NCBI GenBank assembly: GCA_018821985.1 | Contig: JAHJKP010000010.1 | Span: 1-64,000 of the forward strand | From: Pseudomonadota bacterium | Lineage (GTDB): Bacteria; Desulfobacterota; Desulfobulbia; Desulfobulbales; Desulfocapsaceae | DNA: 64,000 nt | Direction: 5' to 3' | Notes under the pieces: model-generated | Told to the model about the DNA's origin: nothing | Database searches by the model: none | What the model saw: only the letters and a program-made list of their open reading frames with translations | Made by a program: the position numbers and the translations under genes | Shown here: in pieces, positions 1 through 64,000 of the stretch | How the letters are laid out: every line of letters starts with the position of its first letter | How positions within the stretch are numbered: position 1 is the stretch's first letter

Positions 1-360
1 ATAATGTTGAACCGCTTTATTGATGGTGACAATCAGTTCATCATTGGAAAAGGGCTTGGCCAGATAATTAAAGGCCCCTGCCTGCATGGCAGCCACTGCT
101 TTATCTACCTGAGCAAAGGCGGTGATCATCACCACCGGCAGATCACTGTTGATCTTTTTGATGGCCTGAAGAAGCTGGAGACCATCCATACCCGGCATCT
201 GCATGTCGGTAATCACCATATCCAGATCCACGTTCTGAACAAGCACCAGGCCCTCAGCACCACTCGGGGCGGTAAAGATCTCATAGCCCTCATCGCGCAG
301 CAGCTCAGAAAGGATCACCAAATAGTTCGGTTCATCATCAACAATCAGTATGGAATACAT
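1..360 (-). CDS. Response regulator, receiver domain (truncated by window edge)
   Basis: The gene starts at the ATG at 360 and runs off the left edge, so only about 120 N-terminal residues are seen. They form a CheY-like receiver domain: an acidic pocket in IVDDEP near residues 6-11, the phospho-acceptor aspartate in the ITDMQMPGMDG stretch near residue 53, the conserved Thr in VMITAF and the Lys of LAKPF. The output domain is missing, so it could be a sigma-54 activator, a DNA-binding regulator or a stand-alone receiver. It lies 45 bp downstream of the PHP gene on the same strand and may share its transcript. The receiver assignment is firm; the overall function is open. Confidence 0.85.
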   Translation of the reverse strand, partial: MYSILIVDDEPNYLVILSELLRDEGYEIFTAPSGAEGLVLVQNVDLDMVITDMQMPGMDGLQLLQAIKKINSDLPVVMITAFAQVDKAVAAMQAGAFNYLAKPFSNDELIVTINKAVQHY

Positions 361-405
361 GATCAGCAGCTCTCATCATAGGTATGTTTTAATCTTCGCC
401 TGAAA

Positions 406-1251
406 TTATGGACGCAGGCGCAATCTCTCTTTCATCTTGCCAAGAAGTTCCGGTGGAACAAAAATATTTTTCCCACCCGCCAGACTGGTACCTGGTCGCA
501 CCTCACCATGATAGTCGCTGCCGCCAGTGAGCAGGAGATCATGTTCAACGGCGAGAGCTCGCAACTTCTTTTTCACTTTATTCGAATGCGTTGGATAGTA
601 CAATTCAATGCCATTCAGACCTGCACGGACAAGATCGACAAGAACCCCAGGTAAACGGATGACTTCCGGATCATTTTGCGTCGGATGGGCAAGGGCCGCA
701 ATCCCTCCAGCCTGACGGATCAAGGCCACCGCTTCCGCCGCACTGTAGGCAAAGCGCGACACATAGGCAGCCTCCCCTTTCTTCAAAAACTGATCGAAGG
801 CCTGACTCATAGTCTGGACCACCCCACGTTGCACCAGAATTCTGGCGATATGCGGCCGTCCGGTCTGCCCCTGCTCAGACACACGCTGCAATTCTTCAGC
901 CGTTACCGGTATCCCCAAGGCATTGAGTTTTTCAAGAATCTTTCCATTACGCTCAGCCCTTGCCCCCTGCAAGCGCTCCAAGGCTGCGGCAAGCGGGCTG
1001 TTGCAGGGATCGGCCCAGTATCCCAGGACATGATACTCAACCTGATTATACAGCACACTGATCTCAATACCGGGAACAATCTCTACTCCCATCTTTTCTC
1101 CAGCCAGGATAGCCTCTTCCGTTCCCGCCATAGTATCATGATCGGTCAGGGCCAGGGCAGATATTTTTTTATCTCTGGCCAGGGCCACAAGCTCAGTGGG
1201 GGTCATTGTTCCATCTGAAAAATTCGAATGGGTGTGCAGGTCTATAGACAT
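406..1251 (-). CDS. PHP-domain metal-dependent phosphoesterase (TrpH/YciV-like)
   Basis: A 281-residue protein of the polymerase-and-histidinol-phosphatase (PHP) family. Metal-ligand motifs are in the usual order: HTH at residues 6-8 with the FSDG aspartate at 13, TDHDT at 36-40, GIEIS near 61-65, an ALAHP histidine in the middle and a C-terminal GGSDYHG. This layout matches the TrpH/YciV group, whose studied members act on 3',5'-nucleoside bisphosphates or as 5'-3' RNA exonucleases. The exact substrate here is inference. The length is normal for the family. The divergent lipoprotein gene lies upstream and the response regulator follows downstream. Confidence 0.85.
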   Translation of the reverse strand: MSIDLHTHSNFSDGTMTPTELVALARDKKISALALTDHDTMAGTEEAILAGEKMGVEIVPGIEISVLYNQVEYHVLGYWADPCNSPLAAALERLQGARAERNGKILEKLNALGIPVTAEELQRVSEQGQTGRPHIARILVQRGVVQTMSQAFDQFLKKGEAAYVSRFAYSAAEAVALIRQAGGIAALAHPTQNDPEVIRLPGVLVDLVRAGLNGIELYYPTHSNKVKKKLRALAVEHDLLLTGGSDYHGEVRPGTSLAGGKNIFVPPELLGKMKERLRLRP

Positions 1252-1464
1252 ATCAGGAAAAAAACAAAAGGAAGAGAGCTTATGTACCGCTCAGGTTTCG
1301 TTCAACATCACAACAAATATCACTATTCACTATACGCATTCACTAAAGATCAGGCAAGAAAGATACCATCCAGCCAAGTGGCCATCGTCCTTTTTCCTTT
1401 ACTTTTCTCAATCTTATCCGATACAGTTCTGTCACTGGAAAATCCTTTTATCGGAGAATCGGCC

Positions 1465-2145
1465 ATGCGCCCTATCATTTTCACCACTTTTATCGTTTTT
1501 TTCATCCTCTGCACCAGCGGATGCAGCCGTGTCCCGCAACCAGTCACCTATGACTTCAGCGAACAACAGAAGATGCAGGCAACCCACCATTGGGACGTCC
1601 TGGCTAATGACGTGGCTAATCAGATCAACAAAGCGCTGCTTGGTCACGATTATGTCAGCACCCCTGTTCTGGTCAGAGCGACTTGCGGCACAGAAAATTC
1701 ACCTTGCAAGCCCGGAGAAACGACGCAATTCAATGAAGGTTTTCGTGACCTCCTGATCACCCAGCTTGTTCATTTTGGTGTCCCCACCAGCGCGACCGAA
1801 GACAAAGATGCGATTATTGTTAATTACAAGGTACAGGTCGTCTACCACCGCGACAAGCGCATTGCGTCCAGGCCGCCGGGAGCCCTCACCGCCCTGACCA
1901 CAGCAATCACCGTGCTGCGCTGGGCCACCTGGGACGTTCAGGCGGTGGCCACGGCCGGATATCTAGATATAGCCAACTCCGCCACGGATGACGTCGGACA
2001 GTATGAAATAATCATCACCACCTCCATGATTTCCGGCAATAAATACCTGTTCAGAAGCTCGGATATCTATTACATTAACGATGCAGACTTCTGGCATTAT
2101 CAAGATAATAGCCAGACCAGAGAAATCCAGATCAGTAACCATTGA
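1465..2145 (+). CDS. Putative lipoprotein, function unknown
   Basis: I do not recognise the family. The chosen ATG at 1465 is preceded by a good GGAGA ribosome site and gives a 226-residue protein with a hydrophobic N-terminus ending in a TSGC sequence (Cys 20), a plausible though imperfect lipobox. Upstream in-frame starts would place the signal sequence inside the protein and were rejected. The mature part looks soluble and periplasmic, with one more hydrophobic stretch near residues 135-150. It ends 46 bp before the FlgO-domain lipoprotein on the same strand, so the two probably form a small envelope operon. Confidence 0.65.
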   Translation: MRPIIFTTFIVFFILCTSGCSRVPQPVTYDFSEQQKMQATHHWDVLANDVANQINKALLGHDYVSTPVLVRATCGTENSPCKPGETTQFNEGFRDLLITQLVHFGVPTSATEDKDAIIVNYKVQVVYHRDKRIASRPPGALTALTTAITVLRWATWDVQAVATAGYLDIANSATDDVGQYEIIITTSMISGNKYLFRSSDIYYINDADFWHYQDNSQTREIQISNH

Positions 2146-2191
2146 TCACTGTTCCCTGACTCAATCCGCCATGAGCAATCACCCAGCTATC

Positions 2192-2818
2192 ATGTATCTT
2201 CGTGTGTTTCTAACTCTCGCCCTGTCTCTTTCCCTGGCTGCTTGTTCCTCGTTCAACTGCACCAGGCTGGAAAAACAACTCGGTGCCGAGGAAAACCTGA
2301 TTAACCTTGCCGCCCGCATTACCGACGACCTGACCCAGAAGTCCTTTCCACCACTGATGCCAAGGCAGCCGGATCTACCCATTCTAAGTACTACCTTTGT
2401 CAACAATAACGACTTAAAAGAAACATCACGATTTGGCAGGATCCTCCAGGAGCACATTACCTCACGTCTGGTGCAGCTTGGTTACGCCACAAAAGAGCTC
2501 AAACTTCGTGACACCCTGCTCATGCAGGAGCGATCAGGTGAGACCATGCTTTCCCGCAATGTCGAGGATATCAACGACAAACAATCCCTTTCGGCTCAAG
2601 CTGTTCTGGTGGGAACCTATTCTTATACCGACCGCATCATGTACATCTCTGCCCGGCTTATTAACCCAAAAGATAGAAATATCATCTCCTCCTATGACTA
2701 CCGTCTCTGCATGGATGACAATATTCTTGCCATGTTCGGACTCAAGCGGCAATCATTAGACCTGGACGATGAAATCGATCCGCCACGGGGTTCTTTGATC
2801 AATGCCCTCTTTTTTTGA
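2192..2818 (+). CDS. FlgO-domain outer membrane lipoprotein
   Basis: A 208-residue protein with a clear lipoprotein signal: Met-Tyr-Leu-Arg, a hydrophobic core and an LAAC lipobox at Cys 18. The mature part resembles FlgO-domain proteins: a TTFVNNNDLKETSRFGR-like segment, a Gly-Tyr in the following helix, and a later segment announcing a GTYSY strand. In Vibrio, FlgO is an outer membrane protein needed for normal flagella, but FlgO-domain proteins also occur in genomes and loci without flagellar genes, and none is seen here. An ATG at 2171 would add seven residues before the signal. Family is likely; a flagellar role is unsupported. Confidence 0.7.
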   Translation: MYLRVFLTLALSLSLAACSSFNCTRLEKQLGAEENLINLAARITDDLTQKSFPPLMPRQPDLPILSTTFVNNNDLKETSRFGRILQEHITSRLVQLGYATKELKLRDTLLMQERSGETMLSRNVEDINDKQSLSAQAVLVGTYSYTDRIMYISARLINPKDRNIISSYDYRLCMDDNILAMFGLKRQSLDLDDEIDPPRGSLINALFF

Positions 2819-3014
2819 AGCCACCCACCTCGTTTTCCCCTCGCGCTGCCTTCTATTCTGGACCACACCTGAAGTATCTGTCCACAATAACTCTTTTTTC
2901 TGGACTTTCTCTCCATTTCCTGATTTAAATTCTCTAAATAGAGATATCATGCGGTGATGGTTGAACCTGCCGTCACTTTCAAACTCAAGCTGAATACTAC
3001 CATCACTTGTCGCT

Positions 3015-3851
3015 ATGTTCCCTGTAACGTCAATTCTTCATTTCCTTATTATCTGCCTGTTATCCCTCTCCATCAGCGGATATGCACATGCAGAAGTCAA
3101 CATACCCCGAAGCGATATTTCAAGGGCTGCCTACCAGCGTCTGGCCCCACAACTGGAACAGGAGATGCAAAATAAAAATCTGCATCTGGGCCAGCCGATC
3201 TTCATGCGTATCTTTAAAGAAGAAAATGAGCTGGAGATATGGGTAAAAAAAGATCTCGCCTACAAGCTGTTCAAGACATACAAGATCTGCAAATATTCGG
3301 GAAAACTTGGCCCCAAGTTAAAAGAGGGAGATGAACAAAGTCCTGAAGGGTTCTACACTGTCAGCGTCACCGCCCTCAACCCCTGGAGTGACTTTCATCT
3401 TTCCTTTAATCTGGGATACCCAAACGAATTCGACAGGCTCCACAAACGTACGGGAGGCGCCCTGATGGTTCATGGAAAATGCGCCTCGGTGGGCTGCTTT
3501 GCCATGAACGATTTCCGAATCGAAGAGATATACACCATTGTTGACGCATCATTAAGCGCCGGCCAGGAACAATTTTCCGTCCATATTTTCCCTTTTCGCA
3601 TGACCTGGGACAAGATGGCCCAGAACTCCAAATCTCCATGGGTTCCCTTCTGGGAAAACCTGAAACAAGGCTATGATTTTTTCCAGGGACACCGGGCTCC
3701 GCCTCAAGTCACAGTGGAAGGAGAGCAATACGCCTTTCACACCTCCCCCCCCCTCCTCTTTGGAAGCGACCTGACACCTGTTCCAACACCGAACAGACAT
3801 GAATACGCCGAGGTCACTAAAAAGAGAGCCAAGAACAGGAGTGCGCTGTAA
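3015..3851 (+). CDS. dpaA: DpaA/YafK-like murein L,D-transpeptidase-fold hydrolase
   Basis: A 278-residue exported protein with a signal peptide ending at about Ala 26 (AHA). The central domain carries the YkuD-fold catalytic signature with His 153 and Cys 161 in an HGKCASVGC arrangement. The surrounding sequence (YKLFKTYKIC, SGKLGPKLKEGD, QSPEGFY, FNLGYPNEFD) is typical of the YafK/DpaA branch. In E. coli DpaA cleaves the bond between meso-diaminopimelate and the lysine of Braun lipoprotein rather than making crosslinks. Whether a Braun-type lipoprotein is the substrate here is unknown. A U-rich terminator follows at 3908-3946. Its proximity to mpl suggests a murein-remodelling neighbourhood, but the genes are not cotranscribed. 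Confidence 0.85.
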   Translation: MFPVTSILHFLIICLLSLSISGYAHAEVNIPRSDISRAAYQRLAPQLEQEMQNKNLHLGQPIFMRIFKEENELEIWVKKDLAYKLFKTYKICKYSGKLGPKLKEGDEQSPEGFYTVSVTALNPWSDFHLSFNLGYPNEFDRLHKRTGGALMVHGKCASVGCFAMNDFRIEEIYTIVDASLSAGQEQFSVHIFPFRMTWDKMAQNSKSPWVPFWENLKQGYDFFQGHRAPPQVTVEGEQYAFHTSPPLLFGSDLTPVPTPNRHEYAEVTKKRAKNRSAL

Positions 3852-3907
3852 CAGCAACGCTGGTCTCACCCTGTGACCTAGAGATGCGAAGAGAATTTCT
3901 TCATTTT

Positions 3908-3946
3908 AAGAAGGCTGAATAATTATTTTTCAACCTTCTTTTTTTA
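3908..3946 (+). terminator. Rho-independent terminator after the dpaA-like gene
   Basis: AAGAAGG at 3908-3914 pairs with CCTTCTT at 3934-3940, extended inward with one mismatch, and a T-run follows. It lies between two converging genes and touches the end of the Crp/Fnr gene, so it may serve both directions. Confidence 0.75.
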
Positions 3947-4606
3947 TTTGTCTACCAGGGCCGCCCGATCAAGAATACGGATTTTCTTGCCATCGACGGC
4001 AATAAGCCCCTCGTCACTCATTTTGGCAAAGATACGGGAAAGGGTTTCCGGAATGGTGCCAAGCAGGCTTGCCAATTGCCCCTTCGATATCTCCAGTTCA
4101 ACACTCTCTTCACTCCCCTGTTCCTCCAACAGATATAGCAGATATCCGGCAAGCCTTGCCGGCACTTCCTTCAAGGACAAATTCTCAATCTGATCAACAA
4201 AGCGGCGTAAACGCAAGGAAAGAACAGCGAGCATACTCAGGGCCAGAGAGGGATTCTCGTGAACAAGGGCAATAAACTTTTCTCTCGGGAAAAAAATCAA
4301 GGTACTCTTCGCCAGAGTCTCAGCATTGGCCGGAAAAGGTTGCCCATGAAAGACCGGCACCTCACCAAAAGGCTCTCCCGGTCCAAAGATATGCAGGATC
4401 TGTTCCTTTCCGGCAAAGGACATCTTGAAGATCTTCACCTTGCCCTCTGCGACCATATAGAAACCATTGCCGGGATCCCCTTCAAAAAACACCGCCTCGC
4501 CTTTGCTGAACTTCTTTTCCACGGCGATCTTCACTACCGCATCAAGCTGCTCTTCAGGCAGACCGCCAAACAAAACGCTCTCGCCAATCAACTCACGTTT
4601 TCCCAT
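3944..4606 (-). CDS. Crp/Fnr-family transcriptional regulator
   Basis: A 220-residue regulator with an N-terminal cyclic-nucleotide-binding beta-roll (FEGDPGNGFYMVAEGKVKIF-type strands at about 42-62, followed by GPGEPFGEVPVF) and a C-terminal Crp-type helix-turn-helix (ISKGQLASLLGTIPETLSRIF near 172-193). The Fnr iron-sulfur cysteines are absent, so it is not an oxygen sensor of the classical Fnr type. The recognition helix contains the E-T-L-S-R pattern common to anaerobe Crp/Fnr regulators of the DNR/HcpR kind, but the ligand cannot be told. It diverges from the mpl operon across a 291-bp region and could regulate it; that is inference. Confidence 0.9.
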   Translation of the reverse strand: MGKRELIGESVLFGGLPEEQLDAVVKIAVEKKFSKGEAVFFEGDPGNGFYMVAEGKVKIFKMSFAGKEQILHIFGPGEPFGEVPVFHGQPFPANAETLAKSTLIFFPREKFIALVHENPSLALSMLAVLSLRLRRFVDQIENLSLKEVPARLAGYLLYLLEEQGSEESVELEISKGQLASLLGTIPETLSRIFAKMSDEGLIAVDGKKIRILDRAALVDK

Positions 4607-4897
4607 TTATTCCATCTCCTGCTCCAAATTTTTCTTTGCATACACCTTCCAAGAGAGATTCGTTTAACATTTTCCGAAATTCCTGGCCACATTCATAAAT
4701 TTATTCTGGTAAAACTCTGTTAACTGCAGTAAAAATCAAGACTACAGGGATGGCCTGACCGTTATTTCTGAAAACACCGCCTCTGCTGTCTCGTGACGAA
4801 TTGGCCTTCTTCCGCCAGCAGAGGCGGCATGATAAAGCTAAAAAAAGCATTACTACTCTCGAACAACTATTAAATATTACTTAAATTATTTAAAATA
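4607..4897. other. Divergent intergenic region with AT-rich promoter area
   Basis: This 291-bp stretch separates the divergent Crp/Fnr gene and the mpl operon. It holds the inverted repeat annotated separately and an AT-rich stretch at about 4853-4897 that is the likely promoter zone for the mpl operon. No confident -35/-10 pair or Crp/Fnr half-site pair could be fixed by eye. Confidence 0.4.
4777..4827. repeat. Perfect 12-bp inverted repeat upstream of the mpl operon
   Basis: CCGCCTCTGCTG at 4777-4788 pairs exactly with CAGCAGAGGCGG at 4816-4827 across a 27-nt spacer. There is no adjacent T-run, so it is not a standard terminator. It could be an RNA hairpin in a leader or a widely spaced binding site. 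Confidence 0.6.
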
Positions 4898-5077
4898 ATG
4901 TCAGAAAGAAGCCCAGAGATCCATCCCGACAGGCCCGTCTCCGACGAAACCCTGCTGAAGGTCTCCAAGGAAATCGTGATCAAATTCATCGAAGTGGGGC
5001 GACTTACCCCTGCCACCTTTGAACAGACCTTTGACACCATCTACCATACGATAAAAAAAACGGTGCGCAAGGTATGA
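4898..5077 (+). CDS. Small conserved-looking protein translationally coupled to mpl
   Basis: A 59-residue reading frame starting at the ATG at 4898. Its TGA stop at 5075-5077 overlaps the mpl start in an ATGA junction, a hallmark of translational coupling, which makes the small gene credible. The predicted protein has a polar N-terminus and two probable helices (LLKVSKEIVIKFIEVGRL, then a segment around FEQTFDTIYHTIKKTV). No signal peptide, cysteine cluster or known catalytic motif is visible. The pattern faintly recalls short helical N-domains of Ros/MucR-type proteins, but the zinc-finger part is absent and I assign no function. Confidence 0.65.
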   Translation: MSERSPEIHPDRPVSDETLLKVSKEIVIKFIEVGRLTPATFEQTFDTIYHTIKKTVRKV

Positions 5078-6519
5078 TCGAGCTCGAGCCGAGACTCAAT
5101 ATGGCGCCGCCGCAGATCCGCCACATCCATATCATGGGAATCTGCGGCACCGGCATGGCGGCTCTGGCCGGGATGTTGAAGGCATCAGGCTACCAAGTGA
5201 CCGGTTCCGACAGCGGGGTCTATCCGCCCATGTCTGATTTCCTCAGGGAACAAGGGATTGAGGCTGCCAGCGGTTATGGCCCGCAGAACCTGAAACCCCG
5301 TCCCGATCTGGTCATTGTCGGCAATGTCATCACCCGCAAGAACCCTGAGGCCCACGGATTGGCAGATGCGGCCATCCCCTATCTTTCCTTTCCCCAGGCT
5401 CTCGCCCATTTTTTTATCAGCTCCCGCACCTCGCTCGTCGTTGCTGGTACCCACGGCAAAACCACCACATCCTCACTGCTAGCCTCGGCGCTGCATCAGG
5501 CAGGGCTTGACCCTTCCTTCATGATCGGGGGAATCGTCCGTGAGTTTGATGCCAATTTCCGCCTCGGCCATGGCCCTCATTTTGTGGTGGAGGGCGACGA
5601 ATATGATACCGCCTTTTTTGACAAGGGGTCCAAGTTTCTTCATTATCGAGCCAACATCGCCATCATCACCTCGGTTGAATTCGATCATGCCGACATCTTC
5701 GCCGATCTCGATGCCATCAAAGGCACCTTCCGTAAATTTGTGGCTGGACTGCCTGCAGACGGTCTGATTGTGGCTCACCTCGATGACCCGAATGTGGCAG
5801 AGATCGTGGCCGACGCCCCCTGTGAAGTCCAGGGATATGGCTTCAATCCTGATCTTACCTGGTCCCTTGCTGATGTCCGTGCCGAACAGGGGATGACCCG
5901 GTTCCAGGTCCACCACCTTGGTGAACCCTGGGCAGAGCTGGCAGTCCGCATGCCCGGCCGCCATAACTGCCTGAACAGCCTGGCCGTCACCGCTGTCCTG
6001 CACCGGCTCGGTCTTGCTCCCAAACAGATCGACACTGCACTCTCCAGCTTTGGCGGGGTCAAACGACGCCAGGAGGTGCGCGGGATCGAGCGCGGCATCA
6101 CCGTCATCGACGATTTTGCTCACCATCCGACAGCGGTGCGGGAAACCCTTGCTGCCCTGAAAGAAGCCTATGCGGGCCAGCGGTTGGTAACTGTCTTTGA
6201 ACCGAGAACCAACTCCTCCCGTCGGGCCATTTTCCAGCAGGATTACGTGAGCGCCTTCGACGCTACAGACCTGATCCTGATTAGAAAGCCGCTGCCCCTT
6301 GACAATGTTCCGGTGGAAGAGCTATTCTCATCCACTCAGCTGGCCTCTGACCTGCGGGCACGGGGACTGGATGCCCGCACTTTTGATGACACCGACACGA
6401 TACTGGATCATCTCATGACCACCCTGAGAGAGGGAGACCTAGTTGCCATCCTCTCCAATGGCGGTTTTGACAATATCCACAACCGGTTGCTGGAGAGATT
6501 AGCAGCCGTTACCAAATAA
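5074..6519 (+). CDS. mpl: UDP-N-acetylmuramate:L-Ala-gamma-D-Glu-meso-DAP ligase
   Basis: A 481-residue Mur-ligase-family enzyme. The N-terminal Rossmann-like region has the MurC/Mpl glycine motif GICGTGMAALAG near 22-33, the ATP P-loop is GTHGKTTT at 125-132, and EGDEYDTAFFDKGSK near 178 is the Mpl-specific version of the central motif. DDFAHHP lies further on. Mpl attaches recycled murein tripeptide directly to UDP-MurNAc in the cytoplasm, bypassing de novo stepwise addition. The sequence fits Mpl better than MurC because of the EGDEYDT and HYRAN segments. It overlaps the upstream 59-residue gene by four bases. Confidence 0.9.
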   Translation: MIELEPRLNMAPPQIRHIHIMGICGTGMAALAGMLKASGYQVTGSDSGVYPPMSDFLREQGIEAASGYGPQNLKPRPDLVIVGNVITRKNPEAHGLADAAIPYLSFPQALAHFFISSRTSLVVAGTHGKTTTSSLLASALHQAGLDPSFMIGGIVREFDANFRLGHGPHFVVEGDEYDTAFFDKGSKFLHYRANIAIITSVEFDHADIFADLDAIKGTFRKFVAGLPADGLIVAHLDDPNVAEIVADAPCEVQGYGFNPDLTWSLADVRAEQGMTRFQVHHLGEPWAELAVRMPGRHNCLNSLAVTAVLHRLGLAPKQIDTALSSFGGVKRRQEVRGIERGITVIDDFAHHPTAVRETLAALKEAYAGQRLVTVFEPRTNSSRRAIFQQDYVSAFDATDLILIRKPLPLDNVPVEELFSSTQLASDLRARGLDARTFDDTDTILDHLMTTLREGDLVAILSNGGFDNIHNRLLERLAAVTK

Positions 6520-6594
6520 CCTTTACCATCCTGGCCCATCCACGTCTGACTCTACCGCAGATACATTTATTAAAAAAATTCAACACAAGAAACC

Positions 6595-7737
6595 ATGATG
6601 AAACTCGCCGTCCTGAAAGAAACAGAAGAAGGGGAAAACCGAGTCGCGCTTATTCCTGACTCGATCAAGCGTCTCTCTAAAAAAGGGTTCGAAATCCTGG
6701 TTGAGACAGGTGCAGGAAGCAGCGCCGGATACAGCGACCAGGAATATGAGCAATGTGGTGCCACCCTGGTCAGCTCGGCCAGGAAACTTGCAACACAGGC
6801 CGATTGTGTGGTCAAGGTACGCCCACCTTCCCTGCAGGAGGCCGAGATGCTGAAGAACGACTCTGTCCTCATTGCCATCATCCAATCCACCCTCAGACAT
6901 GATCTGGTGAAAACGCTGACTGAAAAGCAGATCACCTCCTTTGGCCTGGATATCATTCCCCGCACCTCCCTTGCCCAATCCATGGACGTACTCAGCTCCA
7001 TGAGCACCATTTCAGGCTACAAGGCCGTGCTGCTGGCCGCAGATACCATCAACCGCTTTTTCCCCATGCTCATGACCGCTGCCGGTACGATTGCCCCGGC
7101 AAAGGTGCTGGTCCTTGGTGCGGGCGTTGCCGGTCTCATGGCCTGCGCCACTGCCAAACGTCTGGGTGGTGTGGTGGAGGCCTTTGATGTCAGGCCGGAG
7201 GTCAAGGAGCAGGTGCGCTCGGTGGGGGCAAAATTTGTTGAGGTTCCAGTCAGCGAGGACGGTTCCGGCGGCGGCGGCTATGCCAAAGAGATGTCAGACG
7301 AATACAAGCAGAAACAGGCGGAGCTGATCAGCAAGCACATCGCCAAGTCCGATGTGGTCATCCCCACTGCCCTGATTCCAGGCCGCAAGGCACCCATTCT
7401 GATCACCGAGGAACAGGTAGCAAGCATGAAACCGGGCTCGGTCATCGTCGACCTTGCCGCTGAGATGGGCGGCAACTGCGCCCTGACCCAGCCAGGCCAG
7501 ACCGTTATCGCCCATGGGGTGACCATTGTCGGCCACAGCAACCTGCCATCCACCATGTCTTTCCATGCCAGCCAGATGTTTTCCCGGAATATCGAAAAAT
7601 TCCTCCTCCATCTCTGTGATGAAAATGGCTTCAAGATGAACATGGATGATGAAATTACCCGCGGTTCTCTGGTCACCAAAGGCGGCCAGGTGATCCATGA
7701 ACTGACTAAAAAACTGATGGCTGACTCGAAAATATAA
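6595..7737 (+). CDS. pntAA: NAD(P) transhydrogenase subunit alpha part 1
   Basis: A 380-residue NAD(H)-binding domain I of proton-translocating transhydrogenase. It starts MMKLAVLKETEEGENRVALIP, as in PntA and alanine dehydrogenases, with the RQD-loop region around residues 110-125 and a Rossmann motif in KVLVLGAGVAGLMACATAKRLG near 169-190. The membrane part is absent; it is supplied by the next gene 15 bp downstream, as in the split three-subunit enzymes of Rhodospirillum rubrum. Together with PntAB and PntB it exchanges hydride between NADH and NADP+ coupled to proton movement, probably to supply NADPH in this anaerobe. Confidence 0.92.
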   Translation: MMKLAVLKETEEGENRVALIPDSIKRLSKKGFEILVETGAGSSAGYSDQEYEQCGATLVSSARKLATQADCVVKVRPPSLQEAEMLKNDSVLIAIIQSTLRHDLVKTLTEKQITSFGLDIIPRTSLAQSMDVLSSMSTISGYKAVLLAADTINRFFPMLMTAAGTIAPAKVLVLGAGVAGLMACATAKRLGGVVEAFDVRPEVKEQVRSVGAKFVEVPVSEDGSGGGGYAKEMSDEYKQKQAELISKHIAKSDVVIPTALIPGRKAPILITEEQVASMKPGSVIVDLAAEMGGNCALTQPGQTVIAHGVTIVGHSNLPSTMSFHASQMFSRNIEKFLLHLCDENGFKMNMDDEITRGSLVTKGGQVIHELTKKLMADSKI

Positions 7738-7752
7738 TAGGAGAATAAAAAG

Positions 7753-8037
7753 ATGGATACAGGAACAATTATCATCGGCTTGACCATTTTTGTCCTTGCC
7801 TGCTTTGCCGGGGCGGAACTCATCGCCAAGGTACCGCCGACCCTGCACACCCCCCTGATGTCAGGCTCAAATGCCATTTCCGGCATTGCCATCCTTGGCG
7901 CTCTTTTGGCCACAGGACATCCTGAATCATTCAGCTCCGTCTCTGGCCTCGGCTTCCTGGCCGTTATTTTTGCAACCATCAATGTGGTTGGCGGCTATAT
8001 GGTGACCCACCGGATGCTGCAGATGTTCAAGAAATAG
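7753..8037 (+). CDS. pntAB: NAD(P) transhydrogenase subunit alpha part 2
   Basis: A 94-residue membrane protein with about three hydrophobic segments and the conserved TPLMSGSNAISGIAILGA-type stretch at about 34-52 of the transhydrogenase proton channel. The ending HRMLQMFKK is characteristic. It begins 15 bp after pntAA behind an AGGAGAATAAAAAG ribosome site, and pntB follows 146 bp later. Confidence 0.93.
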   Translation: MDTGTIIIGLTIFVLACFAGAELIAKVPPTLHTPLMSGSNAISGIAILGALLATGHPESFSSVSGLGFLAVIFATINVVGGYMVTHRMLQMFKK

Positions 8038-8183
8038 GAGCGAAAGAAGAATCAAGAATGTTCTAAAAAAACATTCCCTCGTCAGCTGCTCTCTTTCAGT
8101 TCATAGCAGGCACCCTTCGGTCATTCGATACGTTCGTGGCCCTGGCTGCTTTCATACAAACCACAGAAAAGTATGTGAACCCC

Positions 8184-9563
8184 ATGTCTAATCACAGCAT
8201 CAATTTCATCTATCTTGTATCCGCCACCCTTTTCATGCTCGGCATTAAATATCTGAGCTCTCCCAGCACGGCCAAAAGAGGCAATCTCCTCTCCATGATC
8301 GGCATGGCGGCGGCCATTGGCACGACCATGGCCACCCCTGGACTCCATGGCTTCACTCTAATCATTATCGGTGTGATCATCGGCGCGGTTATCGGAGGCT
8401 ATACCGCAATCAAAATCAAGATGACCGCCATGCCCGAGATGGTAGCCCTATTCAACGGCTGCGGCGGGGCTGCCTCGGCCCTTGTCGCCCTTGCTGAATT
8501 TCAGAGTAATACCACCGGAGGATTTGACTCATTTACCCTGATCACCCTCCTGCTCTCCCTGATCATCGGCGGCCTCACCTTTACCGGTTCCATCATGGCC
8601 TATGCCAAACTCCAGGGCCTGATTCCCACCCGCCCCGTCACCTATCCGGGACAACAGGTCGTCAATGCTATCATCGTCTTGGCCACGGTGGCCCTTTCCT
8701 GGTTCCTCTTCCAGGATCCCACCAGCATCCTGGCCCTCTCCGGCATCATTATTTTATCCCTGGGTCTGGGCGTGCTGGCCGTTATTCCCATTGGCGGAGC
8801 CGACATGCCGGTTATCATCTGCCTGCTCAACTCCTATTCTGGTCTGGCCGTCTCCATGACCGGTTTTGCCTTGAGCAATAACGCCCTGATCATTACCGGC
8901 TCACTCGTCGGTGCCTCCGGTATCTTCCTGACCAAGATCATGTGCGATGCCATGAACCGCTCCCTTTCCAATGTCCTCTTTTCCGCCTTCGGCCAGGTGG
9001 TAGAATCCGCAGACGACACAGGAGAAGGTCCGACAGGCTCGATGAAGGGATATGAGGTGGAGGATGTGGCCACAATCCTGACCAATGCCGGATCCCTGAT
9101 CATTGTCCCCGGATATGGCATGGCTGCAGCCCAGGCCCAGCACGCCACCCGGGAGCTTGGTGACTACCTGGGCGAGCAGGGGGTCGAGGTCCGCTACGCC
9201 ATCCACCCCGTTGCCGGTCGGATGCCGGGCCACATGAATGTCCTGCTGGCCGAGGCCGATGTCCCTTATGAGCAGCTTTTTGCCTTGGAAGATATCAACG
9301 ATGACTTTGCCTCCACCGATGTGGTCCTGGTGATCGGCGCCAACGACGTTGTCAATCCCGCAGCCAAGAGCAACCCCAACAGCCCCATCTACGGCATGCC
9401 GGTACTGGACGTGGAAAAGGCCACAACGGTGATTGTCCTCAAACGCTCCATGAACGTCGGTTTTGCCGGCATTGAAAACGAACTCTTCTACAAAGACAAC
9501 ACCATGATGCTCTTTGGCGATGCCAAGTCTTCTCTGCACAAATTAGTAGCAGCCATGAAATAA
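8184..9563 (+). CDS. pntB: NAD(P) transhydrogenase subunit beta
   Basis: A 459-residue subunit with roughly nine transmembrane segments in the first 270 residues and a C-terminal NADP(H)-binding domain III (GYGMAAAQAQHA near 330, HPVAGRMPGHMNVLLAEA, GANDVVNPAAKSNPNSPIYGMPVL). The start at 8184 places the protein as MSNHSINFIYLV, as expected for PntB; an upstream in-frame start at 8136 would add a non-conserved extension. The ribosome site is weak. Family length is normal and all functional motifs are present. Confidence 0.92.
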   Translation: MSNHSINFIYLVSATLFMLGIKYLSSPSTAKRGNLLSMIGMAAAIGTTMATPGLHGFTLIIIGVIIGAVIGGYTAIKIKMTAMPEMVALFNGCGGAASALVALAEFQSNTTGGFDSFTLITLLLSLIIGGLTFTGSIMAYAKLQGLIPTRPVTYPGQQVVNAIIVLATVALSWFLFQDPTSILALSGIIILSLGLGVLAVIPIGGADMPVIICLLNSYSGLAVSMTGFALSNNALIITGSLVGASGIFLTKIMCDAMNRSLSNVLFSAFGQVVESADDTGEGPTGSMKGYEVEDVATILTNAGSLIIVPGYGMAAAQAQHATRELGDYLGEQGVEVRYAIHPVAGRMPGHMNVLLAEADVPYEQLFALEDINDDFASTDVVLVIGANDVVNPAAKSNPNSPIYGMPVLDVEKATTVIVLKRSMNVGFAGIENELFYKDNTMMLFGDAKSSLHKLVAAMK

Positions 9564-9584
9564 TAGCAATCGCAGCACACCCAG

Positions 9585-10670
9585 TTGGAACAATCCACCC
9601 CTCCCGCAAGTCTGCGGCACCGCATAGCGGCCCTTGTTACAGCAAGGGCCGCCATGCAGAGCGGCGACACAGTCATAGTCGCGGTCTCCGGCGGTCCGGA
9701 CTCCGTGGCCCTGCTCCATATCCTCTGTTCCTCCCTGCCGCAGGTCAAATTTGTCGCCGTCTATGTCGATCACGGCCTGAGGCCGGAGGAAACCGGGGCC
9801 GAGATCGAGCTGGTGCAGGCCCTGGCCCTGCGGCTGCAGGCTGGATTTGAACGGATCAGCGTCGATGTCAGGAATACGGCCCAGCAGGAGAAAAAATCCA
9901 TTGAAGAGACCGCCCGCACCCTGCGTTACGGTGAGCTGGAGGCCATACGGCAGAAATACCAGGGAACAGCCATTGCCGTGGCCCATACCGCCGACGACCA
10001 GGCCGAGGAGCTCCTGATCCGTCTCATCCGCGGCAGCGGCAGGAAAGGGCTCTCCGGGATGCAGTTCAAAAATGGCTGGATCATCCGGCCGCTCCTCCAT
10101 GAAAAAAAGGAAACCCTGCTCCACTATCTGCAAACCGAAAAGATCCCTTTCGCCATCGACAGCTCCAACCTCGAACGAACCTATCTTCGGAACAGGGTGC
10201 GGCTCGATCTCCTCCCCTATCTGCAAGATCATTTTAACAAATCCATCCGCCAGACCCTGCTCCAGACCGCACAGATCCTTGAGGATGAAGAGGCCTTGCT
10301 GGAAGAAATTGCTGACAAGGCCTGGCAAGAGGTGGCCCATGTGATCGCCATTGAACCAGCCCCCCCTGAGGCACCCTCCCATATCATCCGAATAGACACA
10401 ATAGAGTTTTGCAAGTGCCACCCTGCCCTGCAGCGACGCATCCTCGAAAAATGCTGTTGGCAGATGGAGGCGAGACCCCAATTTCGGCAGATATCGCTGC
10501 TGCTCGACTTGATGCTTACGGGGCAGACAGGTGCTCAGATTCATCTGAGCAAAGGGTTACGGGTGCACAAGACCCGTCAGGGCGTGGTCTTCAGTTATCC
10601 GGTTGGCAAATGCAATTACAGAGGAGGGGTGACCGGGGAAAGTAACAATGGTGCACTGAAATCAGATTGA
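9585..10670 (+). CDS. tilS: tRNA(Ile)-lysidine synthase
   Basis: A 361-residue N-type ATP pyrophosphatase with the SGGPDS P-loop at residues 35-40, the VDHGLRPE motif at about 61-68 and AHTADDQAEELLIRLIRGSGRKGLSG downstream, all typical of TilS. The enzyme converts C34 of tRNA-Ile(CAU) to lysidine so that it reads AUA codons. Only a TTG at 9585 restores the usual N-terminal helix before the P-loop; the next ATG (9654) would start just eleven residues before it, so TTG is preferred although no strong ribosome site precedes it. The last 9 bp overlap the end of the converging YkgJ-type gene. Confidence 0.9.
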   Translation: MEQSTPPASLRHRIAALVTARAAMQSGDTVIVAVSGGPDSVALLHILCSSLPQVKFVAVYVDHGLRPEETGAEIELVQALALRLQAGFERISVDVRNTAQQEKKSIEETARTLRYGELEAIRQKYQGTAIAVAHTADDQAEELLIRLIRGSGRKGLSGMQFKNGWIIRPLLHEKKETLLHYLQTEKIPFAIDSSNLERTYLRNRVRLDLLPYLQDHFNKSIRQTLLQTAQILEDEEALLEEIADKAWQEVAHVIAIEPAPPEAPSHIIRIDTIEFCKCHPALQRRILEKCCWQMEARPQFRQISLLLDLMLTGQTGAQIHLSKGLRVHKTRQGVVFSYPVGKCNYRGGVTGESNNGALKSD

Positions 10671-11390
10671 GATAGCGAATTCCCAACCCATTTCAATCGC
10701 CAGCCACTGCGGAAAAAGCATGTTTGAGCGTGAGCAATCCAGACCGGAATTTTCAATCTGCTCCCTTATGGCCATGACAAACGGATTTGCCGCCGTCACA
10801 ACCGACTTGAGTACCAGCGGAGCATCTTCTGTAGATTCCGGATCGTTTACAGCACAACAGAAGCGTGGATGCGAAGAGACAAAATGTGTTCGACAGACAA
10901 CCGGCCTCACCGGATAGACGCTGCAGATACCATTTACCAGCATAGGGCAGCAATGATCGTAGTTGGAAAGATCTGTCTGCTCGGTGATGATGGCCGACGG
11001 CCTGCCCGGTCTGGAATTATCCCATTCATGCCATTGATGCGTTCGCATCCGCAGCTCGGCTATCTGTTCTGCTGACCATTCCCGCCTGATATAGTGGGCC
11101 AGGATCTGGGCCTCGGCAATATTTATCACGATATGATAGCGGCAGCAGTGATCACAGCCCGACTGACAACTTGGGGATATCCCCTCTTCACTTAGCAGCC
11201 GATCCATTTCGCTGGCAACCGCTGCATCCACTAAAGGATAGACAGCGTTGGCCAAGTTCTCTTGCATGGCAAGAGGGATATCGGCTCCGGATTCTTGAGG
11301 GGTCATACCGGAATTAAACTTTTCAAGCAAATGGTTCCTTCTCCTTTTTTCGACAGAAAGTTCAGCCATACAACAAGCAGGGGGCACCAT
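10662..11390 (-). CDS. YkgJ-family cysteine cluster protein
   Basis: A 242-residue protein with the CxxxCxxCC cluster CQSGCDHCC near residues 74-82, followed later by HCCPMLVNGICSVYPVRPVVCRTH, the layout of the YkgJ/UPF0153 zinc- or iron-binding family. Members are widespread but their biochemical role is poorly known. A second, more diverged member lies at 60263-60985. The start is uncertain between 11390 and an internal ATG eight codons later. The gene converges on tilS with a short overlap. Confidence 0.8.
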   Translation of the reverse strand: MVPPACCMAELSVEKRRRNHLLEKFNSGMTPQESGADIPLAMQENLANAVYPLVDAAVASEMDRLLSEEGISPSCQSGCDHCCRYHIVINIAEAQILAHYIRREWSAEQIAELRMRTHQWHEWDNSRPGRPSAIITEQTDLSNYDHCCPMLVNGICSVYPVRPVVCRTHFVSSHPRFCCAVNDPESTEDAPLVLKSVVTAANPFVMAIREQIENSGLDCSRSNMLFPQWLAIEMGWEFAISI

Positions 11391-11470
11391 ACTTCAACAT
11401 GGAGTGAGGCACCATAGTTAATTCCCATAATGAGGAAGCAGGCCCCATAATTTCTGAGAAAAGAGGGACG

Positions 11471-12196
11471 TCAAAGTACCCTTAACAACCTCAGCATCTT
11501 CTCCCGATGACTTCCTGACCAATAGATCTTGCGGCAGCACTGGCACTGGCGAAAAGAGTGATAATATTTTTTGGTGAGTGGCTCCAGTTGCTCAATGATC
11601 TGTTCCTTGGCAACTGTCTGCAAGAGCCCGTTGCAGCGCATGCATCTGCTCAAGGGTTTCAACTGTTCTTTGATCCCAAAGAGATGAATAACTTCGGCCA
11701 ACTGTTTTTCCGGATATATTTCTCGGACGAGATAACCGTAAACCAGCTCTTTGCGTTTTAAAATATTTTTATCCTTGCTCAGCGCGATGCGCCCTTCCTG
11801 TACAGCCACCTCGACTAATTCCGGATCAGAGATATAATTCTGGTAAAAGGTGTCAAAGCCCGCCATGCGCAGCAGGCTGGCCAGCTTGCCGACATTCACA
11901 TCGACCGCAAAGGTGATGGAGGCCAGAGGCTTCGGCCGGAGGAGTGTTGGGGTCAAGATATCCACAGGGGGGCAGAGAGGGTAGACATCCACTCTGTCAT
12001 CATTGGAGCCGGGATGGGAAAAATGGACATCGTGGCCACCAACGGTTAAGCGACCGACCTCGGTATGAGGTACCCCGAATGACTCGACAATATCCTTGAC
12101 CGAGGCCTCGCGGCTGAGTTCATGGTCAACACTCGTCAGCCCCCGGAATGGAGGGCGCAACAGTTCTTTCAGGTTTCCCCAAAAGTTAATGATCAT
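11471..12196 (-). CDS. Mut7-C RNase-like protein with ubiquitin-fold N-domain
   Basis: A 241-residue two-domain protein. Residues 1-80 resemble the ThiS/ubiquitin-like domain often fused to Mut7-C. Residues 92-170 form the PIN-like Mut7-C nuclease core, with acidic Asp 99 in FAVDVNVGKLASLLR and the SKDKN segment at 140-144. A C-terminal zinc ribbon follows with CMRC at 185-188 and CQCC at 218-221. The eukaryotic relative Mut7/EXD3 is an RNA exonuclease; the bacterial proteins are uncharacterised. It is not in an evident operon, and the AT-rich HEPN-like gene lies upstream. Confidence 0.8.
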   Translation of the reverse strand: MIINFWGNLKELLRPPFRGLTSVDHELSREASVKDIVESFGVPHTEVGRLTVGGHDVHFSHPGSNDDRVDVYPLCPPVDILTPTLLRPKPLASITFAVDVNVGKLASLLRMAGFDTFYQNYISDPELVEVAVQEGRIALSKDKNILKRKELVYGYLVREIYPEKQLAEVIHLFGIKEQLKPLSRCMRCNGLLQTVAKEQIIEQLEPLTKKYYHSFRQCQCCRKIYWSGSHREKMLRLLRVL

Positions 12197-12356
12197 GGTG
12201 AGAGGTGGAGCTCAAAAAAATCAGAAATAGCCTCATTCCGGGGCCTCCTGCTTCGTTGCGAATAACACCGCAAATCACCGGCACATTGTAGGAACGTGAG
12301 GCTTGTGGCATTTGCCACAAACGAGCGTTGCGGAAATATGCCCGAGTGAATTTGCA

Positions 12357-12858
12357 TTGTTAGATTTGATCCTTCCATAGTGTCCTATTTGCTAGTTCTA
12401 CACCAGCTAATAGCTTTCTACCTACAAGCCCATATCCTACATCTGTTGATGGGTAGAAAATATCGTGCACGCCGGCATATCTTAGATAATGATTTATATA
12501 ATACTTATTAAGAGTTTCTAGTTCTTCTAATTCAGGTTTGGATAACGGCTTGAATTGATACTCAGATATTACTGCGTCAACTAATCTAACCAAGTCGTGT
12601 CCAAATTCTTTTTTCTTTGGCAGTAAAGGCTTGTACTTATCATAATTCCTGAACAGCAAGAAACTCTTCAGAAGCACCTCTGCGCCTTGGCATATGTTGT
12701 ATAGCTCAACATCTTTACTTCCCCCTGCTCGCTTAAGCAATATTGCCGACTTGAGAAAAGAGTGGCCTCTATGCAGCATCCACTTTGATATCTCATTCTT
12801 TGTAAACTCAGTCATTTTCATTTGAACTAGCACGAGAACCCCTGCTGAAATCTAACAA
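12357..12858 (-). mobile_element. Integron gene-cassette-like segment carrying the HEPN gene
   Basis: Read on the minus strand, the HEPN-like gene is bounded upstream by GTTAGAT (within 12850-12858) and downstream by ATCTAAC (within 12357-12365). These match the attC core consensus GTTRRRY and RYYYAAC in the order expected of an integron cassette, and the gene's stop codon lies inside the downstream core, which is also usual. The two nine-base flanks are exact inverted copies. However, I could not find a full folded attC ending in a second GTTRRRY, and no integrase gene is present. Treat as a candidate lone cassette or remnant. Confidence 0.4.
12360..12833 (-). CDS. HEPN-domain-like protein
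   Basis: A 157-residue, probably all-helical protein. The segment NICQGAEVLLKSFLLF (46-61) followed by KKEFGHDLVRLVDAV (74-88) is the pattern of HEPN-type nucleotide-binding/RNase domains, and R118-x4-H123 (RYAGVH) fits the catalytic RX4-6H motif. HEPN proteins are commonly RNases in toxin-antitoxin and phage-defence systems, often beside a MNT nucleotidyltransferase; no such partner is seen here. The gene is clearly more AT-rich than its neighbours and sits between integron-like core sites, suggesting acquisition. An RNase activity is inference. Confidence 0.6.
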   Translation of the reverse strand: MLVQMKMTEFTKNEISKWMLHRGHSFLKSAILLKRAGGSKDVELYNICQGAEVLLKSFLLFRNYDKYKPLLPKKKEFGHDLVRLVDAVISEYQFKPLSKPELEELETLNKYYINHYLRYAGVHDIFYPSTDVGYGLVGRKLLAGVELANRTLWKDQI

Positions 12859-12950
12859 GTTACTATACGGGTTTGGCTATCATAGCGAAAATCATGACAG
12901 CCAAAACTACAAGAAAAAATAGGCAACAAAAACTTCCGTGGTCGCCCCGC

Positions 12951-13066
12951 TCCATCCAATTGAATTACCCTATCAAAATATTCCCCCAGCACAAAGACAA
13001 AAAGAGAAAGAAGCAGAATCTTTCACCCAAAGCTGGGTTCTGTTGCCCATGGGATTTTGCCTTCCC
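12951..13066 (+). repeat. Diverged dispersed repeat, copy A
   Basis: Aligns with 21006-21119 in the same orientation with few gaps. The best shared block reads CATCCAAT, then GAATTA, CCTATCAAAATAT, CACAAAGA and AAAAAGA. The match continues more weakly to the TTCCC end. It does not look like an IS end or a tRNA, and both copies are intergenic. Confidence 0.65.
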
Positions 13067-13090
13067 ATTTGACAAGGCCTCCCCCTTGTG

Positions 13091-13122
13091 CTGTACTGAA
13101 AGAAAAGGGTCTTTCAGTACAG
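13091..13122. promoter_or_regulatory. Perfect 13-bp inverted repeat before the dehydrogenase operon
   Basis: CTGTACTGAAAGA at 13091-13103 and TCTTTCAGTACAG at 13110-13122 are exact inverted copies with a 6-nt AAAGGG loop, ending 53 bp before the dehydrogenase ATG. No T-run follows, so it may be an operator or a leader RNA hairpin rather than a terminator. Confidence 0.6.
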
Positions 13123-13175
13123 AGAATGGTCGCTGCCACCACTCAATCGAAATCCGGCAATAACAAGGAGGAGGC

Positions 13176-14288
13176 ATGGAAGATATTTTTGCTCTCGGCG
13201 ATGCACTGGGTCCAGCCAAGGTGATTCATGTCTCCCAGCCGCAGCTTGGCCTGAAGGGTGTGCTGGTGGTGGATAATGTGGCCTGCGGTCCGGCCATCGG
13301 CGGGTTGCGTATGGCCGAAGACGTGAGCACCGCCGAATGCGCCCGGCTGGCCCGGGCGATGACCATGAAGAATGCGGCCGCCGGCCTGCCGCATGGCGGC
13401 GGCAAATCCGTGCTCTATGGCGATCCGAAAATGGCACAGGGAGACAAGGAACGCCTGATCCGGGCCTTTGCCTTTGCCTTGCGCCGGGAGGAGGACTATA
13501 TCTTCGGGCCGGACATGGGCACCAACGAAGAGTGCATGGCCTGGGTCAGGGATGAGATCGGCCGTTCGGTCGGTCTTCCCTGCGAGGTGGGCGGCATCCC
13601 CCTGGACCGGCTCGGCGCCACCGGCTGGGGACTGTCCCAGGCCGTGGAGATGGCCATCCCCCATTGCGATTTCTCCCTCACCGGCGCCCGCTTGGTGGTG
13701 CAGGGGTTCGGGGCGGTGGGCAAACATACCGCCCGCTTTCTCGCGGAACGGGGGGTGACTCTCGTTGGTGCCTCCGATTCCCGCGGTTCCCTCCATGACC
13801 CGGCCGGGATCAAGGTGGAGGAGCTGATCCGCATCAAGGACCAGGGCGGCTCGGTCCTTGATTATCCCTCCGGAGCCAAGGCGGACCGGGACGCGGTCAT
13901 CGATCTGGATTGCGAGATCTGGGTGCCGGCCGCTCGGCCCGACGTGCTGCGCGAAGACAATGTCCAGCGCTTGAAAACTAAATTGGTGGTCCAGGGTGCC
14001 AATATTCCCCTGACCCTCGGGGCAGAGCAGTATCTGCATGACCAGGGCGTGCTCTGCCTGCCCGACTTCATCGCCAATGCCGGCGGGGTGATCTGCGCGG
14101 CCATGGAGTATCACGGCTCCACCCAGAGCGAGGCCTTCCGCACCATTGCCGAAAAGATCCGTGACAACACCCAACAGGTGCTGGTGGAAGCCAAGCAGGA
14201 TGGGATACTGCCCCGGCAGGCCGCCATCAATCTGGCCACCCGCCGGGTTGAGCGGGCCATGACCTTTAAACGCTGGGGAATTTTCTAG
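13176..14288 (+). CDS. Glu/Leu/Phe/Val dehydrogenase family protein
   Basis: A 370-residue NAD(P)-dependent amino-acid dehydrogenase. The catalytic region has GGLRMA, MTMKNAAAGLPHGGGKSVLYGDP with the substrate lysines, and PDMGTNEE; the coupled Rossmann domain begins with GARLVVQGFGAVGKHTARFL near 180-199. The length fits leucine/valine/phenylalanine dehydrogenases better than hexameric glutamate dehydrogenase (about 420-450). The enzyme interconverts an amino acid and its 2-oxo acid plus ammonia. It heads a tightly spaced operon with a 2-oxoacid:ferredoxin oxidoreductase and an acyl-CoA synthetase, which suggests a branched-chain or aromatic substrate. The exact substrate is not readable. 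Confidence 0.85.
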   Translation: MEDIFALGDALGPAKVIHVSQPQLGLKGVLVVDNVACGPAIGGLRMAEDVSTAECARLARAMTMKNAAAGLPHGGGKSVLYGDPKMAQGDKERLIRAFAFALRREEDYIFGPDMGTNEECMAWVRDEIGRSVGLPCEVGGIPLDRLGATGWGLSQAVEMAIPHCDFSLTGARLVVQGFGAVGKHTARFLAERGVTLVGASDSRGSLHDPAGIKVEELIRIKDQGGSVLDYPSGAKADRDAVIDLDCEIWVPAARPDVLREDNVQRLKTKLVVQGANIPLTLGAEQYLHDQGVLCLPDFIANAGGVICAAMEYHGSTQSEAFRTIAEKIRDNTQQVLVEAKQDGILPRQAAINLATRRVERAMTFKRWGIF

Positions 14289-14335
14289 CAGGGATTCAGC
14301 AGAAAAATCATTTTCCATGCAGGGAGGAGCAGCCC

Positions 14336-15253
14336 ATGTATCGCATCCGCTTTCACGGCCGCGGCGGCCAGGGCATGAAGACCGCCGGCCGCATCCTCGG
14401 CACCGCCTTTTTCCTGGCCGGGTTTGAGGTGCAGGATGCCCCTCGCTACGGCGCGGAACGTCGGGGCGCACCGATCTTTGCCTATGTGCGTGCCAGCAGG
14501 AATCCCATCTTCGAGCGCGGCATCATCAGCCGCCCCGATCTCATCATTGTCGCCGACGACCATCTGCCGGCCATGCCCGGCAGTGGCGTGCTTGCCGGAG
14601 CGGGGGAGCAGACGGTCTTTCTCATTTACAGCAACGAAGAAGCCTCCCTCTGGCAGGAGCGACTCAACCTGCAGGGCTCGGTATTCACCCTGCCGCCCCT
14701 GGCCGAAAACGAACTGCGCTTCCGCGGCGCGGCCTGTGCCGGTGGGGCCGCGGCCCTGCTTGCTGAACTGGACGTTGAGCTGCTGGCCGAGGCGGTGCGG
14801 GAAGAGATTGATCCCCTGGGCTCGGAGCTGGTCGCAGACAATCTTGAGGTGGCCCTCGCCGCCTATGCTGCACTGGCCGTCAATCGTGGGACGGTGCATG
14901 AGGGCGGCCCGGTTTCCGCCATTGATTATGCATCCCCCGACTGGCTGAAACTCCCCTGCGAGGAAACGCTTTTGAGTGCGCCGGCCATCCATGCCCCAGC
15001 CACCAGTGAGATGTCCCAGACCGGACTCTGGCGCAGCGAACGGCCCCTGATAGACGAATCCCGCTGCAAGCGCTGCTGGTGGATCTGTTCAACCTTCTGC
15101 CCGGATGGCGCCATCCAGGTGGATGAGGAGCGGCGGCCCCACATCGATTATGGTCACTGCAAGGGGTGTATGGTCTGTCTGAACCAGTGCCCGACCCATG
15201 CCATCACTGCCGTTCCCGAAGAAGAAGCAGCTGCCCAGGGAGAGAAGCCATGA
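14336..15253 (+). CDS. 2-oxoacid:ferredoxin oxidoreductase, fused gamma-delta subunit
   Basis: A 305-residue fusion. The first 190 residues are the gamma domain (RIRFHGRGGQGMKTAGRILG at the N-terminus and APRYGAERRGAP). The C-terminus, after about residue 240, is a two-cluster ferredoxin: CKRCWWICSTFCP and CKGCMVCLNQCP. The second motif has the usual CxxCxxCxxxCP spacing; the first is CxxCxxxCxxxCP, one residue longer than usual. The subunit carries electrons between the thiamine site and ferredoxin. It overlaps the next gene in an ATGA junction. Confidence 0.88.
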   Translation: MYRIRFHGRGGQGMKTAGRILGTAFFLAGFEVQDAPRYGAERRGAPIFAYVRASRNPIFERGIISRPDLIIVADDHLPAMPGSGVLAGAGEQTVFLIYSNEEASLWQERLNLQGSVFTLPPLAENELRFRGAACAGGAAALLAELDVELLAEAVREEIDPLGSELVADNLEVALAAYAALAVNRGTVHEGGPVSAIDYASPDWLKLPCEETLLSAPAIHAPATSEMSQTGLWRSERPLIDESRCKRCWWICSTFCPDGAIQVDEERRPHIDYGHCKGCMVCLNQCPTHAITAVPEEEAAAQGEKP

Positions 15254-16497
15254 ACCGTAAACTGCTCACCGGCAACGGAGCGGCCGCTTGGGGGGCGCGG
15301 CTGGCCCGGATCGACTACCTGCCAGCCTTTCCCATCACCCCCCAGACCGAGATCATCGAGACCCTTTCCAACTGGATCGAAGGCCAGGAGCTGGAGTGCC
15401 GGATGGTCACCTTGGAGTCGGAGCACTCCATGCTCACCGCGGCCGGTGCGGCTGCCGTTACCGGGGTGCGGGTCTTCACCGCCACCTCCAGCCAGGGGCT
15501 GCTCTATGCTGCGGAGATGCTCTACACCGTGGCCGGCTGGCGGGTGCCGCTGGTGCTGGTCAATGTCTCCCGCGGCCTCTCCTCGCCCATCACCCTGGAA
15601 CCGGACCATAACGATGTCCTGGCCATGCGCGATTGCGGTTTTCTCCAGCTGCACTGCGCCACCTGCCAGGAGGTGCTGGACAACCTGCTCATCGCCTACC
15701 GGTTGGCCGAACACCCCAGGGTACGCTTGCCGGTACTGGTCAACCTGGATGGCTTCTACCTCTCCTTTACTCGGGAACCTGTGCAGATCCCCAGCCAGAG
15801 AGAGGTGGACCGTTTTCTTCCACCGTTTGAGGCAGGCTCGATCTCCTTCCGGGGGGGCGAACCCCTGAGTGAAGGGGTGACGGTACTGGAGGGCTCGGCC
15901 TACTCCTATTTCCGCTACCAGGCACATCTCGCCTCTCTGGAGGGGATTGCGGTCTATGAGGAGCTGGGGCAGGAATTTGCTAAGCTCTTCGGCTGGGATT
16001 ACAGCGCCCTGGAGTGTTACTGCAGCGAAGATGCCGAGATCGTCCTGGTGATGATCGGCTCCTTTGCCACCAAGGCGAAGGAGGCGGTAGACCGGCTGCG
16101 TGAGACGGGCAGGAAGATTGGACTGGTGCGGCCCCGGCTGGTGCGGCCCTTCCCGGTTGCTGCCCTGCGCCAGGCATTGGCAGGCAAAAAGGGGGTGGCG
16201 GTGATCGACCAGAACCTCTCGCCGGGCAAGGGCGGTATCCTCCATGGAGAGCTGGCCTCCGTCCTCTACGGGACGCCTGAGGCACCGGCCGTTCTCGCCT
16301 CCTTTGTCGGGGGCCTGGGTGGCCGGGACATCAGCAGCGAGGAATTTTTCGAGATCCACAAGGTGGTGCAGCGGGCAGTGGCCACCGGGATAACCCCGGA
16401 ACCACAGCTGCTCTATACCGAGGAGGAGCTGCGCTCCCTCCGCAAGATGCAGAGCGTGGCCCGGGCAGTCCGCTCCAATCAGGGAGGAGGAGCATGA
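15250..16497 (+). CDS. 2-oxoacid:ferredoxin oxidoreductase, alpha subunit
   Basis: A 415-residue alpha subunit with the pyrimidine-binding domain of thiamine-diphosphate oxidoreductases: LLTGNGAAAWGARLARIDYLPAFPITPQTEI near the N-terminus and the catalytic-loop region LESEHSMLTAAGAAAVTGVRVFTATSSQGL around 57-86. The transketolase C-like domain starts near residue 265 (DAEIVLVMIGSFATKAKEAVDRLR). The start at 15250 overlaps the previous stop, giving coupled translation, and the end overlaps the beta subunit start by four bases. Substrate could be pyruvate, a branched-chain or an aryl 2-oxo acid; operon context favours the latter two. Confidence 0.88.
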   Translation: MNRKLLTGNGAAAWGARLARIDYLPAFPITPQTEIIETLSNWIEGQELECRMVTLESEHSMLTAAGAAAVTGVRVFTATSSQGLLYAAEMLYTVAGWRVPLVLVNVSRGLSSPITLEPDHNDVLAMRDCGFLQLHCATCQEVLDNLLIAYRLAEHPRVRLPVLVNLDGFYLSFTREPVQIPSQREVDRFLPPFEAGSISFRGGEPLSEGVTVLEGSAYSYFRYQAHLASLEGIAVYEELGQEFAKLFGWDYSALECYCSEDAEIVLVMIGSFATKAKEAVDRLRETGRKIGLVRPRLVRPFPVAALRQALAGKKGVAVIDQNLSPGKGGILHGELASVLYGTPEAPAVLASFVGGLGGRDISSEEFFEIHKVVQRAVATGITPEPQLLYTEEELRSLRKMQSVARAVRSNQGGGA

Positions 16498-17408
16498 GCG
16501 ATACACCATACCAGCACCTCAGGGATCTGCCGGCCCACCACATCCTCGGCACCGGCACCCCCATGTGCGCAGGATGCGGCGGCCTTGCCACTCTGCATCA
16601 GGTCTACGACATCCTGGGCGAGAAGTGCGTAATCATCAATGCGGCCGGCTGCATGACCCTGCTCTCCGTCTACCCCTGCACCCCCTTTCACGGCTCCTGG
16701 CTCTACACCGCCATGGCCTCTGCCCCGGCCGGGGCGCAAGGAGTCCGGGACGGGCTCGATATCCTGAAGAAGAAGGGAAGATTGAGCCGGGAGGAAGACC
16801 TTGAGGTGGTGGTGCTCACCGGCGACGGCTCTGCCAACGGCATGGGGCTCTCCGCCACCTCCGGCGCCATGGATCGCAACCTTGATTTTCTCTACCTCTG
16901 TTACGACAATGAGGGCTACGGCAACACCGGCCAGCAGTATTCAGCCGCCACGCCGCACGCGGCCCGCACCGCTACCAGCAAGGGTTCCCTGGGCTACCCC
17001 GGCTACAAGAAGGACCTCTTTGCTATCTGGGCGGCGCACAATCCGGGCTACGTGGCCACCGTGGTGGCAGCCGAGCCCCTGGATCTGGCTCGGAAGATTG
17101 AACGGGCCAGGGGTTTATCCGGTCCCCGCCTGATCCTGGCGCTGGCCCCCTGCCCCACCGGCTGGGACTTTGAGCCGAGTGCCAGTGTGGAGATCGGCAA
17201 GCTCGCGGTGGCCACCGGCATCTGGCCCCTCAAAGAGTATGTGGACGGCCGGGTGACCCACACCAAGATTCCGCACCCCAGGCTGGAGGTACGCGACTAC
17301 CTCAAGGCGCAGGGCCGCTTTGCCCATCTCTTCGCCCCGCGGGAGAACAGAAAGATGATTGCGGAGATCCAAGCCAGGGTGGACCGCTACTGGCAGAAAG
17401 TGGATTAG
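16494..17408 (+). CDS. 2-oxoacid:ferredoxin oxidoreductase, beta subunit
   Basis: A 304-residue thiamine-diphosphate-binding subunit. The TPP/Mg motif is GDGSANGMGLSATSGAMDR near 108-126 continuing to YDNEGYGNTG. Cysteines that ligate the proximal 4Fe-4S cluster are present: CAGCGG near residues 24-29, AAGCM near 52-56 and APCPTGW in the later half. With alpha and gamma-delta it decarboxylates a 2-oxo acid to acyl-CoA, reducing ferredoxin, or runs in reverse as a reductive carboxylase. Ends 27 bp before the acyl-CoA synthetase gene. Confidence 0.9.
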   Translation: MSDTPYQHLRDLPAHHILGTGTPMCAGCGGLATLHQVYDILGEKCVIINAAGCMTLLSVYPCTPFHGSWLYTAMASAPAGAQGVRDGLDILKKKGRLSREEDLEVVVLTGDGSANGMGLSATSGAMDRNLDFLYLCYDNEGYGNTGQQYSAATPHAARTATSKGSLGYPGYKKDLFAIWAAHNPGYVATVVAAEPLDLARKIERARGLSGPRLILALAPCPTGWDFEPSASVEIGKLAVATGIWPLKEYVDGRVTHTKIPHPRLEVRDYLKAQGRFAHLFAPRENRKMIAEIQARVDRYWQKVD

Positions 17409-17435
17409 ACAATATTCTCCGCACAAAGGAAGATC

Positions 17436-19148
17436 ATGGGCGACAATCTCAGCTACTTCCGTACCGACGGCACCCCGCCTCTGCTGGAACAGACGATTCC
17501 GGCCCGCCTGGCCGAGATCGCGGACCGCTTTCCCGAGCAGGAGGCGGTGGTTTCAATACCCCAAGGAAGGCGGCTCACCTACCGTGAGCTTACCAAGGCG
17601 GTCAGCGAACTGGCCAGGGGGCTCATGGGACTCGGCTTTGGCAAGGGGAAGCGGATCGGCATCTGGTCCACCAATAACATCGAATGGCTGTTGATTCAGC
17701 TCGCCACCGCCCAGATCGGTGCCATCCTGGTAAACATCAACCCCGCCTACCGCAGCAGGGAACTGGCCTTTGCCCTGCAACGCTCCGAGGTCCAGGGGCT
17801 CTTCCTGATCCCCTCCTTCAAAACAAGCGATTACGTGGCCATGCTCACCGAACTCGTGCCCGAGCTTCTGCACTCAAGCCCCGATACCCTGGCCAGTAAC
17901 GAGTTCCCTTTTCTGCGGCGGGTGGTGCTCTATGAAGCGGCAGACCCGATGGCAACAAATCGGCCCGTCCCCGGCTTTACCCTCTGGGGTGAACTGCTTG
18001 ATGGAGCAGCCGCAGTCAACGAAGCAGAGCTGACCATCTGCACAAGCTCCCTCGACCCCCGCGAGCCCATCAACATCCAGTACACCTCGGGCACCACCGG
18101 TTTTCCCAAGGCCGTGGTTCTGAGCCACCGCAACATCCTCAACAACGCCTATTTTTCCGCCCTGGCCATGCATTTCTGCGAGCTGGACCGGCTCTGCGTG
18201 CCCGTGCCCTTTTACCACTGCTTCGGCATGGTGCTGGCCAACCTGCTCTGCCTCTCGGTGGGTGCCTGCATCGTCATCGCCTGCGAGCATTTCGAGGCCG
18301 GTCAGGTGCTGGCGGCGGCGGCAGAGGAGCACTGCACCGCCATCCACGGGGTGCCCACCATGTTCATTGCCGAACTGGAACACCCCAGCTTCAACAAACT
18401 GGACATCACCAGCCTGCGCACCGGGATCATGGCCGGAGCCCCCTGCCCGCCTTCCCTCATGCAGCGGGTAATGAGAGACATGCACTGCAGTGAGATCCTC
18501 ATCGGCTATGGGGAGACCGAGGCCTCCCCCTTAACCCACCTCACTACCCCAGAAGACACCTTGGCACGAAGGATCAACACCGTGGGCAGGAACCTGCCCC
18601 ACCAGGAGGTGAAGGTGGTGGATCTCGCCTCCGGCAGCACTGTCCGCTTAGGCGAGGTGGGCGAGATCTGCTTTCGGGGCTACCATATCATGCAGGGCTA
18701 TTATCACGACCCGGAAGCGACCGGGAAGGCCATCGATCAGGAGGGGTGGCTCCACTCCGGCGACTTGGGCAGAATGGACAGGGATGGCTATGTGCAGATC
18801 ACCGGCAGGCTCAAGGAGATGATCATCCGGGGCGGAGAGAACATCTACCCCCGCGAGATCGAGGATTACCTCTTCACCCACCCGAAGGTGGCCGGGGTGG
18901 CAGTCTTCGGGGTGCCGGACGATTTCTACGGCGAGGAGATCATGGCCTGGATCAAGCCTCGCAGCGGCACAGCGCTGAGCGAGGAGGAGATTCGCGCCTT
19001 CTGCCGGGACAAGATCGCCCATTACAAGATCCCCCGCTATATCTGGTTTGTGGAGGAGTTTCCCATGACTGTCACCGGCAAGCTGCAAAAGTACAAGATG
19101 CGGGAGCAGGCCGTGGCCAGGCTGCAACAGGAAAAGGGCGTCAGTTGA
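17436..19148 (+). CDS. AMP-forming acyl-CoA synthetase
   Basis: A 570-residue adenylate-forming enzyme. Motifs in order: YTSGTTGFPKAV (P-loop, about 213-224), the GYGETEASPLTH segment near 358, LHSGDLGRMDRDGYVQITGRLKEMIIRGGENIYPREIE near 443-480, and the C-terminal catalytic lysine in TVTGKLQKYKMRE near 549. It resembles medium-chain/AcsF-type acyl-CoA synthetases. Sitting at the end of the dehydrogenase-oxidoreductase operon it could activate a carboxylic acid so that the oxidoreductase makes the 2-oxo acid and the dehydrogenase the amino acid. The chain length is unknown. Confidence 0.9.
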   Translation: MGDNLSYFRTDGTPPLLEQTIPARLAEIADRFPEQEAVVSIPQGRRLTYRELTKAVSELARGLMGLGFGKGKRIGIWSTNNIEWLLIQLATAQIGAILVNINPAYRSRELAFALQRSEVQGLFLIPSFKTSDYVAMLTELVPELLHSSPDTLASNEFPFLRRVVLYEAADPMATNRPVPGFTLWGELLDGAAAVNEAELTICTSSLDPREPINIQYTSGTTGFPKAVVLSHRNILNNAYFSALAMHFCELDRLCVPVPFYHCFGMVLANLLCLSVGACIVIACEHFEAGQVLAAAAEEHCTAIHGVPTMFIAELEHPSFNKLDITSLRTGIMAGAPCPPSLMQRVMRDMHCSEILIGYGETEASPLTHLTTPEDTLARRINTVGRNLPHQEVKVVDLASGSTVRLGEVGEICFRGYHIMQGYYHDPEATGKAIDQEGWLHSGDLGRMDRDGYVQITGRLKEMIIRGGENIYPREIEDYLFTHPKVAGVAVFGVPDDFYGEEIMAWIKPRSGTALSEEEIRAFCRDKIAHYKIPRYIWFVEEFPMTVTGKLQKYKMREQAVARLQQEKGVS

Positions 19149-19437
19149 GAGAACAAGGAGGAAGCCTGCAGTAGAGGCAATTGCCAATGAACCCCGCTGT
19201 GATTTCCGAGTGCTTTTTGTCGGCAATCCTGTTTCGACAATTCTGCATGACATGTATTCCCGTCTAAAAGGGAATAACAGTTTTGGGGCCGGATTCGTGA
19301 TTTTGCAAGAGACTTAATTTCCTCAACACTCGGCATTCCCGAAGGTCCTCCGGCAAAATAAAAAATGGTCAAATAATCTGTGAAAGGCACTTATCCCCTT
19401 GATCGGAGTGAGACTTTTTTACAAGTCCATCAATCTA
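19149..19437. other. Convergent intergenic region with small hairpins
   Basis: The region lies between the ends of the acyl-CoA synthetase (plus) and the alkyltransferase (minus). It contains a TATTCCC/GGGAATA hairpin near 19255-19277 and a TTGTCG/CGACAA pair near 19218-19241. A minus-strand GTG-initiated frame from 19390 has a protein-like beginning, but it runs on antisense into the synthetase gene, so I do not call it. Confidence 0.4.
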
Positions 19438-19755
19438 TCAGGAAAATCGAAAAATAATTTCTTCAAAATGCCTTACCCTTCCTTCGTGGAACTCGACCCC
19501 TTCGTCTTTCAGCATTTTCTTTTTTGCCTCTATAGCGGCCCCCGATGTCTCCCCCTTAAATCCACCAATCCGACCGGATGTGGCGACAACCCGGTGTCAG
19601 GGAACCTCGGGCGCATAGGGGTTTCTTTTCATGGCCTGACCGACCCCCCGATACGCCCTGGTTTCCAAGGCATGGGCAATTTCTTTATAGGTCGTTACAC
19701 GCCCTTGAGGCACCTTCCTCAAAAGGTCGTATACTTTATCTGAAAAAGTTTTCAT
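19438..19755 (-). CDS. Selenocysteine-containing O6-alkylguanine-DNA alkyltransferase (MGMT family)
   Basis: A 105-residue frame that opens MKTFSDKVYDLL and shows every landmark of the alkyltransferase DNA-binding domain: GRVTTYKEIA (18-27), Arg finger R36 in AYRGVGQ, hinge N45 in KRNP, EVP-x-HRVV at 50-57 and GRIGGF (61-66). The x at 53, normally the alkyl-accepting cysteine, is TGA at 19597-19599. The frame continues 52 sensible residues past it. On the mRNA, nucleotides 14-35 after the UGA fold into a CCAC/GUGG and AUCC/GGAU stem with a GGUC loop, like a bacterial SECIS. The ATG overlaps the kinase stop. The alternative is a nonsense-mutated pseudogene, including a TGG-to-TGA change in a Trp-type alkyltransferase-like protein. 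Confidence 0.75.
19562..19583 (-). promoter_or_regulatory. Candidate bacterial SECIS hairpin in the alkyltransferase mRNA
   Basis: CCAC-AUCC-GGUC-GGAU-(UG)-GUGG on the minus strand, starting 13 nt after the in-frame UGA. The apical GGUC sits 22-25 nt past the UGA, close to its place in E. coli fdhF, and resembles the GGUCU loop bound by SelB. Confidence 0.65.
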
Positions 19756-20867
19756 TCATCCTCCAGCAGTGTTGTCCTGATCGGTCGCCGCCGCTCCTTC
19801 GCGAGGTGGATAAAAACCGCGGTCCCCTCGGCATATCGGGATTGAACCTCGATCCTGTCCATCTGCTCCTCTACGATTTTTTTGGCAAAGGTCAGACCCA
19901 TACCGATATGTTTGGTTTTATTGGTAAAGAATTGTGAAAAAATATGGGAAGTATATTCAGGGCTGATGCCGCAGCCTTGATCGCGGATGGTAATGGTGAA
20001 TGGCCAGGTCGGGTCGCTGGAGCGGCCGACGGCAAAAGTCACCATATTTTCGGGGCCAGGGGTGGAGTAGGACTCGCAGGCATTGACGACCAGGGCCTCC
20101 AGGGCCTTGAGGATGAGATCCATGTCAATGATAAGACTTTCCTCCCCAATCCCTTCTTCATACTTTCCCTGCCAGGTGCAGCCGAGTTCCGTGGCCATGT
20201 CCTTGAAATTTGTTTCTGCGGCCTCGATGATCTCGGCTATCGTGTTATGGCGCAGACAGGGTTTGGGCAGACGGATAAAACTGTTGATTGAATCAAGGAG
20301 GGCTTCAAGGTAGGAGGCCTCCCGCTGGATGGCATCGATTCGCCTGGCATACGATTCCTTGACATCAAGACGTTTGCATAGACCGCCGATGACCATGACA
20401 GGATTACGGATCTGGTGGCTGATGTCGTCCAGCATCCTCCCCAGGAAAAAGAGTCGTTCCGACTCGCTCAGAGTTTGTTGAATGGCCTTCATCTCGGTGA
20501 TGTCATGGATGGTCATGGCGATGCCCGCGATGTTTTTGTCCAATTGAAAGGCTGAGGCGGCAATGAGGCCCTGGAAGGTGGTGTTATCCCGGCGCAGCAG
20601 CATGCATTCTCCCTCGAATTCACCGTCGTGGGTCGTGAGATGGAGGATATTGGGAACAAGAATATCACGGTCATCCGCCATGAAGAGGGAGGCGAATGGC
20701 AGGCCAAGGAACTGGTTGAGTTCCATGGCAAACATCTGGGCGGCCCGGCGATTGGCAAAGATGATTGCGTGCTCACGATTAATGACTATGATTGCGTCGT
20801 GGACGATCTGGAGCAGATTGCCGTAAAGGGAGGGGGGGTATGCTTCCTGGCAATTTTTCATCGGCAT
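19752..20867 (-). CDS. PAS-domain sensor histidine kinase
   Basis: A 371-residue soluble kinase without transmembrane segments. A PAS domain covers about 15-125. The phospho-acceptor histidine is His 151 in LDDISHQIRNPVMVIGG, and the ATPase has NACES (N box), RDQGCGISP (G1), FTNKTKHIGMGL (F and G2 boxes). It should sense a cytoplasmic signal and phosphorylate an unidentified response regulator; none is adjacent. Its stop overlaps the start of the Sec-alkyltransferase (ATGA), and the kinase tail supplies a GGAGG ribosome site for it, so they are cotranscribed and coupled. The link between the two activities is unknown. Confidence 0.88.
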   Translation of the reverse strand: MPMKNCQEAYPPSLYGNLLQIVHDAIIVINREHAIIFANRRAAQMFAMELNQFLGLPFASLFMADDRDILVPNILHLTTHDGEFEGECMLLRRDNTTFQGLIAASAFQLDKNIAGIAMTIHDITEMKAIQQTLSESERLFFLGRMLDDISHQIRNPVMVIGGLCKRLDVKESYARRIDAIQREASYLEALLDSINSFIRLPKPCLRHNTIAEIIEAAETNFKDMATELGCTWQGKYEEGIGEESLIIDMDLILKALEALVVNACESYSTPGPENMVTFAVGRSSDPTWPFTITIRDQGCGISPEYTSHIFSQFFTNKTKHIGMGLTFAKKIVEEQMDRIEVQSRYAEGTAVFIHLAKERRRPIRTTLLEDE

Positions 20868-21005
20868 ATTTTCTCTCGTTGGGGTTCAACCATCCATGTC
20901 AGTCAGGTTTTTGAATTGCTGGCTGATCTGTTTTTATAGAGCTTCGCTTTGCTCAGCGGCAAGACAGGGATAAAGGGCGAAAAAGATCTTCACTGATGGC
21001 CGCAT

Positions 21006-21119
21006 TTCATCCAATGGAATTAGCCTATCAAAATATCCCGTCAACACAAAGATAAAAAGAAGAAGCGGAACTATTTCATCCAACTCTGTTTTCTATCAGT
21101 CAGGGAATTTTTCTTTCCC
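21006..21119 (+). repeat. Diverged dispersed repeat, copy B
   Basis: Direct-orientation partner of copy A at 12951-13066, located between the kinase promoter side and the end of fetB. The strongest identity is over CCTATCAAAATAT and CACAAAGA; the remainder matches with substitutions and short gaps. Function unknown. Confidence 0.65.
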
Positions 21120-21125
21120 CCTGCC

Positions 21126-21926
21126 TCAGCCTTTTTTCTTAGCGGCAAAGATCTCGTCCTTAAGCATCAGCATCGAATCAAAGGCAAATGGCAGGCTGAG
21201 ATAGAGGCTGGCCACCATGGAGATCACCAGGCTGCTGAAGATGCCGATCATGATCATGATCTGGTACTTGATGGCCACCAGCGGAAAGGAGCCGCCCAGG
21301 ATCTGGCCGGTCATCATGCCCGGCAGGGAGACGATGCCGATGGTCATCATGGAGGCGATGGTGGGAGCCAGGGAGCTGCGGATCGCCTCCCGCATGAAGG
21401 GATGGACCGCCTCTTTGAGGGTGGCACCCATGAGCAGATAGGTGAGGAAGGTGCTTTCGTCCTTGCGCAGTCCGGAGTAGAAGCGTTCCAGGGAGAGGAT
21501 ATTGCCGTTCATGCAGTTGCCGAGCAGCATGCCGGCCAGGGGGATCATGTAACGGGCGTCATAGAGAGGGGTCGGCCGGACCACGAGCAAGAGAAAGATG
21601 CCGAGCACGACAAGGGTGCCGCAGGCGACTCCGGCGAGAGAGGGCCAGAAGAGTTTTGTTACCGCCAGCCCTGCCTTTTTGAGGATATTCAGATTGGCGA
21701 CCACCATGATCACCATAATCCAGAGGACATTGAGCAGGAGGCTGTTGACGGCGAAGAGGTACTTGAGATAGATGCCCACCAGAAAGAGCTGCACGCTCAT
21801 CCGCACAACGCTAATCAGCACCTCGCGCCCCAGGCCGAGCTTCAGCCGCCGGAGAAGGTACAGTGGCAGAAGCAGCAGCAGGTAAAGGAGGGCGAATCCG
21901 GTCAGCGGGATATCAAGGGCCTCCAT
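21126..21926 (-). CDS. fetB: FetB-family ABC transporter permease
   Basis: A 266-residue polytopic membrane protein of the UPF0014/FetB family, with the conserved REVLISVVRMSVQLFLVG near 34-51, GMLLGNCMNGNILSLERF near 132-149, REAIRSSLAPTIASMMTIGIVSLPGMMTGQILGG in the C-terminal half. In E. coli FetAB exports iron and enhances peroxide resistance. Its start overlaps the end of the ATP-binding gene, so they form a two-gene operon. Iron as the substrate is transferred from the family. Confidence 0.87.
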   Translation of the reverse strand: MEALDIPLTGFALLYLLLLLPLYLLRRLKLGLGREVLISVVRMSVQLFLVGIYLKYLFAVNSLLLNVLWIMVIMVVANLNILKKAGLAVTKLFWPSLAGVACGTLVVLGIFLLLVVRPTPLYDARYMIPLAGMLLGNCMNGNILSLERFYSGLRKDESTFLTYLLMGATLKEAVHPFMREAIRSSLAPTIASMMTIGIVSLPGMMTGQILGGSFPLVAIKYQIMIMIGIFSSLVISMVASLYLSLPFAFDSMLMLKDEIFAAKKKG

Positions 21927-22564
21927 TATTTCTCCTCCCGGAGAATACCGTTTTCAATGGTGAAGACCCGGCTGCAGCGGCCGATCCACTCCGGATCATG
22001 CGAGATGGACAGCACGGTATGATCAGACTCAAGGAGAAAGGAAAATACGGCATCCTTGCTCTCCGCATCGAGGGCCGAGGTGATCTCGTCGGCAAGGAAG
22101 ATCCGCTTGTCGAGCAGGATGGCCCGGGCAATGACCAGCCGCTGCTTTTCGCCGCCGGAGAGGGTCGCGCTTTTCTGCCGGAGAATGGCGGGATCAAGCA
22201 GGAGCCGATCAAGCACCGCCTCTATCTGGGCGGCGGTCGGCTCCTTGCCGCTGTGGGCCTTGAAGGTAAACGGCAGCAGCAGATCTTCGGCCGCAGTCTC
22301 CCGGCTCATGCCCGGTTCCTGGGAGATATAGGCAATCTCCTGCCGGATCCGCTGGATATTCTCGGGCACAACGGCAAGGCTGCCTACCCGGATAGCCCCT
22401 GCCGTTATCGGTGTTCCGCCGACCACGGCCTTGAGCAGGGTGCTCTTGCCGCTGCCCGATCTACCGCGCAAGACCACCTTTTCCCCGGCCATGACGGACA
22501 AAGAGATATCCCGCACCAGGGTCCTGCCCTGCATGGAGATGGCCACCGCCTCAAAAGAGATCAT
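21926..22564 (-). CDS. fetA: FetA-like ABC transporter ATP-binding protein
   Basis: A 212-residue ATPase with Walker A GRSGSGKST, a Q-loop in AYISQEPG, the signature LSGGEKQR, Walker B IFLADEITSALD and the H-loop histidine in SISHDPEW. The start at the ATG at 22564 has a TTGAGGATAAAC ribosome site; a TTG four codons earlier is less likely. It powers the FetB permease encoded immediately downstream. Confidence 0.87.
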   Translation of the reverse strand: MISFEAVAISMQGRTLVRDISLSVMAGEKVVLRGRSGSGKSTLLKAVVGGTPITAGAIRVGSLAVVPENIQRIRQEIAYISQEPGMSRETAAEDLLLPFTFKAHSGKEPTAAQIEAVLDRLLLDPAILRQKSATLSGGEKQRLVIARAILLDKRIFLADEITSALDAESKDAVFSFLLESDHTVLSISHDPEWIGRCSRVFTIENGILREEK

Positions 22565-22619
22565 GTTTATCCTCAAATTCCAAATCCCAGATCAAAAGAC
22601 CGAGGCCGAAACTCCCCAC

Positions 22620-23789
22620 TCACCCCTTGATCACCGCCAGAGGACGCAGTGCCACCAGCACCTCCACCAGATCGAGCTGATTCTCAATCACCTCGTCAAT
22701 GTTCTTGTAGGAGCCGGGCGCCTCATCAAGATCGCCTACCGAACGGACGGCATGGATGATCCCCTGATCATCCATCCGTTTCTTTTCCTGTTCCAGATTG
22801 AGCTGGCGCTGGGCCTGTTTGCGCCCCATCTTCCGCCCGGCCCCATGGGCGCACGACTCAAAGCTTTCAGGGTTTCCCTTGCCCTTGACAATATAGCTGG
22901 GACTCCCCTGCGATCCCGGGACAATGCCGATCTCCCCGGCCTTGGCACTGGTTGCCCCTTTGCGATGAACCAGGACATGCCTGCCAAAATGAAGCTCCAT
23001 GGCCGCATAATTATGGGCAATATTGATCATCTCCTCAAAGAACACCGGCTGCACCACGGACAAGAGGGCATCCTTGACCCGCTCCATCATCATCTTCCGA
23101 TTGGCAAAGGCAAAAGCAACACAGTAGCGCATCTCCTGCAGATAGGTCTGAGCTTCGGCGCTGCTGATGGGCAGGAATGCCAGCTGCCAGCTTTTCGGGA
23201 TGTTGGACCCCAACTTCCTGTTCAGATCCATAGCGAGATGATTATAATAGTTGGCAACCTTGAAACCAATATTGCGGCTGCCGGAATGGACCATCAGCCA
23301 GATACGCCCGTCATCTCCCTTCTGGATCTCGATGAAATGATTTCCGCCCCCCAGGGTCCCGATCTGGGTGAGCGCGGACTGATATTCCCTGGAAACAATG
23401 GTCAACTGGTCCAGAGAGACATCTGGCTTGGGCATTAGCCTCGGATCCTGCTTCTTTTTATGATGGCTGAAACCAAGGGGAACCGTCCTTCTGATCTCAG
23501 CCAGCACCCATTTCAACTGTTCCGTGGAAATGGTGGTAAGCGAGGTCCGCACCGCACACATGCCGCAACCGATATCAACCCCGACCGCATTGGGGATCAC
23601 CACTTCTTCCGAGGCCATCACCCCGCCGATGGGCATACCATAGCCCTGATGGGCATCCGGCATCACCGCCACGTGTTGAAAGATGAAAGGAAGATTAGCG
23701 AGGTTTCTCGCCTGTTCAAAGGCCCCCGAATCGATATCATCCAGCCAGAGTTTGATCGGTTGTTTTTCTGTGGTAATGACCTGTTTCAT
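22620..23789 (-). CDS. rtcB: RtcB-family RNA ligase
   Basis: A 389-residue RtcB protein. Manganese ligand and catalytic motifs are present: DAHQGYGMPIGGV, GVDIGCGM, LGGGNHFIEI, HSGSRNIG, AHNYA, and the guanylylated histidine in SCAHGAGRKMGR. RtcB joins 2',3'-cyclic phosphate and 5'-OH RNA ends using GTP and Mn2+. The start at 23789 has an AAAGGAGGGC ribosome site; a longer frame to 23834 is not needed. No RtcA or RtcR gene is adjacent, so it is not in the classical rtcBA arrangement. It is clear of fetA by 55 bp. Confidence 0.9.
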   Translation of the reverse strand: MKQVITTEKQPIKLWLDDIDSGAFEQARNLANLPFIFQHVAVMPDAHQGYGMPIGGVMASEEVVIPNAVGVDIGCGMCAVRTSLTTISTEQLKWVLAEIRRTVPLGFSHHKKKQDPRLMPKPDVSLDQLTIVSREYQSALTQIGTLGGGNHFIEIQKGDDGRIWLMVHSGSRNIGFKVANYYNHLAMDLNRKLGSNIPKSWQLAFLPISSAEAQTYLQEMRYCVAFAFANRKMMMERVKDALLSVVQPVFFEEMINIAHNYAAMELHFGRHVLVHRKGATSAKAGEIGIVPGSQGSPSYIVKGKGNPESFESCAHGAGRKMGRKQAQRQLNLEQEKKRMDDQGIIHAVRSVGDLDEAPGSYKNIDEVIENQLDLVEVLVALRPLAVIKG

Positions 23790-23983
23790 AGGAAGCAGCC
23801 CTCCTTTGATCAAGCCCCGGCTATTGAGGCCCAAGAATGAGAGAAAACAAGAGTAGAGCCAAACAACACAGATGTCCTCTTTAAGTCTCTTACACTAACA
23901 GCATCTTGTACAGGTATATTATGCCATAAAAAACCAGGAAGAGTGGCTGTCATGCCCGGAAATAATCAGCGGGCATGGCTGAT

Positions 23984-25069
23984 TCAGGCAAATTCATCCA
24001 GTATCCAGGCCAGCGTCGGCTGATAGTGTGCAGGCATCCAGACTTTCAGGGCGTTCACACTGGATTCCAGCATGTGTCCATCATGAATAGACAGAGTCAG
24101 ATGCCCGACCTTACGCCCCGGACGGACCTCTTTATTGTACCAAAAGAGTTCAGCATTGGGCAGGCTGAGCCAGCGGTCATCTTTTTCAAGACCAATGAGA
24201 TTAACCATGACACACTGGAAGTTCACCTGAGGGTGCATAATGGGCAGCTCGCAAATCGCCCTTAAATGCAACTGAAACTGATCCATATGGGTACCGGCCT
24301 GAGTCCAGTGACCTGAATTATGGACTCTGGGTGCCAGCTCATTGACCAGCAGTTGATTCCCGACACGAAAACACTCCATTGCCATTACACCGACATAATC
24401 AAGGCTCTCCATGATGGTGGTTAACATGGCTTCGGCCTGAGATTGTAAGGCCGATAGACGCTCAAGTGGGGCAATCGAGGCCATCAGTATGCCGTCCTGA
24501 TGCAGATTCAGGGTCAAAGGATAGAAGAAACACTGCCCATGACGGGTACGCACACCCACCAGAGAGACTTCTTCAGCAAAGTTTATGGCTTGTTCAACAA
24601 TGGATTCATTACGCCAATCTGCGGGGATCTGGCCATCCAGTGCCTGCTTTAACCAGTATTGGCCTTTTCCGTCATAGCCGCCGATACGGCGTTTCATCAG
24701 CACACGCTTACCATATTTATCATAGAGCGCGCTAACATCAGTGTTGTCATCGACCAGCTTCCAGGGGGCGGTGGCGATATTTAATTCATCAAACAGACTT
24801 TTTTGACTGCAGCGATCGGCAAGGCGGCCAAAAACGGAGCGGTTAACAAAATTCGGATGGGAGCTGAGTTGCAGGCTGAGCGACGACACCGGCCACTGCT
24901 CACGTTCTGCCGTGATGATATCATGAACACCTAATGGCAGAATCTTATCTGTCGGCACCATGATATCCACCGGACAGACTTCTATCGCCAGCGGTTGCCC
25001 GGCATACGAGAGCATTGCCCCAAGCTGGCCATTGCCCAATACCCAGACTTTTCTTTTGCTTTTGCTCAT
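23984..25069 (-). CDS. purK: 5-(carboxyamino)imidazole ribonucleotide synthase
   Basis: A 361-residue ATP-grasp enzyme. The N-terminal VWVLGNGQLGAMLSYAGQPLAIEV and the core GKRVLMKRRIGGYDGKGQYWL, VEQAINFAEEVSLVGVR and VNELAPRVHNSGHWTQ are classic PurK. It uses ATP and bicarbonate to convert AIR to N5-CAIR, which PurE then rearranges. The ATG at 25069 overlaps the purE stop (TGATG). The sequence has the compact shape of the E. coli enzyme, and I suspect a gammaproteobacterial-type pair, but a phylogeny would be needed. Confidence 0.92.
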   Translation of the reverse strand: MSKSKRKVWVLGNGQLGAMLSYAGQPLAIEVCPVDIMVPTDKILPLGVHDIITAEREQWPVSSLSLQLSSHPNFVNRSVFGRLADRCSQKSLFDELNIATAPWKLVDDNTDVSALYDKYGKRVLMKRRIGGYDGKGQYWLKQALDGQIPADWRNESIVEQAINFAEEVSLVGVRTRHGQCFFYPLTLNLHQDGILMASIAPLERLSALQSQAEAMLTTIMESLDYVGVMAMECFRVGNQLLVNELAPRVHNSGHWTQAGTHMDQFQLHLRAICELPIMHPQVNFQCVMVNLIGLEKDDRWLSLPNAELFWYNKEVRPGRKVGHLTLSIHDGHMLESSVNALKVWMPAHYQPTLAWILDEFA

Positions 25070-25560
25070 CACGCTTCCCTGGGATCCGGATTATCCAGTA
25101 CAGTTCTGGTCTGTTCGGCACGAAAAGCGTCGAGACGCGCGGCCAGTTCCATATCGTTATTTGCCAGGATCTGACAGGCCAATAATCCGGCATTAAAGGC
25201 ACCAGCTGTACCGATTGCCAGGGTGCCGACAGCAATCCCCTTTGGCATTTGCACAATGGATAATAAGCTATCCATGCCGGACAGGGCCTTGCTCTGTACA
25301 GGAACCCCCAGTACAGGTAATCGTGTCTTGGCGGCCATCATTCCGGGCAGATGGGCTGCACCACCGGCTCCACCGATAATGATTTTAAATCCGCGCTCGA
25401 CAGCCGAGCTTGCAAAGGCCATTAACTTATCCGGGGTTCTGTGTGCCGAGACGACTTCAACATGGTAAGGCACCTGCAATTTATCCATGATCTCTGTGGC
25501 TGCCTCCATGGTAGGCCAATCACTTTTGGAACCCATTACAACAGCAACAAGGGCTTGCAT
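25069..25560 (-). CDS. purE: N5-carboxyaminoimidazole ribonucleotide mutase
   Basis: A 163-residue class I PurE with [13 protein letters not shown] at 9-21, SAHRTPD near 38-44 and [17 protein letters not shown] near 62-78. It moves the carboxylate of N5-CAIR to C4, making CAIR in purine synthesis. A strong GGGGAGGAG ribosome site precedes the ATG. purK follows with an overlapping stop/start. Confidence 0.94.
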
Positions 25561-25869
25561 GATAACTCCTCCCCTTACAAAGGATTTTTATTTACGGGCC
25601 GTCAAGAAATAACCATTACATTTTTATCTATTTCTCTACGGCCCCTTATGCCGTTACGATACTGCAATGTTACAGTTATTTTTTGACAACGGCTCAGCAG
25701 TAACTAATGCTGTGGACACAGAGTGCTGTGTCATAGAAACTACCGTGTTTTTTTGTTTAAATTAAAAAAAATAGGGATAAGAATTAACGATAGATACATT
25801 CTTCGAAAGAAGAACAGAAGCAAACAACAAGACTATCACTTTTCCGATGGTTTTTCCCTCACGACCTTT
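25561..25869. other. Intergenic region between purE and selB
   Basis: A 309-bp stretch upstream of purE and downstream of selB (both minus). It holds a perfect GACACAG/CTGTGTC hairpin with a 4-nt loop at 25715-25732 and AT-rich sequence. A plus-strand frame at 25723-25947 has low-complexity composition and overlaps selB; I do not call it. No riboswitch was recognised. Confidence 0.4.
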
Positions 25870-27804
25870 CTAAGAAACTTTTTTACGCAGGACCCGGGTA
25901 TCACCAACACGAATGGTCAGTTTAATTTTATCAAAATACTCAAGTAAAGGAATGGAAAACTTCCGGGTCAGACCGGTCAGTTCCTTGAAGCGCGGGGCGT
26001 CAATCTCCCCCTCACGGCTGATGAAGGCAATGAGTTCCTGGGCCAGTCCATTGATGGTGTCGATGTGATAATAGAGACTTTCACTGATTTTAACCAATCT
26101 CCCCTGCCGCAGCAGCAAGGCAAGCACCTCCTTGACCATGCTTTCCGGGGCATCAGCAAAATGATCCATACTCTCACGGATGGTGGCGGTGGCCAGCCCT
26201 TTCTGCCGATACCACTCCTCCAGATCGTGTTGCAGCGCCTTCTCATCCGCCTGCAGGGCCACCCGATGGGTGGTGAGCCGCACCACCGACTCCTCCTGAA
26301 CAACCAGCTCTTTTTTCAGCAGTTCACCCAGGCAGAACTGAAAAATCTTCTGCTCCACTCTTCTGCCAAGCCCGGAGCGCAACTCTTCTTTCGACAGACC
26401 GCTCTGCAGAGGGTTGTCACGATGAAAAGCGGCAAGGGTGGCAAGCAGAGTCTCTTCCACCCCATCACTTACCGTCTTGGCCAGATAGCGCTGGGACGCG
26501 GAATCAACCACCACGATCTTCCGGGTTGAAAGCGGGCCCGTCATCACCTTTTTCAACTGCTTGCCAAAGAGCCCGATACGAATGGAGAGTTCATCGGCGG
26601 TCAAGCCGGTCGTCTGACTCTCCTCCAAGAAAAGGAGGATCTGGTCTTCAACAGTTCCATGTTGCAGGATCTGAAAGACCTCAGCATTTACTTGACGATC
26701 GTGTTCCGTGGCCCGTTTCCTTTTGCGTGCCGGCTGATTCCCCAGCACCCTGCCGCCGCCAATGGTCGTCGCCGGAGAATAACTGCGCACCACATAGCGG
26801 TCACCGGGCCAGACGGCTATGGGCTCCTCAAAAAGAAGCTGGACTGCGGCGGTATCCCCCGGTAACAATTCATCCTGTTCCAGCAGGGAAATACGGCCCA
26901 TGAGCTCGGCCGTCCCCAGATGGATACGCACCCTGGTTCGGTGTTTGAGCGGTTTTTCGTTGGCAGCAAGATAAAGGAAGTCGCAATCGAGCATGAAACC
27001 TGGCTGCAAAGATCCGGGAGTAGCCGCCACCATTCCCCGTTCGATGAGTGCGGTATCAACCCCCTGCAGATTGATGGCCGTCCTATGTCCGGCCTCAACC
27101 TCTTCTACAGAGTGGGAATGAACCTGCAGGCCACGCACCTTGGCGATCAGCTCAGAGGGATAAAAGCGCAACTCTTCACCGATGGCGACGCGTCCGGAAA
27201 TAGATGTCCCGGTAATCACCGCGCCAAAACCTTTCATGGCAAAGACCCGATCCACCGGCAGACGAAATGGTCCATAGACTTCTTTGAGTTCCTGCCTGGC
27301 GACAAAACGGTCGAGCTCCTCTTTCAGCTCTGCAATCCCCTCACCGGTGGTGGATGAGACACGCAGCAGAGGGGCCTGTTCCAGAAAGCTCCCTGCACAG
27401 AAATCACGCACCTCCTCTTCCACCATATCCAGCCACTCCGCTTCCACCATATCTTTCTTGGTGATAACGATAATGCCCTCTTTCACCCCGAGCAGACGAC
27501 AGATCTCAAAATGTTCCCTGGTCTGGGGCATGATCCCCTCATCAGCCGCCACGATAAAGGCCACCAGGTCCATCCCCATGACCCCGGAAACCATATTCTT
27601 GACGAACTTTTCATGACCGGGAACATCAACGATCCCCAAGCGATGCCCACAGGGCAGATCCAGATAGGCAAAACCCAGCTCAATGGTGATTCCACGTTTT
27701 TTTTCTTCCTTGAGCCGGTCTGTTTCGATACCGGTCAGGGCCCTGATCAGGCTGGTCTTACCATGATCAACATGGCCGGCTGTGCCGAGAACGATTTCAC
27801 GCAT
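25870..27804 (-). CDS. selB: Selenocysteine-specific translation elongation factor
   Basis: A 644-residue EF-Tu-like GTPase. G motifs: [12 protein letters not shown] near the N-terminus, [11 protein letters not shown] (switch I), DVPGHEKF, and TKKD in place of the usual NKxD. EF-Tu-like beta-barrels follow. After about residue 370 the C-terminal arm of winged-helix repeats ([39 protein letters not shown]) binds the SECIS hairpin. SelB delivers Sec-tRNA to UGA. The start at 27804 begins [16 protein letters not shown] as in the family; earlier in-frame starts add an unconserved 25 residues. selA, selC and selD are not in the window. Its presence supports reading the TGA in the nearby alkyltransferase as Sec. 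Confidence 0.94.
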
Positions 27805-27914
27805 GGGTATCAGAAAGTCAGAGGATAGAAAATACGAGCCATGGATGGCCAGGCAAGCGAGCTGGAAACGCGACTTCAAGCGCCACGCGCACCAGAGATA
27901 GATTGAGCGCAGCC

Positions 27915-27951
27915 AAAAAAAAAGGAATCAGAGATTAATTTCCCTGATTCC
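27915..27951 (-). terminator. Rho-independent terminator after the metallo-hydrolase gene
   Basis: GGAATCAG and CTGATTCC (27924-27951) form an 8-bp stem, and on the minus strand nine T residues follow at 27923-27915. It separates the upstream hydrolase from selB. Confidence 0.85.
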
Positions 27952-27958
27952 CCGGCCC

Positions 27959-28588
27959 TTAACGAATATAAGGATTCGATCTTTTTTCTTCAGCAATGGT
28001 GGAGCGATTGCCACCATACCCATGTCCCGGCCAGACCACAGTCTCCGACGGCAGGGTCAGTAATTGGGTGTTGATCGATGCAATCAGTTCCTGATGGGAA
28101 CCACCAAGGAAATCAGTACGGCCAAGACCACCAACAAAGAGGGAATCACCGGTAAAAAGATCCGGGGCATTGTACAAACAGATGCCGCCGGGGGTATGTC
28201 CCGGGGTATGGATCACCTGCAGTTTTTCCTCACCAATGGTAATCACGTCACCACCCAGGACCTGAATATCAACAGGAGGAGAAGCTTCAAGTCCGAGCAT
28301 GGAAAAATATTTTACCACATCCGGCCGGGAAAAAAATACCGCATCCGCCTCATGCATGACAATGGGCGCACCACTGGCCTCCTTGATCCGCCTGTTGCCG
28401 CAGACATGATCGGGGTGTCCATGGGTGGCAATAATATACTCAATGTCCAGATTCGCGCGCGCCACCTCAGAGAGGATCTGTTTTTCATCACCGCCGGGAT
28501 CAATCACCGCACACTTACCGGTTTTGGCACAGCCGACAATATAACAGCAGACACCCATCTCCCCAACAGTCAGTTGTTTGATAAACAT
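27959..28588 (-). CDS. Metallo-beta-lactamase-fold hydrolase (GloB-like)
   Basis: A 209-residue zinc hydrolase with the THGHPDH motif near 55-61, later HTPGHTPGG, TGDSLF and a C-terminal GHGYGGNR. This is the small bacterial hydroxyacylglutathione hydrolase-like subgroup, often annotated as glyoxalase II or a persulfide-related enzyme. Whether it cleaves lactoylglutathione in this organism is unknown. It ends at a good terminator and so is probably monocistronic. Confidence 0.82.
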   Translation of the reverse strand: MFIKQLTVGEMGVCCYIVGCAKTGKCAVIDPGGDEKQILSEVARANLDIEYIIATHGHPDHVCGNRRIKEASGAPIVMHEADAVFFSRPDVVKYFSMLGLEASPPVDIQVLGGDVITIGEEKLQVIHTPGHTPGGICLYNAPDLFTGDSLFVGGLGRTDFLGGSHQELIASINTQLLTLPSETVVWPGHGYGGNRSTIAEEKRSNPYIR

Positions 28589-28616
28589 ATCAGTTACGTA
28601 TTATAAAAATTTATAA

Positions 28617-28670
28617 AAAAAGAGAACAGAAAAAACAAAATCGAAACGCCGCTCTTCCTGTTCTCTTTTT
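28617..28670. terminator. Bidirectional terminator between mrp and the hydrolase
   Basis: AAAAAGAGAACAG (28617-28629) and CTGTTCTCTTTTT (28658-28670) are exact inverted copies around a 28-nt loop, giving T-runs on both strands. On the minus strand it terminates mrp. Confidence 0.7.
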
Positions 28671-28707
28671 ACTACTCATCATTTTCTACTTATGATTCAC
28701 TCTTTAA

Positions 28708-29679
28708 TCAGCAATCACATTTGGCAGGATTGCACCCACCTGTACCGCAACCACAACTGCTTCCTGCAGATGCCATGTCCAGAGAGGGTTTTGAGGCAGT
28801 CAAAGGCGGCAGACGGTTTTCCACGGCCGTTACTACTGCGGCAAAGGCCTCGGTGGCCGGGCTTACCGCATCGGAAGTAAGATAGGGCGTACCATCATCA
28901 CCGGCAATAACCACCTTCGGATCCATGGGAACCCGACCCAAGAACGGCAGATCAAACTCGCGGGCCAACTCTTCACCACCCCCGGTCTTAAAGATATCAA
29001 CAGTCTGATTACAGTGCGGGCAGACAAAACCGGACATATTCTCAACCACTCCGGTGATCTCCATTCCCACTGTCTTACAAAAACTGATGGATTTACGCAC
29101 ATCGGCCAAGGCAACCTTCTGGGGAGTGGTCACCACTACGGCCGTAACATTGGGGATGGTCTGAGCCACGGACAGAGGCTCATCACCCGTCCCCGGAGGG
29201 GCATCAATAATCAGGTAATCAAGTTCACCCCAATCCATATCAGCGACAAACTGACGGATGGCCTGTATCTTCAAAGGACCGCGCCAGATAATGGCCTCGT
29301 CCCTATCCCTCATCATATATTCGAGGGACACGACCTTTAAATTATCGTTGTACTGTAACGGTGGCACCAAGGCATCAGGAGTCGCGGGTGGCTCCATGCT
29401 CCCCTTCATGTTCAACATCCGGATAACATCCGGGCCATGGAGGTCCACATCCATCAACCCCACCTGATGACCTTTTTTTGCCAGCCCTAAGGCCAGGTTG
29501 ACAGAAACGGTGGATTTTCCAACCCCGCCCTTGCCACTCATGACCAGAATCTTATGTTTAATTTTCCCCAGAGAGCGGGTAATGGCATTCTCCTGCTGAG
29601 CCATTTTTGCCTGTTGTGATTCCTGACTGCCACAACCCTTACTTGAGCAGGAACTGCTTGTTCCACACGAACTCGACAT
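28708..29679 (-). CDS. mrp: Mrp/NBP35-family iron-sulfur carrier ATPase
   Basis: A 323-residue P-loop ATPase with GKGGVGKST near 50-58, DVDLHGPDV, APPGTGDEPL and the CPHC pair (FVCPHCNQ) used for the bridging iron-sulfur cluster. Both ends are cysteine-rich: CGTSSSCSSKGC at the start and CGCGTGGCNPAKCDC at the end, which are additions typical of anaerobe Mrp proteins. It probably delivers Fe-S clusters to apoproteins in the cytoplasm. No MIP18-like domain is present. Confidence 0.88.
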   Translation of the reverse strand: MSSSCGTSSSCSSKGCGSQESQQAKMAQQENAITRSLGKIKHKILVMSGKGGVGKSTVSVNLALGLAKKGHQVGLMDVDLHGPDVIRMLNMKGSMEPPATPDALVPPLQYNDNLKVVSLEYMMRDRDEAIIWRGPLKIQAIRQFVADMDWGELDYLIIDAPPGTGDEPLSVAQTIPNVTAVVVTTPQKVALADVRKSISFCKTVGMEITGVVENMSGFVCPHCNQTVDIFKTGGGEELAREFDLPFLGRVPMDPKVVIAGDDGTPYLTSDAVSPATEAFAAVVTAVENRLPPLTASKPSLDMASAGSSCGCGTGGCNPAKCDC

Positions 29680-29995
29680 CGTACTTCCTCCTGTTATATG
29701 AGATAAAAGACAAACATTTACTTTTTAAAAATAATGTTTATTGCTATGGATCACCAGTGAAGTTAAGCCAACCGGCTCATCCTGGAACAGAGTGACACCA
29801 ACTTTTCGTACAGTAATCCTGATATCTGTAAATGCAAATAAAATCCTGAGGGATACCGTGCCAGATATCCCAAGAATACTGTTTTTGTTGCTTTCTTCCC
29901 TTCCTGACCGTAATATATTTTTTTAACTTCCAATTCTGGTCACAATAAAAGTGACATCTCATTAAAGACGTTAAGACCTCTTAAAGGACTTCCTT
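29680..29995. other. Divergent intergenic region between mrp and ftsY
   Basis: A 316-bp AT-rich stretch between divergent genes. GATATCTG at 29821-29828 and CAGATATC at 29862-29869 form an 8-bp inverted repeat. Short frames here have no protein-like features. Promoters for both genes must lie within, but no convincing box pair was fixed. Confidence 0.4.
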
Positions 29996-31171
29996 ATGCT
30001 CGGCTGGTTCAAGAAAAAATTTGGTAAAAAAGAAGAGCAGATTCCAGTTCCAGATCTGGAGCAACCCGATCAGACAGAGCCAGAGCAAGCAGAACCCACG
30101 CTGACAGCAGATATTTCCCTTGAAATACCACCCACACTGGAAGATGTTCAGGAGACCTCCGCACCCATAGAACCCCTTCCACAGCCTTCGTCTCTCTCTG
30201 ATCTTCCGAAAGAAGAGGTCAGCCCCGGCAAAAAAAGCAGCTCCATGTTCCAGCGACTCTCGGAACGATTGACCAAGACCAAAGAATCGCTGGTATATCG
30301 GATAGACACCCTCTTTCTTGGTAAAAAAGAAATCGACCAGGAACTCCTTGATGACCTGGAAGAAATCCTGATCACTGCCGATCTGGGGGTCAATACCGTC
30401 CAGGAACTGCTGGACGAGGCCCGTCGCAAACTCAAACGCAAGGAACTTTCTGACCCGCAAACACTCAAAAAGGCACTCAAAGAGAAGATCCGTTCCTTTA
30501 TCACAGAATCAGACCGACCAGCTGAACTGGTCATGCCCGACAAAGGGCCTTTTATCATCATGGTGGTTGGGGTCAATGGGGTCGGCAAGACCACAACTAT
30601 CGGCAAGATCACCCATAAATTCACCAACGCCGGGCAGTCTGTGCTGCTGGTGGCAGCAGACACCTTCCGGGCGGCGGCAGTCGCACAGTTAAAGATATGG
30701 GGTGAGCGCAATAATGTGCAGGTCGTCTCTCAGCATGAAGGAGCGGACCCTTCCGCTGTAGTCTATGACGCCATGGATATAGCCCTTGCCAAAAACTATG
30801 ATGTGGTCATAGTTGACACGGCAGGACGTCTTCACACTCAGGTAAACCTGATGGAAGAGTTGAAAAAGATCAAGCGGGTTATTGGCAAAAAAATAGCAGA
30901 CGCACCGCATGAGGTCATGCTGATCCTTGACGCCACCACCGGCCAGAATGCCATCTCGCAGGCGAAACTTTTTAACGCTACGGTTGACATCACCGGACTG
31001 ACCCTGACCAAATTGGACGGCACAGCCAAGGGTGGGATCGTAGTCAATATCTGCCGCGAGCTGAAGATCCCCATCCGTTTTATCGGCATTGGCGAACAGC
31101 TCGAAGACCTGCGTGATTTTGACCCCAATGAATTTGTCGACGCGCTGTTTCAAGAGAAAGAAAGCAGATAA
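29996..31171 (+). CDS. ftsY: Signal recognition particle receptor FtsY
   Basis: A 391-residue SRP receptor. It begins with an amphipathic LGWFKKKFGKK segment and an acidic, proline-rich A domain to about residue 80, followed by the NG domain: GVNGVGKTTTIGKIT, DTFRAAAVAQL, DTAGRLHTQ, and TKLDGTAKGG, FIGIGEQLEDL. It docks ribosome-SRP complexes at the membrane and pairs with Ffh, encoded 19 kb further on. It leads a plus-strand run with the TerB-DnaJ protein 38 bp downstream. Confidence 0.95.
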   Translation: MLGWFKKKFGKKEEQIPVPDLEQPDQTEPEQAEPTLTADISLEIPPTLEDVQETSAPIEPLPQPSSLSDLPKEEVSPGKKSSSMFQRLSERLTKTKESLVYRIDTLFLGKKEIDQELLDDLEEILITADLGVNTVQELLDEARRKLKRKELSDPQTLKKALKEKIRSFITESDRPAELVMPDKGPFIIMVVGVNGVGKTTTIGKITHKFTNAGQSVLLVAADTFRAAAVAQLKIWGERNNVQVVSQHEGADPSAVVYDAMDIALAKNYDVVIVDTAGRLHTQVNLMEELKKIKRVIGKKIADAPHEVMLILDATTGQNAISQAKLFNATVDITGLTLTKLDGTAKGGIVVNICRELKIPIRFIGIGEQLEDLRDFDPNEFVDALFQEKESR

Positions 31172-31209
31172 CTGCCTTTCCCCACAATTCACCTTAAATC
31201 AATATTCCG

Positions 31210-32037
31210 ATGCCTTATCAGCAACATAAACAACCTGGATGCGGTGGTTGCCTGCTGCTCCTGGCCCTCATCATCCTGATCACCGGCGGCGCCCCAGCTC
31301 TGCTTAATTTTGTCGGCGCCCTCATCTTTTCTGGAATGGCTGGTGTCCTCATCTTCATTGCCATCTTCTGGGGATTCACCTACTGGGTACAGAAAAAAGT
31401 TTCCACTTATGAAGCATCCCAGAGCGAAAGTCATAACCGGTTTGTCTGGCTGCTGATCCAGATCCTGATCAATATTGCCAAGATCGACGGCAAAATCACC
31501 AAGGAAGAGATCTCCACCATCCACCGTTTTTTCCAGTACAACCTCCGCTATTCTCAGGACCAGATGTTCTGGGTCAAGGATCTGATCAAAGAGGCCGTTG
31601 CCTCCACCCAGCCCCTTGATTCCCTACTTCAGGAATTCAGAACCACTTTTGCCTACGAACCACGACTGATCCTGCTGGAACTGGTTTATCAGACCCTCTA
31701 TACCAAGAGCGAAGTCCCGGAAGCAGAGCTTACGGTAGCTCGCAACATTGCCGTCTATCTGCAGATATCCGCCTATGACCAGCGGACCATTGAGGCAAAA
31801 TACATGTACCGGCGGCAGCAGCCTGGCGCTGCCACCCGGGATTCATCAGCGCACTATTATGCAGTGCTCGGTCTGGAGCCAGGGGCTGACATGGAGACGA
31901 TCAAAAAGGCCTATCGAACCCTGAGCATGAAATATCATCCTGACAAGGTGGTGCACCTGGGTGAAGAGTTCCGCAGAGTTGCAGAAGAGAAGATGAAAGA
32001 GATTAATGTGGCCTACGAATATTTCAAGAAACGATAA
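31210..32037 (+). CDS. Membrane-anchored TerB-like/DnaJ-domain protein (DjlA-like)
   Basis: A 275-residue protein with two N-terminal hydrophobic segments (residues 14-35 and 40-60), a central TerB-like helical domain (residues 75-190) and a C-terminal J-domain from about 212. The J-domain keeps HPD in MKYHPDKV. It is the arrangement of DjlA, a membrane J-protein that stimulates DnaK. It lies between ftsY and an aminotransferase; spacing of 37-38 bp suggests one operon. Confidence 0.82.
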
Positions 32038-32074
32038 AGTAAACGATAAACGAAGCACAAGACAAAGGAGAATC

Positions 32075-33259
32075 ATGTCTATTTCCAACAAGATGCGTAC
32101 TTTTGCCGAAAAGTCATCCTGGATTCGTAAGATGTTTGAGGAAGGGGCCAAGATGAAGGCTCAATTCGGGGCGGAGAATGTCTTTGATTTCAGTCTTGGC
32201 AATCCTGACGTCCCGCCGCCGCCTGAATTTACCACCGTGATCCAGGAGATCGCAGCCGACCAGTCACCCGGCGTTCACGCCTATATGCCCAATGGCGGCT
32301 ACCCCTGGGTTCGTGAGAATTTAGCCGCCAGGATGTCGCTCGAACAAGGCGTCACGGTCCAGGGCAATGACATGCTCATGACCTGCGGAGCGGCCGGCGC
32401 TATCAATATCGTCATGAAATCACTGCTCAACCCTGGTGATGAGGTGATCCTGCTGGCCCCCTATTTTGTCGAATACAACTTCTATGTGGATAACCATGGA
32501 GGAGTCAGCAAGATCGTGGGCACCGATCCGGAATTTAACCTTGACCTGGCTGCCATTCAAGCGGCCCTCACCGATAAGACCAAGGCCATTCTTATCAATT
32601 CTCCCAACAACCCCACCGGACAAATTTATTCCCAGGAGTCTCTCAACTCTCTTGGCAGGCTGCTGGACGAGGCAGGAAAAAGATTCGGGACCACTATCTA
32701 CCTCATTGCCGACGAACCCTACCGCAAGATAGTCTTTGATAACCACCAAGTGGGTAGCGTCTTCCAGGCCACCCGCAACAGTATTGTCCTCTCTTCGTAC
32801 TCCAAGGACCTTTCCCTACCGGGTGAACGCATCGGCTATCTGGCTGTCCATCCAGAGATAGAAGAGAAGGCCGTCCTGCTTGGCGCCCTTACGCTTGCCA
32901 ACCGCATCCTCGGTTTTGTCAATGCCCCCGCCCTCATGCAGCGAGTAGTGGCCAAACTGCAGGATGTGAGCGTTGACAGTTCAATCTACACCCGCAGGCG
33001 TGAATTGTTCTGCTCAATCCTCACTGAGGCAGGGTATGATTTTGTACCCCCAAAAGGTGCTTTTTATATCTTCCCCAAATCCCCCATTGCCGACGATGTG
33101 GCATTCTGCGCCATCCTTCAGGAGCACAAGATTCTTGCCGTCCCGGGATGCGGCTTTGGCGCTCCCGGTTATTTCCGCCTCGCCTTCTGCATCTCTGATG
33201 ACGTGATCAAACGCTCGGCTGAGCCTTTTCAAAAAGCCATGGCCCAAGCCATGAGCTGA
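32075..33259 (+). CDS. Class I aminotransferase (pyridoxal phosphate dependent)
   Basis: A 394-residue fold-type I aminotransferase. The aspartate-aminotransferase signature is seen in SLGNPDVPPP, NSPNNPTGQ, ADEPYRKI and the PLP lysine in SSYSKDLSLPGERIGY. The C-terminal arginine region (FRLAFC) that binds substrate carboxylate is present. An AAAGGAG ribosome site supports the ATG at 32075. Substrate could be aspartate, aromatic or branched-chain amino acids; the family member cannot be fixed by eye. A terminator follows at 33356-33390. Confidence 0.87.
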   Translation: MSISNKMRTFAEKSSWIRKMFEEGAKMKAQFGAENVFDFSLGNPDVPPPPEFTTVIQEIAADQSPGVHAYMPNGGYPWVRENLAARMSLEQGVTVQGNDMLMTCGAAGAINIVMKSLLNPGDEVILLAPYFVEYNFYVDNHGGVSKIVGTDPEFNLDLAAIQAALTDKTKAILINSPNNPTGQIYSQESLNSLGRLLDEAGKRFGTTIYLIADEPYRKIVFDNHQVGSVFQATRNSIVLSSYSKDLSLPGERIGYLAVHPEIEEKAVLLGALTLANRILGFVNAPALMQRVVAKLQDVSVDSSIYTRRRELFCSILTEAGYDFVPPKGAFYIFPKSPIADDVAFCAILQEHKILAVPGCGFGAPGYFRLAFCISDDVIKRSAEPFQKAMAQAMS

Positions 33260-33646
33260 GGGGGATACTCCGGAGATATGACAGCCAAGTCTATTAATGT
33301 TTGATACACCGCAGCGAACTCTTTTGCTATCATACCAGGAATATGGCAAAAAAATGGACCTGTAGGCTTGATCTGTAGGTCCTTTTTTTCTTTTTTCTTC
33401 TTTTTTATTGGGGGGATTATCTTCTGACGCTGCCGGGGAATTAGTGGACGCCATTGTTCAGCACCACCATTCTGGTGATGGTGGTAAAGGAGGGGCTAGT
33501 AGACCTCTGGAGCAGAGATCACTGAGCTGGGATGGATTTTGGTTTGGCAGGGCCGGTTCTTTCCTGGCCATATGCCTAGTATGGGTGCCGCCCTGCGGGT
33601 GATACGGTCAAAGATGTCACAGAGGAGGTTCAGAATTCAGGGAGTT
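33260..33646. other. Intergenic region with two hairpins
   Basis: A 387-bp gap between converging genes. It holds the terminator of the aminotransferase operon (33356-33390) and an 11-bp inverted repeat at 33623-33663 that overlaps the end of the DUF2132 gene. Between them the sequence shows no protein-like frame; a CACCACCATT.../ATGGTGGT pair near 33461-33486 forms another small hairpin. Confidence 0.45.
33356..33390 (+). terminator. Rho-independent terminator after the aminotransferase
   Basis: GGACCTGTAG pairs with CTGTAGGTCC (with G-T wobbles) and a T7 run follows at 33383-33389. An A-run before it may let it work on both strands. Confidence 0.82.
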
Positions 33647-33663
33647 CTATTCCTGAACCTCCT
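33623..33663 (-). terminator. Hairpin at the end of the DUF2132 operon
   Basis: AGGAGGTTCAG (33623-33633) and CTGAACCTCCT (33653-33663) are exact 11-bp inverted copies. The gene's stop codon lies in the loop side, and there is no T-run, so termination or 3'-end protection is only probable. Confidence 0.5.
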
Positions 33664-33889
33664 TCCACTCTTTAACAAAATTACGGATATACCAATCCTC
33701 AACCTTTTTCCTGGCCCAGGGGGTTTTTCGCAGAAACACCAGACTGGACTGGATGCTTGGCTCACTGAGAAAACATTTTATCTTAATTTTCCTGCCCATT
33801 CTTTCCCAGCCATACTTCTCGAGCAGACGGGTAAGAATCATCTCAAGGGTAACACCATGCAAAGGATTATTCGGTTGCTGATTTTTCAT
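33647..33889 (-). CDS. VF530 family (DUF2132) small protein
   Basis: An 80-residue protein matching the VF530/DUF2132 pattern: NNPLHGVTLEMILTRLLEKYGW near the start, INCF-type CFLSEPSIQSSLVFLRKTPWARKKVE in the middle. The family was structurally studied in Vibrio and is suspected to bind DNA, but the function is not established. It follows a 38-residue lysine-rich protein by 4 bp on the same strand and probably is translated with it. Confidence 0.85.
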   Translation of the reverse strand: MKNQQPNNPLHGVTLEMILTRLLEKYGWERMGRKIKIKCFLSEPSIQSSLVFLRKTPWARKKVEDWYIRNFVKEWKEVQE

Positions 33890-33893
33890 ACTG

Positions 33894-34010
33894 TTATGGC
33901 ATCTGCCCCTTCTTCTCTTCCTTCTTCGCCTTCTTGGCCGCTTTTTTTTCCTTCATGCTCTTAGCAGGTTCTTTCTTCGCTTCTTTCTTGGTGTTCTGTT
34001 CCTTACCCAT
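33894..34010 (-). CDS. Small lysine-rich protein
   Basis: A 38-residue frame starting ATG at 34010, preceded by an excellent AAAGGAGG ribosome site. More than a third of the residues are lysine, in KKEAKKEP and KKAAKKAKKEEKK runs, with no hydrophobic segment. It could bind nucleic acid, or be an unstructured tail-like peptide. It is followed 4 bp later by the DUF2132 gene. The ribosome site and position make it credible; the function is unknown. Confidence 0.65.
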   Translation of the reverse strand: MGKEQNTKKEAKKEPAKSMKEKKAAKKAKKEEKKGQMP

Positions 34011-34072
34011 GATTTTTCCTCCTTTAAATTGTTTTTGAGTTTCCTTCTCTTGCCTTCAAGACAAAAACAGGC

Positions 34073-35416
34073 TTATTTTTTTTCTTCTTTATCCCTATTT
34101 TTATCACGAATCACTATCTGCACAGGCACCTTGTCCAGACCCAACCCGTCCCGAAAACGGTTCGTCAGATAGCGCTCATAGGAGAAATGAACTCCTTTGG
34201 AGCTGTTACTCATAATCACAAATTGCGGTGGTTTGGTACCAATCTGCGAGGTAAAATAAAATTTGAGCCGCTTGTTCTTGTAAATAGGCGGACTATGCGC
34301 CGCCACCGCATCCTGCAGCAACTGGTTCAGAGCTGACGTGGGGAACTTGGCCGTAAACTGTTTATAGACCGCCCCGATGGTCGGGAAAAGCCTTTTAATC
34401 CCATAGCCGGTAAGCGCTGAGACATGGAGAATAGGGGCAAATCCGACAAAAGGCAGGGCCCGCCCAATCTCCGCCCACAGATGTTCCTGTTTCTTTTTAT
34501 CATCTTGAATCAAGTCCCACTTGTTCACCAGGATAATCAGTCCCCGCCCCTGATCCTGGGTGTAGCCGATAACCGTTGTGTCCTGCTCAGTGATCCCTTC
34601 CCCGGCATCAATCAGGACTACGGCAATATCACATTTCTCCATGGAAGAGAGTCCTTTCAGGATACTGAACTTCTCCAGCTTTTCGGTGGTCTTTCCCTTC
34701 CGGCGGATGCCTGCGGTATCTATGAGCAGATAATTATACTGGTCATAACTGAGCAGGGTATCCACAGCATCTCGCGTGGTTCCGGAGATATCAGAGACCA
34801 CCATCCGCTCTTGGCCAAGTATCTGGTTAATCATGGACGATTTACCCACGTTGGGACGTCCGAAAAAGGCCACTTTAATAGTATTTTCCGGCAGAGCAAC
34901 CTCATCCTCGTTCACTTTCAGCTCTTTGCTCAGGGCATCCATCAGGGTATAAAAGCCGAAACTATGTTCACCGGAAAGCGACCACAAGGGCTCCACACCC
35001 AACTCATAAAAAGGAGAAAGCAGTTTCACTTCCTGCTCGGGACTGTCGATCTTGTTCACCACATGAAAGATGGTCTTATCGGTGCGACGCAGCAGATCCA
35101 CAACCTCAAGGTCTGCCGGCATGACGCCCTGCCGCCCGTCCATGAGAAAGATAATAATATCTGCCTCTTCAATGGCGGCCATGGCCTGTTCCCTGATATG
35201 ATCCACCATCAGATCCTCGGGGTTATCATCAATCCCTCCGGTATCCACCAGCATGAACATCTTCTCGTCCCAGACCACCCGCGCATAATGACGATCACGG
35301 GTGACACCTGGAGTAGCATCAACAATGGCCTGTCTGGATTTGGTGATACGGTTAAAGAGGGTTGATTTCCCCACATTGGGACGCCCAACTAGGGCAACTA
35401 TAGAGTGCGTTGACAT
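34073..35416 (-). CDS. der: Ribosome biogenesis GTPase Der (EngA)
   Basis: A 447-residue double GTPase. The first G domain has GRPNVGKST near 10-18, DTGGI and NKID; the second has GRPNVGKSS near 180, DTAGIRRKGK and NKWD. A C-terminal KH-like domain follows. Der acts in 50S subunit assembly. The start at 35416 (MSTHSIVALVGRPNVGKS) is the family start; an upstream in-frame start adds 33 unconserved residues. Confidence 0.95.
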   Translation of the reverse strand: MSTHSIVALVGRPNVGKSTLFNRITKSRQAIVDATPGVTRDRHYARVVWDEKMFMLVDTGGIDDNPEDLMVDHIREQAMAAIEEADIIIFLMDGRQGVMPADLEVVDLLRRTDKTIFHVVNKIDSPEQEVKLLSPFYELGVEPLWSLSGEHSFGFYTLMDALSKELKVNEDEVALPENTIKVAFFGRPNVGKSSMINQILGQERMVVSDISGTTRDAVDTLLSYDQYNYLLIDTAGIRRKGKTTEKLEKFSILKGLSSMEKCDIAVVLIDAGEGITEQDTTVIGYTQDQGRGLIILVNKWDLIQDDKKKQEHLWAEIGRALPFVGFAPILHVSALTGYGIKRLFPTIGAVYKQFTAKFPTSALNQLLQDAVAAHSPPIYKNKRLKFYFTSQIGTKPPQFVIMSNSSKGVHFSYERYLTNRFRDGLGLDKVPVQIVIRDKNRDKEEKK

Positions 35417-35729
35417 TTCTTCCTTTTTATATGCAATCCGACAATCGGAATTCTTTTCATGAACCAGCAAGGGATAAAAATACGTTGATGGGATAAAGAG
35501 AGAGACAAGGCCCAAGTCTCATCTCACTTTTTCCAACCAGGAGGCAGGAGACACTTAGCAAGGGGCTCTCGAGAGAGATTTTAGTAATTATACACCAAAA
35601 GAGCAGATAATGCACCCTCGCTGCCAAGTCATAACGTTTTTTTATCTCCTTGCTTTATTTTTACAAAATAACGTATAGTCCGCAATCGATTATTTATGGG
35701 GTGGAAGCTTATCCAGCCTTCAAATCTGC

Positions 35730-36812
35730 ATGGACAAAAAATTGAAACGACTGGAAACTCTTTTACTCTTTATCCTCGTGGGGTTGAGCTGTGGTTGTGC
35801 CCCAAAGAAACAATGCCTTTTTATCAACTCCAATCATCAGGAACTGCTCAACAAAGGATCCCAGCAGAAGGTTGACAATCTTCTGGTTATTTTTGATGGT
35901 TCATCCTCTATGTGGGATACCTACAACGGCAGCCAGAAATTTGACCAGTCCAGAAATATTATCCTTGGCATGAATAAAGCCATCAGCGACCTGACGCTCA
36001 AGGCTGGCCTGCACATTATTGGCGACACTGTTGTAACCAGAGACATTTTGGCAAATGACAGTCTCATTTACGGCATGGCCGATTACAACCCGTCCGCTTT
36101 TGCTCAAGCAGTGAAGAGTGTGCAGATAAAGGGTCTGACACCCATAAGCATTCCCTTGGTCAAGAGCGTAGAGACCTTAAAGGACACTGTGGAAAATATC
36201 GCGTTGATAGTCATCAGTGATGGCCTGCAGGTCTCCGCCGACAAGACATCTCCTGAAAAGGCCGCGTCCCGGTTAAAGGCCGCTTATGGTGACAGACTAT
36301 GCATCTACACCATTCTTATTGGCGATGCCGCCGCAGGTCAGAATACCATGGCGGCAATTGCAAAGGCCGGGGAGTGCGGTTTTGTCACCACCGGAAATAC
36401 GCTTGCCAGCACCACAGGAATGAATGAGTTTATCGAAAAAGTCTTCTTTGAAAAGAACTCCCCTCCACCGGTATCCTTCCTGCTCAATGTGAAATTTGAC
36501 TTTGACCGGGACACTATCCGCCCCGACGCAAAAGACAATCTTGATGAACTCGGAAGTTTTCTGGCTACCCATCCGCAGATATCCATCACCCTGGAAGGCC
36601 ATACCTGCGACATGGGTTCAGAGAGATACAACAGCACCCTTTCACGGCAACGGGCAGAAAACGTCAGGAGGTACATGGTCCAACAGTTCAACATCAACCC
36701 TGCCCGCCTCAGCACCGCAGGATATGGATTTTCTCGCCCCATTGCCTCCAATGCCAAGGAAGAGGGTCGTCAGCAAAACCGCAGGGTGATGGCCACCATC
36801 AACAGCAAATAA
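35730..36812 (+). CDS. Lipoprotein with von Willebrand A and OmpA domains
   Basis: A 360-residue protein with a lipoprotein signal ending LSCGC (Cys 21 to 23). A VWA-like domain covers about 48-245: the MIDAS start reads FDGSSSMWDT (DxSxS variant DGSSS), later ISDGLQ. After a proline linker, the OmpA-type peptidoglycan-binding domain (255-357) has VKFDFDRDTI, GHTCDMGSERYN and SRQRAENVRRYM with the Asp and Arg used for diaminopimelate. It likely tethers the outer membrane or a complex to murein. An upstream AT-rich gap of 214 bp holds its promoter. Confidence 0.85.
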   Translation: MDKKLKRLETLLLFILVGLSCGCAPKKQCLFINSNHQELLNKGSQQKVDNLLVIFDGSSSMWDTYNGSQKFDQSRNIILGMNKAISDLTLKAGLHIIGDTVVTRDILANDSLIYGMADYNPSAFAQAVKSVQIKGLTPISIPLVKSVETLKDTVENIALIVISDGLQVSADKTSPEKAASRLKAAYGDRLCIYTILIGDAAAGQNTMAAIAKAGECGFVTTGNTLASTTGMNEFIEKVFFEKNSPPPVSFLLNVKFDFDRDTIRPDAKDNLDELGSFLATHPQISITLEGHTCDMGSERYNSTLSRQRAENVRRYMVQQFNINPARLSTAGYGFSRPIASNAKEEGRQQNRRVMATINSK

Positions 36813-36914
36813 AAACAAGACACAGCCTGCCAGAGTCCCACTCTAGCCAGCACAAAACAAAGCACAGAAAACTTTGTTCTGCTCTCTTTTCTTAGACATT
36901 AGAATAAGGCCCCA

Positions 36915-37544
36915 ATGAATAATAAATTGCAAAGCCTGATCGAGGCCATTAAAAAACTTGAGCAGGAGCTGGCCCAGGAGATCCAGAAGAAGCAGGCTGA
37001 GTACTCATACAACATCCAGGGCAAAAAAATCCGCTTTGACAATGAGATCAGAAGGCAGCACAAACTCTTTGCCACCAGGATTTCCCTTTATCTGAAGGAG
37101 GCGGAACTCCTCAACATCCTCACCATCCCATTCATCTGGTCCTGCCTCTTTCCCGCCCTGCTCCTGGACCTCCTTGTTTCCCTGTTCCAGGCAGTATGCT
37201 TTCCCATCTACAAGATTCCCAAGGTCAAACGGAGCAGATACATTGTCATCGACCGGCACGCCCTCAGCTACCTCAATGGTATTGAAAAACTGAACTGCAT
37301 CTACTGCGGATACTTCAACGGGTTGATCGCCTATATCCGTGAAATAGCGGGCAGGACAGAACAATACTGGTGTCCGATCAAACACGCCAGACGAACGAGC
37401 GGTTTCCACAGCCGCTACAGCAAGTTCCTGGAATATGGTGATGCCGAGGGATACCGGCAAGAACTTGACAAGGTGCGCCAAGACTTTGAGGATCTACAGA
37501 CCTCAGATGAAAACGAAGAACCGGAAACAGGGAAAGAGACGTAA
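36915..37544 (+). CDS. Conserved-looking protein with coiled coil and one hydrophobic region
   Basis: A 209-residue protein I cannot name. Residues 1-30 are a heptad-like charged helix (LIEAIKKLEQELAQEIQKKQAEY). A hydrophobic stretch at about 66-96 (ILTIPFIWSCLFPALLLDLLVSLFQAVCFP) is a membrane segment or hairpin. A CIYCGYFNG motif near 128-136 and CPIKHARR near 153 contain three cysteines and a histidine that might bind metal. The C-terminus is acidic. It is 102 bp after the VWA-OmpA gene. Confidence 0.6.
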   Translation: MNNKLQSLIEAIKKLEQELAQEIQKKQAEYSYNIQGKKIRFDNEIRRQHKLFATRISLYLKEAELLNILTIPFIWSCLFPALLLDLLVSLFQAVCFPIYKIPKVKRSRYIVIDRHALSYLNGIEKLNCIYCGYFNGLIAYIREIAGRTEQYWCPIKHARRTSGFHSRYSKFLEYGDAEGYRQELDKVRQDFEDLQTSDENEEPETGKET

Positions 37545-37580
37545 GGCGCTGGGAGTCCATCACAGTTCTGTGATCCCCCT

Positions 37581-38660
37581 CTAACGCAGAAGTTTCAGGG
37601 CCTGGGTCACCATGAAGGGAAGCACCTGCAGATCAGAAAGTTCCTGATCTCGTAAACGCTCATCCAGGGACAGCAGGGCAGGCACGATAAAACGGGCGAA
37701 AAAGGCCTTGCCCCGTACCCTGCTCAGAAATGAGAAGGCGCCGATAATCTGCAGATTCCGCTGCAGGGCGAGAAAGCAATATTCCCGCCGAAACTGGCGG
37801 GCGTCCACAGGATACAGGGCCTTTAGGGCATCAAGATACAAGCGGATAAGCTCTTCCTGAAACGGGGATGGTAGGGCGGTGTAGGGGTCAATAAGCAGAG
37901 AGGCCAGATCGTAGCCCAGAGGCCCCATTCTTCCCCCCTGAAAATCGATGAAGCTGAGCTGACCGTTCTGCACCATGATGTTCCTCGACTGAAAATCCCG
38001 GTGCAGAAACAAAGTGGCCGGTGCCTGTGAGGCCGCGGTTGCAACCCATTCGAACTCTTCTTTAATTCCCGGCAGGAGTTCCTGGCCCAACAGTTCCTGC
38101 CAGAATGCCCGCAGAAAATAGCCGGATTCCCGGTTCAGCATCAGGGGACGGTCATATTCCCTGGTATCCCAGCACCAGTCGCAGTTAAAATCAACAGCGC
38201 CATGAATCTGCATCAAGGCCAGTTGCTGCACGGCCTGAACATACCAGGGGCGAAGAGCAGGCAGATCCAGCTCCCCCGACTGATTGCGGCTCTGCTCCAC
38301 CAGATCATGGAGTTTTACATCCCCAAGGTCCTCGAACAGCAACAACCCAGCTTCTGCGTCCCAGCCATATTGGGCCGGAACCCGGACACCACGTTCATGG
38401 AGATGGACGCCGATCAACCGGGATGATCCGGCTTCCTGCATATCCTGCTCTGTCCTGCCGGCAGGGGCCACCGCCAGACAGATTTTCTCTCCATCCTTGC
38501 GCCCGACCCGCCAGAATTTCCGGCTTGAGCCGTCACCTGCCAACCGCTGCACCACCAGGGATGTCAGCGGTTCTTCAGCCTCTCCCCGGGAAAGAAGACC
38601 GGAGTCACGGAGCAGGGGAACAAGCTCCAGTACGTTTTCACTTTCATTTTTCTGAGTCAT
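37581..38660 (-). CDS. AmgK-like sugar kinase (APH fold)
   Basis: A 359-residue aminoglycoside-phosphotransferase-fold kinase. GDGSSRKFWRV near residues 38-48 is the glycine-rich loop form seen in anomeric sugar kinases such as AmgK; the catalytic loop is FLHRDFQSRNIMV and the metal site IDFQGGRMGPLGYDLASLL. AmgK phosphorylates the anomeric carbon of MurNAc/GlcNAc so that MurU can make UDP-MurNAc, recycling murein. A MurU-like nucleotidyltransferase lies 2.8 kb away (41473-42357). That pairing is inference. The start at 38660 was chosen since upstream frame residues look unconserved; its ribosome site is poor. Confidence 0.72.
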   Translation of the reverse strand: MTQKNESENVLELVPLLRDSGLLSRGEAEEPLTSLVVQRLAGDGSSRKFWRVGRKDGEKICLAVAPAGRTEQDMQEAGSSRLIGVHLHERGVRVPAQYGWDAEAGLLLFEDLGDVKLHDLVEQSRNQSGELDLPALRPWYVQAVQQLALMQIHGAVDFNCDWCWDTREYDRPLMLNRESGYFLRAFWQELLGQELLPGIKEEFEWVATAASQAPATLFLHRDFQSRNIMVQNGQLSFIDFQGGRMGPLGYDLASLLIDPYTALPSPFQEELIRLYLDALKALYPVDARQFRREYCFLALQRNLQIIGAFSFLSRVRGKAFFARFIVPALLSLDERLRDQELSDLQVLPFMVTQALKLLR

Positions 38661-38747
38661 GCGTACAATAGTACCTACTGTCGCAGAAGATGTGCAAGGA
38701 GAAAAAGGGCCCTGCAATAATTTTACAAAACTTTACGAGATCACCCC

Positions 38748-40280
38748 ATGGAACCCTCGCAAGCTCCCGATATTTTCAGAACCTCCCTCTTCAATCCCCA
38801 GGAATTCACCATCACCTTCGAACTGGTGCCAGGACGGGGCTCGGGAGGAAAACGACTGGAAGGTATCCTCAGTTTTGCCGAAGAGGCCAAAAAAGATGGC
38901 CGGATCAAGGCATTATCCATCACCGACAATCCTGGAGGCCATCCCGCACTCGCCCCCACTTCCTTAGGAATTGAGATCCAGTCCATGGGACTTGAACCAT
39001 TGATCCATTTCTCCCTCAAGGACAAAAACCGGAACATGGCTGAAAGCCAGCTCTTTGAATGCCACCGTCACGGACTTCTCAACCTGCTGGTCCTCGGTGG
39101 TGACTATCCCCGTCACGGCTTCCACGGTCAGGCCATGCCGGTCTTTGATCTTGACTCTCCCCAGCTCCTCCGCCTCATAGATCGCCTGCGGCAAACTCCT
39201 CCTCTCGGGGGAAATGTCCCTGGCTGCGTCATGCCACTGCCCTCTATGGATTTCCTGGCAGGCTGCGTGGTCTCACCCTTTAAGACCATGCAATCCGAGC
39301 AGATCTTCCAATATGCCAAGCTACTCACCAAGGTCTGCTCTGGCGCCCATTTTGTCATCAGCCAGCTTGGCTTTGATATGGCCAAATACCAGGAACTACT
39401 TTTCTTCTGCCGCCAGCACACAATCACCCTGCCACTTCTCGCCAGTGTCTTTATTCCCAGCATGAAGGTGGCCGAGATCATGTGCCAGGGGCAGGTTCCC
39501 GGCATTCTCTTTCCAGAATCCCTGATGAGACTTATGCAGGAGGAGGCTACAAGTCCGGACAAAGGGGAAGAGGCCAGGTTGCTGCGGGGAGCCAGAATGG
39601 TGGCTGCACTCAAACACATGGGCTATGCCGGGGTTCATCTCGGCGGCAATAATCTTACTTTCAGCAAGATAGCCTTTCTGCTTGATCAGGCGGAATCCAT
39701 TGCAGCAACAGCCAACATGGAGGAAATACGTCACCAGGTGAATTTCCCGACTCCATCCACCTGGTATATGTTTCCCGAGTCAGGACAACAAAGAGACACT
39801 CCCCATAAGCCATCAGCGCTCTTTCGCATCAACCAGCAGATCCACGACTCCGCATTTCTACCAACGGGCCTCATTTTCCCCCTGGCCAAAAAGATCAGCC
39901 TTAAGGTTGATCATAACAAACAAGCCCGTCGCCTATACACCTTTTGTGAACACCTGATCAAAACTCTTTTCTTCCACTGTCGCATGTGCGGAGACTGCAC
40001 CCTGGCCGAATCCAGTTATCTCTGTCCGCAGTCCGGTTGCCCCAAGAGAATGATCAACGGTCCCTGTGGCGGTTCCCTGCATGGTTTCTGTGAGGTCTAT
40101 CCCCAAGAACGACTCTGTTTCTGGGTCAGAGTTTACCATAACAACCCCGCCGGTCACCTAGGGTCTTTGTCTCATTGTCCGCCCCTTCCCCCTAAGGACT
40201 GGTCTCTTCAAGGAAGTTCGTCGTGGATCAATTATTTTGCTGGACGTGACCACAATAAGCTTCTTTCTGACCCTCAATAA
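38748..40280 (+). CDS. metF: Methylenetetrahydrofolate reductase fused to a MetV-like C-domain
   Basis: A 510-residue protein. The first 300 residues form a MetF-type barrel: FELVPGRG, LSITDNPGG, ECHRHGLLNLLVLGGDYPRHG and the middle PSPKTM-like VVSPFKTM segment. The C-terminal half carries the cysteine-rich CRMCGDCTLAESSYLCPQSGCPKRMINGPCGGS block (positions about 414-446) characteristic of the zinc- or cluster-binding MetV/MTHFR_C partner. It reduces methylene-tetrahydrofolate to methyl-tetrahydrofolate, in methionine synthesis or the Wood-Ljungdahl route of anaerobes. A fused form, rather than separate MetF and MetV, is noteworthy. Confidence 0.8.
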   Translation: MEPSQAPDIFRTSLFNPQEFTITFELVPGRGSGGKRLEGILSFAEEAKKDGRIKALSITDNPGGHPALAPTSLGIEIQSMGLEPLIHFSLKDKNRNMAESQLFECHRHGLLNLLVLGGDYPRHGFHGQAMPVFDLDSPQLLRLIDRLRQTPPLGGNVPGCVMPLPSMDFLAGCVVSPFKTMQSEQIFQYAKLLTKVCSGAHFVISQLGFDMAKYQELLFFCRQHTITLPLLASVFIPSMKVAEIMCQGQVPGILFPESLMRLMQEEATSPDKGEEARLLRGARMVAALKHMGYAGVHLGGNNLTFSKIAFLLDQAESIAATANMEEIRHQVNFPTPSTWYMFPESGQQRDTPHKPSALFRINQQIHDSAFLPTGLIFPLAKKISLKVDHNKQARRLYTFCEHLIKTLFFHCRMCGDCTLAESSYLCPQSGCPKRMINGPCGGSLHGFCEVYPQERLCFWVRVYHNNPAGHLGSLSHCPPLPPKDWSLQGSSSWINYFAGRDHNKLLSDPQ

Positions 40281-40406
40281 TTATACCACACCCAACCCAT
40301 CAATGAGATTTTCCGGACATCCCTTGCTTTCTCCTTTTTTTTCCTGTAAAAAAAATAAACATTGATTGCAGATGAATCATTTTTATCACCAAAAGGAGAA
40401 AAGGGT

Positions 40407-41411
40407 ATGAACAAAAGAATACAGTCAGCCTGGATGGCTTTAGGTCTTACCGCCATAACGGCTCTGCCAGTTTTTGCCGCGTCCAACAGCAATGTTTCAC
40501 CTGAGCCGGTCACAATAACAACAGGACAGGCCAAGGCGGAGATTATGCTTGGTGTTGAATCATGGTCAGGGGACAATACCTATCAGATAGGATATCCTGT
40601 CCACTGGTTTGACGGGGTGGTGGAAAATGGCTATTTCCCTTTCAGCCAACTGGAATTCCCCCTCGATATTTACATGCTTAGCGCCAAAGGCAATGCCGAA
40701 TTTCGTGATACCTGGATGGTTTCCGCCTCTGTCAAAAAAGATATCTCCTCACCTGACGACCAGATGGTTGATCAGGACTGGCTTACAGCATCCAATCCCA
40801 GCCAACTCGACGTTTCTTCCAACAGTAATATCAGTGAATTTGAAGGCTATGAATTTGACGTCAATGCCAAATATAAATTTTTCCGTGGGGAAAACTGGTC
40901 ATTGAACGCAGGGGTGGGCTACATCTACCAAAACTGGCAATATACCGCCAACCTTGTCCAGCAATACTCGCCTTCCGGACAGACAGGATATGACTATCTG
41001 GGTGATGGTACACCTGCCATCAAATACAAACTTGAATATAAGATCCCCTATATCCAGATAGGCGGCAAAGTCGATCTGGCTAAGCAATTCTCTGTGGAGG
41101 GCAACGTCAGCTACTCTCCTCTGGTTACAGCTGAAGATGTCGACCAACACCTGCTCCGGGAAAAGGTCAATAAAGGTGACCTTGATGGTTATTCATGGAT
41201 GTTCAACATCAAAGGGAAATATGATTTCACTGAACACTGGTTCATGGCTGCATCCTACGACTTCAAAAAGATGAAGACGGACGGGACTATGAGTGCAGAA
41301 TTTTCCGACACCTACCTGTATATTTATGGAGTGATCCCCAACCATACGGTATATGAAGAATTGGATTCGACCCAACATGCTGTGGCCTTGAATATGGGAT
41401 ACACCTTTTAA
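40407..41411 (+). CDS. Omptin-family outer membrane protease
   Basis: A 334-residue protein with a signal peptide to about Ala 25. The body aligns by eye with OmpT: SQLEF after an N-terminal strand, MVDQDWLTASNP (OmpT MVDQDW), Asp 122 and Asp 124; AIKYKLEYKIPYIQIGG (OmpT AIGYKQRFKMPYIGL); and a second catalytic pair Asp 246-x-His 248 in TAEDVDQHLL (OmpT NDEH). It ends in an aromatic GYTF like other barrel proteins. All four catalytic residues of omptins are present, so an active endoprotease is likely. Substrate preference is unknown. The ribosome sites AAAAGGAG and AAGGG support the start at 40407. Confidence 0.82.
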   Translation: MNKRIQSAWMALGLTAITALPVFAASNSNVSPEPVTITTGQAKAEIMLGVESWSGDNTYQIGYPVHWFDGVVENGYFPFSQLEFPLDIYMLSAKGNAEFRDTWMVSASVKKDISSPDDQMVDQDWLTASNPSQLDVSSNSNISEFEGYEFDVNAKYKFFRGENWSLNAGVGYIYQNWQYTANLVQQYSPSGQTGYDYLGDGTPAIKYKLEYKIPYIQIGGKVDLAKQFSVEGNVSYSPLVTAEDVDQHLLREKVNKGDLDGYSWMFNIKGKYDFTEHWFMAASYDFKKMKTDGTMSAEFSDTYLYIYGVIPNHTVYEELDSTQHAVALNMGYTF

Positions 41412-41432
41412 AAATCCCACCTTCAAAAGACC

Positions 41433-41472
41433 AACAAGGGGGGGGGGAGGAAACAAGCCCCCCTTTGTTTTG
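41433..41472 (+). terminator. Terminator after the omptin gene
   Basis: AACAAGGGGGG pairs with CCCCCCTTTGTT across a G-rich loop with a single bulge, followed by T residues. It lies between two converging genes and touches the stop of the nucleotidyltransferase gene. Confidence 0.65.
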
Positions 41473-42357
41473 TTACTGAACTACCAATTGATCCACAACC
41501 CTCTGACCATCGGCAATCACAGCCCCATCCCAGACCACTGATCGCTGCAGATAGCTATTTTTGCCAAGGACAGCATCTCCCACGCAGGCCCAATCACGCA
41601 ACAGAAGACCACGCCCTATTTTTTCCTTGCCACCAAACAGAAAAGGACTCTCTACCGACAATCCCAGCTCTGGCCAGAGAGGAATTCCCCCGGTCAACAG
41701 GCCAGCATGGAGTGCCAGATAATCGTCCACCGTTCCCATATCCGTCCAGAAACAATCATCCACACGAGTGACGGCAATCGGCTGTCCCTGCTCGACGAGT
41801 TGACGATACAAGTCAATAATCGAATATTCTCCTTGCGCAGGAATTCCTGACAGCACTTCAGGTTCCAGGACGTGCAGTCCGGTAAAGGCCAGCAGTTCCC
41901 CTTTGCACCGATCATCAAAACTGCAGACCCGATCATCCTGAACGGCCACCGTATTGAAACGAGAGCAATCATGCATGGCCAAGGTCACTGGTGCCCCTTT
42001 TCTTATATGGCTCTGGTAGAGATGCTGGTAGTCAATGGTATGATAGATATCTCCATTGGTCACCAGCAGAGGTTCATCCCGGAACTGATCAAGGGCCAGT
42101 CGCAGGCCACCTCCCGTTCCGAGGACAGATTTCTCCTCCTGCACCAATACGCCGGGAATCCCTTGCAAGGCGTGAACGATCTGTTCACACAGATAATGAC
42201 AGTTGACCACAATATGATCACAACCGGCCTGTTGCAGACGTTGAATCGTAAGCAGCAACAAGGGATGATTGAGGATGGGAAAAAGGGGTTTAGGACGAAT
42301 GAGGGTGTAGGGCAACAAGCGGGTTCCGAAACCGGCTGCCAGGATCATGGCCTGCAT
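41473..42357 (-). CDS. Sugar-1-phosphate nucleotidyltransferase (MurU-like)
   Basis: A 294-residue NTP-transferase. The signature MILAAGFGTRLLPYTLIRPKPLFPI opens the protein, followed by GTGGGLRLAL, NGDIYH and a C-terminal short left-handed-helix-like tail (GRGLLLRDWACVGDAVLGKNSYLQ). It transfers UMP or GMP to a sugar-1-phosphate. Combined with the AmgK-like kinase at 37581-38660 it could be MurU, which forms UDP-MurNAc from MurNAc-1-phosphate. It is longer than MurU because of the C-terminal repeats, so a mannose-1-phosphate guanylyltransferase is also possible. It follows lpxI by 41 bp on the same strand. Confidence 0.72.
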   Translation of the reverse strand: MQAMILAAGFGTRLLPYTLIRPKPLFPILNHPLLLLTIQRLQQAGCDHIVVNCHYLCEQIVHALQGIPGVLVQEEKSVLGTGGGLRLALDQFRDEPLLVTNGDIYHTIDYQHLYQSHIRKGAPVTLAMHDCSRFNTVAVQDDRVCSFDDRCKGELLAFTGLHVLEPEVLSGIPAQGEYSIIDLYRQLVEQGQPIAVTRVDDCFWTDMGTVDDYLALHAGLLTGGIPLWPELGLSVESPFLFGGKEKIGRGLLLRDWACVGDAVLGKNSYLQRSVVWDGAVIADGQRVVDQLVVQ

Positions 42358-42398
42358 CAGAAGGAAAAAGTGGGAAAAGGAAAGAAAAAAAGAGCCAT

Positions 42399-43241
42399 TC
42401 AAAACTCCAGGGTACCGTCAGGATTTTCAACAACCCCGACCACCACCAAGCCCGCCTTATCTGCCGCCTTAACCATGACCTCACGATCAAAGAGCAGGGA
42501 TTGACCAGCCTCCACTGCCAGCACCGCAGCCTTGACGCTGGCCAGGCTTTCAACTGTTTTCAATCCGGTTGCCGGTAGATCAAAACGAAAATCCTGGGAC
42601 GGTTTCCTGACTTTGACCACCACAGCCTTCTCCCTGGCCAGCCCTCCACCACGAAGAATGGTGGCGTCAGTTCCTTCGATGGCCTCTACCGCCAGTACTG
42701 ACAGATTTCTTACTACCACACACTGTCCAATATCAAGCTGACCTATAGCCCGAGCATTGCGCCAACCGAACTCAATATCGAGACGTTGTTCGCGACTTGG
42801 CTTCTTTTTGGTAAGAATTCCTCCGGGAAACAAGAGATGGCGCAGATATAACGTGGATTCCAGTACTTTGATATCCTCCCGTTCAAGGGCACTTGCCACT
42901 GCCCGAAGAATGGCGTCATCCTGCCTGGTATCAATCTTGTTCCAAAGAGTTAACCCCTTCAAGTCAGGGAAGACATCCTTAAACACCTGGGTTTTGGTAA
43001 TGGCACCCAAAAAAACCGTCTCCCCCACTCCTTCTTCATGAAAAAACCTGATTATCTTCCCAAGTTGACCAAGCTTCACCCAGCAGACCACGTCTGCGGC
43101 AGCGGCGACTTCCGGCAGGGTTTCTCCTTTATGGGCAACCACCACCACAATCCGTCCAGCTTCCCTGGCTGCCTTGATAAAAAGAAGCGGAAATTGACCA
43201 CTACCGGCAATAATACCTATTTTTTCAGGATGAATATGCAT
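42399..43241 (-). CDS. lpxI: UDP-2,3-diacylglucosamine pyrophosphatase LpxI
   Basis: A 280-residue LpxI/DUF1009 protein. KIGIIAGSGQFPLLFIKAARE at the start, the HKGETL region, DTRQDDAILRAVASALEREDIKVLESTLYLR and GTDATILRGGGLA fit the family. It cleaves UDP-2,3-diacylglucosamine to lipid X in lipid A synthesis, replacing LpxH. lpxA lies upstream on the same strand (114 bp), as in many LpxI genomes. Confidence 0.9.
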   Translation of the reverse strand: MHIHPEKIGIIAGSGQFPLLFIKAAREAGRIVVVVAHKGETLPEVAAAADVVCWVKLGQLGKIIRFFHEEGVGETVFLGAITKTQVFKDVFPDLKGLTLWNKIDTRQDDAILRAVASALEREDIKVLESTLYLRHLLFPGGILTKKKPSREQRLDIEFGWRNARAIGQLDIGQCVVVRNLSVLAVEAIEGTDATILRGGGLAREKAVVVKVRKPSQDFRFDLPATGLKTVESLASVKAAVLAVEAGQSLLFDREVMVKAADKAGLVVVGVVENPDGTLEF

Positions 43242-43354
43242 GGAGAAAATCTAAGCCGCTGTAAAAAAATAATATTGTCATTTGATTGGCTGTGGCGGCA
43301 TAAGGTCCGTAACGAAATTGAGAAGAAGGCCGCCTTGTTATTTCGTAATGGCTC

Positions 43355-44149
43355 CTAATCTTCGGTGCGCTTAGCCACTCCACGTTTCGAACTCTCAAAA
43401 AAATGGACCAGGGATTCCACCTCTGCACACTCAGGAAGTTCCTTACGTACATGTGCCAAGGCATCTGCCTGTAATAAATCAGGAGAACGAAAAAGAATAC
43501 GAAAAGCCTGATCCAGCTTGCCGATAATCTCTTTGCTGAAACCATGCCGCCTGAGACCAACCTTATTAATTCCAGAAACCCGCATTCGACTCCGGGTACC
43601 AGTAACAATCACATATGGGGCAACATCAAGACTGATTCCCGACATACCTCCGATATAGGCATAAGCACCAATACGACAAAATTGATGGACGGCCACCAGA
43701 CCACTGATGGAGACATGCTCATCCACTTCCACATGGCCGGCAAGGGTCGCTACATTGGCCATAATCACATGACTGGCAATGTGGCAATCATGGCCGATGT
43801 GACAATAAGCCATGAACAGATTCTTATCACCAATGACTGTTTTACCTCCACCCTTTACGGTGCCTCGATGGATGGAGGTGTATTCACGGATCTGATTCTG
43901 ATCACCGATGATCAATTGCGTGGGCTCACCGGCATAACTGAGATCCTGGGGCGGTGTACCAATGGAGGTGAAAGATCCGATCACATTCCCCGCACCAATT
44001 GTAGTCAGACCGGCAATCACTGCATGCGGTTCAATCCGGGTTTCAGGACCAATACGAACCCCTTTCTCTATAACGGCATAAGCCCCCACATGAACTGTAG
44101 AATCAAGCTCTGCCTTTTTATCAATAACTGCTGTTGGATGTATGAACAT
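43355..44149 (-). CDS. lpxA: UDP-N-acetylglucosamine acyltransferase
   Basis: A 264-residue left-handed beta-helix acyltransferase with repeated hexapeptides (IHPTAVIDKKAELDSTVHVG and on), the catalytic-region HIGHDCHIASHVIMANVATLAGHVEV near 122-147, and the LpxA-specific GINKVGLRRHGFS near 199-211. It adds the first acyl chain to UDP-GlcNAc in lipid A synthesis. No fabZ is adjacent; a strong hairpin separates it from the upstream repeat protein. Confidence 0.93.
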   Translation of the reverse strand: MFIHPTAVIDKKAELDSTVHVGAYAVIEKGVRIGPETRIEPHAVIAGLTTIGAGNVIGSFTSIGTPPQDLSYAGEPTQLIIGDQNQIREYTSIHRGTVKGGGKTVIGDKNLFMAYCHIGHDCHIASHVIMANVATLAGHVEVDEHVSISGLVAVHQFCRIGAYAYIGGMSGISLDVAPYVIVTGTRSRMRVSGINKVGLRRHGFSKEIIGKLDQAFRILFRSPDLLQADALAHVRKELPECAEVESLVHFFESSKRGVAKRTED

Positions 44150-44294
44150 AAAATTCTCTATTACATTGTAAAAAAGCTCGAATAACCGATCAAGATGGCA
44201 TCACACGAAACCTTTCTCTTAACCAGACATCAGGAATGCGGGTAATATATTTCTAATAACAAGCAAAAAGTTTTGCCATATTGCCGTTGATAAC

Positions 44295-44336
44295 ACAAGG
44301 GCGGTTACTCCCGCAGAGGGGAATAACCGCCCTTGT
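44295..44336 (-). terminator. Strong hairpin between the repeat protein gene and lpxA
   Basis: ACAAGGGCGGTTA and TAACCGCCCTTGT are exact 13-bp arms, extended by four pairs after one mismatch. No T-run follows on the minus strand, so it may be a terminator needing Rho or a 3'-end stabiliser. Confidence 0.55.
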
Positions 44337-44372
44337 CAAACCTGTCATAAAAAAATTCACTAAAACAATCCG

Positions 44373-46760
44373 TTACTCCTCAGAAAAAAGATCATCCAAG
44401 TCATCGACTATTTTAGAAGAATAAGTCTCTCTCCCTTCCTTTGCAAGCACGGCGGAAATTAAACCCTGCTGCCAGCGCAAAACGTTGCAAGTCCCTTCAA
44501 AAAGTACCTGCTCACGTCGCCCATCAAGACCAGTTTGTCTGAGACATACCAGTTCCAGTTTATCAGAGAGAGATTGAAGCAGGGTCAAAGATTCAGCATC
44601 TGCTCCCCCACGATTTGTATCAATATATTGAGCTACAGTGAGCAGAAGTTGGAGAAAAGTATTCTTTAGATATTGGCCCTGCCACCCCTGCCGCAACTTG
44701 TTTGTCTCAGCAAAGAAGGAAGGAAAAGCAGTTTCATATTCTTTCAAAAGAATTGAGGCAACGCATTTCTGAAGCCCTGCAAGAGATTCTTGTTCTAAAC
44801 GAAGATCAGCCTCAGTTGCAATACGTGCAGTAATATCTGGAAGTTCATCAACCTCTACCTCGTCACCAACAGGTTCAAATATGACCTCAATATCTTCACC
44901 CTTTGCATCCGCAGGTATAGCAACGCCGACACCTTCAAAAACAAGGTCAGAAGCCGCTTCCTCAACTTCCGGGATTTCTGCCACTGGTTCTAAAACGGAA
45001 ACTTCCTGTTCCTCTAAATCCGCTGGTGCTATCTCTTCAATCTCAGCTGCACTAGGTGCCTCAGGGGTGAGCTCTGCTGAGACTAATTTTTCAGGGACAT
45101 CATCACTGACCTGAACACTACTCTCCAGAGAAGCCTCCTCAATCTCTGCACCAAAAAAAGAATCAAGTCGATCCTCAAGATCAAACTCATCCTCATCAGG
45201 AGCATTGGTAAGTTCTGCTTCCCGAAAACCATACTCCTCATCAGTGAACATCAGGGCAGGAGCCACTTCACCTTGATCACGGGGTAAAGCAGCTTCTTCG
45301 GACTCATCATCTGCCTCGGTTTCAACATCAACACCAGGAATTAGAGGTGCGGTCACAAATATTTCTTTAGTTGGTGGATTGTCTACAAAGGTCTCCTCGG
45401 TGAACAGACCTTGCTCACCTGCCTCGGCCAAGGCTGGCGCCAACTCTCCGCTCTGGAGAGGCAGGGCCTTTTCCTCGGAATCATCATCTGCCTCAGTCTC
45501 GACATTCACCCCTTCCAAAGCAATATCCGGCACTGGACCTAACAACTCAAATTCTTCTTCCTCACCAAACAGTTCGTCTAGTCTGGATTTTACCTCAGGG
45601 CCTTCTGGTGCCAAAGAAGTCGTTTCTCTAGCGACTTTCGCCGACTGATCGACAAGCACTTCTTCACCCAGAAAGCTTGCCACGCCTTTATCAATTTCAT
45701 TCTTGACTACTTCGGAATCGGCACGAAAGCCATGAACATCCTCTGGCATATCAGCAAAGGCCGGTGTAAAGGTTCCACTTTCCTCCTCAAGCTCCTCTTC
45801 ATCAGCCACTTCCTTTTCTGCTGAAAGAGAGGAGTCATCAACGGGAACCACGACTTCGGATGCAACTTTTGCAATTACTGCTTTAAAGGCATTAAATTTC
45901 GTGACTTCAGCCAGAAGAATTTCCTTTTCCTGTTCTTTGGACAGAACCTCATTATAAATTCTTTCCAAACCATTATAAAAAGAATGTAAAAGCTTAAAGG
46001 CATTGGGATGGGCATTACTTTTGGTGGAACGAATATAATTTCCAAGAGCGCCAAGCCCCTGCAGAAAAATTAATTTAGCTCGGCTTTCACTGAAAATTTG
46101 TTCCAGCTTATTTACTTCGTCATTTAGACGAACAAGCTCTTTGTCACTAATCTCCCAATCTATACCCAGTACAATCGCCTTCAAATTCGTTAAAACATTC
46201 TTTTGCCCTCGTGAAACAGGCGAAGGGACCTCAACCGCCGGTGCAACTCTTTGAGACTCAGCAGCTAGCGAACCGACAGCTTCTATTTTCTTTTCTTGGG
46301 GAACAGGTGGGGTTATCTGGATCTTAAATTGATCAAATTTCTTTACATCCTGAAGTAATAACTTTTTTTTCTCTTCTTCACTCATGGTGGTAGAAGAGAC
46401 TATTTTCTCAAGATCAGAATAAAAAGTAAGCAGTAACTTTATGGCATTGGGATGGGAATTTGCTTTTTCACTGGAAATATACCGACCAATCTTCTCCAGG
46501 GCCTGTAAATAAATCAGATTAATTTTATTCCCGGCCCAGACATCTTTCAGATCCTGCAGTTCATCATTTAACTGCTGGAGAATATCATCGGTTATCTCCC
46601 AGTCAATCGATAGTATAATTGTCTTGAGCTTGGCAATAGGCGCATCATCATCACCAAGGGGTTCAAACAAATCTACATAGTCGGTTGAGAACGATTCCTT
46701 GTACTCATCCGCACCAACGGTCAGGTCATCGTCATATTGTCGTCCAGTATGCTGTGCCAC
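44373..46760 (-). CDS. Acidic repeat protein linked to the MglA-like GTPase
   Basis: A 795-residue protein of unknown function. Two homologous helical modules lie at about 43-149 and 192-302: each contains a DWEI segment, an N-DE-L helix, LxxLxxLGxYI, an S-x-x-x-HPNA-x-KLL and FY-x-x-LE. A weaker third copy covers about 660-780 (QYLKNTFLQLLLTVAQYID, LTLLQSLSDKLELV). The middle (305-650) is very acidic and low-complexity, with an internal duplication of VETEADD-SEE-ALP and GE-APAL. It has no signal peptide. It starts 13 bp after the GTPase gene, so it is probably an effector or regulator in the same pathway; that is inference. Confidence 0.7.
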   Translation of the reverse strand: MAQHTGRQYDDDLTVGADEYKESFSTDYVDLFEPLGDDDAPIAKLKTIILSIDWEITDDILQQLNDELQDLKDVWAGNKINLIYLQALEKIGRYISSEKANSHPNAIKLLLTFYSDLEKIVSSTTMSEEEKKKLLLQDVKKFDQFKIQITPPVPQEKKIEAVGSLAAESQRVAPAVEVPSPVSRGQKNVLTNLKAIVLGIDWEISDKELVRLNDEVNKLEQIFSESRAKLIFLQGLGALGNYIRSTKSNAHPNAFKLLHSFYNGLERIYNEVLSKEQEKEILLAEVTKFNAFKAVIAKVASEVVVPVDDSSLSAEKEVADEEELEEESGTFTPAFADMPEDVHGFRADSEVVKNEIDKGVASFLGEEVLVDQSAKVARETTSLAPEGPEVKSRLDELFGEEEEFELLGPVPDIALEGVNVETEADDDSEEKALPLQSGELAPALAEAGEQGLFTEETFVDNPPTKEIFVTAPLIPGVDVETEADDESEEAALPRDQGEVAPALMFTDEEYGFREAELTNAPDEDEFDLEDRLDSFFGAEIEEASLESSVQVSDDVPEKLVSAELTPEAPSAAEIEEIAPADLEEQEVSVLEPVAEIPEVEEAASDLVFEGVGVAIPADAKGEDIEVIFEPVGDEVEVDELPDITARIATEADLRLEQESLAGLQKCVASILLKEYETAFPSFFAETNKLRQGWQGQYLKNTFLQLLLTVAQYIDTNRGGADAESLTLLQSLSDKLELVCLRQTGLDGRREQVLFEGTCNVLRWQQGLISAVLAKEGRETYSSKIVDDLDDLFSEE

Positions 46761-46772
46761 CGTGCATTCTCT

Positions 46773-47378
46773 CTAAAGTAATTTTTTTTGTATCGAGACA
46801 ACAGTCGATGAAATAATCTTCTTCAACGTTGCGGCAACATTGTATCCTGTAATTGCGCTGGCTTCAAAATAAGGTACCTGCAATCTACTATTGAGATCCT
46901 GCTGGAGAACAGAAATTGGCAACACAGGAATTCCATGCTCTTTCAAATCTACTTTATTATATTGCATGACCAACGGAATCTTAAAGATAGACTCCTTATA
47001 TGCTTGTAGATTTTCATGGAGTTGATTCAGTGAACGAATATTTTTTTCTCGCTGTTTCTCCATTGCATCTGCGACAAAAACTATTCCGTCCACACCTTTC
47101 AGCACCAACTTTCTGGTCGCATTGTACTTAACCTGACCAGGTACGGTATAAAGCTGAATTTTAATATCATATCCTTTAATCTGTCCCATATGAAAGGGAA
47201 GAAAATCAAAGAACAAAGTTCGATCGCCATGGGTCTTCAAACTCACCATTTCCGATTGGATCTGCTCCCTGAATTTACGATTGATATACTCAAGGTTTGT
47301 TGTTTTTCCGCAACGACCAGGACCATAATAAACAATCTTAACCTGGACCACCTTATCTTTTAAGTTGATAAAACTCAA
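46773..47378 (-). CDS. MglA-like small Ras-type GTPase
   Basis: A 201-residue GTPase. The P-loop is YYGPGRCGKTTN near 17-28, switch II reads LYTVPGQVKYN near 76-86, and NKVDL supplies the base specificity. Myxococcus MglA has the same opening MSFINx-x-x-x-x-x-x-x-KIVYYGPG, which favours the TTG start at 47378 with its GGGGGTGG ribosome site. MglA proteins switch cell polarity with roadblock partners as regulators. A roadblock protein lies directly upstream. Whether this organism glides or uses the pair for another spatial task is unknown. Confidence 0.87.
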   Translation of the reverse strand: MSFINLKDKVVQVKIVYYGPGRCGKTTNLEYINRKFREQIQSEMVSLKTHGDRTLFFDFLPFHMGQIKGYDIKIQLYTVPGQVKYNATRKLVLKGVDGIVFVADAMEKQREKNIRSLNQLHENLQAYKESIFKIPLVMQYNKVDLKEHGIPVLPISVLQQDLNSRLQVPYFEASAITGYNVAATLKKIISSTVVSIQKKLL

Positions 47379-47467
47379 CCTGCCACCCCCAAGCTTTTAT
47401 TTCAGTCTGAACACATGACAACTAACCGATTTTACACAAACAACCAAAGTCTGTCTCAAGGGCTTCC

Positions 47468-47869
47468 CTATTCCTGTCTATCCCAAACCTTCTGGATCTG
47501 TTCTATGGCCTCAACAACATTCAATCTAAGGAATCCCAAAGAAATATCCCTTCCGAACATGGTTATCAATAAAAGCTCATCATCAATTTTACTAAAATGA
47601 ATATTAGAATCCTGCCCCTTATGGAAGAGAAGTGAGAATTCAGTTTCACCAACTAATTTTGCCATGGCATCCACGGTCGCGAAATTACCTGCGGCCAAGG
47701 CAGCAAAGGAATAAATATCATATTTACTCTTCGAGTTATCTTTAACGGTGATAATATTTCCAGCCATATCAATGATAATAGCACAATCGACACCGAGCTT
47801 TATCAATTTCTGGGACAAAATTTCTTCAATTGCTTCTAGCTGTTCCTGACTTACAATACCATAATTCAT
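47468..47869 (-). CDS. Roadblock/LC7-domain protein (MglB-like)
   Basis: A 133-residue roadblock/LC7 protein: an N-terminal helix QLEAIEEILSQKLIKLG, the strand pair DCAIIIDMAGNIITV near 28-42, the central helix IYSFAALAAGNFATVDAMAKLVG and the C-terminal strands LLLITMFGRDISLGFLRL. In Myxococcus, MglB is the GTPase-activating partner of MglA. The pairing here, 89 bp upstream of the GTPase on the same strand, supports a matching role. It begins the three-gene operon. Confidence 0.87.
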   Translation of the reverse strand: MNYGIVSQEQLEAIEEILSQKLIKLGVDCAIIIDMAGNIITVKDNSKSKYDIYSFAALAAGNFATVDAMAKLVGETEFSLLFHKGQDSNIHFSKIDDELLLITMFGRDISLGFLRLNVVEAIEQIQKVWDRQE

Positions 47870-48382
47870 TCTCTACCTCTTTATTCTTGATTGAAGCCCG
47901 CTGGAATCGGAACCTGCTTTTTCTCAATCCACACTCTTAAACAATATGGACTTTTTCACGAAACAGCCAAAAGCGCACAACTCACTGCCGGTTTTGGGTC
48001 GATTATTACCTGAACAACATATGTGATATACTTTGTGGCGCTCTCTTTGTGAAGAAAGAAAACACATTGTTACATACATTATTTGTCAATATACGACAGT
48101 TTTTTTTTGATATGAAGCTATTTTTTTAATTTATTGTTAAAAATCGTGTCATTTATTGATCAGATCATCAGTCAACACTTCAAAAGCTCTTCATTCAAGG
48201 CATTTTTTAAAACATATCGTCAGTGGCAAAAACTTTACAATCCGCAAAACAGCCGACATCTCATGCACACAGAGCACATTGAAACGACTCTGACAATCTG
48301 TCGTATCAAACAATATTCAAACTTTATCCTACATTAGAAGGATAAAGCAAACCTTTCTCATACATTTTCAACATTACAAAAA
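47870..48382. other. AT-rich divergent intergenic region
   Basis: A 513-bp stretch between the roadblock operon (minus) and tatD (plus). It is very AT-rich with T-runs near 48102-48110 and 48121-48127. On the minus strand a TTGACA at 48084-48089 is a possible -35 box, but the -10 at the expected spacing is poor. A plus-strand frame at 48134-48337 has no coding character, and I do not call it. No structured RNA was recognised. Confidence 0.4.
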
Positions 48383-49252
48383 ATGGCATCTGCTAAGAAC
48401 AGGCATGGAGGATTTTCCGTGAACATAGAACCTGGCCAACTTCCCCAGCTCACTCATGATACCTTTCTCATCGACAGTCATTGTCATCTTGACATGGATG
48501 CTTACCAAGATGACCTGGAAACAATTCTTGAACAAGCATATCAAAACAATATTCGCACTATAATCAGTGTAGGCATTGACGAAAAAAGTTCTCGTCAGGC
48601 AATCTTTTTGGCAGCAAAATATACCATGGTCAAGGCCACTATTGGCATCCACCCCCATGATGTAGCTCATATTCAGCCTCAAACCTTTGACATCCTGGCA
48701 GATCTCGCAGAAAAGAATAGCAAGGACATTGTAGGCTATGGCGAAATTGGACTTGATTATGTCAAAAACTACACCCCTGCAGACATACAACGTACCCATT
48801 TTCGTTCACAATTATCCCTGGCTAACGAGTTAAAACTCCCTGTCATTATCCATGATCGAGAGGCCCATGACGATATTCTTCGCATCCTGCGGGAAGCAGC
48901 TCCTTACAAATATGGAGGTGTCATGCATTGTTTTTCAGGTAATATGACCCTGGCCAGACAGGTACTGGATCTTGGCTTCCATATCTCAATTCCAGGGGTC
49001 GTTACCTTCAAAAATGCCACGGACCTCCAAAAGGTTGCAAGGGAGGCACCTCTAACGTCCCTGCTTCTCGAAACAGACGGCCCTTTTCTATCTCCTGTCC
49101 CTCAGCGCGGCAAACGTAACGAACCAACATTCCTGCTCTACACTGCCCAGATGATCGCTGACTTGCGAGACATTCCGATCAATGAAGTTGCTAGACAAAC
49201 CAGCGCTAATGCCATGAGACTTTTCCGACTTCCTCCCACCTTAATGACATGA
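48383..49252 (+). CDS. tatD: TatD-family deoxyribonuclease
   Basis: A 289-residue metal-dependent hydrolase. The signature DSHCHLDMDAY near 30-40, GIHPHDV, GEIGLDY, IHDREAHDDIL, MHCFSGN and ETDGPFLSP define TatD. E. coli TatD has 3'-5' exonuclease and apoptotic-like DNA repair activity. The last four bases overlap the start of yggS. It starts an operon, after a long AT-rich region. Confidence 0.9.
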   Translation: MASAKNRHGGFSVNIEPGQLPQLTHDTFLIDSHCHLDMDAYQDDLETILEQAYQNNIRTIISVGIDEKSSRQAIFLAAKYTMVKATIGIHPHDVAHIQPQTFDILADLAEKNSKDIVGYGEIGLDYVKNYTPADIQRTHFRSQLSLANELKLPVIIHDREAHDDILRILREAAPYKYGGVMHCFSGNMTLARQVLDLGFHISIPGVVTFKNATDLQKVAREAPLTSLLLETDGPFLSPVPQRGKRNEPTFLLYTAQMIADLRDIPINEVARQTSANAMRLFRLPPTLMT

Positions 49253-49950
49253 AAAAAATGATTGACCACAACCTGCAAGATATCCGAAAAAATATTTCAA
49301 CAGCAGCCCTTCAATGTGGACGCGATCCTGCCACTATCAGGCTGGTCGCTGTCTCCAAGAAATTTCCAGCATCCGATATCAAGAAAGCAATAGAGGCCGG
49401 CCAATTTCTTTTTGGAGAAAGCTACATTCAAGAAGCAGCACAAAAGAAGACAGAAATCGGCGACGCAGCCTCATTCCATTTTATAGGGCACCTGCAAAGC
49501 AACAAGGCAAAACTGGCAGCCCAGATCTTTCAGATGATTGAGACCGTTGATCGCTACAAGCTGGCAGCCACACTTGACAAGGAACTCAAGCTTCAGGGCA
49601 AGACCCTTGACGTTCTCATCCAGGTTAACATTGGTCAAGAACCCCAAAAATCGGGAGTGCTCCTTCAAGATGCCGAAGAGCTGTTCAAACAACTTATCCC
49701 TTTATCAAATTTAAAAATACGCGGACTCATGACCATTCCTCCGTATCATGACAATCCCGAACATACCCGTCCGCACTTTCAGGCGCTGCGCATGTTGGCT
49801 GAAGAATTAAAGGAGAAAGGTTATTTCTTCGACAACAACCATGTGGAATTATCCATGGGCATGTCCAGTGATTACACAATTGCCATAGAGGAGGGTGCAA
49901 CTCTCATCCGAATAGGAACCGCTCTTTTCGGACATCGTCCTACGAGATAA
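49249..49950 (+). CDS. yggS: YggS-family pyridoxal phosphate homeostasis protein
   Basis: A 233-residue PLP-binding protein of the YggS/PROSC family with RLVAVSKKFPASDIKKAIEAGQFLFGESYIQEA near 26-58 (PLP lysine in SKK), HFIGHLQSNKAKL, VNIGQEPQKSG, RGLMTIPP and LSMGMSSDYTIAIEEGATLIRIGTALFG. It has no known catalytic reaction and buffers PLP levels in cells. Overlaps tatD by four bases (ATGA). Confidence 0.93.
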   Translation: MKKMIDHNLQDIRKNISTAALQCGRDPATIRLVAVSKKFPASDIKKAIEAGQFLFGESYIQEAAQKKTEIGDAASFHFIGHLQSNKAKLAAQIFQMIETVDRYKLAATLDKELKLQGKTLDVLIQVNIGQEPQKSGVLLQDAEELFKQLIPLSNLKIRGLMTIPPYHDNPEHTRPHFQALRMLAEELKEKGYFFDNNHVELSMGMSSDYTIAIEEGATLIRIGTALFGHRPTR

Positions 49951-50278
49951 AAATAAACAGTTATTCAAGACAAGGTTACTTTCCCCATCGGAAGAGACAG
50001 AATTTGCAGCCATACATTACCCCATCTGAAAGAACAAAACATTAGCATCTCAGCCTTTTTCAAATTACCCGGCGTTCCCTGCTTGACAGAGTTAACTTTT
50101 TTTAGTATTTTTTAGTGTTTTCAAGTTAAAAAAGAATTTATTTTATCAAATATTTCCAGTATCATTGTGCTACATTAGATGCTGTTATATTTGGATATAT
50201 TGCTTCAACTATTGTCACTACAAACAGTTGATATTAACGTTAAGTGACATTATTATTTTTGTATTACTGTAATTATTC
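49951..50278. other. Promoter-bearing intergenic region before ffh
   Basis: A 328-bp AT-rich gap. Apart from the promoter annotated separately, I see no coding frame and no strong hairpin. The long distance from the promoter to ffh leaves about 170 nt of untranslated leader. Confidence 0.45.
50083..50111 (+). promoter_or_regulatory. Sigma-70-type promoter for the ffh operon
   Basis: TTGACA at 50083-50088, a 17-bp spacer and TATTTT at 50106-50111 form a good match to the vegetative consensus. The ffh ATG is at 50279, implying a long leader. Confidence 0.55.
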
Positions 50279-51634
50279 ATGTTTGAGAATCTGACAGACA
50301 AACTGGAAGGGGTCTTCAAAAAACTCCGTGGCCACGGTAAGTTGACTGAAGAGAACATTCAAGATGCCATGCAAGAAGTGCGCATGGCGCTTCTTGAAGC
50401 CGATGTCAACTTTAATGTAGTCAAACAGTTCATTGCCACGGTTACCGAAAAGGCCGTGGGGCTTGAAGTCAGCCAAGCCTTGTCTCCAGGCCAGCAAATC
50501 ATTAAGATAGTCCATGAGGAACTGGTAGCCCTTCTCGGCGGAAACACGGAACAGATTCGGCTTGATGGCCGCCAACCGGTCATCATCATGATGGCAGGAC
50601 TACAGGGCTCAGGAAAAACGACCACATCAGGCAAACTTGCGCGCATGCTCAAGGAAAAGGGAAGGAAGCCATATCTAGTTCCAGCCGATGTTTATCGGCC
50701 TGCGGCCATTGAACAGCTGCAGATCCTTGGTGGAAAAATTGATGTCCCGGTACATCCATCCTCTACCGAAACCAAGCCGGTAGATATCTGCCGACAGGCT
50801 GTGGCAATCGCCAGAGAGAAAAACTACGACACCCTGATCATTGATACTGCGGGCCGCCTTCATGTCGATGAACTTCTCATGGGTGAACTGAAAGAGATTC
50901 AGACAGCAATCAAACCATCTGAAATTCTTTTCGTGGCCGATGCCATGACCGGACAGGATGCAGTTACCGTGGCCAGCAAGTTCAATGATGATCTGGAAAT
51001 AACCGGTGTGGTTCTCACCAAGATGGAAGGTGATGCCCGTGGCGGCGCAGCCCTTTCCATCAAGAATGTTACTGGTAAGCCCATCAAGTTTACAGGTGTA
51101 GGTGAAGGTCTTGACGCGCTGGAAATTTTCCACCCTGACCGGACGGCCTCACGCATCCTGGGCATGGGTGATGTTCTCACCCTGATCGAAAAGGCCGAGG
51201 CCGTTGTTGACAAGAAGAAAGCTGATAAACTGATCAACAAGCTCCGGCAGAACACCTTTACCTTGGAAGATTTTCTTGACCAGATCCAGCAGATCAAAAA
51301 AATGGGATCGCTGGAGCAGATTATGGCCATGATTCCAGGGATCAACAAGCTCAAGCAGCTGAAAGATGCACCACAGCCGAACGAGAAAGAGCTTTCCAAG
51401 ACTGAGGCCATTATCCGCTCCATGACCAGGAAAGAACGACATAATTATGCCATTATCAATACCAGTCGCCGGCAACGGATTGCAAGCGGTTCCGGTACAG
51501 ATGTAGCCGATGTTAACCGGGTCATTAAAAGCTATTCAACCATGTTGAAGATGATGCAGAAGATGCGCGGAAAACCCGGGCTGATCACTGGCCAGAAAAG
51601 GCGGAAATTGCCGAAAGGATTGCGTAAGAATTAA
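50279..51634 (+). CDS. ffh: Signal recognition particle protein Ffh
   Basis: A 451-residue SRP54 homologue. N domain, then GTPase motifs GLQGSGKTTTSGKLA, DTAGRLHVD and TKMEGDARGGA with GEGLDALEIFHPDR; the C-terminal M domain begins near 300 and ends with a methionine-rich MLKMMQKMRGKPG. It binds 4.5S RNA and signal sequences of nascent proteins and docks on FtsY. It heads the ribosome-related operon that runs through to yraN. Confidence 0.96.
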   Translation: MFENLTDKLEGVFKKLRGHGKLTEENIQDAMQEVRMALLEADVNFNVVKQFIATVTEKAVGLEVSQALSPGQQIIKIVHEELVALLGGNTEQIRLDGRQPVIIMMAGLQGSGKTTTSGKLARMLKEKGRKPYLVPADVYRPAAIEQLQILGGKIDVPVHPSSTETKPVDICRQAVAIAREKNYDTLIIDTAGRLHVDELLMGELKEIQTAIKPSEILFVADAMTGQDAVTVASKFNDDLEITGVVLTKMEGDARGGAALSIKNVTGKPIKFTGVGEGLDALEIFHPDRTASRILGMGDVLTLIEKAEAVVDKKKADKLINKLRQNTFTLEDFLDQIQQIKKMGSLEQIMAMIPGINKLKQLKDAPQPNEKELSKTEAIIRSMTRKERHNYAIINTSRRQRIASGSGTDVADVNRVIKSYSTMLKMMQKMRGKPGLITGQKRRKLPKGLRKN

Positions 51635-51716
51635 GCACACTTTCTGATGCGGACAGCCAGAGAGTAATTCAGGAGTTATTCAAAGTTTTTTAAATACATC
51701 AAAGGAGTTATCAGTA

Positions 51717-51962
51717 ATGGCAGTAAGAATTCGTTTAACCAGGCTTGGCAGAAAAAAACACCCCTTCTATCGTATTGTAGTTGCCGACAGTGAGCGTCAG
51801 CGTGATGGAAAATTCCTCGATATCGTAGGAACCTACGATCCGATGCAGAATCCTGCCGCCATTACTATCAACAATGTGAAGCTCCAGGACTGGATTGGCA
51901 GAGGCGCCTTACCATCCACGACAGTTCAGAGTTTGATCAAAAAAACTCCAGTCAGCGAATAA
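51717..51962 (+). CDS. rpsP: 30S ribosomal protein S16
   Basis: An 81-residue bS16 with the family opening MAVRIRLTRLGRKKHPFYRIVVADSERQRDG... (first residues at 1-20 match) and DIVGTYDPM near 33-41. A AAGGAGTTATC ribosome site is present. It follows ffh and precedes khpA by 6 bp, the standard gene order. Confidence 0.97.
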   Translation: MAVRIRLTRLGRKKHPFYRIVVADSERQRDGKFLDIVGTYDPMQNPAAITINNVKLQDWIGRGALPSTTVQSLIKKTPVSE

Positions 51963-51968
51963 CGGGTT

Positions 51969-52199
51969 ATGCAAGAGCTGGTCACCTATATTGCCAGATC
52001 GCTGGTAGACAATCCCGATGCGGTAAATGTCAGCATGAGTGAAGAAGATGACACCATCACCATCGGGCTGGCTGTTGCCAAAGAAGATCTCGGCAAGGTG
52101 ATCGGCAAACAGGGGCGAACCGCAAGGGCAATGCGTTCTCTCCTTGCGGTCACAGCCGGGAAGGAGAACAAGCGATCTAGGCTTGATATTCTGGAGTAA
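51969..52199 (+). CDS. khpA: KhpA KH-domain RNA-binding protein
   Basis: A 76-residue single-KH-domain protein. The conserved VNVSMSEEDDTITIGL strand and the GKVIGKQGRTARAMRSLL KH loop (41-58) are clear. KhpA with KhpB binds small RNAs and rRNA; between rpsP and rimM is its usual place. The start at 51969 is six bases after the rpsP stop. Confidence 0.95.
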   Translation: MQELVTYIARSLVDNPDAVNVSMSEEDDTITIGLAVAKEDLGKVIGKQGRTARAMRSLLAVTAGKENKRSRLDILE

Positions 52200-52210
52200 T
52201 ATCCAAAGCC

Positions 52211-52765
52211 ATGGTTGACGATTTTATATATCCTGCTGAGACGTATTTACTGATCGGAAAAGTTATTGAACCTCACGGTCTTAAAGGTGAGGTAAAGATT
52301 TTTTCTTATGCAGGGCAGCCGGGAAATATCCAAAGTTACAAAAAATTGTTTTTAGTAACCTTATCCGGAGAACTTTCCCAAGCCTATAGTATGGAAAAGT
52401 GCCGGGTTAAGGGAAAATCAGCCATTGTGCGACTGACCTCAGTCAATGACCGGAATGGGGCTGAAGCGATAACCGGAATGGGTGTATTACTTCTGAAAGA
52501 GGATCTTCCACAGCCAGGACAAGATGAGTTTTATCTATATCAGCTGGAAGGTCTGACCGTCATAACCGTTGACGGTCGCAGGCTTGGGACAGTAACAAGC
52601 ATCATGTCCAATGGCGCACAAGATCTTTTGGTGGTGCAAGATAACGATGAAGAGTATCTGATTCCCATCCTTGATAGTATTATTCTTCACCATGATACTG
52701 AAAAGATAGTGATAGCGCCTCCCCCCGGACTTCTGGAGATAAACTCCGGGGACACCATACTTTAG
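52211..52765 (+). CDS. rimM: Ribosome maturation factor RimM
   Basis: A 184-residue protein with the two RimM domains: [20 protein letters not shown] near the start (reductase-like beta-barrel) and a C-terminal PRC-barrel ([14 protein letters not shown] then [13 protein letters not shown]). It helps 30S head assembly by binding S19. Its stop overlaps or abuts the trmD start (TAGTG). Confidence 0.94.
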
Positions 52766-52779
52766 TGTCGATTGACACT

Positions 52780-53544
52780 ATGATTTTTGACATACTGACC
52801 ATATTCCCAGCGCTGTTGGATTCACCACTGAATGAATCCATCATTCGCCGTGCCAGACAGGAAGAGAAGATCCGCATTGATATCACTGATATCCGGAGTT
52901 TTTCCCTGGACAAACATGCCATGACCGACGACAGGCCTTTTGGCGGCGGAGAAGGAATGGTCATGAAACCAGAACCTCTGACTGCTGCTCTGCGTGCAGT
53001 GCAGCAGAAAAATGGACAAGGCAGGGTCATCCTCCTCAGTCCGCAAGGACGTACCTATACTCAGAAGGTTGCCGAAGAGCTCAGTTCATTGTCCCATCTG
53101 ATTCTGATCTGCGGCCGATACGAAGGGGTTGATGAGCGCTTTGTGACCGCTTCCGTTGATGATGAAATCTCGGTTGGTGATTATATCCTGACCGGTGGTG
53201 AACTTGCAGCCATGATTGTGATTGATTCTGTAACCCGACTTCTTCCAGGAGTTCTGGGCTGTGCAGAATCGGCAACACGCGATACGTTTAGTAGAAGTTT
53301 GCTTAAACACTCACAATATACTCGACCACGGGTTTTTGAGGGGCAGGAGATACCTGAGATTCTTCTCTCTGGTAATCATGAAGCGATTGAACACTACCGA
53401 TTCCTTGAATCAGTTCGACGCACCCTGAAACGACGCCCGGAATTATTAAGACAGGCTGTTTTCAGTAAAAGTGAAAAAAAGCTGCTCAAAGAGCAGGGTT
53501 TATACCAGAAGATAGAGGCGTTACAGACAGGCCCGAATGAATGA
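52780..53544 (+). CDS. trmD: tRNA (guanine37-N1)-methyltransferase
   Basis: A SPOUT methyltransferase, 254 residues from the ATG at 52780 (259 if the GTG at 52765, overlapping the rimM stop, is used). [14 protein letters not shown] opens it, followed by [61 protein letters not shown] and the trefoil-knot region. It methylates G37 of tRNAs reading CNN and preventing frameshifts. Family start position favours 52780, but coupling favours 52765. Confidence 0.95.
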
Positions 53545-54118
53545 GGAAAGAGAAAAAGTAGTTGATATAGCCCTTATTCACTATCCTGTTATCAACAAGA
53601 GGGGAGAGACCATAGGCTCGGCAGTAACCAATCTTGATCTCCATGATATCGCCCGGGCAGCACGGACATATGGGATTGATAATTACTATATTGTCACTCC
53701 TTATAGTGACCAGCAGATACTGGTTCAAGAGATTCTTGATCACTGGCAGTCAGGGTATGGGGCTACATACAATCCCGCCCGTAAAGCAGCCCTTGACCGA
53801 GTTAAGATTACAGGGTCACTTGAGACGGCCATTTGCCTGATCACTGAACAGAGAGGCCGGAGACCCCTGATCCTGACGACGAGTGCTCGTGCCCAGAAGA
53901 ACAGTATCAGCTACCGGGAAACCCGAAGGCGCATCGAGACAGGAGAGCCAATTATTCTCCTGTTCGGCACAGCCCATGGACTAGCCCCGGAGATAACCGA
54001 GACAGCGGATTACACCCTGCCTCCAATTGAGAGTGCAACTGACTATAATCACCTTTCTGTGCGTTCAGCAGTCTCGATCATCCTTGATCGGCTTCTTGGC
54101 GTCCAGGAGGAATTATAA
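53537..54118 (+). CDS. SPOUT-type RNA methyltransferase (Methyltrn_RNA_4-like)
   Basis: A 193-residue protein that matches the small SAM-dependent RNA methyltransferase family often found after trmD in delta- and other proteobacteria. [38 protein letters not shown] is the N-terminus, with [12 protein letters not shown] and [14 protein letters not shown] further on. The target RNA is unknown. Overlaps the end of trmD by eight bases, so it is cotranslated. Confidence 0.85.
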
Positions 54119-54132
54119 AATTAATGGATACC

Positions 54133-54201
54133 TCGAAAAATCATGCTCTTTGTTCAGGATACGGCTTGGCCGTCCAACGGACCAAAGAGACAATTTTTCG
54201 A
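54133..54201 (+). promoter_or_regulatory. Nested hairpin in the leader before rplS
   Basis: TCGAAAAAT (54133-54141) pairs with ATTTTTCGA (54193-54201); inside, CTCTTTG (54146-54152) pairs with CAAAGAG (54183-54189), and at the tip ACGGC pairs with GCCGT near 54161-54173. An alternative GTCC/GGAC pair also exists. This is a candidate structured leader of the rplS mRNA; autoregulation by L19 is inference. Confidence 0.55.
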
Positions 54202-54264
54202 AGTCCCTCAAAGATAGTAAACAAACAACTATCCCTTCAACACACCTTAACGTAGAGTAAAATT

Positions 54265-54618
54265 ATGAGCGTAATACTTGACAGAATCAATCAGGAACAG
54301 ATGCGTTTTGATCACCCCGATTTTCGTTCCGGAGACACCGTAAATGTACACATCCGGATCATTGAGGGAAACAAAGAGCGAGTTCAGATGTTCCAGGGCG
54401 TGGTAATCAAACGGAAAAATGGAACGATGGATGCATCATATACCGTTCGGAAAATGTCCCACGGCGTTGGCGTTGAAAAGACCTTTGCCCTGCACAACCC
54501 CAGAATTGAGCAGATTGATGTGGTAACCCGTGGTCGTGTCCGCCGTTCACGCCTTTACTACCTGCGCAGCAGACGGGGCAAGGCAGCACGTATTCAAGAA
54601 CGAAAATTTATTAAATAG
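54265..54618 (+). CDS. rplS: 50S ribosomal protein L19
   Basis: A 117-residue bL19: [31 protein letters not shown] near 21-52, then [28 protein letters not shown] and [14 protein letters not shown]. It sits at the 30S-50S interface. Preceded by 146 bp that hold a nested hairpin, and followed by rnhB with essentially no gap. Confidence 0.97.
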
Positions 54619-54646
54619 TTTCCATTTCTTAAATCTAGACAATACG

Positions 54647-55306
54647 TTGCAACGGATTGAAGAGATTCTCTCCTCAGTCGTTCCAGATACGAACGACACC
54701 TTTCTCCTTGAACGTGCCCTGCGCACAAGAGGTTTTTCTTGTGTTGCAGGGTTGGATGAAGTAGGCAGAGGGCCCCTTGCTGGTCCGGTGGTTGCTGCCT
54801 GTGTGGTTTTGCCGCCACAGTGCGACTCTTCTCTGTATCTTGACTCTAAAAAACTGTCCCACAACAGGCGTTGCCTCCTGGCCGGAACACTCTCCGAAAT
54901 CGGCGCCCTGATGAGTGTTGGTATTGTATCCATCGCAACCATTGATCGTATTAACATCCTGCAGGCATCTCTTCTGGCCATGAAAAGGGCCGTGGAAAAT
55001 CTGGCCAGCACAACACTGCCATCACCTGACTTTCTACTGATTGACGGCAAGTTCAAGATCCCCATGGACACCCCCCAACTCACACTGATTAAAGGTGAAT
55101 CAAAAAGCGCCTCCATTGCCGCCGCCTCCATTCTTGCCAAGGTGACACGGGACGCCCTGATGGTTGATCTGGCCACCTGTTTTCCGCAATACAATCTCGC
55201 GCAGAACAAAGGGTATCCCACCCAAGAACATCGCAAGGCCATCGAAAAATATGGCCCTGCACCATGTCATCGCAAGACATTTAAAGGGGTCCGGGAATTT
55301 GTCTGA
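54647..55306 (+). CDS. rnhB: Ribonuclease HII
   Basis: A 219-residue type II RNase H from the TTG start at 54647 (start uncertain; longer frames reach into rplS). GLDEVGRGPLAGPVVAACVVLPP carries the first catalytic acids, DSKKLSHNRR follows, then a LLIDGKFKI segment, KGESKSASIAAASILAKVTRD and the C-terminal GYPTQEHRKAIEKYGPAPCHRKTF. It removes ribonucleotides from DNA. Its end overlaps the yraN gene by 56 bases. Confidence 0.92.
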   Translation: MQRIEEILSSVVPDTNDTFLLERALRTRGFSCVAGLDEVGRGPLAGPVVAACVVLPPQCDSSLYLDSKKLSHNRRCLLAGTLSEIGALMSVGIVSIATIDRINILQASLLAMKRAVENLASTTLPSPDFLLIDGKFKIPMDTPQLTLIKGESKSASIAAASILAKVTRDALMVDLATCFPQYNLAQNKGYPTQEHRKAIEKYGPAPCHRKTFKGVREFV

Positions 55307-55679
55307 CCGCAGGAGAAATATTCTGGGCCAACAGGGTGAAGATTTGGCCGTCCAATACCTTCTAAAGGTAGGTTATCGCATCATTGAACGAAATTACAGA
55401 AACTATTACGGTGAAATTGATATCATTGCCAATGAGCCCAAGAGTTTTGTTTTTGTCGAGGTCAAAACCAGAAGAAATGTGCTCTTCAGCCATCCCTGCG
55501 AAGCTGTTACCAGAAAAAAACAAATTAAGATCAGTAAAGTGGCCATGGCTTACATGACTGAAAACAACCTCACTGAAGTCGCAGCCAGATTTGATGTAGT
55601 AGCCATTCTCTTGCCGGATGACACCCCTCCCAAAATAGATCTCATCCAGAATGCCTTTGATCTGAGCGATGCTTTTTGA
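55251..55679 (+). CDS. YraN/UPF0102 family protein
   Basis: A 142-residue restriction-endonuclease-like fold protein. RRNILGQQGEDLAVQYLLKVGYRIIERNYRNYYGEIDIIANEPKSFVFVEVKTRR shows the UPF0102 core, including the GEIDII...VFVEVK catalytic-site-like acids. Its biochemical role is not established. It starts inside the rnhB gene in another frame, as in many genomes, and closes the ribosomal operon. Confidence 0.87.
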   Translation: MALHHVIARHLKGSGNLSDRRRNILGQQGEDLAVQYLLKVGYRIIERNYRNYYGEIDIIANEPKSFVFVEVKTRRNVLFSHPCEAVTRKKQIKISKVAMAYMTENNLTEVAARFDVVAILLPDDTPPKIDLIQNAFDLSDAF

Positions 55680-55794
55680 CAGCCAAGCCGGATGCTCGCC
55701 TGGCATGACAACACAGAAAATTTTAGACCATTACCTGATCGTTTTTCCATTTCACCCTTAATTTTTACAGGAATCATCCTCTTTAAGAATTGCT

Positions 55795-56817
55795 ATGCGT
55801 CATATTGCCATCACCATGGGTTGCCCAGTCGGAATCGGGCCTGAAATACTACTGAAATTTTTCACCCAAACAGACGGCTTCCCCAAATATGCTCCTGTGA
55901 TCCTTGGTGATATCGGTGTTCTGCAACGCTGTGCGTCTGAGCTGAAAATCAATGCTCAGTTTCTGTCATGGCATCCAGGAACCCCTATCAAGACAGGACA
56001 GATCCCTGTTCTTGAGCTCTCCCATCTCGATGCCCATGACTTGCTCTGGGGCCAACCGACAATCGCCACCGGCAAGGCCATGGTCAGCTATATTGAAAAG
56101 GCTGTCAGCCTCATCCTCGATGGAACCTTCTCGGCGATGGTCACCTGCCCTATTTCCAAATTAAGCCTGAACCGTGCCGGATACACCTTCCCCGGTCATA
56201 CCGAGATGCTGGCCGCACTCACCCAAAGTCGCAATTACGTCATGATGATGGCCGGAAGCCGTCTACGGGTTACCCTTGCCTCCATTCACTGTTCACTGGC
56301 TTCGGTTCCAGACCGTCTTAACCAAGAGACCCTGACCGCCCTTATCCAGACCACAAACACAGCCCTGCACTGCGACTTTGGCTTCTCATCCCCGCGAATC
56401 GCTGTGGCTGCCCTGAATCCCCACGCCGGAGAATCTGGTCTTTTCGGAAATGAAGAAGAAGAAATTATTTTGCCGGCCATTCAGAAAATGCAGGCAGTCG
56501 GGATTCAGGTTCAAGGGCCCTTCCCGCCCGACACCATTTTCTTCAAAGCCGCGGCCGGAATGTATGACGCAGTAATCTGCATGTACCATGACCAAGGCCT
56601 TATCCCCTTCAAACTTCTTCATTTCAAGGACGGGGTCAATGTCACCTTAGGCCTACCTATTGTCCGGACCTCTGTTGACCATGGAACAGCTTATGATATC
56701 GCCGGAAAAGGAGTGGCAGACCCGGCAAGCCTTACCGCTGCCGTGGATCTGGCTGCCTCGATTGCCGTCAACCGGGAATCTGTTCACAACAATCCCGCCA
56801 GCCAGACATTATCCTGA
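55795..56817 (+). CDS. pdxA: 4-hydroxythreonine-4-phosphate dehydrogenase
   Basis: A 340-residue PdxA. The start is MRHIAITMGCPVGIGPEI, with metal-site histidines in FPGHTEML, AALNPHAGESGLFGNEEEEII, MYHDQGLIPFKLL and TSVDHGTAYDIAGKG. It oxidises 4-phosphohydroxythreonine in the DXP-independent branch of pyridoxal phosphate synthesis. Length and motifs are normal. PLP handling by YggS is in the same window. Confidence 0.92.
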   Translation: MRHIAITMGCPVGIGPEILLKFFTQTDGFPKYAPVILGDIGVLQRCASELKINAQFLSWHPGTPIKTGQIPVLELSHLDAHDLLWGQPTIATGKAMVSYIEKAVSLILDGTFSAMVTCPISKLSLNRAGYTFPGHTEMLAALTQSRNYVMMMAGSRLRVTLASIHCSLASVPDRLNQETLTALIQTTNTALHCDFGFSSPRIAVAALNPHAGESGLFGNEEEEIILPAIQKMQAVGIQVQGPFPPDTIFFKAAAGMYDAVICMYHDQGLIPFKLLHFKDGVNVTLGLPIVRTSVDHGTAYDIAGKGVADPASLTAAVDLAASIAVNRESVHNNPASQTLS

Positions 56818-57020
56818 TCCGGTCATAAGATTGCGGGCATCGATCTGATTGTCTTTAATCTCACCTTCTCCCTTGCATCCCGTATAGCTGTGATTAAAAT
56901 TCAAAATTGTGCCGCTGACACGTTTCTTCAATTCATTATTTTCGTGTCTTTCATCTATTTTGAGGGTATCTAAAAGGTGGACGTAGTAAATTGAAAAATG
57001 AGTACAATGCAAGAAGAAAT

Positions 57021-57650
57021 ATGGTTCAAAATCAAATGAATAAAGGATTACTCATAGTATTTGAAGGGATCGACGGTACCGGAAAATCAACCCAGATGTC
57101 ACTGCTCGCAAGTTTCTTAAAGGAAAAAGGACTTGATGTCATTGAAACCAGAGAACCGACAAACGGACAATTCGGTCAACGGATCAGATCCCTTTACGCC
57201 AACAGAAATGGCGTCTCCCGGGAAGAAGAACTGGAGCTCTTTATCGCTGACAGGCAAGAGCATGTGCAAGATATGCTTATGCCGGGGTTACAGGAAGGAA
57301 AGATTATCCTCTGTGACCGCTATTTTCTCTCCACAGCTGCCTATCAGGGTGCCGTCGGCTTTTCTCCAGAGGAGATTATTGAAAGAAACAGTTTTGCTCC
57401 TCAGCCTGATTTGGCCCTGCTCTTCTACGTCCCACCTCAAATAGGTATTGAACGGATTACGACAGGGCGTGGAGAGACACTCAATGACTTTGAGCAGGAG
57501 GCAAGTCTGCAAAAAGTAGCCGCCATTTTTGACAGCCTGAAGCTCCCCTATATTCAGCGTATTGACGCCTCTGGTTCCATTGAATCCGTCCATCAGGCTG
57601 TGCTGCAAGCCGTCACACCCTTTTTGCGCAAAATGAATCAGAATGCGTAA
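57021..57650 (+). CDS. tmk: Thymidylate kinase
   Basis: A 209-residue kinase with the P-loop EGIDGTGKSTQMSLL near residues 14-28, the DR(E/Q)-type RQEH, ETREPT and DRYFLSTAAYQG motifs. It phosphorylates dTMP to dTDP. Candidate starts are 57021 and 57036; the first has an AAGAAG ribosome site. Its end overlaps the TPR gene by eight bases. Confidence 0.92.
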   Translation: MVQNQMNKGLLIVFEGIDGTGKSTQMSLLASFLKEKGLDVIETREPTNGQFGQRIRSLYANRNGVSREEELELFIADRQEHVQDMLMPGLQEGKIILCDRYFLSTAAYQGAVGFSPEEIIERNSFAPQPDLALLFYVPPQIGIERITTGRGETLNDFEQEASLQKVAAIFDSLKLPYIQRIDASGSIESVHQAVLQAVTPFLRKMNQNA

Positions 57651-59397
57651 CAGGAACTCCTTCATCAGCCCTTTTGCATTCACTTTCCTGTGCATTCTGA
57701 GCCTGCAGATATCACTGAGCAGTTGTGCCGGTAAGGAGGAACAACCCACAGCTCCTGCAATTGCTCCTGTGCCTGTACCACAACCTCAAGATGCCACAGG
57801 TGAAAATACCGATCTCGCCTGTTCCTATTTTTATTTTCTCTGGGGGACCCACGCAGAGAGTAATAAAAAATACAGTGAGGCTCAGGAGGCATATGAAAAA
57901 GCCCTTATCTGTGACCCTGAGGCTGATTATATCCTTAAAAAACTTCCCGTTCTCCTTATCAAAATGGGAAAACAACAGGCAGCGGCTCAATGGCTCAGGG
58001 AGGCCACCAAGAAGAACCCAAACGATATTGACAGTCAACTGCTTCTGGCACGTCTGGACATTAATTCCGGCGACATGAATGAAGCTATCCAGATTTACGA
58101 AAAGATCCTTGAACTTGCCCCTGACAACAGCACAGTACGCCTTCGCCTTGGCTACCTCTATAGTCAACAGGGTCGTTATAAAGAGGGAGAGAAAACCATC
58201 AAGATTCTTCTGACCAAAGATCCGAACTCATACTTTGCTCTCCTCTATCTTGCTCGTCTTGCTATTCAATCCGCTGATTATGACACCGCGGCCACCCTCT
58301 ATGAAAAGATCCTGCTCCAGAACTGGTCTCCAGAACTGGTCTATGAAATGGCCGAATTTTATGGCATGCGTGAGCAATATAAACGAGTCGAACAATTGTA
58401 TGCATCCATTCTGGCTAAAGAACCTGAAAATGAACAAGCAGCTCTTGGACGCGTCCATGCCCTCCTTCTCATCGACCAGGGAAAAGAGGCATTGGCAGAA
58501 CTTACCAGAATTCGTGCCCTGAGCAGCAACCCCACCGATATTGATCTTATTTCAAGCCGGATACTCATTCGCATGCAGAATTTTGACAAAGCCAATGCCC
58601 TGCTGGAAAAAATCCTGGCCAGGGATGAGTCATCTGCTGCCCGATACATGCTGGCAGTAATTCGTTATGAACAAAAAAAGCAAGAGGCGGCGCTGGCACA
58701 TCTCAGAAAAATAAACCACAACGACAAGGAATTTGAAAATAGTATTGCCCTGCAGACCAAAATACTGAGTGAGCTGAAAAGAACACCGGAAGCGATCACC
58801 CTTCTCAAGAAATTAATTGAGAGCGCAAGCCGCCGCCAACCCCTCTACTACAGTCTTCTGTCCGGGATCTACGTGACACAGAACCAGCTTGCCAGTGGCC
58901 ATGAAATCCTAAGCAAGGGAATCGAACGATACCCGGACAATGTCCAACTCTTTTTTGAGTACGGACTTCTTCTGGAGCAGGAAGGAAAGCAGAACGAGGC
59001 CATATCCAGCATGGAAAAAGTGATTGAGCTGCAATCTGACCATGTGGAAGCCTTAAATTATCTTGGATACACCTGGGCCGACAACAATGTCCATCTTGAA
59101 AAGGCTTTGGAATACATAAAAAAAGCCATTGCCCTCAAACCAGACAATGGCTATATCCTTGACAGTCTTGGTTGGGTCTATTTTCACATGGGAGATCTGG
59201 AAAAGGCCAGAATAGAATTAGAACATGCCATAGCTCTAGAACCCGATGACCCCTATATCCAGGAACATATGGGAGATATCTACCAGAGATCCGGTCAAAA
59301 GAAAAAGGCATTGAATGCTTATCGTAAAGCTAAAGAGTTGTTCAAAGAGCAGAACTTGCAAGAAAAGATACAGCAGAAAATCGATGAAATCGAATAA
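57643..59397 (+). CDS. TPR-repeat lipoprotein
   Basis: A 584-residue protein with a lipoprotein signal ending SSCAG (Cys 28). The mature part is almost entirely tetratricopeptide repeats, at least a dozen, from about residue 70 to 580 (for example the repeats beginning YSEAQEAYEKALICDP and LEKALEYIKKAIALKPDN). A short proline-rich linker sits at 35-50. It should be a scaffold on the periplasmic face of the inner or outer membrane. It overlaps tmk at the start and the LolB-like gene at the end. Confidence 0.85.
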   Translation: MRNRNSFISPFAFTFLCILSLQISLSSCAGKEEQPTAPAIAPVPVPQPQDATGENTDLACSYFYFLWGTHAESNKKYSEAQEAYEKALICDPEADYILKKLPVLLIKMGKQQAAAQWLREATKKNPNDIDSQLLLARLDINSGDMNEAIQIYEKILELAPDNSTVRLRLGYLYSQQGRYKEGEKTIKILLTKDPNSYFALLYLARLAIQSADYDTAATLYEKILLQNWSPELVYEMAEFYGMREQYKRVEQLYASILAKEPENEQAALGRVHALLLIDQGKEALAELTRIRALSSNPTDIDLISSRILIRMQNFDKANALLEKILARDESSAARYMLAVIRYEQKKQEAALAHLRKINHNDKEFENSIALQTKILSELKRTPEAITLLKKLIESASRRQPLYYSLLSGIYVTQNQLASGHEILSKGIERYPDNVQLFFEYGLLLEQEGKQNEAISSMEKVIELQSDHVEALNYLGYTWADNNVHLEKALEYIKKAIALKPDNGYILDSLGWVYFHMGDLEKARIELEHAIALEPDDPYIQEHMGDIYQRSGQKKKALNAYRKAKELFKEQNLQEKIQQKIDEIE

Positions 59398-60220
59398 GGC
59401 TCCCAGAGTTCAGGTGCCCCCAACCCTTTTCAGGCTCATCCTGACCCTACTGGTCCTGCTCATACAAAGCTGTGCCGGAAAACCCTGGACCAGCCCGGTG
59501 GCTGACAGTGAGACCGCCTTCATCACCCAGACTTTTGAGGAGATGCAGGAACGGGATGCCTCCTGTTTCTGCTGTCTGGATGCAAAGACAACGCTTTCCT
59601 GGGACACCCCTGGAGAAGATCGATCCATTGCGGGCTTTCTCCAGTTGAAGCTCCCGACATCAGTAAAATTCGTGGTACTGAATCCTCTGGGACAACCTCT
59701 TTACGCCCTGGTCAACAACGGCCGGGATTTTCAGTCTATCAACACAAGCTTGAAGCAGCACATCATCGGCAAGATCGGCTCGTTGGCCACGCAAAACAAG
59801 ATCCCTGAGTCTCTGCTCTCTGAGAACTGGGGTTATTGGCTGACAGGAAGACTCCATGAGCAGGGAGCAACAATTGAGGCCATCCACCAAGATGGATCAG
59901 GGCGAGGTGTCTGGATTACGATGCGCTATCAGGACGAGGCGGCCCTGAACAAAAGCCACCTCTTGATTCAACCGGCCACAAGGCAACTCCTGAGCCGGAT
60001 TCTTGTTGATCGTGAGGGAGAAACCATTGCCACCATCTCCTACGATCGCCGGAATGAACAGAATGACTGTGCGCCGGTCAGCAGGATCACCATCAGCGAC
60101 TTGCCATACGGCTCACAGCTCAGCATCGATTTTACAGAAATCCTTACCGATCGCTCATTTTCTGCGGCTAATTTCAGGCTGAAGGTACCAGAAGACTATG
60201 AGACTCAGGAACTTCCTTAG
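59384..60220 (+). CDS. LolB-like outer membrane lipoprotein
   Basis: A 278-residue protein with a lipoprotein signal (LIQSCAG, Cys near 29). The body, with strand-rich segments such as SIAGFLQLKLPTSVKFVVLNPLGQPLYALV and SRITISDLPYGSQLSIDF, resembles LolB/DUF4292-type lipoprotein acceptors. The ATG at 59384 lies inside the last codons of the TPR gene, so the two are coupled; the TPR plus LolB-like pair recurs in delta-type genomes. Whether it receives lipoproteins from LolA is not shown. Confidence 0.68.
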   Translation: MKSNKAPRVQVPPTLFRLILTLLVLLIQSCAGKPWTSPVADSETAFITQTFEEMQERDASCFCCLDAKTTLSWDTPGEDRSIAGFLQLKLPTSVKFVVLNPLGQPLYALVNNGRDFQSINTSLKQHIIGKIGSLATQNKIPESLLSENWGYWLTGRLHEQGATIEAIHQDGSGRGVWITMRYQDEAALNKSHLLIQPATRQLLSRILVDREGETIATISYDRRNEQNDCAPVSRITISDLPYGSQLSIDFTEILTDRSFSAANFRLKVPEDYETQELP

Positions 60221-60262
60221 ACAGTTGGCAGTTCAAGCTGTTCTTTCTCCACTACTCCCTTA

Positions 60263-60985
60263 TCATCTGCCATTCAATATCGACTCAACTGTTTTTTCAC
60301 CAACCTTCCGCAGGAAGATTGCATCCACAAGCGGGGCAATTTTTCCCATTTCATCCTCAAGCAATAAGAAACCTGGTAAAGGTTTTGCTTTGACCAACTG
60401 GACCCGGGACTGATCCACAAAAGAAGCGGGAAGCAAAGTTGCATATTTTCTGTTTTCAGGAAGGTCACACAGGGCTGCGAGGACATCAAGCATGTTGCCC
60501 CAGTACTCTCCCTGCCCCAGATGTTCAATGATCTGCAAAACGGCGGTGGATGCTGAGAGGTAGTATTCCGGCAACAGAGCTGAAGTCCCGGAAAGACACC
60601 TCTGCTCGGAGGCAAAACAACGACAGGAAAATGGCCGTACCTCATAGATCCGGCAGCAACCATCCTCCAGAAAAGGGCAGGGAGACATATTCCCGTACTG
60701 TTCCGGCTGCACATTCTCACCCTGCAGACAGGCGCCGGCAAAATCATTGGTGGTCATCCGGGGACGGTTGGTGGTCTCTTTTTTCTGCAGGCTCTCAGCA
60801 AGCCACAACTCACACCCATTTTCCCGAATCAGGCGATGAATAACCTCCCCTTCAATGGCCGTAATGGTCACATTCTGGGTACAGCAGACCGCACAGTTTT
60901 TTTTACAGGCCAAGGTTAACCCGGGCGACCACTCGGCAAAGGCATCATAAATACCATGCAGGATTTCTTCTTTCAACGGTAACAT
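60263..60985 (-). CDS. YkgJ-family cysteine cluster protein (second copy)
   Basis: A 240-residue protein with CKKNCAVCCTQNVTIT near 27-42 and a later FLEDGCCRIYEVRPFSCRCFASEQRC block, the layout of the YkgJ/UPF0153 metal-binding family. It is distinct from the copy at 10662-11390, with different spacing and only the motif in common. It converges on the LolB-like gene. Function unknown. Confidence 0.75.
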   Translation of the reverse strand: MLPLKEEILHGIYDAFAEWSPGLTLACKKNCAVCCTQNVTITAIEGEVIHRLIRENGCELWLAESLQKKETTNRPRMTTNDFAGACLQGENVQPEQYGNMSPCPFLEDGCCRIYEVRPFSCRCFASEQRCLSGTSALLPEYYLSASTAVLQIIEHLGQGEYWGNMLDVLAALCDLPENRKYATLLPASFVDQSRVQLVKAKPLPGFLLLEDEMGKIAPLVDAIFLRKVGEKTVESILNGR

Positions 60986-61047
60986 ACGACCTCAAGCCAG
61001 CCCTGTAACAAACCATTCAGGGCAAAAGGGAACTTGTCCGAAGCTCC

Positions 61048-62043
61048 TCATGGTTTTTCACTGTTTCCGGCATCTGCAGCGTCAGAAGAATTTACAAAAA
61101 GGACATATAAATTCTCCTCTTTGAAAAATACCTGCTGCAGATCATAATGTCGATTCGGCACTAACTCTAGAACAACTCTAATCTTGTGAGAATTCACATT
61201 CTTCTCCACCCGGACCTGCTTAACAAATTTACCTTTTATGGGTATAACCTCCGGCACATTCTCCCCAAGGCTTGCATCCATAAAATCACAGACGATACTG
61301 GGTGTTCCCTCTTCAATGCCAAAAACCACAGGGGGGTGAAAATTATTCAATTTAAACAATATCTTTTCCCCTTTATCAGGGCTTTGTTCAAATGAAATAG
61401 CATGGATCAACAGTTGTGACGACGAAGGAACAGATAATTCTTTGCCGGAAACAACGGGAGGCGTAACAAGCGGCGGTTCGATCTTTTTCTCTTTCACCTG
61501 CTTCAATGAAGCTGCTTTCTTTTCCACCGTCCCGAGAGCAGGAGTCGCTTTTGCAGAAACAAGGTCACTTTTTTTCGCCTTCCCCACTGGCTGTTCACGT
61601 TGTTGTTTAGCCTCCTTCTGCCCGGCATGAAAAATCGTAATGATCAGGCTATTATTTTTTTCCCGAAAATCCTGGGAAAAGTCGTAGTCACCTGCAGGAA
61701 CGAGATCAAGAACCACCCTGGTCTTAAGCTGGGGGTCAGCATGCATCCCGGCCCTGATTGCCGAGACCAGATTTCCCCTAACCTTCATCACCCCCTTGAC
61801 CAATGTGGAGTGCCGGGTATCATAAAAATCAAAGACAACCTTGGGTGATTCTCCTTGAATGGCAAATATTTTGGGGAGATATGGACCATTGAGTTTAAAG
61901 GTGATCGTTTCCCGACTACTGCTTTCCCGATCAAAGGAAATATTTTCAAGCAGGGGGCCACTCTCCTCAGCGCAACTCTGAACAACAGGCAAGGCAAGAA
62001 AAACAACAACAGCCAATATAAGAAGATGGATAGTTTGACGCAT
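61048..62043 (-). CDS. AMIN-domain periplasmic protein
   Basis: A 331-residue exported protein with a hydrophobic signal after MRQTIHLLI and a cysteine near 23 whose lipobox is poor. Two AMIN-like beta-sandwich domains flank a charged, Lys/Ala/Pro-rich linker: the first around 30-135 (GPYLPKIFAIQGESPKVVFDFYDTR, RVVLDLVPAGDYDF) and the second around 225-320 (HPPVVFGIEEGTPSIVCDFMDAS, RVVLELVPNRHYDL). AMIN domains target periplasmic proteins to peptidoglycan or secretin complexes. No amidase or secretin domain is attached. Confidence 0.78.
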   Translation of the reverse strand: MRQTIHLLILAVVVFLALPVVQSCAEESGPLLENISFDRESSSRETITFKLNGPYLPKIFAIQGESPKVVFDFYDTRHSTLVKGVMKVRGNLVSAIRAGMHADPQLKTRVVLDLVPAGDYDFSQDFREKNNSLIITIFHAGQKEAKQQREQPVGKAKKSDLVSAKATPALGTVEKKAASLKQVKEKKIEPPLVTPPVVSGKELSVPSSSQLLIHAISFEQSPDKGEKILFKLNNFHPPVVFGIEEGTPSIVCDFMDASLGENVPEVIPIKGKFVKQVRVEKNVNSHKIRVVLELVPNRHYDLQQVFFKEENLYVLFVNSSDAADAGNSEKP

Positions 62044-62341
62044 GTCATGGCCCATTGGAAGCCTGGCAGGCAGAGGCCGGCAATTTCCCTGCCGGCTCAA
62101 GGAAAGCGGCAGAAATAACAAATTTATGATACGATCTTTAATTTTCATACATGTAACCCTTATTCAAGATAACATACTATTTTTATTCAAACAAATACAT
62201 CTTTACCTTGAATACATTATCCGCCCTTGTAAAGTCAACCTATTTCCAGTAAATCTGCAGATGAAATATAGATACGAGAGACAGACACCAGACCGGCAGT
62301 CCCTTTCAATGGTACCATAAACAAATTCCTGAAGACTCCCC

Positions 62342-64000
<1,659 letters not shown>

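Follow-up and report, generated by a model that had tools for sequence, protein, structure and literature searches.

A predicted selenocysteine-containing O6-alkylguanine-DNA alkyltransferase in a Desulfocapsaceae genome

The minus strand of the stretch of DNA analysed here (the window, 64,000 nucleotides) carries a gene that very probably encodes a single-domain O6-alkylguanine-DNA alkyltransferase with selenocysteine (Sec) as its suicide nucleophile. On the level of sequence, this reading is based on the reading frame, the UGA at the acceptor codon in orthologues, a conserved hairpin, the Sec machinery of the genome and the retained catalytic residues. The features of the window that bear on it are the following:

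19438..19755, minus strand: frame of the predicted Sec-containing O6-alkylguanine-DNA alkyltransferase (105 residues, Sec as U53), ending in a UGA stop
19597..19599, minus strand: UGA codon 53, predicted to be read as Sec, at the alkyl-acceptor place of P-U-H-R-V
19562..19586, minus strand: SECIS-like hairpin, in which an ATCC/GGAT upper stem closes a GGUC loop and the lower stem contains a bulged C
19752..20867, minus strand: PAS-domain sensor histidine kinase gene, upstream of the alkyltransferase
25885..27795, minus strand: selB, Sec-specific elongation factor (TIGR00475, 391.5 bits)

The alkyltransferase frame runs from an ATG (M1) at 19755 to a UGA stop at 19440-19438, followed by an in-frame TAG. 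The original prediction described an intact frame around a TGA at the Cys codon of the PCHR motif, and re-reading the frame gave the same result, with 52 residues N-terminal and 52 residues C-terminal of codon 53; the encoded protein would be MKTFSDKVYDLLRKVPQGRVTTYKEIAHALETRAYRGVGQAMKRNPYAPEVP-U-HRVVATSGRIGGF... (where U is codon 53). The UGA stop of the kinase gene and the ATG of the alkyltransferase overlap as ATGA, which suggests that the two may be co-translated in this genome. A PAS sensor kinase gene was not found in the same place beside the orthologues. Standard gene callers end genes at UGA and, therefore, Sec genes of this kind are easily missed.

When Cys is written for U, the protein matches both PF01035 (DNA_binding_1, residues 4-87, 95.1 bits, cut-off 27) and TIGR00589 (ogt, 74.9 bits, cut-off 46.4) above the curated cut-offs, as is expected of an O6-alkylguanine-DNA alkyltransferase, and a six-frame genome search found PF01035 across the UGA (88.6 bits, one TGA inside the match). 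The active site reads P-U-H-R, which is equivalent to the P-C-H-R of the Cys acceptor only if Sec counts as a functional substitute. As had been claimed, R36, N45 and the GRIGGF motif are all present in the window protein, and so are Y23, H54 and E85; we take Y23, R36, N45, H54 and E85 to have the roles of the Tyr, the Arg finger, the Asn hinge, the His and the Glu of the family, respectively. Y23, N45, H54 and E85 were found in 18/18 aligned Sec proteins and R36 in 17/18, the sole departure being a Gln (Q36) for the Arg finger in one orthologue (L047), while across all 35 aligned proteins Y23 and N45 are invariant and H54, R36 and E85 are present in at least 90%. This orthologue, from genome G709, is also the Sec orthologue least similar to the window protein among those aligned, and PF01035 matches once more in its genome, in a frame of 112 aa that contains no UGA. 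The predicted structure (mean pLDDT 91.2, from the 35-row alignment) has as its best PDB fold match S. pombe Atl1 (TM 0.79), followed by human AGT, a two-domain protein (TM 0.74, rmsd 1.5), and a Sulfolobus O6-methylguanine methyltransferase (TM 0.73). Active-site roles for the Asn, the His and the Glu are described in the accessible text of PMC4150793.

We then examined codon 53 in relatives of the window gene. All 53 sense-codon relatives that were read at this position have Cys (TGT or TGC) and none has Trp. The TGA does not turn up at random sites, a pattern named in advance as one that would speak against the prediction; it lies at the same codon 53 in 20 further distinct orthologous sequences, and the other warning sign, further frame-disrupting changes, is likewise absent, there being no further stop inside the Sec orthologues, which align over their whole length. 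Shared at the acceptor position by the window gene and 20 orthologues, the UGA is no random stop. The 20 sequences (21 with the window gene) come from 34 Sec loci besides our own, all of which share the UGA at codon 53, are otherwise free of stops and have an ATCC-GGTC-GGAT with its loop at +22; 35 UGA loci were checked, of which a script confirmed 34, and the 35th, the window gene itself (L003), was shown by direct reading. Hence, there is an in-frame UGA, flanked by conserved sequence on both sides, that aligns with Cys in homologues, as in known selenoprotein genes.

In a search of the phylum, 355 of 395 genomes had some match at E 1e-3, and codon 53 was read in the best 30 of these 355, giving four UGA (our own genome, G218, G252 and G208) and 26 Cys; the automatic TGA flag on the match rows is unreliable, as two flagged loci (L017 and L019) have Cys at codon 53. 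Of 34 loci from a contig scan, 15 (L033-L047) carry UGA at codon 53, 17 carry Cys and two (L049 and L066) lack an aligned column. The Sec gene is rare: at E 1e-20, 15 of the 257 genomes of the window's own class had a match, of which four have UGA, ten Cys (family f118) and one a deletion, while the matches in a second class (4/85 genomes) and a third (12/389) were all UGA. The deletion is an in-frame loss of 26 codons (P46-S71) in an orthologue (L049, 932-1168, the same as L100 in G407 C123), which removes both the Sec codon and the hairpin and leaves the remaining frame open, and could be either a real loss or an assembly artefact; a further PF01035 match in that genome is free of stops. Thirteen of the 15 titled Sec loci have record titles that name Desulfobacterales, Desulfobacteraceae, Desulfobulbaceae, Desulfurivibrio, Desulfosarcina or Deltaproteobacteria, and the other two are titled Olavius-associated proteobacterium Delta 1 (L045) and Proteobacteria only (L040). 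Plasmid records gave 307 matches, all below 60% identity, and viral contigs 13 loci, with 41% in the best segment.

A hairpin with a GGUC loop had been placed 22-25 nt past the UGA, and it is found exactly there: ATCC-GGTC-GGAT lies at 19579-19568, with the loop at 19575-19572 (+22 to +25), and this 12-mer occurs once in the window. The criteria for bacterial SECIS elements given in the available part of PMC13188914 are a loop of 3-9 nt, a stem of 4-16 bp, a G in the first two loop positions, a distance of 16-37 nt from the UGA and an MFE of at most -7.5 kcal/mol, and the window hairpin falls within all of them: its loop is GGUC, its stem has 10 bp and one bulge, the intervening distance is 21 nt and its MFE is -10.9 kcal/mol. 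Among 18 Sec orthologues, two miss the -7.5 kcal/mol limit and two have another best loop. The 45-nt stretch folds no better than its shuffles (z 0.15, 115/200 at least as good), so that the folding energy of the hairpin is not above chance. Nor do the best hairpin energies set the two groups apart: they range from -6.5 to -11.1 in the 18 Sec genes and from -4.1 to -14.1 in 17 Cys controls, which can thus form hairpins of equal energy in the same place, and we discarded folding energy alone as uninformative.

A GGTC loop is the best hairpin in 0/17 Cys controls, and 13 columns, CATCCGGTCGGAT, are invariant among the 18 aligned orthologues. In these, every one of codons 58-63, which correspond to the hairpin, has a synonymous identity of 1.00, compared to a mean of 0.62 over codons 1-51 and 0.69 over codons 65-104; outside codons 58-63, it reaches 1.00 at the single codons 25 and 40 only, and a run of six fully identical codons was seen in 0/100,000 permutations. 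RNAalifold of the 18 orthologues returned the AUCC/GGAU stem and the GGUC loop, plus a lower stem. One pair of the lower stem is A-U in 13, U-G in three, G-U in one and unpaired in one, so that in 3/18 both sides have changed from A-U to U-G with the pairing kept; a second doubly changed pair lies in the outer stem, which is broken there in 5/18. As the upper stem is invariant, support from covariation is thin.

The genome has the complete set of selenoprotein machinery. The selB that had been noted in the same window is 6 kb from the alkyltransferase, and the absence of selA, selC and selD, which would have told against the prediction, was not observed, since all three are present (selA 628.5 bits, tRNA-Sec 58.7 bits, selD 380 bits). 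The tRNA-Sec match is above the gathering score of its Rfam model, with the anticodon UCA in the alignment; ARAGORN did not report a tRNA-Sec in this genome. The selD gene (G000 C39:73000-73941, L076) itself carries an in-frame UGA close to its start, and a hairpin-like stretch comes after it. We found selA in 13/14 other Sec genomes (G679 had no match), in 7/8 genomes with a Cys relative and also in G407. Because it occurs in Sec and Cys genomes alike, selA is needed but not telling, and its correlation with the Sec form was set aside as uninformative.

We also looked at other copies of the domain. In 4/14 other Sec genomes (G218, G252, G208 and G710), PF01035 matches nothing but the Sec gene, while the remaining ten have at least one further match, some of them partial. 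The only other match in the window's own genome (C7:28869-29057, L002) is in pieces in different frames and, from a reading of the letters, looks like a decayed Ada-type gene; this genome may thus have no intact PF01035 copy besides the Sec gene.

One alternative is a pseudogene, in which a nonsense mutation or a sequencing error has turned the TGC or TGT of an ordinary Cys alkyltransferase into TGA. Both codons are one base from TGA, and the genome is in 57 contigs. Such an event would not, however, put a UGA at the same codon of 20 further distinct sequences, nor would it explain a synonymous constraint that lies exactly at the hairpin. In addition, in the 15/17 comparisons with the window gene in which dS was computable both before and after the UGA, dN/dS was 0.03-0.15 for codons 1-52 and 0.13-0.53 for codons 64-104; it is higher after the UGA than before, yet below 1 in every computable comparison. 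The shared UGA and the selection downstream of it rule out a pseudogene or sequencing error, to which we give practically no weight. Hence, the evidence that the window holds a real gene and not a chance stop is strong, and it is the comparison with relatives, and not the folding, that excludes chance.

Two further explanations accept the gene as real. A near-cognate Trp-tRNA could read through the UGA, as the main product or under selenium shortage, giving P-W-H-R and thus the form of the alkyltransferase-like (ATL) proteins. These do not transfer alkyl groups; they bind to lesions and flag them but carry out no repair. Readthrough of UGA by tRNA-Trp is a known phenomenon, and S. pombe Atl1, the best fold match, has PWHR at the acceptor place; on the other hand, the conserved GGUC hairpin and the full Sec machinery point to SelB, and Cys, never Trp, is what the sense-codon relatives carry, which makes this explanation highly improbable. 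The gene could also encode a true selenoprotein that is not mainly a suicide enzyme of DNA repair, and instead binds metals or electrophiles, senses redox changes or accepts methyl groups reusably. The cost of one Sec per lesion would be high, the upstream partner in the window's own genome is a sensor kinase with an ATGA overlap, and for the majority of prokaryotic selenoproteins a redox function is assumed (PMC9312934, accessible text). Against this stand the residues for base flipping and alkyl transfer, kept in all but the Arg finger of L047, the neighbours that vary among orthologues, the four genomes in which the Sec gene is the sole PF01035 match and the repair by an engineered Sec AGT described in the available text of PMC4150793; we regard such a role as very improbable. 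We give similarly little credence to a further reading, in which the gene is a selenium-gated switch between repair and lesion marking, or in which the Se-alkyl protein is regenerated and hence is not a suicide enzyme. As a switch, it would yield the Sec repair enzyme with selenium and, without selenium, a P-W-H-R product by near-cognate readthrough with Trp-tRNA, an ATL-like protein that would mark lesions for another repair route.

The history of the Sec form was addressed with a tree of 54 rows and few columns, whose bootstrap values are unsettled. The 19 Sec rows group with a single Cys row (L007) in one set with a support of 92/95, just under the mark for good support of the tool, and the nearest rows outside are Cys proteins of DPANN archaea, Campylobacterota, Verrucomicrobiota and Patescibacteria. 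The best tree has two changes of state, with one change in only 3% of 200 bootstrap trees, while the well-supported branches force one change only. This would fit either a single gain of Sec with a reversion to Cys in L007, or a branching of L007 inside an unresolved fork. No conserved operon partner was found in 24 loci, many of them short (ORFs of at least 70 aa near the gene, blastp 1e-8): the clusters with at least three members are frames that overlap the alkyltransferase itself on either strand, apart from one cluster of four loci (our own, L039, L042 and L102) that appears, from a reading of the letters, to consist of kinase or response-regulator pieces in differing places. A rare gene with differing neighbours is as expected for horizontal transfer, by which the Sec gene may have moved. 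Elsewhere in the window, 22620-23834 (minus) encodes a 404-aa homologue of the RNA ligase RtcB, with an intein-containing RtcB family as its best, though below cut-off, NCBIfam match, and 21126-22576 (minus) an ABC transporter pair (UPF0014 permease and ATPase) that resembles FetA/FetB and is below the curated cut-offs for both.

The Sec-containing alkyltransferase is already known as a kind, and the window gene adds a member. Homologues of this type had been mentioned as part of selenoprotein surveys, and the family is indeed in print as a predicted prokaryotic selenoprotein (PMC9312934, PMC13188914 and PMC2398784, available portions of each), which lowers the novelty of the finding and leaves its correctness untouched. 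The first two list a "Methylated-DNA-protein-cysteine methyltransferase", with ABB14497.1 as example; PMC9312934 credits the work of Zhang and Gladyshev 2007 on the delta-1 deltaproteobacterial symbiont of Olavius algarvensis, to which the UGA-53 orthologue on the contig of an Olavius sp. associated proteobacterium Delta 1 can be likened by title alone. The Global Ocean Sampling survey contains one Sec methyltransferase sequence of the PF01035 kind (PMC2398784), and an algal selenoproteome paper names an "MDP" selenoprotein of the alkyltransferase family (PMC7539508), both as given in the accessible text, while the available main text of PMC8318568 names no Sec alkyltransferase. The predicted Sec methyltransferase of these lists (COG0350/PF01035) is of the same family as the window gene and is listed as a selenoprotein. 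In one library, judged by titles and abstracts, we found no assay of a natural Sec alkyltransferase.

Among the known proteins closest to the window gene, Cys single-domain homologues (such as L007, L048 and L050-L058) have the same domain, a similar length and 43-65% identity, with TGC or TGT where the window gene has TGA. S. pombe Atl1 (PDB 3gva) is likewise a single domain of similar length and has Trp at the acceptor place, where the window gene has UGA and so lacks the PWHR of ATL proteins. An engineered human AGT carries Sec at the alkyl-acceptor position (Sec145), as is predicted for the window protein, but is man-made, by a route through an amber codon and EF-Tu in place of the UGA and SECIS-like hairpin of the natural gene. 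According to the accessible text of PMC4150793, the source for this protein, a preparation in which Sec145 AGT was mixed with the Ser145 form protected E. coli deficient in ada and ogt against MNNG, Ser145 AGT alone gave no protection, and N137A was tolerated by Sec145 but not by Cys145 AGT. The natural Sec proteins, in contrast, keep this Asn; that N45 is invariant in them, although Sec145 AGT can do without it, suggests that N45 probably has a second role there.

The kept residues and the fold, together with the repair by the engineered protein, favour direct alkyl transfer to the selenolate as the reading of the window gene; Sec insertion in the cell, the substrate and a single turnover are inferred. 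The GGUC hairpin at UGA-53 would bind SelB carrying Sec-tRNA(Sec), allowing the ribosome to insert Sec. The helix-turn-helix would scan DNA, with the R36 Arg finger helping to flip out O6-methyl (or alkyl) guanine, and U53, as the selenolate, would accept the alkyl group directly in a single SN2 step, so that the guanine is restored and the protein is spent in its Se-alkyl form. A selenol at the acceptor might also, as had been suggested, alter how fast or how reversible this suicide reaction is. Under selenium shortage, translation would end at codon 53, and the resulting 52-residue fragment would lack the acceptor, so that repair may depend on the selenium supply.

Redox selenoproteins use Sec again and again. 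If a Sec is indeed consumed for each repaired lesion, this raises the question of why selection keeps it. The clade of 21 Sec sequences and the adjacent Cys relatives would provide matched pairs in which the benefit of selenium in single-turnover DNA repair, and whether repair capacity follows the selenium supply, could be tested.
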